Shown: positions 1-64,000 of the stretch, piece by piece | Numbering within the stretch: position 1 is the stretch's first letter | How the letters are laid out: the number at the start of each line of letters is the position of its first letter | Origin: Alicyclobacillus sendaiensis NBRC 100866 | GTDB taxonomy: Bacteria > Bacillota > Bacilli > Alicyclobacillales > Alicyclobacillaceae | Direction of reading: 5' to 3' | DNA: 64,000 nucleotides | NCBI RefSeq assembly: GCF_001552675.1 | Contig: NZ_BCRQ01000001.1 | Coordinates: 1 to 64,000, forward strand | Program-made: the position numbers and the translations under genes | The notes under the pieces: model-generated | Told to the model about the DNA's origin: nothing | Seen by the model: only the letters and a program-made list of their open reading frames with translations | Database searches by the model: none

Positions 1-26
1 GACACGGACTTGCTGTCTCAACGCAA

Positions 27-56
27 TTGATCCTCTCAAATGGCATCATGTATAAT
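27..56 (+). promoter_or_regulatory. sigH promoter (sigma-A type)
   Basis: A TTGATC -35 (27-32) and a perfect TATAAT -10 (51-56) are separated by 18 bases. The -10 ends about 30 bases before the sigH start codon. Confidence 0.7.
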
Positions 57-88
57 GGCGTCATTCATGAGGCTCGGGGTGATAGAGT

Positions 89-760
89 TTGTCGACGCAG
101 CCGACACCAAGAGACGCCGACGCGGCCCCGCCGTACGACACGGCGCCCTATGAGAAGATGACGGACGAAGAGTTGGTCGAGGCTGTTCATCGAGGGGACA
201 CCGACGCGCTCGACTATCTGATTCACAAATACAAGAATTTCGTTCGAGCGAAGGCGCGGTCGTACTTTCTCATTGGGGCTGATCGGGAAGACATCGTGCA
301 GGAAGGCATGATTGGGCTGTACAAGTCCATCCGCGACTTTCGCGGAGACAAGCTCTCCTCCTTCAAGGCGTTCGCCGAACTGTGTATCACGCGTCAGATT
401 ATCACCGCTATTAAAACCGCCACGAGACAAAAGCATATTCCGCTCAATTCCTACGTTTCGCTGGACAAGCCCATTTACGATGAGGACTCGGATCGCACGC
501 TGCTCGACGTCATCTGCACGGTGCGTGTCGCGGATCCGGAAGAGCTGATTATAAACCAGGAAGAGTTTGACGATATTGAGGGTAAGATGTCCGAATTGCT
601 GAGCGACCTCGAGCGCCAGGTTCTGATGCTGTATCTCGATGGTCGCTCCTACCAGGAGATTGCCGTGGATCTCGCTCGGCACGTCAAATCCATCGACAAC
701 GCCCTTCAGCGGGTCAAGCGAAAGCTGGAGAAATACTTGACGGTGCGCAACGTGATATGA
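89..760 (+). CDS. sigH: RNA polymerase sigma factor SigH (sigma-30)
   Basis: This is a sigma-70-family factor of 223 residues that, by homology, directs transition-state and early sporulation transcription. Region 2 lies at about residues 38-110, with the core-binding motif DREDIVQEG at 65-73. The region 4 helix-turn-helix is at about 170-215. The TTG start at 89 follows a GGGGTGA ribosome binding site; the length fits Bacillus SigH (about 218). It is followed by rpmG-secE-nusG, as in Bacillus subtilis. Confidence 0.95.
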   Translation: MSTQPTPRDADAAPPYDTAPYEKMTDEELVEAVHRGDTDALDYLIHKYKNFVRAKARSYFLIGADREDIVQEGMIGLYKSIRDFRGDKLSSFKAFAELCITRQIITAIKTATRQKHIPLNSYVSLDKPIYDEDSDRTLLDVICTVRVADPEELIINQEEFDDIEGKMSELLSDLERQVLMLYLDGRSYQEIAVDLARHVKSIDNALQRVKRKLEKYLTVRNVI

Positions 761-764
761 TAAT
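737..764 (+). promoter_or_regulatory. candidate promoter for rpmG-secE-nusG
   Basis: A TTGACG -35 (737-742) and a GATAAT -10 (759-764) with a 16-base spacer lie over the end of sigH. A GC-rich hairpin with a T-rich tail (about 780-805) follows and might attenuate readthrough. This is sequence matching only. Confidence 0.45.
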
Positions 765-862
765 GTTGTGCAGGTATGAGCCCCGGTTTGGGGGTTCTTC
801 TGTTTCTGCGTCCATGGCCGAGACATCGGTTTCGTGGTCGGCTGACACGGGGAGGTGCTAGC

Positions 863-1012
863 ATGCGCGAGATCATCACCCTCGCTTGCACAGAGTGCAA
901 ACAGAGGAACTATACCACGACGAAGAACAAGAAAAATGACCCAGATCGTCTGGAGTTGAAGAAGTACTGCCCCACCTGCAACTCGCACACGACGCACCGC
1001 GAGACCCGTTGA
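863..1012 (+). CDS. rpmG: 50S ribosomal protein L33 (zinc form)
   Basis: L33, a large-subunit protein of 49 residues. Two CxxC pairs (Cys9/Cys12 and Cys36/Cys39) mark the zinc-binding version of the protein. The ATG at 863 has a GGGGAGGTG ribosome binding site at 850-857. The reading frame is open further upstream, but that extension has no L33 similarity. Its place between sigH and secE matches the Bacillus rpmGB locus. Confidence 0.95.
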
Positions 1013-1046
1013 GGCGCCGCTTGTGGCCGGCAAAGGAGCATCGAAC

Positions 1047-1280
1047 GTGGCGAAACCGAACGATACTCTGGTGGAACTGAATCAGCACGCAAAGCGCACG
1101 GGAATCGTGGCTTTCTTCAAGGAGTCGTTCCGGGAGTTAAAGCGCGTTCGTTGGCCGAAGCGCCGTGAGGTCGTGGTGTACACGGCGGCCAGCCTTTTGG
1201 TGTGTGCCATTTTGGGTGTGCTCATCTGGGCGTTTGACATCGGTGTTTCCGCGGCGATGTCGGCCATCGGCGTAGACTAA
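1047..1280 (+). CDS. secE: preprotein translocase subunit SecE
   Basis: SecE, the small clamp subunit of the SecYEG channel, 77 residues. A basic cytoplasmic part (FRELKRVRWPKR) precedes one transmembrane helix near the C-terminus, as in single-span Gram-positive SecE. The GTG at 1047 is preferred because an AAAGGAG site sits 8 bases upstream. An in-frame GTG at 1023 would add 8 residues. It is co-directional with nusG, as in most bacteria. Confidence 0.93.
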   Translation: MAKPNDTLVELNQHAKRTGIVAFFKESFRELKRVRWPKRREVVVYTAASLLVCAILGVLIWAFDIGVSAAMSAIGVD

Positions 1281-1316
1281 CGCGTCATGGGGGTGGCGGG
1301 CGGCTCGCCCTGCTCA

Positions 1317-1862
1317 ATGGAGAATCTTGAGAAGCAGTGGTATGTGATTCACACATACTCCGGCTACGAGAACAAAGTGAAGAGCAATCTCGAAAGCCGC
1401 GTCCAGACGATGGGTATGGAGGATCGGATTTTCCGCGTCATCGTGCCTACGGAAGAGGCTGTCGAGGTCAAAAACGGCAAGAAGCGCGTGGTTCAGCGCA
1501 AGACGTACCCGGGTTATGTCCTTGTCGAGATGATCATGACGGACGACTCTTGGTATGTGGTGCGCAACACGCCGGGCGTGACGGGTTTTGTGGGCTCGCC
1601 TGGCGCGGGAGCCAAACCTGTGCCGCTCATGCCTCACGAAGTCGAACAGATCTTGAGTTCCATGGGTGTGAACGAAGCGAAGCCTGTGGCGCAGTTCAAG
1701 GTCGGCGACGTCGTGCGCTTGACCAGCGGGCCGTTCGCGGACATGGTTGGCACGGTCGAGGAAGTTCATCCGGAGCATCAGAAACTCAAGGTTCTCGTCT
1801 CGATGTTTGGGCGCGAGACGCCGCTGGAGGCTGACTTCACCCAGGTGGAGCACCTGCCCTGA
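1317..1862 (+). CDS. nusG: transcription termination/antitermination factor NusG
   Basis: NusG, about 181 residues, an elongation factor that binds RNA polymerase. It has an N-terminal NGN domain (WYVIHTYSGYE near residue 8) and a C-terminal KOW domain (VRLTSGPFADMVGTV, about 125-140). The start is uncertain: ATG 1317 fits the family length of about 177, but no good ribosome binding site precedes it. An in-frame ATG at 1287 would add 10 residues. Confidence 0.94.
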   Translation: MENLEKQWYVIHTYSGYENKVKSNLESRVQTMGMEDRIFRVIVPTEEAVEVKNGKKRVVQRKTYPGYVLVEMIMTDDSWYVVRNTPGVTGFVGSPGAGAKPVPLMPHEVEQILSSMGVNEAKPVAQFKVGDVVRLTSGPFADMVGTVEEVHPEHQKLKVLVSMFGRETPLEADFTQVEHLP

Positions 1863-1954
1863 GGTCGATGGCGCCTTCTGATTCAGGCAGCGAGCTGGCC
1901 GATGTCCTGTCGGCGGCTTTCTGTAGCTCGGTGTTTGCCGGGCTTGCATAGATG

Positions 1955-1990
1955 GTTTCCTGTGGGAGGGCAAACCCCGAACACCACATC
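1955..1990 (+). ncRNA. candidate L1-binding leader of rplK-rplA
   Basis: A short hairpin pairs TGTGG (1961-1965) with CCACA (1984-1988). It carries GTGGGAGGGC on its 5' side just before the rplK ribosome binding site. This resembles the L1 target (GUGGGAGG opposite a CCAC) that L1 uses to repress its own operon. Assignment is by recall of the motif; a covariance search (Rfam L1 leader) would settle it. Confidence 0.5.
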
Positions 1991-2012
1991 TCGAGTGAAG
2001 GAGGTGGCTGTG

Positions 2013-2441
2013 TTGCCGAAGAAGGTCGTCAAGGTTGTGAAGCTGCAAATTCCAGCCGGAAAGGCAACGCCTGCGCCGCCGGTAGGTCCTGCGCTCGGCC
2101 AAGCGCAAGTGGGCAACATCATGGGCTTCTGCAAGGAGTTCAATGCGCGCACGGCCGATCAGGTCGGTTTGATTATTCCGGTCGTCATCTACGTGTATGA
2201 GGACCGCTCGTACACGTTTGAATTGAAGACCCCGCCGGCTTCCGTGTTGCTCAAGAAGGCGGCTGGCATTGAGAGCGGTTCGGCCGAGCCGAATCGCGTC
2301 AAGGTTGGCAAGGTCACGCGGGCGCAAGTTCGCGAGATCGCCGAACAGAAGATGCAAGATTTGAATGCTGCGTCGATCGAGGCCGCCATGCGGATGGTCG
2401 AAGGTACGGCCCGCAGCATGGGCATCACGGTTGTCGACTGA
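2013..2441 (+). CDS. rplK: 50S ribosomal protein L11
   Basis: L11 of the GTPase-associated centre, 142 residues, close to Bacillus L11 (141). The N-terminal domain carries [19 protein letters not shown]; the C-terminal 23S rRNA-binding domain ends with [12 protein letters not shown]. The TTG at 2013 follows AAGGAGGTG (1998-2006). A GTG one codon earlier is also possible. It precedes rplA and the two form the L11-L1 operon. Confidence 0.95.
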
Positions 2442-2502
2442 CGGCAAGCGGGAGCCCGTGGGAGGTTTCAACAACCGATTACCACGCGGAGGTGAGTGAA
2501 AC

Positions 2503-3204
2503 ATGGCAAAGCTGAGCAAACGTCTCCAGGAGCTTCATAAGCTCGTGGATCGCGATAAACTGTACGACGTTGACGAGGCGATGGACCTCGTGAAGAAGAC
2601 CGCCACCGCGAAGTTCGACGAGACGGTGGAGGTTGCCGTCCGGCTCGGCGTGGACCCGAAAAAGCAGGATCAACAGGTCCGCGGTGCGGTCGTGCTTCCG
2701 CACGGCACGGGGAAGACGCCCCGGGTCCTCGTCTTCGCCAAGGGCGAAAAGGCGCGCGAGGCCCAGGAGGCAGGCGCGGACTTCGTCGGCGACGAAGATC
2801 TGATTCAAAAAATTTCTCAGGGCTGGCTCGACTTCGACGTCGCCGTCGCGACTCCGGACATGATGCCGGCGGTCGGCCGTCTCGGTCGGATCCTGGGTCC
2901 CCGCGGCCTGATGCCGAACCCGAAGACCGGAACGGTGACGTTCGACGTCGCGCGCGCGGTGAACGAGATCAAGTCCGGTAAGGTCGAGTATCGCCTCGAC
3001 AAGGCGGGCATCATCCACTGCCCGATTGGCAAGGCGTCGTTCGAGAAGGAGCAGCTGGTCGAGAACTTCCGCGCGCTGATGAGCGCGCTCGTCAAGGCGA
3101 AGCCGCCGGCAGCAAAAGGCACGTATGTGCGGGGCGTGACGGTCTCGTCCACGATGGGACCTGGCATCCGCGTCAACCCGCAGCGCGCCGCGGTCGGCGA
3201 TTGA
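2503..3204 (+). CDS. rplA: 50S ribosomal protein L1
   Basis: L1, the mobile L1-stalk protein and likely translational autorepressor, 233 residues. Conserved features include [26 protein letters not shown] (about residues 129-142) and the C-terminal [11 protein letters not shown]. The ATG has a CGGAGGTGAG site immediately upstream. Confidence 0.96.
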
Positions 3205-3234
3205 CCCGCAGAGATCTGGCGGGAATCATGCTCG

Positions 3235-3320
3235 TATGCTATAACATCCATAGCGAAAGGCCGTAGACAGCAGGTCTGCCCGCTTGGGGCAGTGAAAGTC
3301 GCCTGCCGAGGCGTTTCCCG
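3235..3320 (+). ncRNA. L10 (rplJL) leader RNA with its promoter
   Basis: A TATAAC -10-like box (3240-3245) is followed by a leader with the GTAGACAGCAGG and CCTGCCGAGGCG segments (about 3260-3317). These are characteristic of the Firmicute L10 leader bound by the L10-(L7/L12) complex. The -35 element is not obvious. Autoregulation is known for this RNA family; here it is inferred from the sequence match. Confidence 0.75.
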
Positions 3321-3353
3321 CAACGATATGCAACTGGCATGTCGAATTTCGTG

Positions 3354-3380
3354 GGCGCCTCGCGTCGTCGAGGCGCCTTT
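3354..3380 (+). terminator. attenuator terminator in the rplJL leader
   Basis: A perfect 9-bp stem (3354-3362 with 3369-3377, six-base loop) is followed by TTT. It lies between the L10 leader and rplJ, the position expected for a protein-controlled attenuator. Confidence 0.6.
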
Positions 3381-3419
3381 CGCTGTGTAGAGGTCACAAT
3401 TTGCGGGGAGGTGGGCGGT

Positions 3420-3932
3420 TTGGCGATTCGCCGTGCCGAAAAAGAGCAGATCGTGCAGTCCGTCGCCGAGCGCATGCGCCGCAGCAAAAGCATCGTGCTC
3501 GCCGATTACCGCGGCCTCACGGTGGCAGAGGACACGGAGCTGCGCGCGCGCCTGCGCCAGGCCGGGATCGATTACTCCGTCGTCAAGAACACGCTGACGA
3601 CGCGCGCCGCCGAGCAGGCCGGGATTGAGGGACTGGAGCCGTTTTTGACGGGGCCGACGGCCATCGCCTTCAGCTATGACGATCCCGTCGCGCCGGCGAA
3701 AATCCTCCATGAATTCTCGCGCGAACACAAGGCGCTCGAGCTGAAGGGCGGATACGTCGAGGGCAAGGTCGTCGACGCGAAGGAGATTGAGTCGCTGGCG
3801 AAGCTGCCGTCGCGCGAAGGGCTCTTGTCCATGTTGCTCAGCGTCCTGCAGGCGCCGATGCGCAACCTGGCGTACGTGCTGTCGCAGGTGGCCGAAAAGC
3901 AGGGTAGCGAGGCGGCTCCTGCGGCCGAGTGA
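3420..3932 (+). CDS. rplJ: 50S ribosomal protein L10
   Basis: L10, the base of the L7/L12 stalk, 170 residues. It opens with [12 protein letters not shown], shows the conserved [14 protein letters not shown] segment, and ends in the helix that binds L7/L12 dimers. The TTG at 3420 is chosen because a GGGGAGGTGG site ends 5-8 bases upstream. The frame extends upstream only through the leader RNA. Confidence 0.95.
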
Positions 3933-4005
3933 ACCTGGCGTCCGTGCATTCGGATGAATGTCGCGCGGTCGATGTACAACGAAATCCGATGAGGAGGGCT
4001 TTGTG

Positions 4006-4377
4006 ATGACCACGGCTGAGATCTTGGAAGCTGTGAAAAACATGACGGTGCTCGAGTTGAACGAGCTGGTCAAGGCAATTGAGGAAGAGTTCGGCGTGAC
4101 GGCGGCTGCCCCGGTCGCGTTTGCGGGTGCGGCTCCGGGCGCTGGTGAGGCGGCTCAGGCGGAGCAGACCGAGTTCGACGTGATCCTCGCGTCCGCGGGT
4201 GCATCGAAGATCAACGTCATCAAGGTGGTCCGCGAGATCACGGGCCTCGGCCTGAAGGAAGCGAAGGATCTCGTGGATGGCGCGCCGAAGCCGATCAAGG
4301 AGAAGGTCTCGAAGGAAGAGGCCGAGAGCATCAAGGCGAAGCTCGAAGAGGCCGGCGCTTCGGTCGAAATCAAGTAA
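4006..4377 (+). CDS. rplL: 50S ribosomal protein L7/L12
   Basis: L7/L12 stalk protein that recruits translational GTPases, 123 residues, the standard length. The N-terminal dimerisation helices ([13 protein letters not shown]) are followed by an Ala/Gly hinge at about 35-50. The C-terminal domain contains [20 protein letters not shown]. The ATG at 4006 follows a GAGGAGGG site. A terminator lies 18 bases after the stop. Confidence 0.96.
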
Positions 4378-4394
4378 GCTATCTGCAGCGCCGA

Positions 4395-4420
4395 GGGGTG
4401 CCCATGGGGCACCCCTTTCG
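4395..4420 (+). terminator. rho-independent terminator after rplL
   Basis: A perfect 9-bp stem (4395-4403 with 4407-4415) with a three-base loop is followed by TTTCG. The short T-run suggests partial readthrough into the next gene. Confidence 0.65.
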
Positions 4421-4438
4421 CGTACCGGAGGTGGTGAC

Positions 4439-5038
4439 GTGGATCATTACTTTCTCGGCGATCCTTCTGCACCGAGCGACGAGCGCATCGTCCGGGCCGA
4501 GGCTCGCGGCATCGCCGTGGAGTTGGTGACGGACCGCGGGGTGTTCAGCAAGGCGGGCCTTGACGAAGGGACGCGCCGGCTGATTGAATCGGTGGACCTC
4601 ACGGGCGCGGCTACGGCGCTCGATCTCGGCTGCGGCTACGGGCCCGTCACGGCGATCCTCGCCCGCGCGTATCCCGGCGTTCGGTGGTGGATGATCGATA
4701 TCAACCGCAGGGCCGTGGAACTCGCGCGGCGCAATACGGCGGATCTGGTCCCGCAGCCCGTGGTGCTGCAGCACGACGGCATCCCGAACGAGCTCGAATC
4801 GTTCTTCGATCACGTCCTTCTGAACCCGCCCATTCGGGCGGGCAAATCCGTGGTGTTTCGCCTGTACGAGGAAGCTCGCCGCGCCCTGAAACCAGGGGGG
4901 AAGCTGTGGGTGGTGATTCAGAAGAAGCACGGCGCGCCGTCGACGGAGGCGCGGCTGCGGGAGCTGTTTGAATCGGTGGATGTCGCGCACCGAAAATCGG
5001 GCTACTTCGTGTTTTGCGCAGTAGCGGCGCTTCGCTAG
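4439..5038 (+). CDS. class I SAM-dependent methyltransferase (RsmC/YbxB-like)
   Basis: A Rossmann-fold methyltransferase of 199 residues. It shows the SAM-binding motif DLGCGYGPV (62-70) and the N6/N2-methyltransferase motif NPPI (129-132). The family is related to 16S rRNA m2G1207 methyltransferase RsmC, and its place between rplL and rpoB matches Bacillus ybxB. The target is inferred, not shown. GTG 4439 has a CGGAGGTGGTG site. Confidence 0.85.
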   Translation: MDHYFLGDPSAPSDERIVRAEARGIAVELVTDRGVFSKAGLDEGTRRLIESVDLTGAATALDLGCGYGPVTAILARAYPGVRWWMIDINRRAVELARRNTADLVPQPVVLQHDGIPNELESFFDHVLLNPPIRAGKSVVFRLYEEARRALKPGGKLWVVIQKKHGAPSTEARLRELFESVDVAHRKSGYFVFCAVAALR

Positions 5039-5092
5039 CGGGCGAAAGGTCTCGATCCGCTATCCGTCCCCACGCGAACGCCTATCTTTCGC

Positions 5093-5121
5093 TTGATCGC
5101 CTGCACCGTATGTGATATCAT
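5093..5121 (+). promoter_or_regulatory. rpoBC promoter and 290-base leader
   Basis: TTGATC (5093-5098), 17 bases, then TATCAT (5116-5121), a good sigma-A-type promoter. About 290 bases of leader lie between it and rpoB. That stretch has no gene on either strand, no clear terminator and no RNA family I recognise. Confidence 0.65.
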
Positions 5122-5412
5122 CAAGCAATGCAAAATGAGTTGTTTGGACGGATGCCTCCTCTTCGCGCATAAAATCCATTCTTTTGGGGAATAGGTGAAT
5201 ACGACTGGCGTGTCCATCATCGTCTAGCATGCCGAGTTGAAAGAGAAGTGCTGCACGCAAAAGTCCAGAACAGGCGGTCGCTCATCGGGCGTCGTCCTGG
5301 CGTCTTTTTGTGTGCGGCGCTTGTCTCTTTGTCTGACTTGGCTCGTCCGAGCTCAAGAAGACCTCTGATGCAAAGCCTCCTTTGCGCATCGTCCAACAAA
5401 TCCGCTTGAGGG

Positions 5413-8400
5413 GTGACGGTTTTGCAGGGACACATGGTCAAGTACGGATGGGCGGAGCGCCGCAGCTACGCGCGCATTCGCGAGGTCCTCGATCTCCCAA
5501 ACCTCATCGAGATCCAACAGAAGTCGTACGAGTGGTTCCTGCGGGAGGGCCTGCGCGAGACCTTCGCGGACATCTCTCCCATCACGGACTTCACCGGGAA
5601 CCTTGTGCTTGAGTTCGTGGACTACAGCCTCGGCGAGCCCAAGTACGACGTGGAAGAATCCAAGGAGCGGGACGTCACGTATGCGGCGCCGCTTCGCGTG
5701 AAGGTTCGCCTCCTCAACAAGGAGACGGGCGAGGTCAAAGAGCAAGAGGTGTTCCTCGGCGACTTCCCGCTCATGACAGAGACGGGCACCTTCATCATCA
5801 ACGGTGCAGAGCGCGTCATCGTGAGCCAGCTTGTCCGCTCCCCCAGCGTCTATTATAGCAGCAAGATCGACAAGAATGGCAAACGCACGTTCGCTGCGAC
5901 GGTCATTCCGAATCGAGGAGCATGGCTCGAGTTCGAGACGGACGCCAAGGACGTCGTGTACGTACGCATCGACCGGACGCGCAAGTTGCCCATCACGGTC
6001 TTGCTTCGGGCGCTTGGATTGTCGTCCGACGCCGAGATTATCGAGCTTTTGGGCGAAGACGAGTATCTGCAGAACACGCTGGACAAGGATACGACGGACT
6101 CGACGGAACGAGCCCTCATTGAGATCTACGAGCGGTTGCGCCCGGGTGAGCCGCCGACCGTGGAGAATGCGCGGGCTCTCTTGGCTTCGCGGTTCTTCGA
6201 TCCCAAGCGGTACGATCTCGCCGCCGTCGGCCGTTACAAGATCAACAAAAAGCTCCACTTGAAGAATCGCTTGCTCAACCAGCGGCTGGCGGAGACGCTC
6301 GTCGACGAGGAGACGGGTGAGATCATCGCCGAGGCCGGGACGGTGCTCGATCGCCGCACGCTGGACAGGATCATTCCGCGTCTTGCGGGCAAGGTCGGGC
6401 GGTTCACCATTCGCGGCACGCGGGATCTCTTCGAACACGACGAGATTCCCCTGCAGATGGTCAAGATCTTCAGCCCGGCGGAAGACGGCAAGATCCTGCA
6501 TGTCATCTCCAACGGCGAACTGCCTGCGGATGTGAAATACATTACGCCGTCTGACATCATCGCGGCAGTCTCGTACTTCTTCAACTTGCTGCGCGGGGTG
6601 GGGACCACCGACGACATCGATCATCTGGGCAACCGGCGCCTCCGCTCCGTGGGCGAGTTGCTGCAAAATCAGTTCCGCATCGGGCTCTCTCGGATGGAGC
6701 GCGTGGTGCGCGAGCGCATGTCGATTCAGGACGCGAGCGCCATCACGCCGCAGGCGCTGATCAACATCCGGCCGGTGATCGCCGCCATCAAGGAGTTTTT
6801 CGGATCCAGCCAGCTGTCGCAGTTCATGGATCAGACGAACCCGCTGGCGGAGCTCACGCACAAGCGGCGCCTGTCGGCGCTCGGGCCCGGCGGGCTGACG
6901 CGCGAGCGAGCCGGCTTCGAAGTGCGCGACGTCCACTACTCGCACTACGGTCGCATGTGCCCCATCGAGACGCCGGAAGGTCCGAACATCGGTCTCATCA
7001 ACTCGCTCTCGACGTATGCGCGCGTCAACGAGTACGGCTTCATCGAGACGCCGTACCGGCGCGTGGATCCCGAGACCGGCGTGGTGACGGACCAGATTGA
7101 CTACCTGACGGCGGACGAGGAGGAAAATTACCTCATCGCGCAGGCGAACGAGCCGCTGACCGAGGATGGCCACTTCGTGGCCGAAGAAATCACGGTGCGT
7201 TCGCGCGAAGACGTGATTACCGTCAGCCGGGATCGCATCGACTACATGGACGTCTCGCCGAAGCAGGTTGTGTCGGTCGCCACGGCGCTTATCCCGTTCC
7301 TCGAAAACGACGACGCCAACCGCGCGCTCATGGGTTCGAACATGCAGCGCCAGGCAGTGCCGCTGCTCGTGACCGATTCGCCGCTCGTGGGAACGGGGAT
7401 GGAGTACCAGGCGGCCAAGGATTCCGGCGTGTGCGTGGTTTCGAAGCACAACGGTGTCGTGGAGCGCGTGACGGCCCGCGAGATCTGGGTGCGCGAAGAA
7501 GCGCTGGTGGACGGGCAGGTCGTGAAGGGGAACGTCCACAAGTACAAGCTGATTAAGTTCGCGCGTTCGAACCAGAACACCTGCTTGAACCAGCGTCCGA
7601 TTGTACGCGAGGGCGATCGCGTCAAAGTCGGGGATATTTTGGCGGATGGGCCGGCGACGCAAAACGGCGAGCTTGCGCTCGGCCGGAACGTGCTGGTCGC
7701 GTTCATGACCTGGGAGGGCTACAACTACGAGGACGCCATCCTCATCTCGGAGAAGATGGTGAAGGAGGACGTGTACACGTCCATTCACATTGAGGAGTAC
7801 GAGATTGAGGCGCGTGACACGAAGCTCGGGCCTGAGGAGATCACCCGAGATATCCCGAACGTCGGCGAAGACGCACTCAAAAACCTCGACGAACGCGGGA
7901 TCATCCGCATTGGGGCGGAGATCACCACGAACGACATCCTCGTCGGAAAGGTGACGCCGAAGGGTGTGACGGAGCTCACGGCGGAAGAGCGGCTGTTGCA
8001 TGCGATTTTCGGTGAGAAGGCGCGAGAGGTGCGCGACACCTCGCTGCGCGTGCCGCATGGCGGTGCTGGAATTGTCGTCGACGTGAAGGTGTTCACGCGC
8101 GAGAACGGCGACGAGTTGCCCGCTGGCGTGAATCAGCTGGTGCGCGTGTACGTGGCGCAGAAGCGCAAGATCTCGGAGGGCGACAAGATGGCCGGACGCC
8201 ACGGTAACAAGGGCGTGGTGGCACGCATCCTGCCGGAAGAGGATATGCCGTTTTTGGAGGATGGGACGCCGGTCGAGATCGTGCTCAATCCGCTCGGTGT
8301 GCCTTCGCGTATGAACATCGGTCAGGTGCTGGAGACGCACTTGGGCATGGCTGCGAAGGTGCTGGGGCTGAAGATGGCCACGCCCGTGTTTGACGGCGCC

Positions 8401-8952
8401 AAGCCCGAGGACGTGTTCGAAACGCTTCGCGAGGCGGGCTTGCCTGAGGACGGCAAGCAGGTCCTGTACGACGGTCGGACTGGCGAACCGTTTGAAAACC
8501 GCGTCACCGTGGGATACGTGTACATGATGAAGCTGCACCATCTGGTGGACGACAAGATCCACGCGCGGTCCACGGGTCCGTACTCGCTCGTCACTCAGCA
8601 GCCGCTCGGAGGCAAGGCCCAGTTCGGCGGCCAGCGGTTTGGCGAGATGGAGGTCTGGGCACTGGAGGCGTACGGCGCGGCCTACACCTTGCAGGAGCTT
8701 CTCACCGTCAAGTCGGACGACGTGGTGGGACGCGTGAAGACGTACGAGGCCATCGTCAAGGGCGAGAACGTTCCGGAGCCCGGTGTGCCGGAGTCGTTCA
8801 AGGTGCTCATCAAGGAGCTCCAGAGCCTCGGGATGGACGTGAAGATCTTGAGCGGCGACGAGCGCGAGATCGAGATGAAGGAGATGGACGACGACGAGGA
8901 CAGCCCCGACAAGCTCAATCTGAACCTGGAGTACAACGAGGTCGGCGATTGA
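5413..8952 (+). CDS. rpoB: DNA-directed RNA polymerase subunit beta
   Basis: The beta subunit, about 1179 residues, catalytic partner of RpoC. The rifampicin-binding cluster ([20 protein letters not shown], near residue 470) has the ordinary sensitive-type residues. [13 protein letters not shown] lies near the C-terminus. GTG 5413 overlaps its own GAGGGG site. TTG 5422, three codons in, is better spaced from it and may be the true start. Confidence 0.97.
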
Positions 8953-9000
8953 CCCTGTGCGAGACCGATACCCAGGCACGACGATTGGAGGGTGCACAAG

Positions 9001-12639
<3,639 letters not shown>

Positions 12640-12684
12640 CGGCGGAAAGGCGCTGGGAAATTCGGGCTGTCGACCCGTGTTTGG

Positions 12685-12714
12685 TTGACAGCCCGGAAAT
12701 CGCGATGATAGAAT
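12685..12714 (+). promoter_or_regulatory. str-operon promoter
   Basis: A perfect TTGACA -35 (12685-12690), 18 bases, then an extended -10 TGATAGAAT (TAGAAT at 12709-12714). The -35 lies in the 3' arm of a 9-bp stem (12663-12671 with 12687-12695) that lacks a T-run. Confidence 0.75.
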
Positions 12715-12762
12715 TCCCTAGTGTGCGTCAGCACGATGTTTTCCATTGAGGAGGATCGTGCG

Positions 12763-13020
12763 GTGTCCCTTGACGACATACGCCAAGCGAAGAAGAAGAC
12801 CGTCGGCACCAACCAGACGTTGAAGGCGCTGAGGCAGCCGTCTGGTCGAGTGGTGTGCGTGTATGTCGCGAAGGATGCCGAGCCGAGAGTGACGGAACCT
12901 GTGGTGCAATTGGCGTCGAAGCTCGGAGTTCCGATTGAATGGGTCGACACCATGAGGCAACTCGGGAAGGCCTGCGGCATTGAGGTCGGCGCGGCGTCCG
13001 CCTGCATCCTGGCAGAGTAG
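12763..13020 (+). CDS. rplGB: L7Ae-family ribosomal protein (YbxF-like)
   Basis: A small L7Ae/L30e/S12e/Gadd45-fold protein, 85 residues (Bacillus YbxF 82). Family members bind kink-turns in RNA. It shows [17 protein letters not shown] near the N-terminus and a C-terminal [16 protein letters not shown] 12763 has GAGGAGGA 7 bases upstream. It leads the str operon, as in Bacillus. The symbol follows the B. subtilis name. Confidence 0.88.
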
Positions 13021-13132
13021 CGACGCTTCGCTGTGGCGTGCTTTTTGTTTGCGGACCGATGAACCACCAGGGTCTGTGGTCTTGCGAGAGGGTCAACCGC
13101 GAGGATTGGAACACTTGAGAGGAGGTGCACGG

Positions 13133-13546
13133 GTGCCGACGATTAACCAATTGGTGCGCAAAGGCCGGAAGGCCGTCGTGAAGAAGTCCAAGGCGCCTGC
13201 GTTGCAATTCGGCTACAACAGCCAGACCAAGAAGCTGACGAACCTGCCGTCGCCCCAGAAGCGCGGCGTGTGCACGCGCGTGGGCACGATGACGCCGAAG
13301 AAGCCGAACTCGGCGCTGCGGAAGTACGCGCGTGTCCGCCTGACCAACACGATTGAGGTCACGGCGTACATCCCTGGTATCGGGCACAATTTGCAGGAGC
13401 ACTCCGTCGTGCTGGTTCGCGGCGGGCGTGTCAAGGACCTGCCTGGTGTGCGTTACCACATCGTCCGCGGTGCACTGGATGCGGCTGGCGTGAAGGACCG
13501 CATGCAGGGCCGTTCGAAGTACGGCGCGAAGCGGCCGAAGAAGTAA
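13133..13546 (+). CDS. rpsL: 30S ribosomal protein S12
   Basis: S12, the decoding-centre protein, 137 residues. Hallmarks are [23 protein letters not shown] (the streptomycin-resistance Lys is unmutated) and [15 protein letters not shown] 13133 follows AGAGGAGGTGC. The 112-base gap upstream holds only weak hairpins. Confidence 0.96.
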
Positions 13547-13565
13547 TCCTTGGTCGGCTGCGTGA

Positions 13566-14093
<528 letters not shown>

Positions 14094-14121
14094 TCTGAAT
14101 GGTTAGAAGGGAGGCGGCGCG

Positions 14122-16197
14122 ATGGCACGCGCATTCCCGCTCGAGAAGACGCGGAATATCGGCATCATTGCTCACATCGATGCCGGTAAGACCACCACGA
14201 CCGAGCGTATCCTGTTTTACACTGGCCGCGTCCACAAGATCGGCGAAGTGCACGAAGGTGCCGCGACGATGGACTGGATGGTCCAGGAGCAGGAGCGCGG
14301 AATCACCATCACGTCCGCCGCTACGACCTGTCAGTGGAAGGGGCACCGCATCAACATCATCGACACGCCAGGCCACGTGGACTTCACGGTCGAGGTGGAA
14401 CGTTCCCTGCGCGTGCTCGACGGTGCGGTAGCCGTCTTCGACGCCAAAATGGGCGTCGAGCCCCAGTCCGAGACGGTGTGGCGGCAGGCTGACAAGTATC
14501 GCGTTCCCCGTATCGCCTACGTCAACAAGATGGACATTGTGGGCGCTGACTTCCTCGGATGCGTCGAGCAGATGAGGAAGCGCCTCGGTGCGAAGGCGGT
14601 CCCGATTCAGCTGCCTATCGGCGCGGAGGACACCTTCAAGGGTATGGTCGATCTCATTGAGATGAAGGCCATCATCTACACGGACGATCTCGGCACACGC
14701 GCCGAGAATACGGACATCCCGCCGGAGCTGCAGGCGCTCGCGGAGGAGAAGCGCACCGAGATGATCGAGGCCGTCGCCGAGGTCAACGAGGAGCTCATGA
14801 TGAAGTACCTCGAGGGCGAGGAGTTGACGGTCGAAGAGATCAAGACGGGGCTCCGTGAGGGCACCTGCAAAGGAATTCTCTTCCCGGTTCTGTGCGGTTC
14901 GTCCTACCGCAACAAGGGCGTTCAGCCGATGCTGGACGCGGTTGTGGAGTATCTCCCGGCGCCGAACGACATCCCGGCCATCCGCGGCTTCACGCCGGAC
15001 GGGCAAGAGGTGGAGCGGCATTCATCCGACGATGAGCCGTTCGCGGCGCTCGCGTTCAAGATTATGAGCGATCCGTTCGTCGGGAAGCTCGCCTTCTTCC
15101 GGGTGTACTCCGGCACGCTGCAGTCGGGATCGTACGTGCTGAACTCGACGAAGGGCAAGCGCGAGCGGATTGGCCGCATCCTTCAGATGCACGCCAATCA
15201 CCGCGAGGAGATCGACGAGGTGTACGCGGGCGACATCGCGGCAGCGGTGGGCCTCAAGGACACGACGACGGGCGACACGCTGTGTGATGAGAAGAACGTC
15301 GTCATCCTGGAGTCGATGGACTTCCCGGATCCGGTGATCTCCGTCTCCATCGAGCCGAAGACGAAGGCCGATCAGGACAAGATGGCCCTCGCGCTTCAAA
15401 AGCTCGCGGAGGAGGACCCCACGTTCCGCACCTACACGGACCAGGAGACGGGTCAGACCATCATCCAGGGCATGGGCGAGTTGCACCTCGAGATTATCGT
15501 CGACCGCATGCAGCGCGAGTTCAAGGTCGAGTGCAACGTCGGCAAGCCTCAGGTCGCATACCGCGAGACCATCACGAAGCGCGTCGACCAAGAGGGCCGT
15601 TTCGTGCGGCAGTCCGGTGGGCGCGGCCAGTATGGTCACGTCAAGATCATCCTGGAGCCGCTCGAACGCGGACAGGGCTTCGTGTTTGAGAACAAGATCG
15701 TCGGCGGTGTGGTGCCGAAGGAGTACATCCCCGCGGTCGAAGAAGGCATTCAGGAGGCCATGCGGAACGGCGTGCTGGCGGGTTATCCGCTGGTGGACAT
15801 CAAGGCCACGCTGTACGATGGTTCGTACCACGAGGTCGACTCCAGCGAGATGGCCTTCAAAATCGCCGGTTCGATGGCGCTCAAGGCAGGCGCCGAGAAG
15901 GCGGATCCCATCCTGCTCGAGCCCGTCATGCGTGTCGAGGTGACGGTGCCCGAGGAGTACATGGGCGATATCCTGGGCGACATCAACGCCCGCCGCGGCC
16001 GGGTGGAAGGCATGGAGACGCGCGGCAACGCGAGCGTCATCCGGGCCTATGTGCCGCTGGCTGAGATGTTTGGTTATTCCACCTCTCTGCGCTCGCGCAC
16101 GCAAGGGCGCGGCACCTATTCCATGGAACTCGCGTATTACGACGAGGTCCCGCGGAATGTCGCAGAGGGGATTATCAAGAAGAATAAAGGCGAATAA
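14122..16197 (+). CDS. fusA: elongation factor G
   Basis: EF-G, the translocation GTPase, 691 residues. P-loop AHIDAGKTT at about 18-26, DTPGHVDF, and NKMD (guanine specificity) are all present. Domains II-V follow; the C-terminal domain includes [10 protein letters not shown]. The ATG follows AAGGGAGGCGG. tuf begins 13 bases after its stop. Confidence 0.97.
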
Positions 16198-16210
16198 GGA
16201 GTGAGCTCTG

Positions 16211-17398
<1,188 letters not shown>

Positions 17399-17431
17399 GG
17401 CGAACGAAAGAAATTGAAACGGGCTGTGAAT

Positions 17432-17459
17432 GAGAAGGCGGTCGACAGGCCGCCTTCTC
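17432..17459 (+). terminator. terminator after tuf
   Basis: A perfect 10-bp stem (17432-17441 with 17450-17459) with an 8-base loop. The downstream T content is poor, so termination may be incomplete. Confidence 0.55.
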
Positions 17460-17510
17460 GCTTGTCGAGGACATGGCGCGCGCGGCGAGAGGGTCGAGCT
17501 GGCACAAGTC

Positions 17511-17539
17511 TTGTCAGCGCACCGCGCCTCTAGTATAAT
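17511..17539 (+). promoter_or_regulatory. S10-operon promoter
   Basis: TTGTCA (17511-17516), 17 bases, then a perfect TATAAT (17534-17539). The 128-base leader to rpsJ can form alternative short stems (such as CCCAT with ATGGG), but I recognise no defined leader family. Confidence 0.8.
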
Positions 17540-17667
17540 ATCGAGCGTTGGTCTCTGAAGGCGATGAGGCGGAAGGTTGCCCATGTGTCCAGCGCCATAT
17601 GGGATACCGCTGGGGGAATTTCCGCGGAGTATGTCCAACAAATTGGGCGACAAAGGAGGGAAAACAT

Positions 17668-17976
17668 ATGGCGAAGCAAAAGATCCGGATCCGCCTGAAG
17701 GCGTACGATCACACGGTATTGGATCAATCCGCGGAGCGCATCGTCGAAACGGCGAAACGTTCGGGTGCAAAGGTGTCTGGGCCCGTGCCGCTTCCGACGG
17801 ATCGCGAGCTGTACACGATTCTGCGCGCTCCTCACAAGTACAAGGATTCGCGTGAGCAGTTTGAGATTCGCACGCATAAGCGGTTGATCGACATTCACAA
17901 TCCGACGCCGCAGACGGTGGATGCGCTCATGCGCCTCGATCTGCCATCGGGTGTGGACATTGAGATCAAGCTTTGA
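17668..17976 (+). CDS. rpsJ: 30S ribosomal protein S10 (NusE)
   Basis: S10, 102 residues, a 30S head protein that also acts as NusE in antitermination. It has [21 protein letters not shown] and the PLPT loop followed by [13 protein letters not shown]. The ATG at 17668 has a perfect AAAGGAGGG site. First gene of the S10-spc-alpha cluster. Confidence 0.96.
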
Positions 17977-18030
17977 TCATAGGGTGAAACGCGTGGGTGC
18001 GTTGTAACGTGCGACGAGGAGGTGCACGCT

Positions 18031-18666
18031 TTGAAAGGGATTCTCGGGCGCAAGCTCGGCATGACGCAGGTCTTCACGGAGGACGGCGACGTCGTGCCGG
18101 TCACGGTGATTGAAGCGGGCCCGTGCGTCGTGCTCCAGAAGCGCGTCCTGGACAAGGACGGCTACGAGGCGATTCAGCTGGGCTTTGCGGACAAGAAGGC
18201 GAGCCGCGCGACCAAGCCGGAAGTGGGTCATGCGGCGAAGGCTGGGACGGCTCCGAAGCGGTATATCCGTGAGATCCGCGGCGTGAACGTGGAGGAGTAC
18301 GAGGTCGGACAACAGTTGAAGGCGGACATCTTTGCGCCGGGCGACATCGTGGATGTGACGGGCGTGTCGAAGGGCAAGGGGTTTGCCGGTCCGATTAAGC
18401 GCCACAATCAGCACCGCGGACCAATGGCTCACGGTTCGAAGTACCATCGCGGCGTGGGTTCGCTCGGTTCCATCGCGCCGAACCGTACCTTTAAGGGTCA
18501 GACCATGGCGGGTCGCATGGGTGGCGAGCGTGTGACGGTGCAAAACCTCGAAGTGGTCAAGGTGGACCCGGAGAAGAACGTGATTCTGATCAAGGGTTCC
18601 GTTCCTGGGCCGCGGAATTCGTTCGTGACGATTCGATCGGCTGTGAAGCAGCCAGCCAAGAAGTGA
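18031..18666 (+). CDS. rplC: 50S ribosomal protein L3
   Basis: L3, which helps organise the peptidyl-transferase region, 211 residues. It begins [15 protein letters not shown] and has the central extension [23 protein letters not shown] 18031 lies 8 bases after GAGGAGG. A GTG at 18022 is in frame but overlaps that site. Confidence 0.95.
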
Positions 18667-18694
18667 GGAGCCTGACCGAAGGGAGGAAGACGAC

Positions 18695-19315
18695 ATGCCG
18701 ACAGTGGCTGTATTGAACACGGCCGGCCAGCAGGTGGGCGAGATCGAGTTGAACGACAAGATCTTCGGCGCTCCGATTCGGCCGGACCTCATGCATATCG
18801 TGGTCCTGCAGTATCTCGCCGCTCGGCGCCGGGGGACGCACAAGACGAAGACTCGTGCGGAAGTTTCCGGCGGTGGGCGTAAGCCTTGGCGCCAGAAGGG
18901 AACGGGTCGGGCGCGCCAGGGCAGCATTCGTGCTCCGCAATGGCGGGGTGGCGGTGTCGTGCATGGCCCGGTGCCGCGTTCGTACGCGTTCAAGGTCCCG
19001 AAGAAGGTGCGGCGCGCTGCGCTGTACAGCGCTCTGTCTTCGAAGGTCCAGGAAGGCAAGCTTGTCGTGGTGGAAGGGCTTGAGTTGGAACGGCCGAAGA
19101 CGAAGGACATGGTGGGCGTGCTGCGCAACCTGAACGTCGAGAAGGCGCTCATCATCGACGGCGAGAAGAAGGAGCCTGTCTATCTCTCGGCGCGCAACAT
19201 TCCGAACGTGAAGTACATGGAGGCCGCGGGTCTCAACGTGTATGAACTCCTCCGTCACGACCATCTCGTGCTGACCAAGGACGCCGTTCAGAAGGTGGAG
19301 GAGGTGTTCGCCTGA
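18695..19315 (+). CDS. rplD: 50S ribosomal protein L4
   Basis: L4, 206 residues, lining the exit tunnel with its long loop ([21 protein letters not shown], about 63-83). The ATG follows AAGGGAGGAAG. Its stop overlaps the rplW start by one base, indicating coupled translation. Confidence 0.96.
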
Positions 19316-19602
19316 TGGATCCGCGCGATTTGATCAAGCGCCCGATTATCACGGAGCGCTCGACGGAATTGATGGAAGAGAACAAGTACGTGTTCGAGGT
19401 CGATCGCCGCGCCAACAAGGTGGAGATCCGCAAGGCGATTGAAAAGCTGTTCGACGTTCAGGTGGAGTCCGTCCACACCATGAACGTTCGCGGGAAGAAG
19501 AAGCGGGTCGGGAAGTTTGTCGGCCGTACGCCGGACTGGAAGAAAGCCATCGTGAAGCTGAAGCCCGGCTCGAAGACGATCGATTTCTTCGGCGAGTCGT
19601 GA
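19315..19602 (+). CDS. rplW: 50S ribosomal protein L23
   Basis: L23, 95 residues, at the exit of the peptide tunnel, where trigger factor and SRP dock. It shows [16 protein letters not shown] and the [20 protein letters not shown] loop. The ATG overlaps the rplD stop. Confidence 0.95.
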
Positions 19603-19633
19603 TCGGAGTCCATAGACAAAGGAGGTCGTCTTG

Positions 19634-20464
19634 ATGGGGATCAAGAAGTATCGCCCGACTTCTCCCGGCCGCCGCTTCATGTCGGTCTCGACGTTCGAAG
19701 AGATCACGACGGATACGCCGGAGAGGTCGCTGCTCGTCCCGCTGAAAAAGAAGGCGGGCCGCAACAACCAGGGCCGCATCACCGTGCGCCATCGCGGCGG
19801 CGGGCACAAGCGGATGTACCGCATCATTGACTTCAAGCGCAACAAGGACGGCGTGCCGGCAAAGGTCGCGACCATCGAATACGATCCGAACCGGTCCGCG
19901 CGCATCGCGCTGCTTCACTACCTGGACGGCGAGAAGCGCTATATCATCGCGCCGCACGGACTGAAGGTTGGCGACGTGGTGATGAGCGGAGAGGACGTGG
20001 ACATCCGCGTCGGCAACGCTTTGCCGCTTCGGTCCATCCCGGTGGGCACCATCATCCACAACATCGAGCTCTACCCGGGACACGGCGGGCAACTGGCTCG
20101 TGCGGCAGGCGCAAGCGCCCAGCTGATGGCGAAGGAAGGCGACTACGCGCAGGTGCGCCTCTCCTCTGGCGAGGTCCGGAAGATCCTGTTGTCTTGCCGA
20201 GCGACGATCGGTCAGGTCGGGAACCTGGACCACGAAAATATCACCCTGGGCAAGGCTGGGCGCAGCCGCTGGTTGGGCCGCAGGCCGACGGTCCGCGGTT
20301 CCGCGATGAACCCGGTGGATCACCCGCACGGCGGTGGCGAGGGCAAGGCGCCGATTGGCCGCAAATCGCCGATGTCGCCATGGGGTAAGCCCACGCTTGG
20401 CAAGAAGACGCGAAAGAAGAACCATCCGACCGACAAGTACATCGTGCGTCGGCGCACGAAGTAA
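19634..20464 (+). CDS. rplB: 50S ribosomal protein L2
   Basis: L2, 276 residues, needed for subunit joining near the peptidyl-transferase centre. It begins [14 protein letters not shown] and has the signature [18 protein letters not shown] near residue 218. The ATG at 19634 has AAAGGAGGTC upstream. A TTG one codon earlier is possible. Confidence 0.96.
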
Positions 20465-20503
20465 TTCGACAGTCAGGTTGAATTGGAAGGGAGGTCGCTC
20501 GCA

Positions 20504-20785
20504 GTGGGTCGTTCTCTGAAGAAGGGTCCGTTCTGTGACGCCCATCTCATGAAGAAGGTCGAGGCGCTGAACGCCTCCGGGGAGAAAAAGGTCATCAAGA
20601 CGTGGTCGCGCCGCTCGACCATTTTCCCGCAATTCGTGGGGCACACCTTCGCGGTGCATGACGGCCGCAAGCACGTGCCGGTGTATGTGACGGAGGATAT
20701 GGTCGGACACAAGCTCGGCGAGTTCGTTCCAACCCGCACATTCCGCGGTCATGCCGGAGATGAGAAGTCGTCGCGCTCGCGTTGA
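20504..20785 (+). CDS. rpsS: 30S ribosomal protein S19
   Basis: S19, 93 residues, in the 30S head beside S13. It begins [19 protein letters not shown] and contains [23 protein letters not shown] in family position. GTG 20504 follows AAGGGAGGTCG. Confidence 0.95.
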
Positions 20786-20847
20786 CGCTTGAAAGAACAT
20801 AGGCCGCTGGCACGCGCGTGACCAGCGCCGAAGGAGGAGGTCGTGTC

Positions 20848-21204
20848 ATGGCATCGACGCAGTCGGAAACGCGGACGGCTCGCGCGGTGGCGCGCTATCT
20901 TCGCATCGCCCCGCGGAAGGCTCGCCTGGTGGTGGACTTGGTGCGCGGGAAGAACGTGCAAGAGGCGCTCGCCATTTTGAAGTTCACTCCGCGCGCGGCT
21001 TCGCCCCTGGTGGAGAAAGTGCTTCGGTCCGCGATTGCGAACGCTGAGAACAATCACAATATGGACGTGGATAAGCTCTATATCAAAGCGATCTACGTCG
21101 ACGAGGGGCCGACGCTGAAGCGCTGGCATCCCCGCGCTCAGGGCCGTGCCTTCAGCATTCTCAAGCGCACGAGCCACATCACCGTCGTCCTGGCGGAACG
21201 GTAA
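20848..21204 (+). CDS. rplV: 50S ribosomal protein L22
   Basis: L22, 118 residues, whose beta-hairpin lines the exit tunnel. It has [20 protein letters not shown] near the N-terminus and [15 protein letters not shown] at the hairpin. The ATG at 20848 follows AAGGAGGAGG. Confidence 0.95.
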
Positions 21205-21219
21205 GGAGGGATTGCCTGC

Positions 21220-21900
21220 ATGGGACAAAAAGTCAACCCGATCGGCCTTCGGATTGGGATCATCCGAGACTGGGAAGCGAAATGGTACGCCAATAAGAAG
21301 GATTATCAGGAGCTGCTTCACGAGGATCTCAAAATCCGCAACTACGTCATGCAGCGCCTGAAGGACGCCGCGGTTGGTTCGGTCGAGATCGAGCGCGCCG
21401 CGAATCGGATCAACGTGACGATTCACACGGCGAAGCCTGGCATGGTCATCGGCAAGGGAGGCCAGGAGGTCGACGCGCTGCGCAACGAGCTGAATAAGCT
21501 GACAGGGAAGCGCGTCCACATCTCGATCTCGGAAATCAAGCAACCGGACCTGTGCGCGAAACTCGTCGCGGAGAGCATCGCGCAACAGCTTGAGCGGCGC
21601 GTGGCGTTCCGGCGTGCGATGAAGCAGGCCATTCAGCGGTCGATGCGCGCGGGAGCGAAGGGCGTCCGGGTGCAGGTCTCGGGCCGATTGGGTGGCGCGG
21701 AGATTGCGCGCACGGAGGGCTACGTCGAGGGGACGGTTCCTCTGCAGACCCTTCGAGCGGACATCGACTATGCGCTCGCTGAGGCGCATACCACGTATGG
21801 CCGGATCGGCGTGAAAGTCTGGATCTACCGGGGAGAAGTGTTGCCGAAGCGGAAGAACGCCCAGGCGGAGGCGGCTTCTGAAGCGGTTCAAGGAGGTTGA
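21220..21900 (+). CDS. rpsC: 30S ribosomal protein S3
   Basis: S3, 226 residues, at the mRNA entry channel. It begins [14 protein letters not shown], has the KH-type motif VIGKGGQEV near residue 76, and the C-terminal domain ends in a charged tail. The ATG follows TAAGGAGGG. Confidence 0.96.
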
Positions 21901-21906
21901 TGGACG

Positions 21907-22344
21907 ATGTTGATGCCAAAGCGCGTGAAGTACCGCAAGGAACATCGCGGTCGCCTGAAGGGGCGCGCGAAGGGCGGACGGACAGTCGCGTTTGGCGACT
22001 ACGGGCTGGTGGCGCTGGAGCCCGCCTGGGTGACGAACCGGCAGATTGAGGCTGCCCGTATCGCGATGACGCGTTACATGCGCCGCGGTGGCAAGGTGTG
22101 GATTAAGATCTTCCCGTCCAAGCCCGTGACGAAGAAACCTGCGGAGACGCGCATGGGTAGTGGTAAGGGTTCACCCGAGATGTGGGTGGCCGTGGTGAAG
22201 CCGGGGCGCGTGCTGTTTGAAGTGGCCGGCGTGAGCGAAGAGGTTGCGCGCGAAGCGATGCGACTTGCCGCGCATAAGCTGCCGATCAAGTGCAAGTTCG
22301 TGACTCGTGAAGAAGTGGGTGGTGACGCGAATGAAGGCAACTGA
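21907..22344 (+). CDS. rplP: 50S ribosomal protein L16
   Basis: L16, 145 residues, near the A-site tRNA. It begins [15 protein letters not shown], so ATG 21907 is right by family comparison; AAGGAGGT lies 9-10 bases upstream. Its 3' end overlaps rpmC by 14 bases. Confidence 0.96.
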
Positions 22345-22528
22345 GCTTCGGAGTCTGAGTGACGAGGAGCTGAAGGCCCGGATTGATGGGCTGAAGGACG
22401 AGTTGTTCAACCTCCGCTTCCAACTCGCTACGGGTCAACTGGAGAATCCAATGCGCATTCGGCAGGTTCGCAAGGATATCGCGCGTGCGAAGACCATCCT
22501 GCGCCAACGCGAGTTGGGCATCGGCTGA
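22331..22528 (+). CDS. rpmC: 50S ribosomal protein L29
   Basis: L29, 65 residues, a helical hairpin at the tunnel exit. It has [14 protein letters not shown] and the family signature [15 protein letters not shown]. The ATG at 22331 lies inside the end of rplP, so translation is probably coupled. Confidence 0.95.
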
Positions 22529-22548
22529 GAGAGGGGAGGTTCTGGGAC

Positions 22549-22818
22549 ATGGCGGAGAACGAGCGCAATCAGCGCAAGGTGCGCGTCGGCAAGGTCGTGA
22601 GCGACAAGATGGATAAGACCATCGTGGTGGCGGTCGAGGAGCGCGTGATGCACCCGCTCTATGGCAAAACGGTCAGGCGCACGAAGAAGTTCAAGGCGCA
22701 CGACGAGAACAACGAGGCGAAGGTCGGCGATGTCGTGCGGATTATGGAGACTCGGCCGCTCAGCAAGGAAAAGCGCTGGCGTCTGGTCGAGATTGTCGAG
22801 CGCGCGGAGATTGTGTGA
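22549..22818 (+). CDS. rpsQ: 30S ribosomal protein S17
   Basis: S17, 89 residues, an OB-fold 16S-binding protein. It has [15 protein letters not shown] and the signature [20 protein letters not shown]. The ATG follows GGGGAGGTTC. Confidence 0.95.
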
Positions 22819-22849
22819 CCGAGCTGGCTGCTGAAGGGAGGATACGGCG

Positions 22850-23218
22850 ATGATTCAACCGCAAACGCGGCTCGTGGTTGCGGACAACTCGGGTGCGAAG
22901 GAGATCATGTGCTTCCGTGTGCTCGGGGGTTCGAACCGAAAATACGCGAATATCGGCGATGTGATCGTGGCATCCGTCAAGACCGCAACACCCGGAGGCG
23001 TTGTCAAGAAGGGCGACGTGGTGAAGGCGGTCATCGTGCGGAGCAAGCGGGGCATCCGTCGGAGCGACGGCTCGTACATCCGATTCGACGAGAACGCGGC
23101 TGTCATTATCCGCGACGACAAGAGCCCGCGCGGCACGCGCATCTTTGGGCCGGTGGCGCGTGAGTTGCGCGATCGCGACTTCATGAAGATCATCTCGTTG
23201 GCACCTGAGGTGCTGTGA
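22850..23218 (+). CDS. rplN: 50S ribosomal protein L14
   Basis: L14, 122 residues, at the subunit interface. It begins [18 protein letters not shown] and ends [14 protein letters not shown], both full-length hallmarks. The ATG follows AAGGGAGG. Confidence 0.96.
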
Positions 23219-23247
23219 CGGAACGAGCGCGAGGAGGGGGTGTGACC

Positions 23248-23568
23248 GTGCCAAAGCTGCGTGTGAAGACCGGCGATAAGGTGGTCGTGATCGCAGGCAA
23301 GGACAAGTCGAAGCAGGGGCGGATCCTGAAGGTGTATCCGAAGGAGGGCCGTGTGGTCGTCGAGGGCGTGAACATCGTGAAGCGCCACACGAAGCCGAAT
23401 CCACAGCATCCCGAGGGCGGGATCGTGGAAAAAGAGGCCCCCATTCACGTGTCGAACGTGATGATTGTGGATCCCAAGACGGGCGAGCCCACGCGCGTAG
23501 GATACAAATTCCTCGAGGACGGGCGGAAGGTCCGGTACGCGAAAAAGTCTGGCGAAATCCTTGACTGA
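23248..23568 (+). CDS. rplX: 50S ribosomal protein L24
   Basis: L24, about 106 residues, a KOW-domain assembly initiator. It has [20 protein letters not shown] near the N-terminus and [21 protein letters not shown]. The start is GTG 23248 or GTG 23242, both after GAGGAGGGGG. A GTG at 23215 overlapping the rplN stop lacks family similarity. Confidence 0.94.
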
Positions 23569-23595
23569 GTAGCCAGGTGAAGGGAGGGAACAGCG

Positions 23596-24135
23596 TTGGC
23601 TCGTTTGTTGGAGAAGTACCGGAATCAGGTGGTTCCGGCGCTGATGAAGCAGTTCAACTACAAGAATCCGCTGCAGGTGCCGCGGATTGAGAAGATTGTG
23701 ATCAACATGGGGCTCGGCGAGGCGACGCAGAACCCGAAGGTGATTGACGCGGCAGTGGAAGACCTGCGCGCCATCTCCGGCCAGCAGCCGGTGGTCACGC
23801 GTGCGAAGAAGTCCATCGCGGGCTTCCGCCTGCGCCAGGGGATGCCGATTGGCGTGAAGGTCACCCTGCGCGGCGAGCGGATGTATCACTTCCTGGATAA
23901 GCTGATGAATCTCGCGCTTCCGCGCGTGCGCGACTTCAGGGGCGTGTCGCCGCGCTCGTTCGACGGCCGCGGGAACTACACGCTCGGCTTGCGTGAGCAG
24001 TTGATTTTCCCGGAGATCGACTACGACAAGATCGACAAGGTTCGGGGCCTGGAAGTCGTCGTGGTCACCACCGCGAAGACGGACGAAGAGGCGCGCGCGC
24101 TTCTGACCGAGCTGGGCATGCCGTTCCGCCAGTAA
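23596..24135 (+). CDS. rplE: 50S ribosomal protein L5
   Basis: L5, 179 residues, which binds 5S rRNA and contacts P-site tRNA. It has [20 protein letters not shown] and [20 protein letters not shown]. The TTG start follows AAGGGAGGG. Confidence 0.96.
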
Positions 24136-24154
24136 TGGAAAGGGAGGTCCTACG

Positions 24155-24340
24155 GTGGCCAAGAAATCGATGATCATCAAGGCGCAGCGGAAGCCGAAGT
24201 TCAGCACCCGGGCGTATACGCGCTGCCGCATCTGCGGTCGGCCGCACTCGGTGTATCGCAAGTTCGGCGTGTGCCGCATCTGCTTCCGCGAGCTGGCATA
24301 CAAGGGACAGTTGCCGGGCGTCAAGAAAGCCAGTTGGTAA
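24155..24340 (+). CDS. rpsZ: 30S ribosomal protein S14 type Z (zinc form)
   Basis: S14, 61 residues, the short zinc-binding form. CRICGR and CRICFR supply four Cys ligands (24, 27, 40, 43). The GTG follows AAAGGGAGG. It lies between rplE and rpsH, as in Bacillus. Confidence 0.96.
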
Positions 24341-24367
24341 TCGGCAAGTGGAAGGAGGCGAGCTCGC

Positions 24368-24763
24368 ATGATGACGGATCCGATTGCAGATATGCTCACG
24401 CGCATTCGCAACGCGAACCTCGTTCGGCACGAGAAGGTTGAGGTTCCGGCTTCCAAAGTAAAGCGCGCGATCGCGGAGATTTTGAAAAACGAGGGCTACA
24501 TTCGGGATGCCGAGTACATCCAGGACGGCCCGCAGGGCACGATTCGGCTGTTCCTGAAGTATGGCAAGAACAACGAGCGCGTGATCACGGGTCTGAAGCG
24601 GATTTCCAAGCCGGGGCGCCGTGTGTACGTGGGCCACGAAGACCTGCCGCGCGTGCTCGGTGGACTCGGCATCGCGATTATCTCGACGTCGAAGGGGATC
24701 ATGACGGATCGCGAGGCGCGCAAGCTTGGCGTCGGCGGCGAGGTCATTTGTTACGTGTGGTAA
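24368..24763 (+). CDS. rpsH: 30S ribosomal protein S8
   Basis: S8, 131 residues, a central-domain 16S-binding protein that often represses the spc operon. It begins [17 protein letters not shown] and ends GGEVICYVW. The ATG follows AAGGAGGCGAG. Confidence 0.96.
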
Positions 24764-24788
24764 GTCGGGACGACGGGAGGTGCAGGGA

Positions 24789-25328
24789 ATGTCTCGTATT
24801 GGTCGCAAGCCGATTCCGATCCCGGCGGGGGTCGAGGTGTCGGTCAACGGCACGGAAGTGACGGTGAAGGGGCCGAAGGGCCAGCTGTCTCGCCGCGTGC
24901 ATCCAGAGATGAAGGTTACCGTTATGGACAATCAGGTCATCGTCGAACGCCCGTCCGATGAGAAGCTGCACCGCGCGCTGCACGGCACGACGCGCAGCGT
25001 GATCGCCAACATGGTCGAGGGCGTGACCAACGGGTACACGAAGAGCCTGGAGCTCGTGGGTGTCGGCTATCGTGCGGCGAAGCAGGGCAACAAGGTGACC
25101 CTCTCGGTCGGGTTCTCCCACCCGGTGGACCTCCCGCAGGTGGAGGGCATCGAAGTGGAAGTGCCGGCTCAGAACAAGATTGTCGTTCGGGGCATTGACA
25201 AGGAGCTCGTCGGCATTTACGCCGCCAAAGTGAGGTCCATCCGCCCGCCCGAGCCGTACAAGGGCAAGGGCATTCGTTACGAAGGGGAAAACGTGCGGCG
25301 CAAGGTCGGGAAGACCGGTAAGAAGTGA
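24789..25328 (+). CDS. rplF: 50S ribosomal protein L6
   Basis: L6, 179 residues, near the sarcin-ricin loop. It begins [17 protein letters not shown]; the C-terminal signature is [19 protein letters not shown]. The ATG at 24789 follows CGGGAGGTGC. Confidence 0.96.
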
Positions 25329-25367
25329 TGCCGGCGGCTGCGCCGCGTGAGCAAAGGAGTGAACAGC

Positions 25368-25727
25368 GTGATTACGAAGCCAAACCGCAACGAAGCGCGC
25401 AAACGGCGTCACGTGCGGGTTCGGGCCAAGGTCTTCGGAACGCCCGAACGGCCGCGGCTGAACGTGTTCCGGTCGAATAAGCACATCTACGCGCAACTGA
25501 TCGACGACACTGTGGGCCACACCATCGCGGCTGCGTCGAGCCTCGAGAAGGGCTTCGAAGGCAACGGTGGCAATGTGGAAGGCGCGCGGCAGGTGGGCCG
25601 CATGATTGCGGAGCGCGCCCTGGCCAAGGGCTACAAGAAAGTCGTGTTCGATCGCGGCGGGTACCTGTATCACGGGCGTGTGCGGGCGCTCGCGGACGCC
25701 GCGCGCGAAGCAGGGCTGGATTTCTAA
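25368..25727 (+). CDS. rplR: 50S ribosomal protein L18
   Basis: L18, 119 residues, a 5S rRNA-binding protein. It has [18 protein letters not shown] and [27 protein letters not shown] 25368 follows AAAGGAGTG and fits the family start ([15 protein letters not shown]). Confidence 0.95.
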
Positions 25728-25751
25728 TCCCACAGGGAGGAAGGTGTACAC

Positions 25752-26246
25752 GTGCGCATTGACCCGAATCAATTGGAGTTGACGGAGCGCGTTGTCCATG
25801 TGAACCGCGTCGCGAAGGTCGTGAAGGGCGGTCGGCGCTTTTCGTTCTCGGCGCTCGTCGTGGTGGGCGACGGTCACGGGCATGTGGGCGCGGGCCTCGG
25901 GAAGGCACAAGAGGTTCCGGACGCCATCCGCAAGGGCATCGAGGACGCGAAGAAGCACCTGATCGAGGTGCCCATCCAGAAGACGACCATTCCGCACGAG
26001 GCGCTCGGCCACTTCGGCGCGGGCAAGGTCCTCATCAAGCCGGCTCCCGCAGGTAGCGGCGTGATCGCGGGTGGTCCCGTGCGCGCCGTGCTCGAGTTGG
26101 CGGGGATCAAGGACATCGTGACCAAGTCGCTTGGGTCGAACAACCCCATCAACATGGTGCACGCGACCATCGACGCGCTGAAGCAGCTGAAGCGGCCTGA
26201 GGACGTCGCGCGGCTTCGCGGAAAGTCGCTTGAAGAGATTCTGTAA
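25752..26246 (+). CDS. rpsE: 30S ribosomal protein S5
   Basis: S5, 164 residues, a decoding-fidelity protein. The N-terminal dsRNA-binding-like domain has [39 protein letters not shown] follows. The GTG follows AGGGAGGAAGG. Confidence 0.96.
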
Positions 26247-26262
26247 AGAGGAGGCGTACACG

Positions 26263-26451
26263 GTGGCGAAGAAGCTCGCAATTCGGCTCGTTCACAGCCC
26301 CAACGGACGCCAACCCGTGCAGCGCAAGACGGCCGCGGCACTCGGGTTCCGCAAGTTGTACCAGACGGTCGTGCGAGAAGATACGCCGGTCATTCGCGGC
26401 ATGGTGAACCGCATTCGCCATCTGGTCGAAGTGACCGAGGTTGACGAGTGA
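26263..26451 (+). CDS. rpmD: 50S ribosomal protein L30
   Basis: L30, 62 residues. It has KLAIRLVHSPNGRQPVQRKT and the conserved GMVNRIRHLVEV near the C-terminus. GTG 26263 follows AGAGGAGGCG. Confidence 0.94.
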   Translation: MAKKLAIRLVHSPNGRQPVQRKTAAALGFRKLYQTVVREDTPVIRGMVNRIRHLVEVTEVDE

Positions 26452-26467
26452 GAGGGAGGTGTGACGG

Positions 26468-26911
26468 ATGAAACTGCATGAGCTGAAGCCCGCTGAAGGT
26501 TCGAAGCACCGCAAGAAGCGCGTGGGCCGCGGAACGAGCTCCGGACACGGCAAGACGTCCACGCGCGGTACAAAGGGCCAGTGGGCGCGATCCGGCGGAG
26601 GCGTTCGCCCGGGATTCGAGGGTGGTCAGACGCCGCTGTTCCGCCGCCTGCCGAAGCGTGGTTTCACGAACGCGCGCTTCAAGAAGGTGTATGCGACGGT
26701 CAACGTGGAGCGCCTGAACGCTTTCCCAGCTGGGGCGGTGGTGACGCCGGAGCTGTTGCTCGAGCGCCGGATCATTCGTGAGCCGCTGGACGGTGTGAAG
26801 ATTCTCGGCGAAGGCGAGTTGCAGGTGAGCCTGACGGTGAAAGCCCACGCGTTCTCATCCTCGGCGAAGGCGAAGATTGAGGCCGCGGGTGGTACCGTCG
26901 AGGTGATCTGA
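26468..26911 (+). CDS. rplO: 50S ribosomal protein L15
   Basis: L15, 147 residues. It begins [22 protein letters not shown] with the glycine-rich basic arm (residues 20-55) and ends GGTVEVI. It is one base before secY. Confidence 0.96.
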
Positions 26912-26912
26912 C

Positions 26913-28205
26913 GTGTGGCAGGCCATCGCCAACCTATGGCGTCTGAAGCACCTGCGCAAACGCATCCTGTTTACGCTCATGGTTCTCGCCGTGTACCGGA
27001 TTGGGACCTACATTCCGGTGCCCGGCATGAACGTGAGCGCGCTGAATGCGGGTGCCGGAAACAACGCGCTGTTCAGCTTGCTGAACATGTTCTCCGGCGG
27101 CGCATTCTATCGCTTTTCGATCTTCGCGATGAGTGTCACGCCGTACATCACCGCGTCGATCATCGTCCAGTTGTTGCAATCGGGCGTGATTCCGCGGTTT
27201 GAGGAGTGGCAGAAAGAGGGCGAATCGGGCCGGCAGAAGCTGACCCAGGTCACCCGCTACCTCACCGTGGCTCTCGGTCTGCTCCAGGCCGCGGGCTTCA
27301 CGTACATGTTTGCGCGATCGGGGCTTTTGTTGCCGGGAGCCAACAACTGGTGGTCGTACGTCGTGATCGTCGTCACCTTGACGGCGGGCGACACGCTTCT
27401 CATGTGGTTCGGCGAGATGATCACGGAGAAGGGCGTCGGAAACGGTATCTCGCTTCTGATTTTCACGAGCATCCTGTCTCGCTTTTCGACCCTCGGGCAA
27501 GAGGTCTATGCGAACTGGTTCATGAACCAGTCGGGGCACCTCTTCCTCGGGATTTTGAAGACGCTGATCCTGATCGCGGGGATCGTCGTCATTTTTGCGC
27601 TGATCGTGTTTGTCCAGCAGGCGGAGCGAAAGATCCCGGTCCAGTACGCGAAGCGCGTGGTGGGGCGGACGGTGTATTCAGGCCAGCAGTCGTACATCCC
27701 CATCAAGTTGCTCGCAGCTGGCGTCATTCCGGTGATCTTTGCCATCTCGCTGCTGTTTCTGCCGTATACCATCGCGTCGTACTTTCAATCGCATCACTGG
27801 GCCGAGTTCATTCTGCGCTATTTGAGCCCGCAAACGGGTTGGTTCATGGGCGCGGAAGTGATTCTCATCATCCTGTTCACGTTCTTCTACACGCACGTCC
27901 AGATCAACCCGCAGCAGCTCGCAGAACAGCTGCAGAAGCACGCGGGTTTCATTCCGGGCGTGCGGCCTGGGCGCGAGACCGAGATGTATATCGTGAAGGT
28001 GATCAACCGGATCACCGTGTTCGGCTCCGTGTTCCTGGGCGTGATTTCCGTGTTGCCGTTCATTCTTCTGGGCGCCATGAACCTCACCGATTACAACATT
28101 CAGGGCACGTCGCTCATCATTCTCGTCGGTGTCGCGCTGCAGACGATGCAGCAGATGGAAGGCCAGTTGCTCCAGCGCCAGTACCGGGGATTCATCCGCG
28201 AGTGA
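26913..28205 (+). CDS. secY: preprotein translocase channel subunit SecY
   Basis: SecY, the protein-conducting channel, 430 residues, about ten membrane helices. It has YRIGTYIPVPGMN after helix 1, the RRVVGRT-like loop AKRVVGRTVYSGQ, and FIPGVRPGRET in the cytoplasmic C5 loop that contacts SecA and the ribosome. The GTG begins one base after rplO. Confidence 0.96.
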   Translation: MWQAIANLWRLKHLRKRILFTLMVLAVYRIGTYIPVPGMNVSALNAGAGNNALFSLLNMFSGGAFYRFSIFAMSVTPYITASIIVQLLQSGVIPRFEEWQKEGESGRQKLTQVTRYLTVALGLLQAAGFTYMFARSGLLLPGANNWWSYVVIVVTLTAGDTLLMWFGEMITEKGVGNGISLLIFTSILSRFSTLGQEVYANWFMNQSGHLFLGILKTLILIAGIVVIFALIVFVQQAERKIPVQYAKRVVGRTVYSGQQSYIPIKLLAAGVIPVIFAISLLFLPYTIASYFQSHHWAEFILRYLSPQTGWFMGAEVILIILFTFFYTHVQINPQQLAEQLQKHAGFIPGVRPGRETEMYIVKVINRITVFGSVFLGVISVLPFILLGAMNLTDYNIQGTSLIILVGVALQTMQQMEGQLLQRQYRGFIRE

Positions 28206-28247
28206 CGGAGCCAAGTGCTGGTCGCTCGTGCAAGGAGGGGGATGTCC

Positions 28248-28898
28248 GTGCAGGTCATTTTAATTGGATTGCCGGGCGCCGGAAAGGGAACGCAGGCCGC
28301 CAAGATACAGGCGGAGTTTGGGATTCCCCACGTTTCGACGGGAGACATGTTCCGGCAAGCTATCGCGTCCGGGAGCGATCTCGGCCGACAGGTGAAGGCG
28401 TATCTCGACTCCGGGCGCTTGGTGCCTGATGAGACCACTGTCGCGGTGGTGCGCGACAGGCTGCAGAAGCCGGACGCGGAGAAGGGCTTTCTGCTCGATG
28501 GCTTCCCGCGGACGGTGCCGCAGGCGCGGGCACTCGATGACTTGCTTCAGGAACTGGGGAAGCCGCTCGACTGCGTTCTGTACATCCACGTCGATCCTTC
28601 GGTGCTCAAGGAACGCCTGACGGGTCGCCGCGTATGTCGTTCCTGTGGGGCGACGTACCACGTCAAGTTCCAACCGCCGAAGGTGGAGGGCGTGTGCGAC
28701 GTGTGCGGCGGCGAGCTGTACCAGCGCCCCGACGATACCGAGGAGGCGGTCGCCACTCGCCTGGAGCAGTTCAAGCAGACGGAACCCCTCATTGCGTACT
28801 ATGAGGAGCGGGGTCTGCTCAAGCGGATCGACGGCGAGCAGCCCATCGAAAAGGTCCACGAGGACGTCGTCGCGGCCCTGGCGCCGTTTCAGAGGTGA
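28248..28898 (+). CDS. adk: adenylate kinase (zinc type)
   Basis: Adenylate kinase, 216 residues, interconverting ATP, ADP and AMP. P-loop GLPGAGKG at 7-14, DGFPRT, and LTGRR are intact. The LID domain has two CxxC pairs (CRSC and CDVC), a zinc-stabilised lid. GTG 28248 is 9 bases after AAGGAGG; ATG 28242 is too close. The map gene that normally follows adk is absent. Confidence 0.95.
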   Translation: MQVILIGLPGAGKGTQAAKIQAEFGIPHVSTGDMFRQAIASGSDLGRQVKAYLDSGRLVPDETTVAVVRDRLQKPDAEKGFLLDGFPRTVPQARALDDLLQELGKPLDCVLYIHVDPSVLKERLTGRRVCRSCGATYHVKFQPPKVEGVCDVCGGELYQRPDDTEEAVATRLEQFKQTEPLIAYYEERGLLKRIDGEQPIEKVHEDVVAALAPFQR

Positions 28899-29230
28899 AG
28901 CAGAGCGCGATGGGTGCACCTCGGGAGCTCCCTCCGGTTGGTTCGTACGTCGAGGTGATTCAAGGGCGGGACGCGGGTCTCATCGCGGTGGTTCTTGCGC
29001 ACGAGGGCGACCGATTTGTGCGGATCGCCGACGGTGATGTTCGGCGCGTCGAGAAGCCCAAGAAGAAAAACGTGGCCCACGTTCGGCGAATTCATCGGGT
29101 GGCCGAAACCATTGCCCAGAAGTTGGCGGAAGGCGGCCGTGTGACGAATGCGGAGCTCCGCCACGCGGTGAGAATGTTGTTGGAGGCGCAAACGGCGAAC
29201 GGACAAGAGCGTGAACAAGGGGGGACATGA
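28895..29230 (+). CDS. KOW-domain putative RNA-binding protein (L14e-like)
   Basis: A small basic protein of 111 residues. Residues 17-50 form a KOW-type barrel ([21 protein letters not shown]), followed by a basic [16 protein letters not shown] stretch. It corresponds in position and type to the small KOW gene before infA in Bacillus; its function is not established. GTG 28895 overlaps the adk stop by 4 bases; ATG 28910 is an alternative. Confidence 0.8.
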
Positions 29231-29231
29231 G

Positions 29232-29450
29232 ATGGCAAAGGACGATGTGATTGAAGTCGAAGGCACGGTGATTGAACCACTGCCGAACGCGATGTTCCGC
29301 GTCGAGCTCGAGAACGGGCACAAAGTCTTGGCGCATGTGTCAGGGAAGATCAGGATGCACTACATCAAGATCCTGCCGGGCGATCGCGTCACGGTCGAAC
29401 TGTCACCGTACGATCTGAGCCGTGGCAGGATTACGTACCGCTACAAGTAA
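29232..29450 (+). CDS. infA: translation initiation factor IF-1
   Basis: IF-1, 72 residues, an OB-fold protein that blocks the A site during initiation. It has [22 protein letters not shown] and [21 protein letters not shown]. The ATG at 29232 follows AAGGGGGGAC. Confidence 0.96.
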
Positions 29451-29475
29451 TGGAGTGCTAGCATTCGCGGAGTCG

Positions 29476-29494
29476 TTGCGGTATGATACCGCAA
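29476..29494 (+). promoter_or_regulatory. small perfect hairpin upstream of rpmJ
   Basis: TTGCGGTA (29476-29483) pairs perfectly with TACCGCAA (29487-29494) across a three-base loop. It ends just before the rpmJ Shine-Dalgarno. No T-run follows, so it is not a terminator. Confidence 0.4.
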
Positions 29495-29511
29495 GTGGAG
29501 GAGGGGTAAGT

Positions 29512-29625
29512 GTGAAAGTCCGTCCTTCCGTCAAGCCCATGTGCGAGAAGTGCAAAGTAATTCGCCGCAAGGGCAACGTGATGGTAATCTGCGAGAATCC
29601 GAAACACAAGCAGCGCCAAGGCTGA
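29512..29625 (+). CDS. rpmJ: 50S ribosomal protein L36 (zinc form)
   Basis: L36, 37 residues, the smallest ribosomal protein. Ligands are Cys11, Cys14, Cys27 and His32 (CEKC and CENPKH), the zinc-binding version. GTG 29512 follows GGAGGAGGGG. Confidence 0.95.
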
Positions 29626-29660
29626 CCAGGCATGCGCCACGGCGGGAAACTTGGGGCTTC

Positions 29661-29749
29661 CACGAAGACAGCGCGGCTGGTCCTTCCACGCGGCCTGCGG
29701 CCGCAACGCACATGCGTCCGCGGGTGAGCGTGAAGGGACTGTCTTCGTG
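29661..29749 (+). ncRNA. candidate rpsM leader RNA (long hairpin)
   Basis: The 230-base gap between rpmJ and rpsM contains a long imperfect hairpin. The outer stem pairs CACGAAGACA (29661-29670) with TGTCTTCGTG (29740-29749) perfectly. A 9-base bulge follows, then an inner stem pairs 29680-29691 with 29728-29739. The apex (29692-29727) can form a further ACGCA/TGCGT stem. I do not recognise the family; its position suggests a leader for rpsM-rpsK-rpsD-rpoA-rplQ. Confidence 0.5.
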
Positions 29750-29855
29750 TTTGCATACAAATCACTGAGCAGTCGCTGGACTCGGCAGCGCGCGCGAGGC
29801 GCGGTTCTGTACAAGCCCAGCGCGGACGAAGCACATTTGGAGGTGCAGTCTGTAC

Positions 29856-30224
29856 ATGGCACGTATTGCCGGCGTCGACTTGCCGCGCGATAAGCGCGTC
29901 GAGATCGGACTGACGTACATCTACGGCATCGGCCGCACGACGTCCAACAAGATCCTCGCGGCTACGGGCATTGATCCGAACAAGCGCGTCCGGGATCTGA
30001 CGGAGGATGAGGTCGTTCGCCTGCGCGAAGAAATTGAGCGCAATTACAAGGTCGAGGGAGATCTCCGCCGCGAAGTGGCGATGAACATCAAGCGGCTCAT
30101 CGATATCGGCTGCTACCGAGGCATCAGGCATCGCCGCGGGCTCCCGGTTCGTGGGCAGCGCACGAAGACCAACGCGCGCACGCGGAAGGGTCCGCGCCGC
30201 ACGGTCGCAGGTAAGAAGAAGTAA
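29856..30224 (+). CDS. rpsM: 30S ribosomal protein S13
   Basis: S13, 122 residues, in the head bridging to the 50S. It begins [22 protein letters not shown], has [31 protein letters not shown] in place, and ends in a basic tail. The ATG follows TTGGAGGTGC. Confidence 0.96.
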
Positions 30225-30242
30225 TCTCTGGAGGTGTCATCG

Positions 30243-30659
30243 TTGGCTAACAAGGTCACCAAGCGCCGTGGCTCGTCGACGAGTGCTCGCCCGCGCCGCC
30301 GAGATCGGAAGAACATCGAGGTGGGCGTGGCCCACATCAAGTCGACGTTCAACAATACCATCGTGAGCATCACGGACCCGGCGGGCAACGTCATCTCATG
30401 GGCTTCCGCCGGCACGGTGGGGTTCAAGGGCTCGCGCAAGAGCACGCCGTACGCTGCGCAGCTCGCGGCTGAGGCTGCCGCGCGTGCTGCGATGGAGCAC
30501 GGGATGAAGTCGGTTGAGGTACTGGTCAAGGGCCCGGGTGCTGGCCGCGAGGCTGCCATTCGCTCGCTTCAGGCCGCAGGGCTCGAGATCACGGGGATCC
30601 GCGACGTCACGCCCATCCCGCACAACGGATGCCGTCCGCCGAAGCGCCGCCGCGTGTAA
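30243..30659 (+). CDS. rpsK: 30S ribosomal protein S11
   Basis: S11, 138 residues, on the platform near the Shine-Dalgarno helix. It has [17 protein letters not shown] and ends [16 protein letters not shown] 30243 is preferred; the GTG at 30234 sits inside the GGAGGTG ribosome binding site. Confidence 0.95.
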
Positions 30660-30721
30660 TGAGGCGTCGGGATTTTGCGGGTTGAACAGGTATAACAACT
30701 AATGGAGGTGTCCATCCTAGA

Positions 30722-31348
30722 ATGGCAAGGTATACAGGGCCCGTGTGCCGTCTGTGCCGCCGTGAAGGCATCAAGCTCTACCTGAAGGGTGAGCGGTGCT
30801 TCAGCGAGAAATGCGCTGTCGACAAGCGGCCGTACGCGCCGGGACAACATGGACAAGGTCGGAAGCGCACCACCGAGTACGGGATGCAGCTGCGGGAAAA
30901 GCAAAAGGCGCGCCGCTACTACGGGGTGCTTGAGAACCAGTTTGAGCGTTACTACGAGGAGGCCGCTCGCCGTCGCGGGGTGACGGGTGAGACGCTGCTC
31001 CAGCTGCTCGAGAGCCGCCTGGACAACGTCGTGTACCGGCTGGGCTTTGCGGCGTCCCGCGCGGAGGCTCGCCAATTGGTCCGCCATGGGCATATCCAGG
31101 TGAACGGCCGGCGCGTGGACATCCCGTCGTTTTTGGTGAAGGAAGGCGACGTGGTGTCCGTCCGGGAGAAGAGCCGCGACAACGCCCGCCTGAAGGAACT
31201 CGCCGAATTGATTCCGAGCCGCACCATTCCGGCCTGGCTGGAACTCGACGCCGAGAATTGGACGGCGAAGGTGCTGCGCCGCCCTGCGCGCGACGAGATC
31301 GACGCCCCGGTGCAGGAGCAGCAGATCGTCGAGTTCTATTCACGTTAA
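30722..31348 (+). CDS. rpsD: 30S ribosomal protein S4 (zinc form)
   Basis: S4, 208 residues, a primary 16S-binding protein. Four N-terminal Cys (9, 12, 26, 31) form the zinc site; the S4 RNA-binding domain at about 96-160 has [14 protein letters not shown]. Its place between rpsK and rpoA is the general bacterial alpha-operon arrangement; in B. subtilis rpsD lies elsewhere as a single gene. Confidence 0.96.
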
Positions 31349-31419
31349 TCCGGGGTGAACGCTGGATCGTCTAGCCAGCTCCGAGCGTCGACGAGTACCA
31401 CTCCCAAGGAGGATTAGGA

Positions 31420-32358
31420 ATGATCGAGATAGAGAAGCCGCGGATCGAGATTGTGGAACAAACCGGCGACTACGGGAAGTTCGTGTGCGAACCGCTGGAG
31501 CGCGGCTACGGGACGACGCTCGGCAACTCACTGCGCCGCATCCTGCTGTCTTCCATCCCGGGGGCAGCGGTGCGGTCGGTGAAGATCGAGGGCGTGCTGC
31601 ACGAGTTCTCCACGATTCCTGGGGTCGTCGAGGATGTCACCGAGATCATTCTCAATCTCAAACGGCTCTCGTTGAAAATTCATTCCGACGAAGAGAAGAC
31701 GCTGATCATCGACGCCGTGGGCCCGGGAGTGGTGACGGCTGGCGACATCCGCGCGGATTCGGACGTCGACATCATGAATCCTGACCTGCACATCGCGACG
31801 CTGACGGAGGGCGCGCGCATCTACATGGAGATGCGCGCCGGCCGGGGGCGCGGATACGTGCCGGCACACCGCAACAAGCCGGAGGAGCAGGAGATAGGGC
31901 TCATTCCCATCGACTCGCTGTACTCGCCCATTTCGCGCGTGAACTTCTCCGTGGAGAACACGCGCGTGGGTCAGATCACGGACTACGACAAACTCACGCT
32001 CGAGGTGTGGACGGACGGAAGCGTGGCGCCGGACGAGGCGGTCTCGATCGGGGCAAAGATTCTGACGGAGCACTTGATGCTGTTTGTCGGTCTGACGGAT
32101 CGGGCGCGGGACACGGACCTCATGGTCGAGAAGGAGAACGCGCACAACGACAAGATCCTCGACATGCCCATTGAGGAATTGGACCTGTCGGTTCGCTCCT
32201 ACAACTGCCTGAAGCGGGCGGGCATCAACACGGTGGCGGAGCTCTGCGCGAAGTCGGAAGAAGAGATGATGAAGGTCCGCAACCTCGGCCGCAAGTCGTT
32301 GGAAGAAGTGGTCGAGAAGTTGCATGCCCTTGGGCTTAGTTTGCGCAAGGACGACTGA
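31420..32358 (+). CDS. rpoA: DNA-directed RNA polymerase subunit alpha
   Basis: The alpha subunit, 312 residues, which dimerises to start RNA polymerase assembly. The N-terminal domain has [17 protein letters not shown] near residue 29. The C-terminal domain (about 240-305) has [17 protein letters not shown] and [11 protein letters not shown] for UP-element and activator contacts. The ATG follows AAGGAGGATTAGG. Confidence 0.97.
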
Positions 32359-32385
32359 GCGATTCGCAGCAAAGGAGGGAGACGC

Positions 32386-32751
32386 ATGGCATATCGCAAG
32401 TTGAACCGGACTTCTTCGAGCCGCAAGGCGCTGTTTCGGAGCCTTGTGACGGATCTGTTCCTCTACGAGCGCATTCAGACGACGGAAGCGAAGGCCAAAG
32501 AGTTGCGTGCGATTGCGGAGAAAATGATCACGCTGGCGAAGCGGGGCGACCTGCATTCGCGCCGGCTCGTGGCTCGTTACGTGCGGCGCGAGAAGCTTTC
32601 GCCGCTCGGCGAGGGCCCGGATGCGATTCAGAAGCTGTTCGGGGACATCGCGCTTCGGTACAAGGACCGCAACGGCGGGTACACGCGCATCGTGAAGGTG
32701 GGCCCGCGGCGCGGTGACGCTGCACCGATGGTCGTGATCGAACTCGTGTGA
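32386..32751 (+). CDS. rplQ: 50S ribosomal protein L17
   Basis: L17, 121 residues. It begins [21 protein letters not shown] and ends [13 protein letters not shown]. The ATG follows AAAGGAGGGAG. Its stop overlaps the truA start; the ECF-transporter genes found here in Bacillus are absent. Confidence 0.95.
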
Positions 32752-33551
32752 GGGTGGGGCGTGTGAGCCGTGGGCGCCGGATTCGACTCGTGCTGGGCTA
32801 TGACGGGTCGGGCTTCCACGGCTTTGCCCGTCAAGAAGGCCTGCGCACGGTTCAGGGCGTGCTTGAAGACGAGCTGAGGCGGATGCTCAACGTGGAGATT
32901 GCCGTCGAAGGTTCCGGCCGAACGGACCGGGGCGTGCACGCGCGCGCGCAGGTGGTTCACTTCGACTTGCCGTACGGGCCACCCGCGGACCGCATGGTGC
33001 ATGTGCTGCGGCGGCGCCTGCCCGCTGATCTTTTGCCCCGCGACGCGGCCGAGGTGGACGAGGGCTTCCACGCTCGCTTTTCTGTGGTCCGTAAGACCTA
33101 CCGGTACACGCTCGATTTGTCCCCTCTGCCGAGCCTCTACTGGTATCGCTTCAGCTGGCATCATCCAGAACCGCTCGATGTCGCCGCGATGCAGGAGGCG
33201 GCGCGACATTTGCTGGGGGAGCACGATTTCACCTCATTCTGTGCGGCCGACGCGCCGCAACAGGACAAGGTGCGCAGGCTCGATCGCGTCGAGTTTCGGA
33301 CGGACGGATCGCGCCTCCACATTGAATTCGAGGGAAATGGGTTTCTTCAGTACATGGTGCGCATCCTGGTCGGGACCTTGGTGAAAGTCGGGCGAGGCAG
33401 AGAGAGGCCGGATCGAATTCCCCTCATCTTGGAGGCTCGGGACAGGCGGCTCGCCGGCGAAACGGCGCCGCCGCACGGGTTGTGCTTGTGGAACGTGGAG
33501 TATCCGCCTGAGTACGGCGGGAAAGTCATTGATCTGGGTGACGATTTATAA
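32748..33551 (+). CDS. truA: tRNA pseudouridine(38-40) synthase TruA
   Basis: TruA, up to 267 residues, making pseudouridine at tRNA positions 38-40. It has [14 protein letters not shown], the catalytic-Asp segment [15 protein letters not shown] (about 56-70), and [19 protein letters not shown] 32748 overlaps the rplQ stop; GTG 32754 and 32763 are alternatives. The rplM promoter lies over its 3' end. Confidence 0.93.
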
Positions 33552-33557
33552 TAGAAT
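33529..33557 (+). promoter_or_regulatory. rplM-rpsI promoter
   Basis: TTGATC (33529-33534), 17 bases, then TAGAAT (33552-33557), inside the 3' end of truA. It stands immediately before the L13 leader RNA. Confidence 0.65.
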
Positions 33558-33559
33558 TG

Positions 33560-33612
33560 TGCAGGTATTTGACCCACTCGATTCCCCCGTTCCATCGGTA
33601 GGTCAAATTGCA
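33560..33612 (+). ncRNA. L13 leader RNA
   Basis: TGCAGGTATTTGACCC is followed 26 bases later by GGTCAAATTGCA. The stem TTTGACC (33568-33574) with GGTCAAA (33601-33607) is extended by TGCA pairing. This is the Firmicute L13 leader, through which L13 is proposed to control rplM-rpsI. Confidence 0.85.
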
Positions 33613-33631
33613 TCGTTCGGAGGGAACGTTG

Positions 33632-34078
33632 ATGCGTACGACATATATGGCGAAGCCAGGCTCCGTCGAGCGCAAGTGGTATGTCATCGATGCCACGGGA
33701 TGGCGCGTGGGCCGCTTGGCGACGCAGATCGCGATGATATTGCGCGGGAAGCATAAACCCGAGTATACGCCCCACGTCGACACGGGCGATTTCGTGATCG
33801 TCGTGAATGCGGACAAGGTCGTGTTCACCGGCCGCAAGCTGGACCAAAAGAAGTATTACCGCCACTCCGGTTACCCGGGCGGTCTCAAGGTCACCACGGC
33901 GCGCACCATGCTCAACACGCATCCGGAGCGCGTGCTGTACTATGCGGTGCGCGGCATGTTGCCGCACAACTCGCTCGGACGTCAGCAGCTGAAGAAGCTT
34001 CACATTTACGCGGGGCCTGAGCATCCGCATGCGGCGCAAAAACCGATTCCGTTGGTACCCGGCGAGACGCGGGAGTAA
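33632..34078 (+). CDS. rplM: 50S ribosomal protein L13
   Basis: L13, 148 residues, an early 50S assembly protein. It begins [21 protein letters not shown] and has [21 protein letters not shown] near residue 108. The ATG at 33632 follows CGGAGGGAACG. Confidence 0.96.
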
Positions 34079-34093
34079 AGGAGGGGCTGCAAC

Positions 34094-34486
34094 TTGGCAA
34101 GCGTTCAATATTGGGCTGTGGGCCGTCGCAAGACCTCCGTCGCTCGCGTGCGCCTTCTTCCGGGCGACGGCAAGATTGTCGTGAACAAGCGGCCGATGGA
34201 TGAGTATTTCGGGCTCGAGTCGCTCAAGCTGATCGTGAAGCAACCGCTGTTGCTCACGGACACGGTGGGGCAGTACGACGTGTACGTGAACGTGCGCGGC
34301 GGCGGGATCTCGGGGCAGGCCGGCGCCATTCGGCACGGCATTGCTCGCGCGCTGCTGAAGGTGGATCCGAATCTGCGCCCGACGCTGAAGCGCGCAGGGC
34401 TCCTCACGCGCGATGCGCGCATGAAGGAGCGCAAAAAGTACGGGCTCAAGGCTGCGCGTCGCGCGCCGCAGTTCTCGAAGCGCTGA
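34094..34486 (+). CDS. rpsI: 30S ribosomal protein S9
   Basis: S9, 130 residues, whose C-terminal Lys-Arg tail reaches P-site tRNA. It has [16 protein letters not shown] and ends [12 protein letters not shown]. The TTG follows AAAGGAGGGGC. A strong terminator follows. Confidence 0.96.
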
Positions 34487-34518
34487 ACGCGACACGCGGC
34501 GGCGCGTTGTGTTGGAGA

Positions 34519-34558
34519 GGCTGTTCCTATCCCGAGTCGGATGGGAGCAGCCTTTTTT
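34519..34558 (+). terminator. rho-independent terminator after rpsI
   Basis: A long stem (GGCTGTTCC with GGGAGCAGCC, extended by ATCC/GGAT) is followed by six T residues (34553-34558). It closes the ribosomal superlocus. Confidence 0.85.
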
Positions 34559-34697
34559 GCCGTGCGCGCGAGCGCGGGCCTGAGGAGTCACCGCCTCATC
34601 GCTGCAGCGCTGTCACCGGGTTTCCGTGCGCGTTCGAGCCTCATGATCTGGCGCCCTGCTGCGCACACTGAGGGCAGCACGTTGCGCCGGAGGGGGC

Positions 34698-35495
34698 ATG
34701 TTCATGCGCGGAAAACAGACGCACGTGCCGCTCGCGTTCGCCGCGATGGCGATGCTCGTGGGGGCGACGTCTCTCGCGGTACCGGCACGGGATGCGCAAG
34801 CGGCATGGTTTCATCCGCTTCAGCATAAGGTGAACGCAGGTGTGCATGCGACGGGCATCCAGGGCAAGATCATTGTCGTCGACGCAGGCCACGGTGGGCG
34901 CGACTCGGGCGCGCGGGGCGTCGGCGGGATTGAGGAGAAGGACATCACGCTCGCCGTCGCGCTCAAGCTCGCGCGCTACCTGCAGCAAGGCGGCGCCGTC
35001 GTCTTGATGACGAGGACCACGGACACAGACCTCGCCACAGAGCGCGATCGCGCCATGAAGCAGCGCCACCTGGGCGATTTGCGCGGCCGACTCAACGTGG
35101 TCCGCCGGCAGCGCGTCGACGCCTTCGTGTCGATTCACTGCAACAGCGCGCCGTCTCCAGATTGGCGCGGGGCTCAGGTCCTGTACCTGAAGACCAATCC
35201 GCACGCGAAGCAGTTGGCCACCGTCATGCAGGACGCGTTTCGGTCAGAGCTTTTGCCGACCCATCGCGATGTGCAGTCGAATCGGACGCTCTTTCTTCTC
35301 AAGCGGATTCAAGGGCCGACCGTCCTGGCCGAAATCGGATTTGTCTCCAACCCGGAGGAGGCGCGCGCGCTCGCCACGGAAACCTATCAGGAGCGCGTGG
35401 CCTTTGCCATGTACCAGGCTCTCGTGCGCTACTTTAGCGATCCAGCTCTCACGCAAGCGCCGCTGGACGGCGGCTTGATGCACAGGAGGGAGTGA
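34698..35495 (+). CDS. cwlD: N-acetylmuramoyl-L-alanine amidase CwlD
   Basis: An exported Amidase_3-type peptidoglycan amidase, 265 residues. In Bacillus, CwlD with PdaA makes muramic-delta-lactam in the spore cortex. A signal peptide (about 1-36, AQA end) precedes the zinc amidase core: DAGHGGRDSGA with the first ligand His, then SIHCNSAP, and the catalytic Glu in LAEIGFVSN. ATG 34698 or 34704. Location after rpsI matches B. subtilis cwlD. Confidence 0.92.
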   Translation: MFMRGKQTHVPLAFAAMAMLVGATSLAVPARDAQAAWFHPLQHKVNAGVHATGIQGKIIVVDAGHGGRDSGARGVGGIEEKDITLAVALKLARYLQQGGAVVLMTRTTDTDLATERDRAMKQRHLGDLRGRLNVVRRQRVDAFVSIHCNSAPSPDWRGAQVLYLKTNPHAKQLATVMQDAFRSELLPTHRDVQSNRTLFLLKRIQGPTVLAEIGFVSNPEEARALATETYQERVAFAMYQALVRYFSDPALTQAPLDGGLMHRRE

Positions 35496-35962
35496 CATTG
35501 CGGCAGCGGCGCATCTGGGTGTTCGTGACCATGGCGGCTATGGGCGGGCTCGCGCTCGCGGCCTATCCGCCCCTGACCGCGGATCTCGTGGGGCGCCCGG
35601 CCTCGGCCACGCGCGCGGAAACGTCGTCGGGCCGTGCGTTGCCGCTCGCCCTCGACCGGGCGCCTTTCGATTGGGAAGGGCGCCCGGTCTACGTCTTGAC
35701 CAACCGCTCCTCCACCGTCCTCCAGCACATCGTCATTCGGAGTTGGGAAGGCGACCTTCTGCCTATTCTCTCCATTGGGCCGAGGGCCCCTTCGCCCATC
35801 CCGCAGCGCCCCCTCGCCGACCCGCCTTACACGCTCAAGCCCGGTTGGTCCCTTTGGTTTGTCGGCCAGGACCAGCCGTGGCCTCGCTATGTCGTCAGCT
35901 GGCTGGATCAAGGCGTGAACGCGTACCAGGTCGTCTCCGGCCGTTTGGTTTCCCCCGCCTGA
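35492..35962 (+). CDS. unknown exported or membrane-anchored protein
   Basis: A protein of 156 residues I do not recognise. A basic N-terminus and hydrophobic segment (residues 9-28) suggest export or anchoring. The rest is proline- and tryptophan-rich with predicted beta content (VYVLTNRSS, LKPGWSLWFVG) and no cysteine or known motif. GTG 35492 overlaps the cwlD stop by 4 bases after an AGGAGGG site. Translational coupling to cwlD suggests a spore-envelope role, which is inference. Confidence 0.75.
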   Translation: MTLRQRRIWVFVTMAAMGGLALAAYPPLTADLVGRPASATRAETSSGRALPLALDRAPFDWEGRPVYVLTNRSSTVLQHIVIRSWEGDLLPILSIGPRAPSPIPQRPLADPPYTLKPGWSLWFVGQDQPWPRYVVSWLDQGVNAYQVVSGRLVSPA

Positions 35963-36029
35963 TGATGTACACTAAACGCAGCGTCGCATGTAGGTTCCCA
36001 GGGGTCTGTGGACAAGGGGGTTTCGATAG

Positions 36030-37127
36030 ATGGTCACTCGCGAGCAGGTCATGGAAGCGCTGCGGGACGTGAAAGATCCTGAGGTCGGCCGGAGCATCGT
36101 GGAGTTGGACATGGTGCCGTCGGTCGAGATCGACGGCGGAAAGGTCACGGTCGACGTGTTGCTCACCATCCGTGGCTGCCCGCTGTCGAACGTCATTGAG
36201 CGGGAAATCAAGGAGCGCCTCTCTCAGCTGGACGGCGTCACGGATATCGAGGTGCGCGTGGGGCATATGACCGACGAGCAGCGCGCGCAGTTCGCCGCGA
36301 AGGTGCGTGGCATGGGGCGGGCGAACGCCGAGGCGCAGCAGGCTGAGCTGCCCCCCATTTTGCGGCAGCAGGGGCGCCAGTTTCTCGCCATCGCCTCCGG
36401 CAAGGGGGGCGTCGGCAAGTCCACGGTGACGGCCAACCTAGCGGTTGCCCTTGCGCGCAAAGGCTATCGGGTGGCGCTCATCGACGCGGATATCTACGGC
36501 TTCAGTATCCCGGTCATCTTCGGCATCGAAGGCGTGAAGCCGGCGACCATCGAGGATTTGATCATGCCGGTGCAGGTCGAGGGCGTGAAGATCATGTCCA
36601 TGCAGTTCTTCGTGCCCGAGAACACGCCCGTCGTGTGGCGCGGCCCGATGCTCGGCAAGACGCTGCGCAGCTTCTTCGGGCAGGTGCATTGGGGCGACGT
36701 GGACATCGTGCTCTTGGACCTGCCGCCAGGCACGGGCGACGTGGCGCTCGACGTGCACACGCTGCTGCCGCAGAGCAAACAGCTCATCGTCACGACGCCG
36801 CAGGCCGCCGCGGCCGAGGTGGCGGTGCGCGCGGGCCTGATGGGTGTGCGCACCAACCACCAGGTCATCGGCGTCGTTGAAAACATGGCGTATTTCGTGT
36901 GCGAATCGTGTGGCGAGACCGCGTACCTGTTCGGCCGGGGCGGCGGGGAGCGCGTGGCCGCGGCGCTCAACACCACGCTGCTCGCCGAGATCCCCGTTGC
37001 CAACCAAGAGAAGGAGCGGGCCGGCATCTTTGCCGCGGACTCCTTGCACGGGCAGGTCTTTGCCAAGCTGGCTGATCGCGTCGCGGAGGCCATGGGCCTC
37101 GCTCAAGGCCGCGAGCTCCGCGCGTGA
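36030..37127 (+). CDS. salA: Mrp/NBP35-family P-loop ATPase (SalA)
   Basis: A 365-residue ATPase. Residues 1-80 form a MIP18/DUF59 domain (DVKDPEVGRSIVELDMV). The deviant Walker A GKGGVGKST lies at 124-132. A CESC pair near the C-terminus could bind an Fe-S cluster. Relatives include ApbC/Mrp Fe-S carriers and Bacillus SalA (YbaL), which occupies this locus. Which role applies here cannot be told from sequence. Confidence 0.88.
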   Translation: MVTREQVMEALRDVKDPEVGRSIVELDMVPSVEIDGGKVTVDVLLTIRGCPLSNVIEREIKERLSQLDGVTDIEVRVGHMTDEQRAQFAAKVRGMGRANAEAQQAELPPILRQQGRQFLAIASGKGGVGKSTVTANLAVALARKGYRVALIDADIYGFSIPVIFGIEGVKPATIEDLIMPVQVEGVKIMSMQFFVPENTPVVWRGPMLGKTLRSFFGQVHWGDVDIVLLDLPPGTGDVALDVHTLLPQSKQLIVTTPQAAAAEVAVRAGLMGVRTNHQVIGVVENMAYFVCESCGETAYLFGRGGGERVAAALNTTLLAEIPVANQEKERAGIFAADSLHGQVFAKLADRVAEAMGLAQGRELRA

Positions 37128-37178
37128 CGGCTCATCTCCACGGGGCGAGCATCGGCAATCGGCAGATGTACACAGGAA

Positions 37179-37216
37179 ACGGCACAAGCGCGCCAAGTTC
37201 GGCGCGCTTGTGCCGT
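37179..37216. terminator. bidirectional terminator between salA and gerD
   Basis: A perfect 16-bp stem (37179-37194 with 37201-37216) and six-base loop, between convergent genes. Confidence 0.7.
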
Positions 37217-37242
37217 CGCGTTTACGGGCTCTTCGGCCTTGT

Positions 37243-37908
37243 TCATGAGGAGGATCCCGACTCGTCCGAGGAGTTGTTCGACTTCGATCCGCCCTTTTCG
37301 CTCTGTCCCTGACCGCCCGCCGTGGCCTGTCCAGCCTGCATCGCCTTTTGCACCGCATCTTGCACGGTCTGCTGGAATTGCACCTGAAACGTCGGTGAGG
37401 TGAGGGTCTGGAGGATCACCTTCTGCAGTTCCGACCGAAACTCGGGTCCCTGCATCATGGTCTGCAGGGACTTCATGAACTCGTTCGACTGCAACAGTAC
37501 CAGCATGTCCTGCTGGAAGTTCGGATCTTTCATCAGACTCTCGACCGTGTCCTTGAGTTCAGGCTGGGCGGCCTTGGCCAGTGCCGCCGCGAACTGCGGG
37601 TCCTTGGCGGCCTCGGTCAGAAAGCTCTGCGTCTGTTTCGACTGGATGAAGTCGGTGAGCGCTTGTTTCACCTCGTCCGGGGATGCGATGAGCTGATTCT
37701 TGAACTCCGGATTTTTCAGGGTGTCCAAGAGCGCCTGCTGGCCTTCCTTGGAATTGAGGATGTCCACGACCATCTGTTTCGTCTGTGTGTAATTCCCGCC
37801 CCCGCCCTCTCCGCTTGCGCTCACGTCAGCCCCGGCGTTCATGCCACAGCCAGTGACAGCGAGAGCCGCGAGCCCGATGGCCACGAGGCGCGCAAGCCTG
37901 TCCTTCAC
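37243..37908 (-). CDS. gerD: spore germination lipoprotein GerD
   Basis: GerD, 221 residues, the scaffold that clusters germinant receptors in the spore inner membrane. A lipobox (LAVTGC, Cys21) follows a short basic signal. The body is a helical series of repeats of the type KDPNFQQDMLVLLQS, and the tail is a Gly/Ser/Gln-rich low-complexity stretch. GTG 37908 is chosen because the signal peptide begins there after a GGGGAGGGG site. A sigma-G-like promoter lies upstream. Confidence 0.9.
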   Translation of the reverse strand: MKDRLARLVAIGLAALAVTGCGMNAGADVSASGEGGGGNYTQTKQMVVDILNSKEGQQALLDTLKNPEFKNQLIASPDEVKQALTDFIQSKQTQSFLTEAAKDPQFAAALAKAAQPELKDTVESLMKDPNFQQDMLVLLQSNEFMKSLQTMMQGPEFRSELQKVILQTLTSPTFQVQFQQTVQDAVQKAMQAGQATAGGQGQSEKGGSKSNNSSDESGSSS

Positions 37909-37940
37909 GCGAAGCCCCTCCCCAACACCCGGTTTACCGT

Positions 37941-37969
37941 CAGTATGCGACGCGGCCCACCGGCTTATC
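37941..37969 (-). promoter_or_regulatory. candidate sigma-G promoter of gerD
   Basis: Reading the minus strand, GATA (37969-37966), 18 bases, then CATACTG (37947-37941). This fits the forespore sigma-G pattern (HATR, about 18, CATNHTA) at all but the last -10 base. gerD is sigma-G controlled in Bacillus, so the match is expected. Confidence 0.5.
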
Positions 37970-37998
37970 CCCGGCGGGCGCGAAGGTATGACCACGCG

Positions 37999-38751
37999 TC
38001 ACTCCACTTTCGACTTCACGTTGGCGCCCGCGAGGAGCTCGGAGACCGTCACAAAGCGATACCCTTGCTGGCGCAGGTTCTCGACGATCCGCGGCAGCGC
38101 CTCCACAATCTGCTTTGACGAGTCGCTGGCGTGCATCAGCACGATGTCGCCCGGCACCACGCGCTTCGTGACGCGGTTCACGATGGCATCCACGCCAGGA
38201 TTCTTCCAGTCGAGAGAATCGGTGTTCCACTGCACGACCGTGTAGCCCATGTTGGTCAGACAGCGAATGACGCGCGGATTGAGGTCGCCGTTTGGCGTCC
38301 TGAACAACTTCGGTTTCACACCCGTGACCTGCTGAATCGCCTTGTCCGCGAGCATGGCCTGCTCCCGGATCCAGGAGTCCGGGTAATTCGAATAGTCCTT
38401 GTGCAGGTAGCCATGGCTTCCAATTTCATAGCCCATGGCCTTGATCTTCTTGGCGATTTCGGGATGGTGCATGGTCCATGGGCCGCTCAGAAAGAACGTC
38501 GCCTTCGTCACGCCGCACTTTTTCAGGGTCTCTAAGACCGGCTCAGGCGTGCGATGTCCCCAGGAGATGTCAAAGGTCAGGGCCACCACTTTCTCCTTCG
38601 TATCGACCTTGTAGATGGCCTTCGGCGCCTGTTCCTTCGTATCGGCGGCCCTCGCCATCCCGACTTGCAGGCTCATGCACGAAAAGGCACACACGCACGC
38701 GGCCACGAGGACCAACACGCCCGCGCGAAGTCGCTTCCAGAAGCTCTGCAT
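37999..38751 (-). CDS. pdaB: polysaccharide deacetylase-family sporulation protein PdaB
   Basis: A NodB-fold protein of 250 residues with a signal or anchor at 7-35. Motif 1 reads TFDISWG (Asp61), so the usual second, metal-binding Asp is replaced by Ile; motif 2 keeps both metal-type His (SHGYLH, 113 and 117). LKKGDIVL-type and DWKNPGVD motifs match PdaB (YbaN), needed for spore maintenance. ATG 38751 follows GGGGAGG. Confidence 0.9.
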   Translation of the reverse strand: MQSFWKRLRAGVLVLVAACVCAFSCMSLQVGMARAADTKEQAPKAIYKVDTKEKVVALTFDISWGHRTPEPVLETLKKCGVTKATFFLSGPWTMHHPEIAKKIKAMGYEIGSHGYLHKDYSNYPDSWIREQAMLADKAIQQVTGVKPKLFRTPNGDLNPRVIRCLTNMGYTVVQWNTDSLDWKNPGVDAIVNRVTKRVVPGDIVLMHASDSSKQIVEALPRIVENLRQQGYRFVTVSELLAGANVKSKVE

Positions 38752-38899
38752 TGGCCAACCTCCCCTTGCATTCTGCCTGCAGTGTTTGCAGCGTCCCCGC
38801 CTCCTATGCGATCTCGCCATCCGCTTGGGCGCTTCTTGTGACCAATCGCCGGGATAGCCCATAGCTTACGATCAGCGACTCACCCAGGAGGCGATGATC

Positions 38900-39583
38900 A
38901 TGCTGATGCTCGCGCTCGGCGACTCCATTACATATGGCTACGGTGCGAGTGCGCCGGAGAAACGATTCGCAGAGCGCCTGCGCGCCCGGTTCGCTCGGCA
39001 GGTGCGCACAACGCTTCATGTCCAGGCCAAGCCGGGCTGGACGGCCAGGCAGCTGTTCAAATCGCTCCAGGATCTCCCGCCCTGCATCGTGGAAGAGGCC
39101 GAGATTGTCACGCTCATGATTGGCGGAAACGATCTCCTGCGCAGCGCGCCCCTCCTTCTGACGCGCCGGGCCGATCTGATTCAGGACATCATGCGCCGCT
39201 GCGAGGAGGACGTCGAGCGCCTCGTGGAGTGGTGCAAGCGTCCGCACAGCACCTTCGGCATTGCGACGCTCTACAATCCCTTTCCCAATTTCGAGCTGGC
39301 CGAGGAGGTGACGCAGGCGTACAACGATCGCGTCCGCGGGATCGCGCTTCGGCACGGGCTTGTGGTCGTCGAAACCTACAAAGCGTTTCGCGGGCACGAG
39401 CCGAACTACGTCGAGCACTACCGAAGCGGGCAGTTTCGGGATCTGCGCCTGTTTCGCAACCCGATTCACCCGACGGACGAGGGCCACGAGGCGCTGGCAA
39501 AGGCGTTCTTCCGCGCGTTGCAGCGGGCGCGATCGAAGGAACGCGCGAGGGCCATGCGCGGTCGGGCGGCGCGGCGAGCGTGA
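38900..39583 (+). CDS. SGNH/GDSL-family hydrolase
   Basis: A cytoplasmic-looking esterase-fold protein, 227 residues. Block I LALGDSIT gives the nucleophile Ser9; GGND (block III) and the C-terminal IHPTDEGH supply the oxyanion residues and the Asp/His pair. No signal peptide. The substrate is unknown. ATG 38900 is 8 bases after AGGAGG; ATG 38894 is too close. Transcribed away from pdaB. Confidence 0.88.
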   Translation: MLMLALGDSITYGYGASAPEKRFAERLRARFARQVRTTLHVQAKPGWTARQLFKSLQDLPPCIVEEAEIVTLMIGGNDLLRSAPLLLTRRADLIQDIMRRCEEDVERLVEWCKRPHSTFGIATLYNPFPNFELAEEVTQAYNDRVRGIALRHGLVVVETYKAFRGHEPNYVEHYRSGQFRDLRLFRNPIHPTDEGHEALAKAFFRALQRARSKERARAMRGRAARRA

Positions 39584-39669
39584 ACGCCGGGTGGAAGGGG
39601 CTGTCTTGACGCGGGGCCTCGGGTAGGAAACAATGGGAACGAGACTCCCCGATGGTCAGGGGGCTTTGT

Positions 39670-40491
39670 ATGGACGCGTGGTTCGCGGCAATCCGGGACT
39701 TTGGCTTCAAGGACGTCATTGACATCCTGTTTGTGGCCTTCATGATTTACTATCTGCTGCTTCTCATTCGCGGCACACGGGCCGTGCAGCTGCTGAAGGG
39801 TGTCATTGTCGTCGTGGTCGTGACCATGGTCTCGAGCCTGCTCAACCTGTCCGCCTCGAATTGGCTTCTGAACCGGATCATCGAAATCGGTTTGTTTGCC
39901 ATCCCGGTCGTGTTTCAGCCCGAGCTTCGGCGCGCGCTGGAGCAGTTGGGGCGCGGAAGCCTGTGGAACTTCAATCTCCTCCTGCACGAGGAACCGAACA
40001 TGGTGCACACGGTGAACGAGATCGTCAAGGCCTGTCAGGTGCTCGCGAAGACGAAGACGGGGGCGCTCATCGTCATCGAGCGCCAGACGGGCCTGAACGA
40101 ATACATCGAGACGGGGACGCGGCTGGAGGCGCGCGTCAGCACGGAATTGTTCATCAACCTGTTTATCCCCAACACGCCGCTGCACGATGGGGCCGTGATT
40201 GTGCGCGGGACGCAGATCATGGCCGCGGGATGCGTGCTGCCGCTCACGGACAACCGAAATCTGGACAAGCAACTCGGTACGAGGCACCGCGCGGGGCTCG
40301 GCATCACTGAACAGTCGGACGGGGTGAGCGTGATTGTGTCCGAGGAGACAGGGCAGGTGTCCGTCTGCGTGGACGGCGTCATGCACAGCCATCTCGATGA
40401 GGAAGCCCTCAACGAACTGTTGATGAAGCTCGTCGTGCCGCAGAAGACGAGCGCGCTTTCCTTCTGGAATCGAAAGGCGGAGTCCCGATGA
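39670..40491 (+). CDS. cdaA: diadenylate cyclase CdaA
   Basis: The membrane diadenylate cyclase making c-di-AMP from two ATP, 273 residues. Three membrane helices fill residues 15-82. The DAC domain has the catalytic DGA (173-175) and GTRHR (203-207), both intact. ATG 39670 follows CAGGGGGC; ATG 39652 would add six residues. cdaR overlaps its stop, and glmM follows, the standard cdaA-cdaR-glmM operon. A weak TTGACG/AACAAT promoter lies at 39606-39634. Confidence 0.95.
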   Translation: MDAWFAAIRDFGFKDVIDILFVAFMIYYLLLLIRGTRAVQLLKGVIVVVVVTMVSSLLNLSASNWLLNRIIEIGLFAIPVVFQPELRRALEQLGRGSLWNFNLLLHEEPNMVHTVNEIVKACQVLAKTKTGALIVIERQTGLNEYIETGTRLEARVSTELFINLFIPNTPLHDGAVIVRGTQIMAAGCVLPLTDNRNLDKQLGTRHRAGLGITEQSDGVSVIVSEETGQVSVCVDGVMHSHLDEEALNELLMKLVVPQKTSALSFWNRKAESR

Positions 40492-41693
40492 TGGATCGGC
40501 TGCTCAACAACAACGTGGCGCTTCGCATCATCGCACTCGTGCTCGCGTGCATCCTGTGGCTTGCGGTTCACGCGGAACAGGGAGGCAGTCAACAGACCTC
40601 GACGGGCGTCACCGAGTCCTTCGAGCTTCCGGTGCGGGTGGAGACTTCGGCGGATGAAGTGTTGGTGTCCCAGGTGCCGACGGTCACGGCCCGGGTGACG
40701 ACGAGCCTCTTGCGGCTGCCGACGCTCGCGAACGAGATGATGAAGGTCGAGATCGTCGCGGATGCGCAGGATCTTGGCCCCGGCACGTACACCCTGCACG
40801 TGGCGGCCATGAATATGCCGGCTGGCGTGCGAAGCTACGTGCTTGCGCCAGCCACCATCACGGTGACGCTCGAGCCGAAGGTCACTGTGGAGCGGCCCGT
40901 TCGGCTGAGCGTCGTGGGGACGCCGAGCCAGGGGTACGTCCTCGGCAAGCCGCAGCTCGGCGCGGGGGTGGTCGAAATCTCGGGCGCACAATCTAGCGTG
41001 CAGTCGGTGGAGGAGGTCGCGGGGGTCGTGGACGCGAGCGGGCTTTCGCAGACGCAGACGAAGCTCGTGGATCTTCTCCCGCTGGATGGGGCGGGCAAAG
41101 CGGTGCCGGGGGTGACGGTCACGCCGTCCGCCATCGCGGTGACGCTGCCGGTGACCTCGGCAAGCCAAACCGTGGAGCTGGTCCCCGCTGTGACCGGAAC
41201 GCCGGCGGCCGGATATGCCATCGCATCCGTGCGCTTGGAACCGGCGCGCGCCGTGGAACAGGGCTTGCCGGCCGGGCAGCTTCCGCCGGGCGGGCTGCGG
41301 GTGCCCGTTGACGTGACGGGGCTCGCCAAGTCGACGACGGTGTCAATCCCGGTTCCGCTCCTGCCGGGGATGACAGGCGTGTCGCCCGCGGCGGTCACGG
41401 CCGTGATCGACGTGGAGCCATCGGCGGTGGCCACGCTGTCGAACATCCCGGTGACCATCACGGGGGCGACGGGCGTTCGCCTGATTGGGCCGCGCACGGT
41501 GACCGTGACGGTGACGGGGGCGCAGTCGGCCGTGCAGGCGGTCAAGAAGGATGGGGGCGCGGTTCAGGCCTACGTGGATGCCTCCGGGCTGAGCCGTGGC
41601 ACGGCCTCGCTGCCCATCCTGGTCCATCTGCCGGAAGGGCTCAGCGCCGTCAGCGTCTCGGCGCGGACGGCCACGGTCCAGGCGATGCCGTGA
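40488..41693 (+). CDS. cdaR: CdaA regulatory protein CdaR (YbbR-domain)
   Basis: A 401-residue protein with one N-terminal membrane helix (residues 9-25) and repeated YbbR domains outside the membrane (VTVERPVRLSVVG-type repeats). It modulates CdaA by direct contact. ATG 40488 overlaps the cdaA stop by 4 bases. Confidence 0.93.
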   Translation: MMDRLLNNNVALRIIALVLACILWLAVHAEQGGSQQTSTGVTESFELPVRVETSADEVLVSQVPTVTARVTTSLLRLPTLANEMMKVEIVADAQDLGPGTYTLHVAAMNMPAGVRSYVLAPATITVTLEPKVTVERPVRLSVVGTPSQGYVLGKPQLGAGVVEISGAQSSVQSVEEVAGVVDASGLSQTQTKLVDLLPLDGAGKAVPGVTVTPSAIAVTLPVTSASQTVELVPAVTGTPAAGYAIASVRLEPARAVEQGLPAGQLPPGGLRVPVDVTGLAKSTTVSIPVPLLPGMTGVSPAAVTAVIDVEPSAVATLSNIPVTITGATGVRLIGPRTVTVTVTGAQSAVQAVKKDGGAVQAYVDASGLSRGTASLPILVHLPEGLSAVSVSARTATVQAMP

Positions 41694-41770
41694 AGCGCCA
41701 AAGACTGCATCTTTGCACGAACCGCCTTCTGTGGCACAATGTTTGCGTTGTGAGAGAGGAGCGTGCATCG

Positions 41771-43111
41771 GTGGGCAGGTGGTTTGGGACGGACGGCGTG
41801 CGCGGCGTGGCGAACCAGGAGCTCACGCCGGAGTTGGCGTTCCGGTTGGGGCGCGTAGGCGCATATGTGCTGACCTCACGCCGGCCGGGATCGCGCATTG
41901 TCGTCGGCAAGGACACCCGAATTTCGGGTGACATGTTGGAAACGGCGCTCGTGAGCGGAATTCTGTCGATGGGAGTGGATGCGCTCCGGCTCGGCGTCAT
42001 TTCGACGCCTGGCGTGGCGTACCTGACGCGGCTTCTCCGCGCGGACGCGGGCGTGATGATTTCCGCGTCTCACAACCCGGTGGCCGACAACGGCATCAAG
42101 TTTTTCGGCGGCGATGGGTTTAAGCTCCTGGACGAGATGGAGGAGCGGATGGAGGCCTTGCTGGCCGAAGAAAACGATTCGCTGCCGAGGCCCATCGGCG
42201 ACGGCGTGGGTCGGATGTACGACGAGCCGGCGACGGAGGCGTATATCCGCTTCCTGGTGCAGGCTGCGCGCGTGCGATTCGACGGCCTCAAAGTAGTGCT
42301 GGATTGCGCAAACGGCGCGGCGTCCTTCATCGCGCCCGAGGTGTTCCGGCGTCTCGGCGCGGACGTGATCGTCATCCACGCGAATCCGGACGGCGTGAAC
42401 ATCAACGTGGACTGCGGATCGACGCATCCGCACATCGTGCAGCGGGCGGTGCTGCAGCACAGCGCGGACGTGGGGCTCGCGTTCGATGGCGATGCGGATC
42501 GGTGCATCGCCGTGGACGAGAACGGCGAGGTGGCGGACGGCGACTTCATTATGGCCATTCTCGCGCGCGCCATGAAGGAAAAAGGAGAGTTGCGCGGAGA
42601 CAAGGTCGTCGCCACGGTCATGTCCAACCTCGGCTTTGTCAAGGCCATGAGCGATCTCGGCATCACCGTGCTGCGCACGGCCGTGGGCGATCGGTACGTG
42701 ATGGAGCGGATGCGCGAAGAGGGGGCGTCGCTCGGCGGCGAACAGAGCGGGCACATCATCCTGCTGGATCACACCACCACGGGCGACGGCATGCTGACAG
42801 CCGTGAAGCTGGTGGAGACCATGGTGGAGAGCGGCAAGCGGCTCTCCGAGTTGTCCCGCGTGATGGTCCGCTACCCGCAGATCTTGGAGAATGTGCGCGT
42901 GCGCGACAAACGCGCGTGGCGCGACAACGCGGCCATCCAGGACGCGCTGCGCAGGGCAGAGGCTCAGCTCGGCGACAGCGGGCGCGTGCTCGTGCGCGAG
43001 TCGGGGACCGAAAACCTCGTGCGGGTCATGGTCGAGGGCCTCGATGAGAAACTTCTGCGGCGCGTGGTGAGCGAGATGGTCCAGGTGATTCAGGCGGAAC
43101 TCGGCGCGTGA
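41771..43111 (+). CDS. glmM: phosphoglucosamine mutase GlmM
   Basis: Converts glucosamine-6-phosphate to glucosamine-1-phosphate for UDP-GlcNAc, 446 residues. Ser100 in ISASHNP is the phosphorylated residue; FDGDADR near 240 binds Mg2+; RESGTENLVRVMVEG binds the phosphate. GTG 41771 gives the family start (MGRWFGTDGVRG). GlmM also binds and inhibits CdaA in relatives, which explains the operon. Confidence 0.96.
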   Translation: MGRWFGTDGVRGVANQELTPELAFRLGRVGAYVLTSRRPGSRIVVGKDTRISGDMLETALVSGILSMGVDALRLGVISTPGVAYLTRLLRADAGVMISASHNPVADNGIKFFGGDGFKLLDEMEERMEALLAEENDSLPRPIGDGVGRMYDEPATEAYIRFLVQAARVRFDGLKVVLDCANGAASFIAPEVFRRLGADVIVIHANPDGVNINVDCGSTHPHIVQRAVLQHSADVGLAFDGDADRCIAVDENGEVADGDFIMAILARAMKEKGELRGDKVVATVMSNLGFVKAMSDLGITVLRTAVGDRYVMERMREEGASLGGEQSGHIILLDHTTTGDGMLTAVKLVETMVESGKRLSELSRVMVRYPQILENVRVRDKRAWRDNAAIQDALRRAEAQLGDSGRVLVRESGTENLVRVMVEGLDEKLLRRVVSEMVQVIQAELGA

Positions 43112-43212
43112 GCCGGGCCGGCCGAAGGGAGGGATGCCAGGCGAGGAACCGGATGGGCGATTTCACGTAGGATGTCACATGCGGCTGTGAATCTGATACG
43201 CAGCGCATGTCA

Positions 43213-43352
43213 AGCGCCTGGACTCGGCTGTCGCCGAGTTGACGCGGAGGAGGTCGGCGAAAGATTCGGCGGATGCCTCCCGGCGCCAATCCGATCGCGC
43301 CGCAAGCGAAGCCTGAAATCCACCGGGCGACCGGTGGGACAGAGGTGAGCAG
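43213..43352 (+). ncRNA. glmS ribozyme
   Basis: The leader of glmS contains the ribozyme core. A|GCGCCTGGACT holds the cleavage site between A43213 and G43214, followed by the P1 arms ACTCGG/CCGAGT, GTTGACG, and TTCGGCGGATGCC. P3 pairs CGGCGC with GCGCCG, and P4 pairs CCACCGG with CCGGTGG across a GCGA loop. Binding of glucosamine-6-phosphate triggers self-cleavage and lowers glmS expression. The 3' limit is approximate. Confidence 0.93.
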
Positions 43353-43378
43353 ATCGGATGAAGGAGGATACCTGCTTC

Positions 43379-45208
43379 ATGTGCGGAATTGTCGGCTACA
43401 TCGGCCCAAGGAATGTCAAAGATGTCGTCGTCGGCGGCTTGGCGAAGCTCGAATACCGCGGCTACGATTCCGCGGGCGTGGCTGCACTGGCGGATGGGAA
43501 CATCCGGATTGTCAAGGCGGTGGGTCGCCTGTCGAACTTGGAAGAGAAGCTCGCGGAGATGCCTATCTCCGGCCACATCGCCATCGGCCACACGCGGTGG
43601 GCGACGCACGGCAAGCCGTCGAACGAAAACGCGCATCCGCATCAGGACTGCAGTGGCCGATTTGCCATCGTGCACAACGGAATTGTGGAAAACTACCTCT
43701 CCCTGCGCGAAGAGCTGATGGCGCTCGGGCACGAGTTTCGCTCGGAGACCGACACGGAAGTCGTGGCGCACCTGATTGAAGAGATGTACAACGGCGATCT
43801 CTTCGAGACCATGATCGCCGTCGGCAAGCGGATCCGCGGCGCGTACGCGCTCGTCGTCATGGCGAAGGATCACCCGGACGAAATTGTCGCCGTCCGCCGC
43901 GCCAGCCCGATGATCATTGGCCTCGGCGAGAAGGAAAACTTCGTGGCGTCGGATATCCCCGCCATTCTCGAATACACGCGCGACATCTACGTGATGGAGG
44001 ACGGCGAGATGGCGGTCCTGCGCCGCGACGGCGTCGAGTGTTTCACGATGGACGGCGAGCCCGTGAAGAAGGACGTGTATCACGTCACCTGGGACGCGGT
44101 CAGCGCGGAGCGCGGGGGTTATCCGCATTTCATGCTGAAGGAGATCCACGAACAGCCGAGGGCCGTCCGCGACACGCTGCGCGGCAGGGTGTCGGACGAT
44201 TACCGTCGCGTGGAGCTTCCGGAGCTCGGCCTCACGGACGAGGAGATCCAGGCCATCGACCGGATTCACATCGTCGCGTGTGGCACATCGTGGCACGCGG
44301 GCCTCGTGGGGAAGGCCGCGATCGAGGCGTTCGCGCGCATTCCGGTCAACGTGGAAATTGCGTCGGAGTACCGGTATGCCGATCCCATCGCGACGCATCA
44401 CACGCTGGTCATCGCCATCACGCAGTCGGGGGAGACCGCGGACACGCTGGCGGCGATGCGGGAGATGAAGAAGCGCGGCGTGCGCGTGGTGGCCATCACG
44501 AACGTGGTGGGCAGCTCGGCCGCGCGCGAGGCGGACAGCACCATCATCACGTGGGCGGGGCCGGAAATTGCCGTGGCGTCGACGAAGGCGTACACGACGC
44601 AGCTCGTGGCGCTGTACCTCTTGGCCGTGCGGTTTGGCCTGAGCCGAGGCACGCTTGCGGAGGAGAAGGCGCGCGAGGTGCTGGCGGCGCTCGCCGACCT
44701 GCCCCAGGTCGTGGAGCAGGTGCTGGACACGGCGCCGCAGATCGAGTCGTTTGCCAAGCGCTACAAGGATGCGCACGACACGTTCTTCATCGGCCGCGGC
44801 ATCGACTATGCGGTCTCGCTCGAGGGCGCGCTCAAGCTCAAGGAAATCTCCTACATTCACGCGGAGGCGTACGCGGCGGGCGAGCTGAAGCACGGGACAC
44901 TCGCGCTCATCACGGACGGCGTGCCGGTCATTGCGCTCGCGATGCAGCCGGAACTGTACGAGAAGACGCTGTCGAACATCGTGGAGGTGAAGGCGCGCGG
45001 CGCGTTCGTCCTCGGGCTCACGTGGGTGGGCAACGAGGATTTGGAGAAGACGGTCGACGAAGTCATCTATTTGCCCAAGACGATGCCGTTGCTCGCGCCG
45101 GTGGCGGCGGTGATTCCGCTGCAGCTGTTGGCGTACTACGCGGCGGTAGCGCGGGGGAACGACGTCGACAAGCCGCGGAACTTGGCGAAGAGCGTGACGG
45201 TAGAGTGA
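43379..45208 (+). CDS. glmS: glutamine-fructose-6-phosphate aminotransferase GlmS
   Basis: Makes glucosamine-6-phosphate, 609 residues. The mature N-terminus is the catalytic Cys of the glutaminase domain (MCGIVGYIG); HTRWATHG and HPHQD follow. Two SIS isomerase domains (about 285-420 and 455-590) have CGTSWHAG and SQSGETADT. The ATG at 43379 follows AAGGAGGATACC. Feedback is through the upstream ribozyme. Confidence 0.97.
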   Translation: MCGIVGYIGPRNVKDVVVGGLAKLEYRGYDSAGVAALADGNIRIVKAVGRLSNLEEKLAEMPISGHIAIGHTRWATHGKPSNENAHPHQDCSGRFAIVHNGIVENYLSLREELMALGHEFRSETDTEVVAHLIEEMYNGDLFETMIAVGKRIRGAYALVVMAKDHPDEIVAVRRASPMIIGLGEKENFVASDIPAILEYTRDIYVMEDGEMAVLRRDGVECFTMDGEPVKKDVYHVTWDAVSAERGGYPHFMLKEIHEQPRAVRDTLRGRVSDDYRRVELPELGLTDEEIQAIDRIHIVACGTSWHAGLVGKAAIEAFARIPVNVEIASEYRYADPIATHHTLVIAITQSGETADTLAAMREMKKRGVRVVAITNVVGSSAAREADSTIITWAGPEIAVASTKAYTTQLVALYLLAVRFGLSRGTLAEEKAREVLAALADLPQVVEQVLDTAPQIESFAKRYKDAHDTFFIGRGIDYAVSLEGALKLKEISYIHAEAYAAGELKHGTLALITDGVPVIALAMQPELYEKTLSNIVEVKARGAFVLGLTWVGNEDLEKTVDEVIYLPKTMPLLAPVAAVIPLQLLAYYAAVARGNDVDKPRNLAKSVTVE

Positions 45209-45303
45209 CGCGCGAAGGCGGACCGGGAGAGCTCCGGTTCGCAAAATCAAGTTCTTCACATCCAACCAATTTGTCCCTGAGAAAATAAGTTGTTCGCTAC
45301 AGC

Positions 45304-45347
45304 ACGGGGGAATTCGGGTCAAAAGCCTGGATTCGCCCGTCTTTTTT
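45304..45347 (+). terminator. rho-independent terminator after glmS
   Basis: An imperfect stem of about 15 bp (CGGGGGAATTCGGGT with GCCTGGATTCGCCCG) is followed by TTTTTT (45342-45347). Confidence 0.8.
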
Positions 45348-46170
45348 CGCGCCTGTGAGCGATGGGCGGCGGAAGCATAAAGGCGTGGGATTTGGCGGGG
45401 GTAAAGCGCGAGGGCGCATCGAAGAAGTGGATTCGAGAGTCATACCGTGCCGGGAGCTAAGAAGGGGGGCGAGGGGCAGGGCGAGAATGTTTGGGTACGG
45501 GGTGTCTGTGGTGAGCATGGTGGTCTTTGTGCAACGGTCGACTCATTGTCGAAGTGATAAGGTGAATGGCGTGCGCGAAAGGGAGTAGGAGTTCATTCTG
45601 GAGGCTTATGCCTGGAAGAGGTCCGATACGACGTTTCATCTGCTGGCAGCACGGTGAAAACGATACCTATGTCGTGAACACCTCAAAGGAAAGGTGTGCT
45701 AAGGCGGTATCGACAAGGTAGATACTCTGCTGATGAGGTTCGTGCGGAACTTGAATAGATGGATGTGCTGGGTAATTTGATGGCCGTGCCCAAAGTTGTC
45801 GGAACAAAGACCATGATACAGTTGAGTGGGAACCGTGAGCTCCTTTATGCAGTGTTTGAGTTTGTCGATGGTAAGGAGGTTGAGAACCCCGAAGGTACTT
45901 GGGATGGATTGAGTTAGAAATCTCCTAAACGAAGTTGTTTTCTGCAGGAAGCGTAAAAATCAGGAGATCGTCCGGTTGGAGCAGAGGAGGGTCATTTGAC
46001 AAACGGTCGATTTGAAGAAGGTTTTGAACTGTTCAAGAACACCGCACGGAAAGGGAAGAGCTGCACGATGGCCTCCTTCCAAGGTGCGCACTCGACTAGG
46101 GGCGATGCAACCGATGATGGACGGCGGTGGGTCCATCTCTTTGCCACACATCAGGTTGGCCTCATCCATA
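45348..46170. other. gene-poor, decayed region
   Basis: About 820 bases of lower GC than the flanks. It contains the phosphotransferase remnant listed separately. A 72-codon frame at 45996-46214 has a good AGAGGAGGG site but no recognisable product and runs into the opposite gene. A 77-codon frame at 45355-45588 looks like chance. It resembles a decayed insertion site. Confidence 0.55.
45611..45917 (+). pseudogene. remnant of an aminoglycoside-phosphotransferase-family gene
   Basis: Translation pieces read HGENDTYVVNTSKER, then in another frame VLRRYRQGRYSADEVRAELE, an in-frame TAG at 45756-45758, then VPKVVGT and ELLYAVFEFVDGKEVE. Together these match the N-lobe of APH/choline-kinase-type proteins (GEN-TY-V, LR-YR, ELE-L, FEF-DG). 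One frameshift near 45690, one internal stop, and no C-lobe or catalytic loop. Non-functional. Confidence 0.65.
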
Positions 46171-46740
46171 TCAGATCAACACGCGCATCCGCTCCGGGCC
46201 GCGCCGCAAGGTGACCACGTATCGAAAGCGCCCCGCACGGAAGGGCCAATTCAAGAGAATCAGCACGCTGGGCCCCGAGGCATCGCACAGCATCTGCATG
46301 CCGTGCGCCATGTCGCGGACATGGTGCGAATGGGCAAGCTCCGAGACGCCTAAGGCCGCCATTCCGACGGCAATGGCAGCGAGAAACACCACAGCAACCG
46401 TCCATTCGCTCACTCTCTGCAAGGACTTGCCCATGACCTCCCAGGTCCCCTCACAGGAAGCCCCTGCGATTTCGCAGATGCGCGCATCTGCCTGCCAACG
46501 AACCGCGACTTCTCGCTGCTCTCCTCGCCACTTGGCATAGACAGCCAAAACACAAGCCAGCAGCGCAAAAGAAGGGAGATCTAACCAGAACCAGCCGGCA
46601 GAGTCGACCGGCAGGTGGCCGACGAGGCTCCCGGTGGCTAGGTAGGCAGCGAAGATCAACGCGAGCGCACAGAACAACCCAATGGCCTGGCGACGCGTCG
46701 CGCGGGAAAGAATCACGCCCCGAATATCCGTTGGTTCCAT
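46171..46740 (-). CDS. unknown multi-span membrane protein
   Basis: A 189-residue protein I do not recognise. Four hydrophobic segments (about 20-40, 49-66, 110-130 and a weaker one near 150) suggest an integral membrane protein. A soluble stretch with WRGEQREVAVRW lies between. ATG 46740 follows GGAAGGTGAG; a GTG at 46749 is possible. A neighbouring remnant region makes recent acquisition likely. Confidence 0.65.
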   Translation of the reverse strand: MEPTDIRGVILSRATRRQAIGLFCALALIFAAYLATGSLVGHLPVDSAGWFWLDLPSFALLACVLAVYAKWRGEQREVAVRWQADARICEIAGASCEGTWEVMGKSLQRVSEWTVAVVFLAAIAVGMAALGVSELAHSHHVRDMAHGMQMLCDASGPSVLILLNWPFRAGRFRYVVTLRRGPERMRVLI

Positions 46741-46821
46741 GCCACTCACCTTCCGCTGTCAACCATTTTACACCTGAACGCTCGTCAACGGATCACCGAG
46801 TGGGTTGTCCATCGTTTTTGC

Positions 46822-47113
46822 TGGAGCCCAACCGTTCAGTTGATGCAAGAGGTGGCGAAGCGTCACGAAAGGGTCCTCGTTGTTCCCCTCTACGAGGAGG
46901 CCATGCCCGGCGTGTATTCCAACACGGCGGCCGTGATCGACGCAGTCGTACCTGGTCGACCCGCGGGGCAACTTTGTGCGCGTTGCTTCGCGAGATCAGG
47001 ACGAGATTGTCATCGCCGACATGGACCGCGAGGTCATCCGCGAGGTGCGCGAGACGTGGCAGTTTTACCGAGATCGCAGGCCGGAGACGTATGGTACACT
47101 GGCCTCAACCTAA
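46822..47113 (+). pseudogene. nitrilase-family (beta-ureidopropionase-like) gene with internal deletion
   Basis: The first part reads PTVQLMQEVAKRHERVLV and PLYEEAMPGVYSNTAAVID, typical of the first third of N-carbamoyl-beta-alanine amidohydrolases. After a frame change near 46945 it reads YLVDPRGNFVRVASRDQDE, DREVIREVRETWQFYRDRRP and ETYGTL to a TAA, the family C-terminus. The middle, holding the catalytic Lys and Cys, is missing, about 190 residues. Non-functional. Confidence 0.75.
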
Positions 47114-47142
47114 TTCCTCACGGACGCGAAAGAGGGATGCGC

Positions 47143-48516
47143 ATGGCGGTCGAAAACGAGGTGCTTGGCGCGGGCAGATCGGCGTGGCTCGAGAAGGATA
47201 GGCGCTACGTGTGGCACGGCATGGTGCCCTACGAGGCGGCGCAACATCCGCTGCACGTCGTTCGGGGCGACGGCCCCTATGTCTTTGACGTGGACGGGCG
47301 CAAGTATTTGGACGCGATGTCGGGGCTTTGGTGCGTGAACCTCGGTTATTCGCGGCGGGAACTCGCTGAGGCGGCCTATCGCCAGCTGACGGAGATGCCG
47401 TATTATCCTCTGACTCAAACCCACTCGCCCGCCATCGAGTTGGCTGAGCGAATTTCCACTTGGCTCGGTGGTGAGTACCGCGTCTTTTTCTCGAACAGCG
47501 GCTCGGAGGCCAACGAGGTCGCGTTCAAGATCGCGCGCCAATACCACGCGCAGCGGGATGAGCCGCATCGCTGGAAGATTGTCTCGCGCTACCGCGCGTA
47601 CCACGGAAACACGATGGGGGCACTTGCGGCGTCCGGACAGTTTGACCGGAAGTACCGCTACGAGCCGTTGGCGCCGGGCTTCGTTCACGTCCCACCGCCC
47701 GATTGCTATCGCTGCCCGTTCGCCAAACAGCCGGCGACGTGTGCCCTGGAGTGCGCGCGCCACGTGGGTGACGTCATGCGTTGGGAAGTGGATGCGACCA
47801 TCGCGGCCGTGATCGCCGAGCCCGTCATCACGGGCGGAGGTGTCCTCGTCACGCCGGACGGTTACCTGCCCAAACTACGGGAGATCTGTGATCGGCACGG
47901 CGCACTGCTCATTGTGGATGAGGTGATCTGCGGCTTTGGGCGGACGGGTGCGCCCTTTGGCCATCAGCGCTTCGGCGTGCGCCCGGACATCGTGACGATG
48001 GCCAAGGGCATCACGAGCGGCTATCTGCCGCTCGCCGCGACCGCGGTGCGCGCGGAGATTTTCGACGCAGCCTTCGCGACGAGTGAGGACTACGCGCACC
48101 TGCGGCATGTCAATACGTTCGGCGGTCACCCGGCCTCCTGCGCCGTAGGGCTCGCGACGCTCGATATCATGGAGCGCGAGAACCTGGTCGATCGCGCCCG
48201 CACGTTGGGCGATGTGCTGGCGGGGGAACTGGCGCGGCTTGAGGATCTGCCGCACGTGGGGGACATCCGCACATTTGGCCTGCTGGCGGGCGTGGAGATG
48301 GTCGAGGACAGGGCGACGCGTGCGCCGCTGGCGCCGGATCTCGTGGCTCGCGTGGTGGCGGAGTGCAAGGCGCGCGGCGTGATCGTCGGGAAAAATGGCG
48401 ACACCACGCCGGGTGGCAACAATGTCGTGACGCTGTGTCCGCCTTTCGTGGTGTCTGAAGGGGACATTCAGCACATCGTCGACGTGCTTCGAGACGCCAT
48501 TCTCTCCCTTTCGTGA
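47143..48516 (+). CDS. class III (omega) aminotransferase
   Basis: A PLP-dependent fold-type I enzyme, 457 residues. It has FSNSGSEANEVAFKIAR, YHGNTMGALAASG, DEVICGFGRTG, and the PLP Lys in TMAKGITSGYLPL. The nearest recalled relatives are omega-amino acid:pyruvate (beta-alanine:pyruvate) aminotransferases. The upstream nitrilase remnant, which in relatives makes beta-alanine from N-carbamoyl-beta-alanine, supports that role. ATG 47143 is 6 bases after GAAAGAGGG. Confidence 0.88.
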   Translation: MAVENEVLGAGRSAWLEKDRRYVWHGMVPYEAAQHPLHVVRGDGPYVFDVDGRKYLDAMSGLWCVNLGYSRRELAEAAYRQLTEMPYYPLTQTHSPAIELAERISTWLGGEYRVFFSNSGSEANEVAFKIARQYHAQRDEPHRWKIVSRYRAYHGNTMGALAASGQFDRKYRYEPLAPGFVHVPPPDCYRCPFAKQPATCALECARHVGDVMRWEVDATIAAVIAEPVITGGGVLVTPDGYLPKLREICDRHGALLIVDEVICGFGRTGAPFGHQRFGVRPDIVTMAKGITSGYLPLAATAVRAEIFDAAFATSEDYAHLRHVNTFGGHPASCAVGLATLDIMERENLVDRARTLGDVLAGELARLEDLPHVGDIRTFGLLAGVEMVEDRATRAPLAPDLVARVVAECKARGVIVGKNGDTTPGGNNVVTLCPPFVVSEGDIQHIVDVLRDAILSLS

Positions 48517-48546
48517 CGGCGCAGTGCAGGTGGTGTGAGCGGCGTG

Positions 48547-48586
48547 GGCAGCGCATCTCCCGCATGTCGCGGCGCGGTGCGCTGCC
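48547..48586. terminator. terminator between the aminotransferase and tetR
   Basis: GGCAGCGCA (48547-48555) pairs perfectly with TGCGCTGCC (48578-48586), between convergent genes. The T-tract is short. Confidence 0.5.
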
Positions 48587-48592
48587 TTGGGT

Positions 48593-49210
48593 TTACGCGC
48601 CTGGGTCCAACTGGGCGAGCGGCGCCGCCGGGGTTTCGCGTTCCGCGACGGGGCGTCGGAGCGTGGGCAGTTGTGCGTAGACGGCTTCCAGCATGCGCCC
48701 TACGCGATCCGCCATGACCTTCGGCGGATGGGGCATGCCCTGTTGCAGCCACCACTCCACCGTTCCGACGTAGGCGTGCACGACGAACTGGAGGATGACC
48801 TCTTCCTCCGGCAGCGGTTGACGGCCCACGACTTTGCGAATCTCCTCCCGGAACGAGCTCATGCAGGATTCGACGTAGCGCCGGCGGAAGTAAGGCGCCC
48901 CTGCTTGGGTCAGCATGGTACCGAAGAAGTCGTACCGGTCCGCGAGATATTGAAAGCAGTGTTCGGTGGCCGGGACCCAGTCGAGTTCACAGACGCACCG
49001 GCCGAACTCGTCCATCTCCCGAATGGCGTCCTCAATGATGCGATCCAACAGGTCGTATTTGTCCAGAAAATGGAGATAGAACGTCTTTCGGCTGACGTTG
49101 GCGCGGTCCGTGATGTCCTGGACCGTGATATGCTCGAAATCCTTCTCCTTCATGAGGCCCACGAACGCCTCGCGAATCGCCTGGCGCGATTTCTGTACTC
49201 GCCGATCCAC
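48593..49210 (-). CDS. TetR/AcrR-family transcriptional regulator
   Basis: A 205-residue regulator. The N-terminal HTH (about 8-55) has TVQDITDRANVSRKTFYLHF. The C-terminal part resembles the TetR_C domain with a VEWWLQQGMP motif found in MFS/efflux regulators. GTG 49210 follows GAGGAGGACG. It is divergent from the alcohol dehydrogenase, the likely target along with itself; no ligand can be told. Confidence 0.88.
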   Translation of the reverse strand: MDRRVQKSRQAIREAFVGLMKEKDFEHITVQDITDRANVSRKTFYLHFLDKYDLLDRIIEDAIREMDEFGRCVCELDWVPATEHCFQYLADRYDFFGTMLTQAGAPYFRRRYVESCMSSFREEIRKVVGRQPLPEEEVILQFVVHAYVGTVEWWLQQGMPHPPKVMADRVGRMLEAVYAQLPTLRRPVAERETPAAPLAQLDPGA

Positions 49211-49418
49211 TGGGCTCGTCCTCCTCGCTTCCTTTCCTTGCTTTCCTCACTGCTCCTTCGTTTCCAATTCGAAAGAGGCCACACTTTTCGCGCAAATGTG
49301 TACTAATGCGCATCGGCGCGCGACGTGTCCATGGCCCTCGGGCCGCGCTGCGCTACAATCGTACACGTTCGAAGCTTACTACATGGTTGTGTAATTCGCC
49401 AGTGGGGAGGTTGGCGCA

Positions 49419-50465
49419 ATGCGAGTCCAAGCGCGAGGCGTGCTGAGCAAGGAGAGCCCGTTTCACGCCATCGAGATTGAGCGGCGGGCGCTTCAACCCG
49501 AGGACGTGCTGATTGAAATCCAATACTGCGGGATCTGCCACTCCGACATTCATTCGGCCCGCGGCGAGTGGGGCGAAGTGCGGTATCCCTTTGTGCCCGG
49601 GCACGAGATCACTGGCATCGTCAAGGAGGTCGGCCCCGCGGTGACCCGATTCAAGCCGGGCGATCGCGTCGGGGTGGGCTGCATGGTCGACTCGTGCGGC
49701 GAATGCGAGAACTGCAAGCGCGGCGATGAGCAGTACTGTGTGAAGGGCAACATTCAGACCTACGGGAGCGTGGACCGCTATGGTCAATACACCATGGGAG
49801 GCTATTCCACGCACATCGTCGTGAAAGAAGACTTCGTCCTTCGAATTCCGGATGCGCTGCCCCTCGACAAGGCCGCTCCGCTCCTGTGCGCGGGGATCAC
49901 GACGTATTCGCCGCTGCGCCACTGGCAGGCGGGGCCCGGAAAGGAAGTCGCCGTGATCGGCCTCGGTGGGCTCGGCCACATGGCCGTGAAGCTCGCGAAG
50001 GCGATGGGGGCGGAGGTGACGGTGCTGTCCCAGTCGCTGCGCAAAAAGGAGGATGGGCTGCGCCTCGGGGCAAAAGCGTATTACGCGACGAGCGATCCGG
50101 AGACCTTCCGCCAGCTCGCGGGCCGTTTCGATCTCATCATCAACACGGTGTCTGCCAAGATCCCCATCAATGCGTATCTCGAGCTGCTGAAGACGGACGG
50201 GACGCTCGTCAACGTGGGCGCGCCGCCGGAGGCGCTCGAGGTGAACGCGTTCCCGCTTATCACTCACAGGCGGTCGTTCGCGGGTTCGTGCATCGGCGGC
50301 ATTCGCGAGACGCAGGAGATGCTCGATTTCTGCGCGGCACACGGGGTGACGCCGGAGATTGAGATGATTTCGGCGGACGAGATCGACGCGGCGTGGGAGC
50401 GCGTGCTGAAGTCGGACGTGCGGTACCGGTTCGTGATTGACATCAGCACGATGCGGCAATCGTGA
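49419..50465 (+). CDS. zinc-dependent alcohol dehydrogenase (CAD/YahK type)
   Basis: A medium-chain NADP(H)-type alcohol dehydrogenase, 348 residues. Catalytic zinc ligands are Cys37 and the GHE pair (His62, Glu63); structural zinc ligands are Cys93, 96, 99 and 107. The Rossmann fold has GLGGLGHMA near 177. The layout is that of cinnamyl-alcohol/aldehyde reductases (YahK, AdhC). The ATG follows GGGGAGGTTGG. A TACAAT -10-like box lies at 49354-49359. Confidence 0.9.
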
Positions 50466-50523
50466 TTCCGTGTTCAGGCGCGCTGGTCGGTGAACGGAAG
50501 CGCGGCGAAGATTCGCGGAGGGG

Positions 50524-51735
50524 ATGACGTTGCGGCCGGCCATGTTCGCCGCCTGGGTGGCGGTGTTTTCCGCCCTGGGGCCGTTCACGGTCGACATGTA
50601 CCTGTCGGCCTTTCCGGACCTTGCGAGCCAACTGCACGCGAGTCCGGCGGTGATTCAATTGAGCCTCACGATGGGCATGTTAGGTCTGGCGTGCGGTCAG
50701 GCCGCGGCGGGGCCGCTCTCCGACGTGTGGGGGCGCCGCCGTCCGCTCGCGTGGGGCATGGGCTTATTCACGCTGGCCTCGTTGGGCTGCGCCCTGTCCC
50801 CGAACGCGGCCTGTTTCGTCGCGATGCGATGGATCCAGGGCTGCGGAGCAGGCGCGGCCCTGTCTATTCCTCGCGCCATGGTCAGAGATGAATTTGAAGG
50901 GCTTGCGTTGACGAGGTTGTATGCTTTGACGTCGATCATCGGCAGCGTCTCGCCCCTCATTTCGCCTCTGGTTGGTGGCATGGTCCTCACCGCCGCGGGG
51001 TGGCGAGGCATCTTTTGGCTCCTGACTGCGGTGGGAATGGTACTCTTCGTGATGGCCAGATTTGTGTTGCCGGAGACGCTGCCGCGCGCGCGAAGGGTGA
51101 GCCGAAGCGCGGGGGCGCCGGGAACGGCGTACCTCGCCGTGCTGAGAGATAAGACGTTTACCGTCTACGCGGTGATTTCAGGCCTGTACATGGGGGCGAT
51201 TTTCGCGTATGTGGCGGGAAGTCCGTTCGTGTATGAGACGCTGTATGGGCTCAACCCGATTGTCTATTCGGCAGTCTTTGCGTCGAACGGAGTCGGGCTT
51301 ATGGCCGCAGCGCAAGCGCTCAGGATGCTTGCACCGCGCGTGCCGGTGAAGCGACTCCTGCACGGAGCGCTGTGGGTGGGGGCGTCGGCTGGGCTTTGCG
51401 CATGTTTCACCGCGGGCCTGCACGGGCCGTTCCCCGTTCTCGTTGGAGCCTTGTTTGTGTTGAACGCGGCGAACGGGTTCATCGGACCTGCCTGCACGTC
51501 GCTCGCCATGCAAAACCATGGAGAACGAGCGGGTACGGCATCCGCAGTGCTCGGGATTTTGCCGTTTCTCTTCGGCAGCATCACGTCGCCCTTGCCTGGC
51601 GTCGGGGGTGCGCGCGACGCCTGGCCGTTTGGGCTCACCATCTTGGGTTGCGCCGCCCTGTGTCTGTGCCTGATTGGGCTCGGTCGCATGGGCCGCGCAA
51701 AGACCGCGCCCGCTTCCGACGCCTCAAACCTGTGA
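50524..51735 (+). CDS. MFS drug-efflux transporter (Bcr/CflA type)
   Basis: A 403-residue, 12-helix transporter. The N-terminal part has GPFTVDMYLSAFPDLA and GQAAAGPLSDVWGRRRPL (the MFS loop 2-3 motif), typical of Bcr/CflA multidrug exporters (DHA1). It follows the alcohol dehydrogenase by 58 bases and may share its transcript. Substrate unknown. Confidence 0.87.
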   Translation: MTLRPAMFAAWVAVFSALGPFTVDMYLSAFPDLASQLHASPAVIQLSLTMGMLGLACGQAAAGPLSDVWGRRRPLAWGMGLFTLASLGCALSPNAACFVAMRWIQGCGAGAALSIPRAMVRDEFEGLALTRLYALTSIIGSVSPLISPLVGGMVLTAAGWRGIFWLLTAVGMVLFVMARFVLPETLPRARRVSRSAGAPGTAYLAVLRDKTFTVYAVISGLYMGAIFAYVAGSPFVYETLYGLNPIVYSAVFASNGVGLMAAAQALRMLAPRVPVKRLLHGALWVGASAGLCACFTAGLHGPFPVLVGALFVLNAANGFIGPACTSLAMQNHGERAGTASAVLGILPFLFGSITSPLPGVGGARDAWPFGLTILGCAALCLCLIGLGRMGRAKTAPASDASNL

Positions 51736-51759
51736 CGACCGGACGCGAGCTAGCTCCGG

Positions 51760-51788
51760 TTGGTCTTTTCCTGTCCTTGCGGTACAAT
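51760..51788 (+). promoter_or_regulatory. promoter of the second MFS gene
   Basis: TTGGTC (51760-51765), 17 bases, then TACAAT (51783-51788). Confidence 0.55.
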
Positions 51789-51823
51789 CGAGATACAGCC
51801 CTATCTGTGCGGATTTCGAGCTG

Positions 51824-51856
51824 AAACGGAGGCTATGCGACCTGCCTCCGTTTTCT
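51824..51856 (+). terminator. intrinsic terminator or attenuator ahead of the second MFS gene
   Basis: AAACGGAGG (51824-51832) pairs perfectly with CCTCCGTTT (51845-51853) and continues into TTTC. It lies about 30 bases downstream of the promoter's expected start point and 25 bases before the coding sequence. Confidence 0.55.
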
Positions 51857-51878
51857 CGCGTTTACGAGGAGAGTGACG

Positions 51879-53162
51879 ATGGTGTCGCGCCAGGAGAGTC
51901 CATACCGTTGGTTCGTGCTGTTCACCGCGCTCGCCGCCTACTATCTCATTGTCAGTCAGCGGACCGCGCCCGGGCTCGTGACCAACGTGTGGATGTCCGA
52001 TTTCCACATGAGTCCGGGTGCTCTCGGGCTCATGGACGGCATCCAGTTTCTCGCGTACGCGCTTTTGCAGGTGCCCGTGGGGCTCTTGTCGGACAGGTTT
52101 GGACCCGGGCGCTTGCTCGTAGCCGGCACGGCCATCAACGGGGTGGGAACGCTCCTGACGGGCCTTGCCGCGGCACCCTGGATGTTAGAGATGGCCCGTC
52201 TGCTCGTCGGCGTCGGGGATGCCACCATTTTCGTCAATCTCGTGGCCATTTTGAACGAATGGTTTCGAGCGCAGGAGTTTGTGGCGCTGCTCGGGGTCAT
52301 TGGCATTGCGGCGGGCTTTGGCTCGCTGACGGCGACGGTTCCTTATGCCTTGTTCATTCGAGCCTGGGGTTGGCGCAGCCTTTTTATCGCGGTGAGCGCC
52401 GTTTTGATCCTGTTGGCCGTGGCGCTCGAAATCGTCGTCATCCGCCGGCCGCGCCGCATGTTTCCGGACGATGGGGCCCGGGCGGGTCAGCCGGTGAGAC
52501 CTTTGCACGTCCGGCAGGCGATTCGCGAGACGTTCGGCTCGCGGCAGGCCTACGCCCTTGCGATGTGCCACTTTGGGCTGGTGGGAACGTACGTGGGGTT
52601 CATGGGCTCCTGGGCTGTTCCGTACCTCATGCAGGTCTTTCACATGGCGAGATCGTCTGCCAGCGCGCTCGTCATGCTGGGACTTTTGGGCGCGATGGCC
52701 GGCGGGCCGACGACGAGCTGGCTCGCAAGCCGGTTCGGGCACGTGAAGCGCCTGTACCTCGCGGTCCACGCGCTCACCCTCGCCAGCTGGTTGGTGTGGG
52801 TGAGCATGGGCATGCGGCCGTCGCTCGGCCTTGTGTCCGCGCTTCTCCTCGTGATTGGCTTCGGCAACGGGGGCAGCTCGCTGACCTTCGCGTTGGTGCG
52901 CGAGACGTTTGCCGTGGAACGCGTAGGGATTGCATCGGGCTTCGCCAACATGGGGGGCTTCCTCAGCGCCGTCTTGCTCCCTGCGCTGTTTGGCGTCGTG
53001 CTGAGCTCCGTGCCGGCATCGCGCGCTCTCGGCTTCCACTTCGCGCTGGCGATCCCGACGGCGTTTGCGGCCATCGGCTTCTGCGGCGCGTGGCTCGCGC
53101 GGGAGCGCGCGCCGCAGAAGGCATCGCTCGTTCTCGGCGTCACCGCACGGGATGATAGCTGA
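51879..53162 (+). CDS. MFS transporter
   Basis: A 427-residue, 12-helix major facilitator. It has QVPVGLLSDRFGPGRLLVAG (loop 2-3 motif) and a central basic loop (RRPRRMFPDDG). The first helix motif SQRTAPGLVTN resembles NarK/ACS-like organic anion porters; the substrate is not known. ATG 51879 follows GAGGAGAG; a GTG at 51873 is possible. Its 3' end overlaps the convergent aminotransferase by 23 bases. Confidence 0.85.
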   Translation: MVSRQESPYRWFVLFTALAAYYLIVSQRTAPGLVTNVWMSDFHMSPGALGLMDGIQFLAYALLQVPVGLLSDRFGPGRLLVAGTAINGVGTLLTGLAAAPWMLEMARLLVGVGDATIFVNLVAILNEWFRAQEFVALLGVIGIAAGFGSLTATVPYALFIRAWGWRSLFIAVSAVLILLAVALEIVVIRRPRRMFPDDGARAGQPVRPLHVRQAIRETFGSRQAYALAMCHFGLVGTYVGFMGSWAVPYLMQVFHMARSSASALVMLGLLGAMAGGPTTSWLASRFGHVKRLYLAVHALTLASWLVWVSMGMRPSLGLVSALLLVIGFGNGGSSLTFALVRETFAVERVGIASGFANMGGFLSAVLLPALFGVVLSSVPASRALGFHFALAIPTAFAAIGFCGAWLARERAPQKASLVLGVTARDDS

Positions 53163-54321
53163 GGTGTTCCACGAAGGTCCGGATGCGCCGGAGCGCCTCT
53201 TCGATGAGTTCCACCGAGGTGGCGTACGAGCAGCGGACGAAACCCTCGCCGGGATCGCCAAACACGTTGCCCGGGACCACGGCCACGCCCTGCTCCAGAA
53301 GCAGCCGTTCCGCGAACTGTTCTGACGTGAGCCCCGTGGGGCGGATGTCGGGGAACGCGTAGAACGCGCCCCGCGGCTCGTGGCACGGCAGCCCGATTTC
53401 GTTCAGCCCTGCCACAATCAGCTTTCTCCGCCTGTCGTAGCTCTCCACCATGCGATCCCGCTCGTCGTCCCCGTTTCGCAGCGCTTCGAGTGCGGCCCGC
53501 TGCGCCATGTGCGGCGCGCACATGATGGTGTACTGGTGAATCTTGAGCATGGCCGAGATGATGGGCTCCGGCCCGGCCGCGTAGCCGATGCGCCAGCCCG
53601 TCATGGCGTACGCCTTCGACATGCCGCTCACCACGACGGTGCGCTCTCGCATTCCGGGGATGGCGGCGATGCTCACGTGTTGGCTGCCATACGTCAGCTC
53701 GGCGTAAATCTCGTCGGACACCACAAACAGGTCGTGGCGCTGGACGACCTCCGCGATGGCCTGGAGGTCTTCCTTGTCCATGACCGCACCGGTCGGATTG
53801 TTCGGAAAACACAAGACGAGCACCTTGCTTCGTGGCGTGATGGCTCGCTCCAGGGCATCAGCAGTGAGTCGAAAACCGTCCTCCGCGTAGGTGGGCAGTT
53901 CCACCACGTCTGCGCCCGCGAGCAGCGCGCAGGGCTTGTAGCTGACGTATGTCGGGACAGGGATGAGGACCTCGTCGCCTGGGCACACCAGCGCCCGCAG
54001 CGCGAGATCGATGGCCTCGCTTCCGCCGACGGTGACGAGAACCTCGTGGGACGGATCGTACGTGAGTCCAAACTTCGTGAGATATTTGGCGATCTCGACG
54101 CACAGCTCGGGGAGCCCCCGATTGGGTGTGTACGTCGTGTAGCCCTGCTCCAGGGAGTACATGCACGCCTCGCGCACGTGCCAAGGGGTCACGAAGTCGG
54201 GTTCGCCCACGCCGAGCGAGATGACGTCCTGCATTTGACTGGCGAGATCGAAAAACCGGCGGATGCCAGACGGGGGAAGATTGCGAACGACGGGGGACAA
54301 ACGTTCATATAGCGTGTTCAT
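53140..54321 (-). CDS. alaT: class I aminotransferase (alanine/aromatic type)
   Basis: A PLP fold-type I aminotransferase, 393 residues. It has SLGVGEPDFVTPWHV, PNNPTGAV, and the PLP-binding Lys in SGMSKAYAMTGWRIGY, with the C-terminal Arg in FVRCSYATS. Translated with an overlapping Lrp-family gene, it matches Bacillus yugG-yugH (alaR-alaT). The alanine assignment is by context; PatA-like activity is possible. Confidence 0.85.
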   Translation of the reverse strand: MNTLYERLSPVVRNLPPSGIRRFFDLASQMQDVISLGVGEPDFVTPWHVREACMYSLEQGYTTYTPNRGLPELCVEIAKYLTKFGLTYDPSHEVLVTVGGSEAIDLALRALVCPGDEVLIPVPTYVSYKPCALLAGADVVELPTYAEDGFRLTADALERAITPRSKVLVLCFPNNPTGAVMDKEDLQAIAEVVQRHDLFVVSDEIYAELTYGSQHVSIAAIPGMRERTVVVSGMSKAYAMTGWRIGYAAGPEPIISAMLKIHQYTIMCAPHMAQRAALEALRNGDDERDRMVESYDRRRKLIVAGLNEIGLPCHEPRGAFYAFPDIRPTGLTSEQFAERLLLEQGVAVVPGNVFGDPGEGFVRCSYATSVELIEEALRRIRTFVEHLSYHPVR

Positions 54322-54812
54322 GGCGTGATCATCAGTCGCCTTTCTCCATCGGTGTCGTCGTAGATGACGCCGTCCGACTTGTACGTCTTGAGCAGGAAGT
54401 GCGTCGCCGTGGACGTGACGTTTTCGAGCGTCGCCAGCTTCTCAGACACGAACCTGGAGACCTCGCGGAGATCTCGCCCTACGACCGTCACCTGAAGGTC
54501 GTAGCCCCCGGACATCAGCGAGACGGACTTCACCTCGTCGAAGCGATAGATCTTGCGCGCGATGGCGTCGAAACCGACCTCCCGCTGTGGGAGCACCTTG
54601 ACAGCGATCACGGCCGTCACTTGATTGACGGGGAGCTTCTCCCAGTTGACAACGGCGGAATAGCGCAGGATGACTTTTTCCTGCTCCAATTCCTCAATGG
54701 TCTTTTCGATCACGTCCGGCCTCTCGCCGAGCATTCGCGCAATGGTTTCAGGGCTCAATTTCGCATTTTCGTGAAGAAGATTGCAGACTTTTAGGCGCAG
54801 CGCGTCGTTCAT
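54318..54812 (-). CDS. alaR: Lrp/AsnC-family regulator (AlaR-like)
   Basis: A 164-residue regulator with an N-terminal winged HTH (about 5-55, LSPETIARMLGERPDVIEKTI) and a C-terminal RAM effector-binding domain with SLMSGGYDLQVTV. Its stop overlaps the aminotransferase ATG by 4 bases. It likely controls its own operon through the palindrome at 54869-54889. Confidence 0.87.
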   Translation of the reverse strand: MNDALRLKVCNLLHENAKLSPETIARMLGERPDVIEKTIEELEQEKVILRYSAVVNWEKLPVNQVTAVIAVKVLPQREVGFDAIARKIYRFDEVKSVSLMSGGYDLQVTVVGRDLREVSRFVSEKLATLENVTSTATHFLLKTYKSDGVIYDDTDGERRLMITP

Positions 54813-54862
54813 GGAAATCCCCTCTGTGGCCGCGATGGAGTCGTGTTTCGCAGATGGCTCTC

Positions 54863-54889
54863 ATTGTAGCACAGTTTCGCGAAATGTGC
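54863..54889 (-). promoter_or_regulatory. alaR promoter -10 with overlapping operator palindrome
   Basis: On the minus strand a TACAAT -10 (54868-54863) is preceded by a near-perfect palindrome centred on TTTCGCGAAA (54875-54884), flanked by CACA and GTGC. The palindrome fills the spacer, where a bound regulator would block RNA polymerase. Confidence 0.45.
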
Positions 54890-54939
54890 CGGAAGATTGC
54901 GATGAACGGTCGGCTGGATTGAAATCGACGAAAAATCCT

Positions 54940-54968
54940 TTGCGGCATGCCGAAATACATGGTACAAT
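54940..54968 (+). promoter_or_regulatory. promoter of the solo asp23-family gene
   Basis: TTGCGG (54940-54945), 17 bases, then TACAAT (54963-54968). Confidence 0.6.
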
Positions 54969-55002
54969 AGAGGAAAGTTGTGAATCCTGCAGGAGTGATA
55001 GG

Positions 55003-55377
55003 ATGCCGAAGACGGTGGAGACCAGCCTGGGTAAGGTGCAGATTGCGGAAGAGGTCGTTGCGAAAATTGCAGGCATGGCCGCGCTGGAATGCCCCGGGTT
55101 GGCCGGGATGGCTCCGCGTCGCCAGGTCATGGATCGCCTGAACGAGGTGCTGAGGCGCGAGAACCTGGAGCGCGGGGTGGACGTCCAAATCGGTCCGAAT
55201 GGCGATGACGTTAAGGTCGGTCTGTACATCATCGTGCAGTACGGCGTTAACATCTATGATACGGCAGTGAACGTGCAGGAGCGGGTCGCGGACGCGCTGA
55301 ATCGTTACATCGGCATGGACAACACGCAGATCCACGTCTACGTGCAGGGCGTTGACTTTGGCGACGCCAGCCGCTGA
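55003..55377 (+). CDS. Asp23/Gls24-family envelope stress protein
   Basis: A 124-residue Asp23-domain protein. It has TSLGKVQIAEEVVAKIAGMAALECPGL at the N-terminus, the central VDVQIGPNGDDVKVGLYIIVQYG, and the C-terminal VYVQGVDF. Members are anchored at the membrane by partners such as AmaP and respond to envelope or alkaline stress. The ATG follows AGGAGTGATAGG. Confidence 0.88.
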   Translation: MPKTVETSLGKVQIAEEVVAKIAGMAALECPGLAGMAPRRQVMDRLNEVLRRENLERGVDVQIGPNGDDVKVGLYIIVQYGVNIYDTAVNVQERVADALNRYIGMDNTQIHVYVQGVDFGDASR

Positions 55378-55390
55378 AGCGGGCGTGATG

Positions 55391-55432
55391 ATGGAAAACG
55401 CCGCCGGGCTGTGACTCGGCGGCGTTTTCCAT
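55391..55432. terminator. bidirectional terminator between the two asp23 transcripts
   Basis: A perfect 16-bp stem (55391-55406 with 55417-55432) with A- and T-tracts in its outer arms, between convergent genes. Confidence 0.75.
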
Positions 55433-55446
55433 GCCGTGCGCAGAAC

Positions 55447-55701
55447 TCACATGCCGTCGCGCGGGCGCCTGCGGTTGGCGAGGAACCCCAAGAGGCGCTC
55501 TGCGATGCCGGCCAAGGAACCTTCCTGTTCCCAGATGCGCCCGAACCAATAGAAGAGCGCAATGAGCACCGCCAGTAGCACCATTCTCCAGAATCCTACA
55601 ATCATCCACGCCACCCACACAGCGAAACCCAGCATCAGGCCGTGATATCGATGCGGCAAGTTGATCAGCCATTCCCACGCTTCACGCAAGGTTTCACGCA
55701 C
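55447..55701 (-). CDS. DUF2273-family small membrane protein
   Basis: An 84-residue protein with two hydrophobic segments (about 23-38 and 39-55; GLMLGFAVWVAWMIVGFW). DUF2273 proteins sit with AmaP and Asp23 in many Firmicutes. GTG 55701 is preferred (GGAGTGG upstream) and overlaps the amaP stop by 8 bases. Function unknown, probably part of the Asp23 membrane complex. Confidence 0.78.
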   Translation of the reverse strand: MRETLREAWEWLINLPHRYHGLMLGFAVWVAWMIVGFWRMVLLAVLIALFYWFGRIWEQEGSLAGIAERLLGFLANRRRPRDGM

Positions 55702-56248
55702 CGCTACCACTCCAAACGCGCATGGCTCGGTTGCCATCGCCGAGTTCGGTCACCTGGACGAGGACCCGCTCCACAGGCACGTGCGTTGTCTCTTCGAGAT
55801 ACGATTTCACCGCGTTTTGCGCCTCTTTCGCGACGGCTGCGATGTCGATGTCCGGCAGGACGCGCATGCGCAGTGTCAGAATGAGACCTCCTTGACCCTG
55901 GCGAACGACCGTTTCAAACGAGGACACGCCCCGGAGTTGGGAACCGCGCCGGTTGGCGAGCTGGATGATGGTGTCGTAGGCGATCCGGATGGGGCCGTGA
56001 TCGCCCGTGACCATGACGGCGTCCAGCTTTGGGTCCCGCCGCCGCCGGAAGAACAGGAATCGGATGGCGATGAGGGCGGTGACGCCGCCCACCACCATCG
56101 TCACGACGTTGTACGGATACCGGGTCAACTCCATTTGGGCCCAGCCAATGGGGACGGCTGCGCCGACGAGAGCGACGGCGACGCCCAGGATCAGGGACAC
56201 GATGGACAGAATGAACAGGAGCAGGCGGTCAAACAGGTTCACCTTCAT
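55694..56248 (-). CDS. amaP: alkaline-shock response membrane anchor protein AmaP
   Basis: A 184-residue protein with two N-terminal membrane helices (about 8-30 and 46-66), a basic FRRRRDPK linker, and a soluble domain (80-175, GPIRIAYDTIIQLANRRG). AmaP tethers Asp23 to the membrane. ATG 56248 or GTG 56242. It follows the Asp23-repeat protein by 21 bases. Confidence 0.86.
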   Translation of the reverse strand: MKVNLFDRLLLFILSIVSLILGVAVALVGAAVPIGWAQMELTRYPYNVVTMVVGGVTALIAIRFLFFRRRRDPKLDAVMVTGDHGPIRIAYDTIIQLANRRGSQLRGVSSFETVVRQGQGGLILTLRMRVLPDIDIAAVAKEAQNAVKSYLEETTHVPVERVLVQVTELGDGNRAMRVWSGSGA

Positions 56249-56269
56249 TCCCCCTCATATGGACGAATG

Positions 56270-57010
56270 CTACTCGCGCATTTGGTCCTTTGCCTTGACC
56301 GCCGCGCGATCTGCGGCGTCCTTCGCGGCGTCCGCAGCCCGGCTCGCGACGTCTTTGACGGCTTCCGCACCTTGCTGCGCTGCGTCCTTCGACGCCTCGT
56401 ACGCCGATTGCGCCGTCTGTTTCACCGCTTCAGCGCCCTGCTGAGCTTTTTCCGCCGCTGCGTCCATCACCTGCTGCGCCTTTTCCTTTGCCGTTTCCAT
56501 CGCGCCCGCAGCAGCTTCCTTGGTCGCCTGCGTGGCCGACTGAACTTTGCTCTTCGCCGTGTCGTACCCTTGCTTGACCAGAACCGTGCCCTGCTGGATC
56601 AGATTTGAAACCTTGCTTGGGAAACCGAATCCTTCGCCTTCTTCGTCTTCGTCTCGGAGCGACAAACCGATGACATGCACGTGGACAGCTGCGACGCGCA
56701 GCCCCGTGTATTGCTCGACCGAGGCCTGGACGTGCTCCTGAATCTGTGCCGCGACATCCGGGATTCGATACCCATACCGGAGCACGACCTGAACGGTCAG
56801 CGTGCAGGCGTCATCGGCGAATTCAACTTTCACGCCGCGCGTCAAATTGCGCCGACCGGTGATCTGCTCTGCCAACCCGCTCACCGCGGAACCGGCCATC
56901 TTCGCCACGCCTTCGATTTCAGACATGGCCGCGCCGGCGATGGTCTGAATCACATCCTCCGCAATGTGAATCGTGCCGCTTTGCGCCAGGGTATACTCCA
57001 AGTTGGCCAT
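56270..57010 (-). CDS. Asp23-domain protein with LEA-like repeat tail
   Basis: A 246-residue protein. Residues 1-118 form an Asp23/Gls24 domain (GTIHIAEDVIQTIAGAAMSEIEG, KVEFADDACTLTVQVVLRYG). An acidic linker (DEDEEGEGFGF) leads to residues 138-246, an Ala/Lys/Glu/Gln-rich helical tail of about 11-residue repeats (AKEKAQQVMDAAAEKAQQGAE) like group 3 LEA proteins. The first gene of an asp23-amaP-DUF2273 operon. The ATG follows AAGGAGGAGAAGG. A fused desiccation-type tail is unusual. Confidence 0.85.
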   Translation of the reverse strand: MANLEYTLAQSGTIHIAEDVIQTIAGAAMSEIEGVAKMAGSAVSGLAEQITGRRNLTRGVKVEFADDACTLTVQVVLRYGYRIPDVAAQIQEHVQASVEQYTGLRVAAVHVHVIGLSLRDEDEEGEGFGFPSKVSNLIQQGTVLVKQGYDTAKSKVQSATQATKEAAAGAMETAKEKAQQVMDAAAEKAQQGAEAVKQTAQSAYEASKDAAQQGAEAVKDVASRAADAAKDAADRAAVKAKDQMRE

Positions 57011-57676
57011 TCGCCTTCTCCTCCTTCAGGTGGAATGTGCGATGAGTGTCACTTCCTGCGGTCGCCCTTGTCCGCCGCCGGGGAAGTCGACTCACCACCT
57101 TTCCCGGAGTCTCGTTTGTGTGCGATTGTATCAAAGAATATCTAAAAAGGAAATCCGTATATCAGATCTATTGAATATGTATATCTATACATGTTGTGTA
57201 AATGCATCTTTTCATTGGCGATCTCGGCGCGACCACCGCGGTGTCCTCGAATCCTGTGTGCGAGAGCGTCCTTTGTGGGTCGAAACCTGGAGGTCGTTCG
57301 CGATTGAGAACGTACAACGAGGAATGATCTCGCCGCCGGGTAGGGCTGAGGATGCAAGATGCACGTGGATCAAAGCCTCGCGGGGCCGAGGGCATCTTCT
57401 GAGGTGCCGTCCATCTCGTCGGCGCGCAGGATTCCACGCTGAATGCGATGCCCTACGTGCCTCGGTATGTTGACACCAGCATAACCCAAGGATGGACAAA
57501 GGACAACCTCTGCGTGTCGATGATCGACGACATCCGTCGTCTTCATCACGTCCGTCGCTCGGCGAGCGGCACCCCGGCGGCGCGCGGGAGGTGGATACCG
57601 TACAGGGGTTTCGTATACAATAGGCGTAGCGAGGCACAGTTGATGCCCGGCGGGTCCGGGCGCCGGAGGGAAAGAC
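57011..57676. other. intergenic region with no recognised gene
   Basis: About 665 bases between the divergent asp23 and csoR operons. 57125-57200 is strikingly AT-rich and has a perfect inverted repeat (ATGTATA-TC-TATACAT, 57177-57192). On the minus strand an extended -10 TGATACAAT (57134-57126) could serve the asp23 operon. From 57200 to 57590 frames exist on both strands, but none resembles a protein I know. Confidence 0.6.
57592..57621 (+). promoter_or_regulatory. csoR promoter with CsoR-type operator
   Basis: A weak -35 TGGATA (57592-57597) and -10 TACAAT (57616-57621) enclose TACCGTACAGGGGT (57596-57609). That is a G-tract pseudopalindrome of the TACCC-GGGGTA type that CsoR proteins bind. 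Confidence 0.5.
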
Positions 57677-57991
57677 GTGGACCCATTGCACGCGGACGAA
57701 TCGCATGGACATGCGCACAGCTACGAGCCGATGAAGCCGGATCTGCTTCGCCGCCTGCGGCGAATTGAGGGCCAAGTGCGCGGGCTCCAAAAGATGGTCG
57801 AAGACGGGCGATATTGCATCGATATTCTGGTCCAGATTGCCGCGGTGAAAAGCGCTCTGCACCAAGTCGGGCTGGCTATTCTCGAATCCCACACGCGCGG
57901 ATGCGTCGCCGAGGCGTTGCGCGAGCGGGATCGCGAAGAAGAAAAAGTCGAGGAGCTGATTCAGGTCCTGCGCCAGTTCACCAAGCTGTAA
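57677..57991 (+). CDS. csoR: copper-sensing repressor CsoR
   Basis: A DUF156-family all-helical repressor, 104 residues. Cu(I) ligands Cys47, His72 and Cys76 (C-H-C) mark the CsoR branch; LRRIEGQVRGLQKMVEDGRYC is the family signature. A His-rich N-terminus (His5, 10, 12, 14) is an extra. GTG 57677 follows CCGGAGGGAAAG. copZ follows by 35 bases. Confidence 0.9.
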   Translation: MDPLHADESHGHAHSYEPMKPDLLRRLRRIEGQVRGLQKMVEDGRYCIDILVQIAAVKSALHQVGLAILESHTRGCVAEALRERDREEEKVEELIQVLRQFTKL

Positions 57992-58026
57992 GGGAAGCAA
58001 GAACCGCGGCGAGGGGAGGTGAGCTG

Positions 58027-58230
58027 ATGGCGACGACAACCCTGCGCGTGAAGGGCATGACGTGCGACGGCTGCGTCCGCTCGGTGACGCGCGCGCTGAC
58101 GGCGGTCGAGGGCGTCTCCAGCGTGGACGTGAGCCTTGAGAAGGGGGAGGCTGTCGTCACGCATGCCGATTCCACGCCCGTGACCGCGCTGCGGTCCGCG
58201 GTGGAAGAGGCGGGATACGACGTGGAGTGA
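58027..58230 (+). CDS. copZ: copper chaperone CopZ (HMA domain)
   Basis: A 67-residue heavy-metal-associated domain. The Cu(I)-binding motif is GMTCDGC (Cys13, Cys16). Chaperones of this kind pass copper to CopA, but no CopA ATPase lies in this window. The ATG follows GGGGAGGTGAGC. A terminator follows. Confidence 0.9.
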   Translation: MATTTLRVKGMTCDGCVRSVTRALTAVEGVSSVDVSLEKGEAVVTHADSTPVTALRSAVEEAGYDVE

Positions 58231-58231
58231 G

Positions 58232-58282
58232 CGGATCGGTCTCGGTCGGGATCCACTCCTTGGCCGAGATCGATCCGTGTTT
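58232..58282 (+). terminator. terminator after copZ
   Basis: CGGATCGGTCTCGG (58232-58245) pairs with CCGAGATCGATCCG (58264-58277) in a 14-bp stem with one G-U, then TGTTTCC. Confidence 0.65.
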
Positions 58283-58369
58283 CCTCTTGCGGTAGACGGC
58301 GGATCTGCCTCCGTTTAGAATAGGGGGCAGACGAGCCGCCTCGTGCGGCCGCGAGGGGAGGCGGCGGGC

Positions 58370-59182
58370 GTGAAGCCTTTTCTCAAGTGGGCAGGGGGCA
58401 AGTACCGCCTTCTTCCTTATATTCAGCGGGTGCTGCCGCCCGGGCGGCGTCTGATCGAGCCATTTGTTGGGTCTGGCGCCGTGTTTCTGAATACCAGCTA
58501 TCCCACGTACGTGCTGTCGGACATCAATGCGGACGTGATCGCCCTGTACCGCGTGCTGAACGAGTACGGCGAGGCGTTCATCGAGGAATGCCGGCAGCTG
58601 TTCATTCCTGAGAACAACTGTCCGGAGGTCTACTACGCGCTCAGGGAGGAGTTTAACGCTTCGCGCGACGTGGTGAGGCGATCCGCTCTGTTTGTGTACC
58701 TGAATCGGCATGGCTACAACGGGCTTTGCCGGTATAACGCCGACGGGCGCTTCAACGTGCCGTTCGGCCGGTACAAGCGGCCCTATTTCCCCGAGCGGGA
58801 GATGCGATATTTCTACGAGAAAGTCCGGTGCGCCGAGTTGTTGTGCGTCGACTTTCGCGAGGTGATGCGCATGGCCGAGCCGGGCGACGTGGTGTACTGC
58901 GATCCGCCGTATGTCCCGCTCTCGAAAACGGCAAACTTTCGCCAGTACGCGGCGCAGGGGTTTGGCGAAGCGGAGCAGCGGGATCTCGCCCGCATTGCGG
59001 AAGAGCTCGCCGATCGCGGCATTCCCGTCCTCATCTCAAATCACCTGACGCCCTTCACGGAGCGGGCGTACCGCCGCGCCGAGTGCCGCCCCCTTCAGGT
59101 TCGCCGCGCCATCAGTTGCCAGGGTGCTCGCCGAGGCTACGCGCCAGAAGTACTCGCCCTGTTCGCGCCGCGATCGCGTTGA
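58370..59182 (+). CDS. dam: DNA adenine methylase (Dam type)
   Basis: An N6-adenine methyltransferase, 270 residues. The SAM-binding FLKWAGGK (4-11) and FVGSGAVF (32-39) and the catalytic DPPY (178-181) are in the order of the Dam/DpnM alpha class. Dam-class enzymes usually modify GATC; the target here is inferred. No restriction endonuclease or MutH is nearby, so it looks orphan. GTG 58370 follows GAGGGGAGGCGG. Confidence 0.85.
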   Translation: MKPFLKWAGGKYRLLPYIQRVLPPGRRLIEPFVGSGAVFLNTSYPTYVLSDINADVIALYRVLNEYGEAFIEECRQLFIPENNCPEVYYALREEFNASRDVVRRSALFVYLNRHGYNGLCRYNADGRFNVPFGRYKRPYFPEREMRYFYEKVRCAELLCVDFREVMRMAEPGDVVYCDPPYVPLSKTANFRQYAAQGFGEAEQRDLARIAEELADRGIPVLISNHLTPFTERAYRRAECRPLQVRRAISCQGARRGYAPEVLALFAPRSR

Positions 59183-59260
59183 ACCTGTTGGGCCGCCGCG
59201 GCGTCCATCACCGTGGATCATGGACGGCGCGCAAGGGACGCGCACACAGGGGGGATCGGC

Positions 59261-60052
59261 ATGTCCACGGCGCGCGCGAGTACGCGGCGCATACGGCCGT
59301 TGGTCATCAAGGTGCCGGAGATCACGGTGTGGTTTTGGATTGTGAAGCTGCTGACCACGGCCATGGGAGAAGCGACCTCGGACTTTCTGGTCTTGCACCT
59401 CAACAAGTACCTGGCGGTGGTGCTCGGCGCCATCGCGTTTGGCATTGCGTTTTGGCTCCAGTACCGCGCCAAGCGGTATGTGCCCTACATCTACTGGACG
59501 TTCGTCACGATGGTGGCTGTATTCGGCACCATGGTGGCCGACGCCATCCACATTGTGCTCGGCGTGCCCTACTGGGCGTCCACCACGGCGTTTGCCATCC
59601 TATTGGCCGTGGTGTTCATGGCCTGGTATCGCGTCGAACGCACGCTCGACATTCACAGCATCGTGACGAGGCGCCGCGAGTTGTTTTATTGGGCCGCTGT
59701 CCTGGCCACCTTCGCCATGGGCACGGCCTGCGGCGACATGACGGCCACCACGCTTCACCTGGGTTACTTCGCGTCAGGCATTCTGTTCGCCGTGCTATTT
59801 GGCGCGCCTTTTTTGCTGAAGCGGTGGGCGGGCATGAACGAGATCTTCGCGTTTTGGTTCTCGTATGTCATGACGAGACCGCTTGGCGCGTCGTTTGCGG
59901 ATTGGCTGGGTGTGGAGAAGGCGTACGGCGGCTTGGGCTTCGGGCGCGGCGCTGTGGCACTGGCCACCACGCTTTGCATCATCGCGGCCGTCGGTTATTT
60001 GACGATCACGTCGAAAGACCGGCCCAACGAATCCCTCGTGTCGAATTTGTAA
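59261..60052 (+). CDS. COG4705 uncharacterised membrane protein
   Basis: A 263-residue protein with about eight membrane helices. It shows internal repeats (VWFWIVKLLTTAMGEATSDFL and LFYWAAVLATFAMGTACGD) typical of the COG4705 family, whose function is unknown. The GEA-SD and G-A-GD motifs recur at helix ends and may face a pore. ATG 59261 follows AGGGGGGATC. Confidence 0.8.
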   Translation: MSTARASTRRIRPLVIKVPEITVWFWIVKLLTTAMGEATSDFLVLHLNKYLAVVLGAIAFGIAFWLQYRAKRYVPYIYWTFVTMVAVFGTMVADAIHIVLGVPYWASTTAFAILLAVVFMAWYRVERTLDIHSIVTRRRELFYWAAVLATFAMGTACGDMTATTLHLGYFASGILFAVLFGAPFLLKRWAGMNEIFAFWFSYVMTRPLGASFADWLGVEKAYGGLGFGRGAVALATTLCIIAAVGYLTITSKDRPNESLVSNL

Positions 60053-60100
60053 CAATTGCACAAACGTCACCGTTTCGCCGCCCGCGTGAGATATCTTCCA

Positions 60101-60129
60101 TTGATTCGCGCCTCGGCGCTCGATACACT
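60101..60129 (+). promoter_or_regulatory. promoter of the purine-riboswitch transcript
   Basis: TTGATT (60101-60106), 17 bases, then TACACT (60124-60129), ending 17 bases before the aptamer. Confidence 0.65.
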
Positions 60130-60146
60130 AGGCGTGTGATCCAAAA

Positions 60147-60220
60147 GGCCTCGTATAATGCCGGGAATATGGCTCGGCAGTCTCTACCAAGCGACCGAGA
60201 ATCGCTTGCGCTACGGGGCC
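60147..60220 (+). ncRNA. purine riboswitch, guanine type
   Basis: P1 pairs GGCCTCGTA (60147-60155) with TACGGGGCC (60212-60220), including one G-U. The junction reads TATAATGCCGGGAATATGG and TCTCTACC, then P3 AAGCGA/TCGCTT. The discriminator before the 3' P1 arm is C60211, which in this family pairs with guanine or hypoxanthine, not adenine. Confidence 0.93.
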
Positions 60221-60320
60221 GTTGTCATAGAGCGGTGCCGCGATTGGGCGTTCCCGCGAGCTTGGGACCATGGCTCGTGTGCGAGCGCATCGTGCCCGAT
60301 CTCTCCGTCAACGGCCTCAT

Positions 60321-60367
60321 GGCGAGACGAACCGACGGGTTCGGTCGCCCGAGGTCTTTTCTGTTTT
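60321..60367 (+). terminator. candidate expression-platform terminator of the purine riboswitch
   Basis: GGCGA/TCGCC and CGAACC/GGTTCG form a hairpin (60321-60349), followed by CTTTTCTGTTTTT. Alternative pairing with the region 60221-60320 would be needed for switching and was not worked out. Confidence 0.6.
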
Positions 60368-60398
60368 TCATCACCAAACAAGAGGGGGAGTTCGGCCC

Positions 60399-61868
60399 AT
60401 GGCCACCGCGGACGAGCTTCGTCAAACGGCACAGGTCGACGAGGCGTTTCGACTCGAAACAGAGGGCAACGGCATCATCGCGGAACACCATCGCCACGGG
60501 ATGCCGCGCGAATTGTTCTACGTGTGGTTCGCCGCAGTCCTGACGTTTACAGGTGTCGTGACCGGGCAGCTTTTCACGGGCGTCTTCGGTTTGAACGTGT
60601 GGGAGAGCCTTCTCATCGTCCTTTTGTGTTCCATTTCGTTTGCGGCGCTCGGGCTGTACGTGGCGACCGGTCCGCGCGCAGGCACGGTGACGCTCACCAT
60701 TTCTCGGGCCGCGTTCGGCGTGCACGGCGGCAAGATTCCCGCGTTTTTCAGCTGGTTCACCGCAGTCGGTTGGGAGAGCGTGACCATGGTGCTCACCGTC
60801 TGGGCGATGCTGAGCCTCGCGCAGTACGTCGGGCTTCCGTCGACCGGCGTCGGTCCCACGCTTGTGGCGCTCGTCATCACGCTGTTTCTGACGTATCTCG
60901 TGCCGATTCTGGGCCATGCCACGCTTGTGGTCATGCAGCGCGTGCTCGCCATCATTCTCGCCGCCTGCACGGTGCTCGTGCTCTTCGCTGTGTTGCCTGA
61001 TGTCAAATGGAACTTCAACCCGCCCGCGAGCGCGCTCGCTGCCCACGGGGTGTTCCCCACCTTCCTGCTCGCGCTCTCCGTTGGACTTGCGAGCACCTTC
61101 TACGGTTGGGCGAACTTCGCAGCTGATTATTCCCGCTACCTGCCGAAGGAGACCAAGACGAGCCGCATGGTGTGGGCGACGTTCCTCGGGGGCGGCTTGG
61201 CCAACTTCATCATGATGGGGCTCGGCGTGGTGCTCGGCACCGTGATCAGCGCCAAGGACTTCTCTCAGAATCCCGTTATGGCCATCGCGAAGGCCATTCC
61301 GGAGTGGGCCGCCATTCCGTTCCTGATTGTCGTGGTGCTCGGCGACATCTGCGCCAACTACCTCAATGCATACAGCTCCGGCATGAGCTTTCTCTCCATG
61401 GGGATTCGGCTGAAGCGCCACTTCGCCGTTGCCTTGGACGGCGCCATCTGCACGGCCATCGGCATTTACGCTCTGTTCTTCTCCAACAACTTCGTCGACT
61501 TCTTCGAGAACTTCCTGGATCTCATGATCACGGTCATGGGACCCTGGGCAGCCATTTACATGGTTCACCATTTCATCGTCCGAGGTCGGTATTTCGCGCA
61601 CGATCTCGTCGATGCATCGCCGACCTCCGTCTATTGGTACAACGGCGGGGTCAACTGGCGGGCCATCGCCGCCTTCGTCGTGGGGGCTGCGGCAACCTTC
61701 CTGTCGGTCAACAGCGCTCTGTGGCAGAGCCCGCTGACCAACGCTTGGTTCGGCGGCGCAGACGTGTCCGCGTACGCCGCACCGATTGTGACCGGGTTGG
61801 TGTACCTGCTCCTTGCGCCGCGAGGCGAACGCGCCGACGCGCGCAAGGTGGAGGCCAAGGCGTCCTGA
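60399..61868 (+). CDS. NCS1-family nucleobase permease
   Basis: A 489-residue, 12-helix symporter of the cytosine/purine/allantoin NCS1 family. It has MPRELFYVWFAA, GWESVTMVLTVWAM, and FAADYSRYLP. The upstream guanine-type riboswitch points to guanine, hypoxanthine or a related purine as substrate. The substrate is not shown by sequence. ATG 60399 follows AGAGGGGGAG. Confidence 0.88.
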   Translation: MATADELRQTAQVDEAFRLETEGNGIIAEHHRHGMPRELFYVWFAAVLTFTGVVTGQLFTGVFGLNVWESLLIVLLCSISFAALGLYVATGPRAGTVTLTISRAAFGVHGGKIPAFFSWFTAVGWESVTMVLTVWAMLSLAQYVGLPSTGVGPTLVALVITLFLTYLVPILGHATLVVMQRVLAIILAACTVLVLFAVLPDVKWNFNPPASALAAHGVFPTFLLALSVGLASTFYGWANFAADYSRYLPKETKTSRMVWATFLGGGLANFIMMGLGVVLGTVISAKDFSQNPVMAIAKAIPEWAAIPFLIVVVLGDICANYLNAYSSGMSFLSMGIRLKRHFAVALDGAICTAIGIYALFFSNNFVDFFENFLDLMITVMGPWAAIYMVHHFIVRGRYFAHDLVDASPTSVYWYNGGVNWRAIAAFVVGAAATFLSVNSALWQSPLTNAWFGGADVSAYAAPIVTGLVYLLLAPRGERADARKVEAKAS

Positions 61869-61953
61869 TCTCCTGCGGCTCCTTCACAGGCCGCGCGCCA
61901 GTCGGTGCGCGGCCCTTCGCGTGATCGAGAGATCAGAGATTTCGGAATACAGA

Positions 61954-61982
61954 TTGCTCCCCGCGCATATTCGTCCTATCAT
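61954..61982 (+). promoter_or_regulatory. thiC promoter
   Basis: TTGCTC (61954-61959), 17 bases, then TATCAT (61977-61982), just before the TPP aptamer. Confidence 0.55.
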
Positions 61983-61998
61983 GGAACTGTCAGCTGCA

Positions 61999-62091
61999 CA
62001 CACGGGAGCTCGGTGTCACCGGGCTGAGAGGGCGGCTATGGAGCTGCCGACCGTTGAACCTGATCTGGGTAATGCCAGCGTAGGGATTGCG
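61999..62091 (+). ncRNA. TPP riboswitch (thi box)
   Basis: The aptamer shows GGGCTGAGAG (pyrimidine-sensing T-loop) and TTGAACCTGATCTGGGTAAT plus CCAGCGTAGGGA (pyrophosphate-sensing arm), the diagnostic thi-box elements. It is followed 180 bases later by thiC. Confidence 0.95.
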
Positions 62092-62247
62092 ATGAAGTGC
62101 AGAATCTCCGTCGAGCGCTGATCCGCGGCAGGCGGCGCGTTCCTTTGGGTGTGGCCCATGAAGCGTGGCCATGCTGTGCCAGCCGACGGTATGGCGCTTT
62201 GCCCCTGCGAACTCCCCAAAGGTCAGGGCCGTCGGGCGCCCATCCGC

Positions 62248-63997
<1,750 letters not shown>

Positions 63998-64000
63998 GCG

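Follow-up and report, generated by a model that had tools for sequence, protein, structure and literature searches.

Between rpmJ and rpsM of Alicyclobacillus sendaiensis NBRC 100866, inside the S10-spc-alpha gene series, lies an 89-nt hairpin followed by rpsM, rpsK, rpsD, rpoA and rplQ, in that order. Is this hairpin a leader RNA and, if so, which of the proteins encoded downstream would be its ligand? The locus was analyzed within a 64,000-nt stretch of the genome (the window, positions 1–64,000) and compared with the corresponding loci of relatives and of other Bacilli and Clostridia.

Structure of the hairpin

The outer stem P1 is perfect, as a sequence-only reading of the window had described it, and has 11 bp rather than the 10 bp counted there. 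Its 5′ arm is followed by an 8-nt bulge that ends in the heptamer GCGGCUG and by the inner stem P2, in which UCCUUC-CACGC pairs with GCGUGAAGGGA, leaving one bulged C (Table 1). The same reading had the structure fill the rpmJ–rpsM gap, of which (230 nt) it covers only ∼40%. Folded alone, the hairpin reaches −52.1 kcal/mol compared to −35.85 ± 3.25 kcal/mol for shuffled sequences (z −5.0, none of 200 as good), and with its flanks (29640–29780) it gives a z of −2.45 with 2 of 200 shuffles as good. The hairpin noticed from the letters alone is thus a real and, as seen below, conserved structured RNA. In the free fold, a small AGC/GCU hairpin closes part of the bulge. The bases that would form it are not conserved in the Clostridia copies described below, and we therefore read GCGGCUG as unpaired. 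The region of the possible further hairpin P3 does not fold better than chance (z +0.53 for a 121-nt stretch).

Table 1. Features of the rpmJ–rplQ region of the window, with the parts of the hairpin and its putative target genes.
Feature	Position	Strand	Basis or remark
rpmJ (L36)	29512..29625	+	GTG start; gene 5′ of the leader; anchor for gap reading
P1 outer stem, 5′ arm CACGAAGACAG	29661..29671	+	Sequence, fold, covariation; pairs with 29739..29749
5′ bulge CGCGGCUG, 8 nt	29672..29679	+	Heptamer GCGGCUG at 29673–29679
P2 inner stem and variable G+C-rich apex, 59 nt	29680..29738	+	Fold and relatives
P1 outer stem, 3′ arm CUGUCUUCGUG	29739..29749	+	Sequence, fold, covariation
Conserved single-stranded tail UUUGCAUACAAAU	29750..29762	+	Family pattern: U-rich, then AUANA
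Possible extra hairpin P3 (CGCUGG / CCAGCG)	29774..29822	+	Sequence and fold; within the clade's spacer-lengthening insertion
Shine-Dalgarno GGAGGUG of rpsM	29839..29845	+	Sequence, spacing
rpsM (S13)	29856..30224	+	First gene of the proposed regulated group
rpsK (S11)	30243..30659	+	Second gene after the leader
rpsD (S4, zinc-motif type)	30722..31348	+	Gene of the proposed ligand
rpoA (RNA polymerase alpha)	31420..32358	+	Fourth gene after the leader
rplQ (L17)	32386..32751	+	Reading frame; name recognized from sequence alone

Other RNAs were also seen in the window. An S10-Clostridia leader (RF03136, 39.3 bits) is found at 17556–17653, 5′ of the S10 gene, so the gene series carries at least two ribosomal protein leaders. 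A glmS ribozyme (43202–43360), a purine riboswitch (60131–60233) and a TPP riboswitch (61992–62103) all score over their Rfam cut-offs.

Conservation and covariation within the family

In the family to which the window belongs, rpsM was located in 39 of the 41 genomes sampled. One of these loci ends before rpmJ, which leaves 38 readable gaps. All 38 gaps (110–247 nt) contain the element, and rpsD is inside the operon at every one of these loci. The layout begins with a P1 of 10–11 bp and a 5′ bulge whose last bases are GCGGCUG; P2, which varies, comes next, and the sequence AUANA lies 3′ of P1. The heptamer is invariant (38/38), and AUANA lies within 20 nt of P1 in each gap compared to 239 of 1900 random windows (12.6%). 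P2 with its apex ranges from 9 to about 65 nt in the relatives, and P2 itself from only 2–3 bp in minimal members such as L027 to a long arm. A hairpin descriptor is incomplete and recovers 24 of the 38 members at P1 ≥ 6 and 33 at P1 ≥ 5. One family member (L044) has two GCGGCTG copies 50 nt apart in the same rpmJ–rpsM gap, as if duplicated.

A covariance model, R1, was built from ten family members. It matches all 38 gaps, ten of which are the seed itself; 31 of the 41 family genomes hold exactly one match and none holds two. Of the 446 cells in the R1 alignment 97.5% are paired, both sides have changed in 10 of the 13 pairs, and none of 500 shuffles reaches any of five covariation measures; sliding one side by 1–3 columns leaves a pairing of only 35–48%. 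Since this alignment is fitted to its model, the P1 arms were also compared free of any alignment. A 5′ arm joined to its own 3′ arm gives a mean of −15.0 kcal/mol compared to −8.0 kcal/mol with the arms of other genera. With each of 14 genera represented by a single member, 2000 shuffles gave nothing as good, a result that includes one wrongly set 3′ arm (L041), which counts against it. The structured leader suggested from the sequence alone, for which stems and covariation in relatives had been proposed as the check, is therefore borne out by compensatory changes and by the stems in every readable gap.

Distribution outside the family

The sister family f2, which belongs to the same order, also has rpsD after rpsK wherever the contig reaches that far (14/16), and none of its 16 gaps read (24–82 nt) contains the element. 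Outside the family, gaps were read at 77 of 80 named loci (the other three are cut too near rpsM) and, in a phylum sample, at 86 more. In most of the alpha operons sampled the gap is short and lacks the element; where S4 is in the operon, it was found in 14 of 62 named loci and 5 of 77 phylum-sample loci. Judging from f2 and these operons, an operon can contain S4 and do without the element.

Many Clostridia have the same bulged hairpin layout 5′ of rpsM. Among 54 non-family gaps (at least 60 nt, rpmJ adjacent) GCGGCTG is the commonest shared 7-mer (24/54), followed by the Shine-Dalgarno sequence GGAGGTG (23/54), while the 105 arrangements of its letters, GCGGCTG included, are found in a mean of 1.2 gaps. 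A hairpin with P1 ≥ 6 and P2 ≥ 4 surrounds the heptamer in 17 of the 24 gaps. For comparison, such a hairpin is found 13 times in 102 around other arrangements of the letters, 106 times in 1080 at random positions and 162 times in 1200 when the flanks are shuffled. With filters off, R1 gives weak matches (8.7–18.6 bits) just 5′ of rpsM in 6 of 16 such loci (L176, L182, L161, L164, L163, and L186). The AUANA tail is weaker beyond the family (8/20 compared to 139 of 1000 random windows), and at least one A stands between P2 and the 3′ arm of P1 in 12 of the 20 non-family descriptor members, as counted manually from the list.

Outside the family, searches of whole class and phylum genomes with R1 gave only chance sites, and ten class-level loci had no neighboring ribosomal protein match. 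These runs used strict filters that missed even the window's own copy, so absence from them means little, and the Clostridia copies were revealed only by reading gaps. One weak match (23.2 bits, L079 at about 1500–1560) lies directly 5′ of a gene that we take from its protein start to be rplM, and could be the known L13 leader. Two Clostridiales-1 RNAs were seen near each other (L135, 1714–1864 and 2603–2739), 3′ of rpsM on a Butyrivibrio contig.

Distance to rpsM and mode of action

In 23 of the 38 family members P1 ends 37–46 nt 5′ of the rpsM start codon, and the Shine-Dalgarno sequence begins 20–30 nt after P1. The remaining 15 have longer spacers of 58–106 nt. The window (105 nt) is among them: in its clade an insertion has lengthened the distance between P1 and the start codon to about 105 nt, a point against the reading proposed below. 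Neither a terminator on the + strand nor a sigma-70 promoter match was found in window positions 29400–29900. The nearness of the hairpin to the Shine-Dalgarno sequence together with these two results favors a predicted repression of translation.

S4 might instead act on transcription, by attenuation or antitermination. The E. coli protein has antitermination activity according to a review (PMC10931766), and in Clostridia the hairpin lies 32–257 nt 5′ of rpsM, a spacing too variable for simple occlusion, so that another mode is possible there. We regard a transcriptional mode as unlikely, as the window has no terminator-like + strand site in the region searched, few U residues follow P1 in the family, and the spacing to the Shine-Dalgarno sequence is tight in the 23 members above.

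The hairpin before free-standing rpsD and the likely ligand

The element was found at rpsM in none of 13 loci where rpsD is absent from the operon, and we therefore examined the regions upstream of free-standing rpsD genes in Bacilli. In one order, which we take from its Paenibacillus S13 loci to be Paenibacillales, GCGGCTG is present in 55 of 57 rpsD leaders: 7 of 7 in a first set and 48 of 50 in a second, the latter fetched from 79 matched genomes. It is the most shared 7-mer in the 57 upstream regions, where other permutations of its letters average 0.59. In the 50-leader set the heptamer lies 84–153 nt 5′ of rpsD, with a second copy at 282 nt in L340. It forms the loop of a hairpin, mostly as C-N-GCGGCUG-AAC, and the stem sequence differs widely among members. 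The arms of 50 distinct pairs bind their own partner at −14.8 kcal/mol compared to −9.7 kcal/mol otherwise, which none of 1000 permutations equalled. P2 is missing in these leaders, so the part shared with the window is only P1 and the heptamer loop. In the 20 of 50 loci scanned, no Rfam family matched this hairpin; the only rows obtained were a single chance one and partial T-boxes at the ends of loci. The sequence CACCCTC is common to 39 of the 57 upstream regions (L317–L366 plus seven earlier loci), so the Paenibacillales leader seems to hold a second conserved part.

The recurrence of the heptamer hairpin before free-standing rpsD is the strongest new point of this analysis. The only ribosomal protein gene seen in common between the two settings is rpsD, and for this reason S4 is the likely ligand. 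S4 and S13 had both been put forward as effectors in the sequence-only reading, and the comparison retains the first. S13, or else S11, L17 or alpha, would be the natural choice if the next gene decided the matter, with the element directly 5′ of rpsM in both the family and Clostridia. Such a ligand is nonetheless improbable: the same hairpin precedes rpsD alone in nearly all of the Paenibacillales leaders, the Paenibacillus rpsM gaps read are only 19–21 nt long and empty, and S4 is already the established repressor of both the E. coli alpha operon and B. subtilis rpsD (PMC10931766).

A second S4 element was looked for in the rpsK–rpsD gap and none was seen (heptamer in 3 of 194, not enriched). 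Second, divergent rpsD copies are found off the alpha operon in two family members, L115 and G019, 57% and 49% identical to the S4 of the window; GCGGCTG is absent upstream of the copy in L115.

It had also been supposed that rpsD joined this operon. The S4 of the window has the zinc motif (N-terminal cysteines), as do 37 of 37 S4 proteins in the family, 14 of 14 in the sister family and 103 of 131 at other alpha-operon loci, compared to 0 of 50 free-standing Bacilli S4. As this is the type usual in alpha operons, the gene most likely stayed in place, contrary to that supposition.

The Paenibacillales leaders also bear on a role in processing or stability, in which RNase III or a similar enzyme would cut the hairpin and so divide the long transcript into its spc and alpha sections. 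A long hairpin between rpmJ and rpsM within the gene series would suit such a role. It would not need a sequence-invariant bulge heptamer, and the minimal members with their very short P2 and the recurrence before rpsD in a different genome setting also speak against it, which makes it very improbable. That the repeat acts as DNA, for instance as a promoter element, is hardly credible: AUAGAU in the tail resembles part of a −10 box, but there is no sigma-70 match and the base changes preserve pairing including G-U pairs, whose retention is meaningful in RNA only.

A proposed S4 leader

The element is probably an autoregulatory S4 leader on a new scaffold that lowers the translation of rpsM. 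Once there is more S4 than the available 16S rRNA can take up, the unbound protein would attach to the bulged hairpin, recognizing the unpaired GCGGCUG at the P1/P2 junction and perhaps also the AUANA tail. The bound protein would hold the hairpin in place shortly 5′ of the rpsM Shine-Dalgarno sequence and reduce the access of 30S subunits, and translation of S13, S11, and S4, possibly also of alpha and L17, would fall.

One description fits the three lineages: P1, 0–3 free bases, GCGGCUG, an optional P2, usually A or AA, and the 3′ arm of P1. We infer that P2 is an optional insertion into an S4 loop. We would give even chances to the broader idea of a single portable S4 module, P1-N-GCGGCUG-[optional P2]-A(A)-P1′, that predates the split of Clostridia and Bacilli and has traveled with the S4 gene. 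It would stand before rpsM where rpsD stayed (this family and many Clostridia) and before the lone rpsD in Paenibacillales, be read by both zinc-motif and zinc-free S4, and occur in tandem with an RF03140-like leader in some Clostridia. If one seven-base site is indeed used on several scaffolds and in several settings, this would be a clear example of an RNA control site tracking a moving gene. For one family of Bacilli the analysis provides a concrete, testable RNA whose link to the S4 gene comes from an independent comparison and not from gene order alone, and for two lineages the element would supply what Rfam 15 lacks.

Comparison with known leaders

Two features typical of ribosomal protein leaders were found, namely a covarying RNA structure and a position before ribosomal protein genes that include the gene of the proposed ligand. 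Rfam 15 gave no match in the hairpin at gathering thresholds or at E ≤ 10, with two unrelated weak rows outside it. The earlier remark that no Firmicute leader was known at this site holds as far as Rfam matches go. It is incomplete for the site as such, since a leader of another structure, S4-Clostridia, has been predicted 5′ of rpsM in Clostridia (Eckert and Weinberg, 2020, PMC7247131). Its accession is RF03140 (PMC7779021); RF03142 is not this leader but L2-Alphaproteobacteria.

The element resembles S4-Clostridia in its site before rpsM-rpsK-rpsD-rpoA-rplQ and in the proposed ligand S4. The RF03140 consensus consists of GAAAG, a hairpin and CUGGGU..ACCCCAAUUAG, without the GCGGCUG bulge. 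The RF03140 model gave no match in window positions 29450–29900 (E ≤ 10), in 18 of the 38 family loci (E ≤ 1), in 11 Clostridia loci (E ≤ 10) or, under strict filters, in the window's own genome. The GAAAG that begins the RF03140 consensus is found anywhere in the gap in only 4 of the 38 family members. Of 299 phylum genomes, one has an RF03140 match that passes the cut-off, and the gap there (L256) is without GCGGCTG. When RF03140-like elements were labeled by a regular expression, not by the covariance model, 53 long gaps divided into 5 with both elements, 19 with the heptamer only, 4 with the RF03140-like element only and 25 with neither. The five composite leaders, in which the GCGGCUG hairpin stands beside an RF03140-like element 5′ of rpsM, are L131, L149, L168, L184, and L190. 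The hairpin could have another role in these five Clostridia loci, because it adjoins an element already assigned to S4.

The leader of B. subtilis rpsD is known from experiments (Grundy and Henkin, 1991, 1992, cited in PMC10931766). Like the element proposed here it is an S4 leader in Bacilli, with GCUG in a loop. Read from an alignment, 11 of 13 sampled rpsD leaders of this GUAAC type from other Bacilli have GCUG in the loop after GUAAC. One member (L300) reads GUAACC-GCGGCUGCAAA-GG, and its loop is GCGGCUG. The pattern GUAAC..GCUG..GG.GA, which recovers 8 of the 13 leaders and is not exhaustive, was found in none of the 38 family gaps and none of the 57 Paenibacillales rpsD leaders.

The nearest matches of the heptamer in E. 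coli 16S rRNA, with one mismatch each, lie at nt 39, which we take to be in the five-way junction region, and at nt 1523. Chance alone would give about two matches of this quality, and they make no convincing case for rRNA mimicry. The literature on S4, rpsM and ribosomal protein leaders yielded no description of the element, with an earlier mention of a Paenibacillus rpsD hairpin possible, and no bacterial leader was among the matches listed for GCGGCUG.

The E. coli alpha operon leader (Alpha_RBS, RF00140) is a pseudoknot at the start of rpsM. With the Alpha_RBS model the window scores 10.8 bits compared to a cut-off of 38, mostly from the rpsM start codons, and the best of 18 relatives scores 25.4 bits, also below the gathering threshold of 38. 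In E. coli the alpha operon is repressed by S4 through a site at rpsM, and that leader would be a functional analog. The element is neither RF03140, nor Alpha_RBS, nor a B. subtilis-type leader, and it works like them if S4 binds.

What the first reader, a model, noticed from the sequence alone, without database searches (positions are those of the whole stretch)
55447..57010. Asp23 protein fused to an LEA-like tail, in an AmaP operon
The Asp23 domain is followed by an acidic linker and about 110 residues of 11-mer-like Ala/Lys/Glu/Gln repeats typical of group 3 LEA proteins. AmaP and DUF2273 are in the same operon and a solo Asp23 gene is convergent. The tail could make a membrane-tethered desiccation or acid shield, a combination I have not met.
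Basis: partly seen in the sequence, partly recalled or inferred. Interest (0 to 1): 0.6.

Follow-up and report, generated by a model that had tools for sequence, protein, structure and literature searches.

The report
Stress protein with LEA-like 11-residue tail
A heat- and acid-loving bacterium carries an extra copy of a membrane-stress operon in which the coat-forming protein Asp23 has gained a tail of ten 11-residue repeats like those of plant drought-protection (LEA) proteins; shorter tails of the same kind turn out to sit, apparently unremarked, on the matching protein of streptococci and enterococci.

Summary
The 246-aa Asp23 protein ends in exactly ten 11-residue units (residues 137-246). 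Its periodicity peaks at 98 degrees per residue (3 turns per 11) with nothing at the heptad angle, and 73% of defined positions fit the published group-3 LEA 11-mer pattern (best shuffle 49.5%). AmaP and DUF2273 follow in the same operon; a solo (YloU-type) Asp23 gene is convergent. Pfam LEA_4 does not match.

The operon is an extra copy. The same genome has the ordinary accBC-linked, tail-less set, and a tree places the fusion operon as its duplicate, made in the stem of the Alicyclobacillus acidocaldarius/mali clade. All six genomes with the operon have the tail, under purifying selection. Two tails differ by exactly one 11-mer; four species have a second 11-mer block.

In 301 Bacilli genomes this long tail occurs only there. 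However, Asp23/Gls24 proteins of AmaP operons in Lactobacillales (Streptococcus, Enterococcus, Lacticaseibacillus) carry 43-68 aa tails with the same period. So the architecture is recurrent, greatly lengthened here.

Best reading: an AmaP-anchored coat under the membrane bearing conditional amphipathic helices. Whether they act as an LEA-like shield or a right-handed (hendecad) bundle cannot be told from sequence.

The parts
56270..57010 (-). Asp23-tail fusion gene (246 aa)
   Evidence: ORF; PF03780 1e-30; full-length orthologues 76-85% identical in five other genomes of the genus
56663..56980 (-). Asp23 domain (residues 11-116)
   Evidence: PF03780; AF2 model pLDDT about 80-94 over most of it
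56618..56653 (-). acidic linker DEDEEGEGFGFP (residues 120-131)
   Evidence: sequence; AF2 pLDDT below 50 at 122-141
56273..56617 (-). 11-mer tail (residues 132-246); residues 137-246 (56273-56602) are exactly ten 11-residue units
   Evidence: periodicity, LEA motif fit, shuffles; AF2 single helix 132-245; purifying selection
55694..56248 (-). AmaP, two apparent TM segments then an Asp23-like domain (184 aa)
   Evidence: NF033218 66.2 bits, cut-off 55; weak PF03780 at 115-168; TM segments read by eye from the sequence
55447..55737 (-). DUF2273 small membrane protein (96 aa), overlaps AmaP by 44 bp
   Evidence: PF10031 26.6 bits, cut-off 25.4
55003..55377 (+). solo Asp23 (124 aa), YloU-type, convergent; 98-99% identical across the clade
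   Evidence: PF03780 1.7e-29
55391..55432 (.). probable shared bidirectional terminator: perfect 15-bp inverted arms ATGGAAAACGCCGCC ... GGCGGCGTTTTCCAT between the convergent genes
   Evidence: read sequence; + strand also listed
57125..57133 (-). extended -10 (TGATACAAT) of the fusion operon, inside the block TTTGATACAATCGCACACAAAC largely conserved in six species
   Evidence: phylogenetic footprint
57178..57191 (.). operator-like palindrome TGTATANNTATACA upstream of the promoter; TGTAT-N4-ATACA kept in all six species, the only perfect copy in the genome

Best explanation
This is a duplicated and specialised Asp23-AmaP-DUF2273 envelope-stress operon. The Asp23 domain is expected to bind the membrane hairpin protein AmaP and to polymerise into a coat on the inner face of the membrane (known for S. 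aureus Asp23; inferred here). Each subunit then projects, past a short acidic hinge, a tail of ten 11-residue units with the 3-turns-per-11 amphipathic pattern of group-3 LEA proteins. Most likely the tail is a conditional amphipathic helix, hydrated or loose in unstressed cells and ordered into a long helix on stress (drying, heat, acid, osmotic upshift). It would form a dense layer next to the membrane that shields and stabilises the bilayer and neighbouring proteins. Tail length is adjusted in evolution by gain or loss of 11-mers. Shown: architecture, period, motif, conservation, operon, duplication, repeat-number change. Inferred: AmaP binding, polymerisation, conditional folding, protective role.
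For: 11-residue period and absence of heptad period. Fit to the published motif (hydrophobic-hydrophobic-acid/amide-X-hydrophobic-basic-acid/amide-basic-hydrophobic-X-acid/amide; PMC10295645): 0.73 in this species, and each of the six species exceeds its own shuffled maximum. Position profile over six species: K/R at position 6 in 42 of 48 units, acidic/amide at 3 and 7, hydrophobic at 1, 2, 5 and 9. Low hydropathy (GRAVY -0.68), net charge near 0 and an Ala-rich apolar face suit LEA rather than a constitutive lipid binder. Tail dN/dS is 0.06-0.09 in the least saturated pairs. G000 and G002 tails differ by exactly 11 residues. All six operons keep Asp23-AmaP-DUF2273 order. Shorter 11-mer tails occur on Asp23 of Lactobacillales AmaP operons, which sit in stress cassettes with GlsB and CsbD. 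S. aureus Asp23 is anchored by AmaP and forms filaments (PMC6954212). LEA 11-mers alone protect E. coli on drying (PMC8670023).
Against: No match to Pfam LEA_4. Position 8 is Ala more often than the Lys of the motif and position 11 is mixed. AF2 draws one long helix with pLDDT 80-92 in the C-terminal half, compatible with a constitutive helix or bundle. No expression, localisation or stress data for any Alicyclobacillus Asp23 were found. Only one clade of the genus has this operon, so it is not essential for thermoacidophily.
Confidence: 0.45

Rival explanations
1. Hendecad coiled coil. The tails of neighbouring Asp23 subunits (or tail and partner) pack into right-handed, 11/3 coiled-coil bundles that brace the Asp23 polymer or set a spacing under the membrane; the role is scaffolding, not LEA-like protection.
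For: Hydrophobic positions 1, 2, 5, 9 of the 11-mer have cyclic gaps 3-1-3-4, the same as hendecad core positions a, d, e, h (own knowledge of coiled coils), so the sequence pattern is identical; Ala-rich apolar face; Asp23 itself polymerises in S. aureus; AF2 continuous helix.
Against: Few bulky core residues (V/I/L/M/F/Y/W 15%); hydrophilic overall; the copy-number change and interrupting G/S/P linker in four species suggest loose length constraint. AF2 was run on a monomer only.
Confidence: 0.3
2. Membrane-lying amphipathic helix (apolipoprotein-like): the tail binds the bilayer directly, so that the Asp23 coat has a second, lipid-sensing membrane contact besides AmaP.
For: Best Pfam hit of the tail is Apolipoprotein, E 1.9e-4; 11-residue period is that of exchangeable lipid-binding helices (own knowledge); the Lactobacillales tails have more bulky residues and some have higher discriminant values.
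Against: For this protein the mean helical moment is 0.27 and mean D (0.944 moment + 0.33 charge) 0.22, with only 15% of 18-residue windows above 0.68; apolar face mostly Ala; Apolipoprotein score far below its cut-off (21.6 against 90 bits).
Confidence: 0.15
3. Dispensable low-complexity extension: a tandem-repeat expansion with little function, kept because it does no harm.
For: Repeat number varies between close species; the sister copy in the same genome and most other Asp23 proteins lack it.
Against: Purifying selection on the first tail block close to that on the Asp23 domain; present in all six genomes with the operon; register and motif kept through length changes; same kind of tail occurs in Lactobacillales.
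Confidence: 0.07

Closest known systems
Asp23/Gls24-AmaP-DUF2273 envelope-stress operons (S. aureus asp23-amaP; enterococcal/streptococcal gls24 cassettes with GlsB and CsbD)
   Same: Same three protein families side by side; Lactobacillales Asp23 also ends in an 11-residue-period tail.
   Different: Tail here is 110-115 aa (up to 186 aa in relatives) and Ala-rich, against 43-68 aa, more G/V-rich and bulkier there; Asp23 comes first here, not after AmaP and DUF2273; no GlsB or CsbD beside it; the sequence search with the window's tail did not link the two kinds of tail.
accBC-linked YqhY-AmaP-DUF2273-nusB cluster of the same genome
   Same: Parent copy: same gene order; tree puts the fusion operon as its sister within the genus.
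   Different: Parent Asp23 has only a 27-aa C-terminus with no 11-mers; it sits between accC and nusB.
Group 3 LEA proteins (e.g. Deinococcus DosH, eight 11-mers; nematode LEA-1)
   Same: 11-mer repeats, matching motif, hydrophilic, Ala/Lys/Glu/Gln-rich.
   Different: Not matched by Pfam LEA_4; fused to an Asp23 domain in an AmaP operon, so presumably held at the membrane rather than free.
Apolipoprotein A/E-type 11/22-mer lipid-binding helices
   Same: 11-residue amphipathic period; weak Pfam similarity.
   Different: Weak hydrophobic moment and Ala face; below cut-off.

Membership tests
Asp23 family (PF03780) | profile match above curated cut-off | tested here: met
   106.8 bits, cut-off 28
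Asp23-AmaP membrane coat | AmaP encoded in the same operon, above NF033218 cut-off | tested here: met
   66.2 bits, cut-off 55; adjacent in all six species
Asp23-AmaP membrane coat | Asp23 binds AmaP, locates at the membrane and polymerises | not testable with these tools
   known for S. aureus (PMC6954212); needs experiment
Group 3 LEA | tandem 11-mers with 3/11 amphipathic period | tested here: met
Group 3 LEA | published 11-mer motif | tested here: met
   0.73 of defined positions, best shuffle 0.495; positions 8 and 11 only partly
Group 3 LEA | Pfam LEA_4 (PF02987) profile match | tested here: not met
   no match in the genome at E 10; so not filed as an LEA_4 member, only as LEA-like
Group 3 LEA | disordered in water, helical when dry; protects enzymes or membranes | not testable with these tools
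   needs CD and protection assays
Heptad coiled coil | 7-residue hydrophobic period | tested here: not met
   power 1.1 at 103 degrees against about 20 at 98 degrees
Hendecad (right-handed) coiled coil | 11-residue period with a/d/e/h apolar core | tested here: met
   gaps 3-1-3-4 from the position profile
Hendecad (right-handed) coiled coil | oligomeric bundle | not testable with these tools
   needs oligomer measurement or structure
Apolipoprotein (PF01442) | profile match above curated cut-off | tested here: not met
   21.6 bits, cut-off 90

The most novel reading that the evidence does not exclude
A 'tethered LEA coat': in several Bacilli lineages Asp23/Gls24-AmaP polymers hold an array of 11-mer (LEA/hendecad-type) helices against the inner membrane. 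The tail is the stress-active part of the Gls24 system, its length is tuned in 11-residue steps, and Alicyclobacillus has expanded it to about 10 or more units in a dedicated duplicate operon with its own operator.
Probability: 0.3. Interest if true: 0.7.

Novelty: new variant of a known kind. Interest (0 to 1): 0.47.

Why it matters
Asp23/Gls24 proteins are very abundant in several Gram-positive bacteria, yet their molecular function is unclear (PMC5437119, PMC6954212). A recurrent 11-mer helical tail, present or absent by lineage and variable in repeat number, offers a removable part to test: delete or swap the tail and ask whether stress protection, membrane binding or polymerisation changes. 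It would also add a membrane-anchored form to the LEA-like proteins of bacteria. No paper connecting Asp23/Gls24 with LEA or 11-mer tails turned up in the held library.

Tried and rejected
Heptad coiled coil: rejected by the periodogram. LEA_4 membership: no profile match. Horizontal arrival of the operon: not favoured; the tree nests it inside the genus next to the clade's own accBC-linked copy, SH-aLRT/UFBoot 95.5/95. Tail as a mobile domain elsewhere in the genome: no other match, best E 1. Solved structure by sequence: none. Long Asp23 frames in other Bacillota (open frames of 190-417 aa): fetched; the periodicity script lists every Asp23 tail of 30 aa or more and none of these appears, so their length does not lie C-terminal of the domain. 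SigB-type promoter: none obvious; an extended -10 is what is conserved. Fold search: best PDB matches are MamM C-terminal domains (CDF transporter), about 100 columns, which fit the Asp23 domain and give no help for the tail. Plasmid search with the fusion: Asp23 domain only in the rows listed, no tail.

Full report
Setting. The window belongs to an Alicyclobacillus-type genome (2.79 Mb, 153 contigs). The nearest named relative found is Alicyclobacillus mali NBRC 102425 (L034), whose fusion protein is 84% identical. Other genomes are known only by handles; the A. acidocaldarius/mali clade name is inferred from that record and from genome size.

The observation. The fusion gene (56270-57010, -) encodes 246 aa: Asp23 domain 11-116 (E 1e-30), acidic linker 120-131, then a 115-aa tail. 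From residue 137 to the C-terminus the tail is exactly ten 11-residue units. Identity at lag 11 is 0.37 (z 8.2) and at lag 22 is 0.39. The hydrophobicity spectrum peaks at 98-98.5 degrees with power about 20 (shuffle maximum 10) and is flat (1.1) at the heptad angle. The group-3 LEA pattern given in PMC10295645, applied in its best register, fits 73% of the defined positions, against a maximum of 49.5% in 2000 shuffles. The profile over six species has K/R at position 6 in 42 of 48 units, D/E/Q at 3 in 43, D/E/N/Q at 7 in 44, and apolar residues at 1, 2, 5 and 9. AlphaFold2 models residues 132-245 as one helix, with confidence mostly 76-92 in the second half and low confidence at the hinge, 122-141. 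Pfam LEA_4 does not match at any level, so the word 'LEA' rests on motif and period, not on the family profile.

Surroundings. AmaP (66 bits, cut-off 55) and DUF2273 (26.6, cut-off 25.4) follow in the same direction with a 21-bp gap and a 44-bp overlap. The convergent solo Asp23 (55003-55377, +) is 98-99% identical across the clade and 51-58% identical to a single Asp23 of the other genus members; in one of them this lies beside rpe and recG, so it looks like the YloU of this genus. A perfect 15-bp inverted repeat between the convergent stops (55391-55432) can serve both as terminator. Upstream of the fusion, six species share an extended -10 block and a palindrome TGTAT-N4-ATACA at fixed spacing. 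The full TGTATANNTATACA palindrome has no other perfect copy in the genome.

Origin. The genome holds a second complete set, accB-accC-Asp23-AmaP-DUF2273-nusB, whose Asp23 ends 27 aa after the domain (flanking genes named by me from their sequences). This matches the accBC-yqhY context described for B. subtilis (PMC5437119). A tree of joined Asp23 and AmaP puts the six fusion operons together (100/100) as sister to the accBC-linked copies of the same clade, inside the genus (95.5/95). The other nine genus members show only two Asp23 genes, the one next to AmaP and the YloU-type one. So the fusion operon is best read as a duplication in the stem of this clade, followed by faster change (branch 0.71) and gain of the tail.

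Selection and repeat number. In the least saturated pairs dN/dS is 0.05 (domain) and 0.09 (tail) for G013/G009, and 0.03 and 0.06 for G009/G002; most other pairs have saturated dS and are not weighed. The tails of G000 and G002 are 114 and 103 aa from KVSNLI, a difference of one 11-mer. The other four are 184-186 aa, with a second 11-mer block after a G/S/P-rich linker that shifts the register.

Distribution. A tail query finds strong matches in only six of 301 Bacilli genomes, all in this clade; five others give weak matches (E 2e-4 to 8e-4) to unrelated frames that were not pursued. Among 239 distinct Asp23 C-termini read from the loci fetched by then (not a random sample: many were chosen for lying next to AmaP), the median extension is 15 aa. 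Extensions of 50 aa or more occur in only two settings: this clade (119-202 aa) and families f27, f35 and f6. The f27 type is tied to names by plasmid copies in Streptococcus anginosus (95% identical), with more distant ones in Enterococcus and Lacticaseibacillus. There the genes lie in cassettes GlsB-AmaP-DUF2273-Asp23-CsbD or similar. Pooled over 16 such tails the spectrum peaks at 98-99 degrees (5.7; shuffles at most 2.0; heptad angle 2.4), and 15 of 16 beat all 300 shuffles for the LEA motif (there N was allowed along with D/E/Q). Many of these tails are related, so the pooled figure overstates independence, and a few (L131-L133) are not individually periodic. The Streptococcus anginosus and E. 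faecium plasmid proteins repeat the result (that script stopped before the third, L. paracasei, was scored). The Lactobacillales tails are bulkier and G/V-rich, and the search with the window's tail did not find them. Since the Alicyclobacillus parent copy has no tail, the two look like separate gains, but common origin was not tested.

Mechanism. In S. aureus AmaP anchors Asp23 at the inner face of the membrane, Asp23 forms filaments, and loss of either gene induces the cell-wall stress response (PMC6954212). By analogy the fusion protein should form a coat carrying many parallel tails. The tail is hydrophilic (GRAVY -0.68), near neutral, with an Ala-rich apolar face and weak helical moment, which speaks against a constitutive lipid helix and for a conditional one. 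The a/d/e/h spacing of the hendecad coiled coil is the same as the LEA motif (own knowledge of coiled coils), so sequence cannot separate a protective conditional helix from a right-handed bundle. I put the first at 0.45 and the second at 0.30.

Verdict. Real, well conserved, not described in the papers searched, and part of a wider unremarked pattern: a new variant of the known Asp23-AmaP system. The desiccation or acid role is a hypothesis.

Noticed in passing
57178-57191: Palindrome TGTATANNTATACA upstream of the fusion operon; TGTAT-N4-ATACA conserved at fixed spacing in six species; only perfect copy in the genome. Looks like a dedicated operator; regulator unknown.
   Followed up: partly
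55003-55377: Solo Asp23, apparently the YloU of the clade, sits beside the fusion operon here, while in another genus member its relative lies next to recG and rpe (L192). Almost invariant within the clade (98-99%). None of the three Asp23 genes of this genome is at its recG.
   Followed up: partly
L038-L043, L049, L058, L131-L139, L195-L197: Lactobacillales Asp23/Gls24 proteins of AmaP operons end in 43-68 aa tails, most with an 11-residue amphipathic period, and many with a conserved PRVx end; some are on plasmids of Streptococcus anginosus, Enterococcus faecium and Lacticaseibacillus paracasei.
   Followed up: yes
56663-56980: AF2 model of the fusion resembles, over about 100 columns (the Asp23 domain), the C-terminal domain of the magnetosome CDF transporter MamM (Foldseek E 2e-4, TM about 0.7 on the target, 14% identity).
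   Followed up: no
55391-55432: Perfect 15-bp inverted repeat with T/A runs on both sides, a likely bidirectional terminator between the convergent genes.
   Followed up: no
57677-58230: CsoR-type copper repressor (PF02583, 3e-32) followed by a small heavy-metal-binding (CopZ-like, by eye) protein upstream of the fusion operon, in the opposite direction.
   Followed up: no
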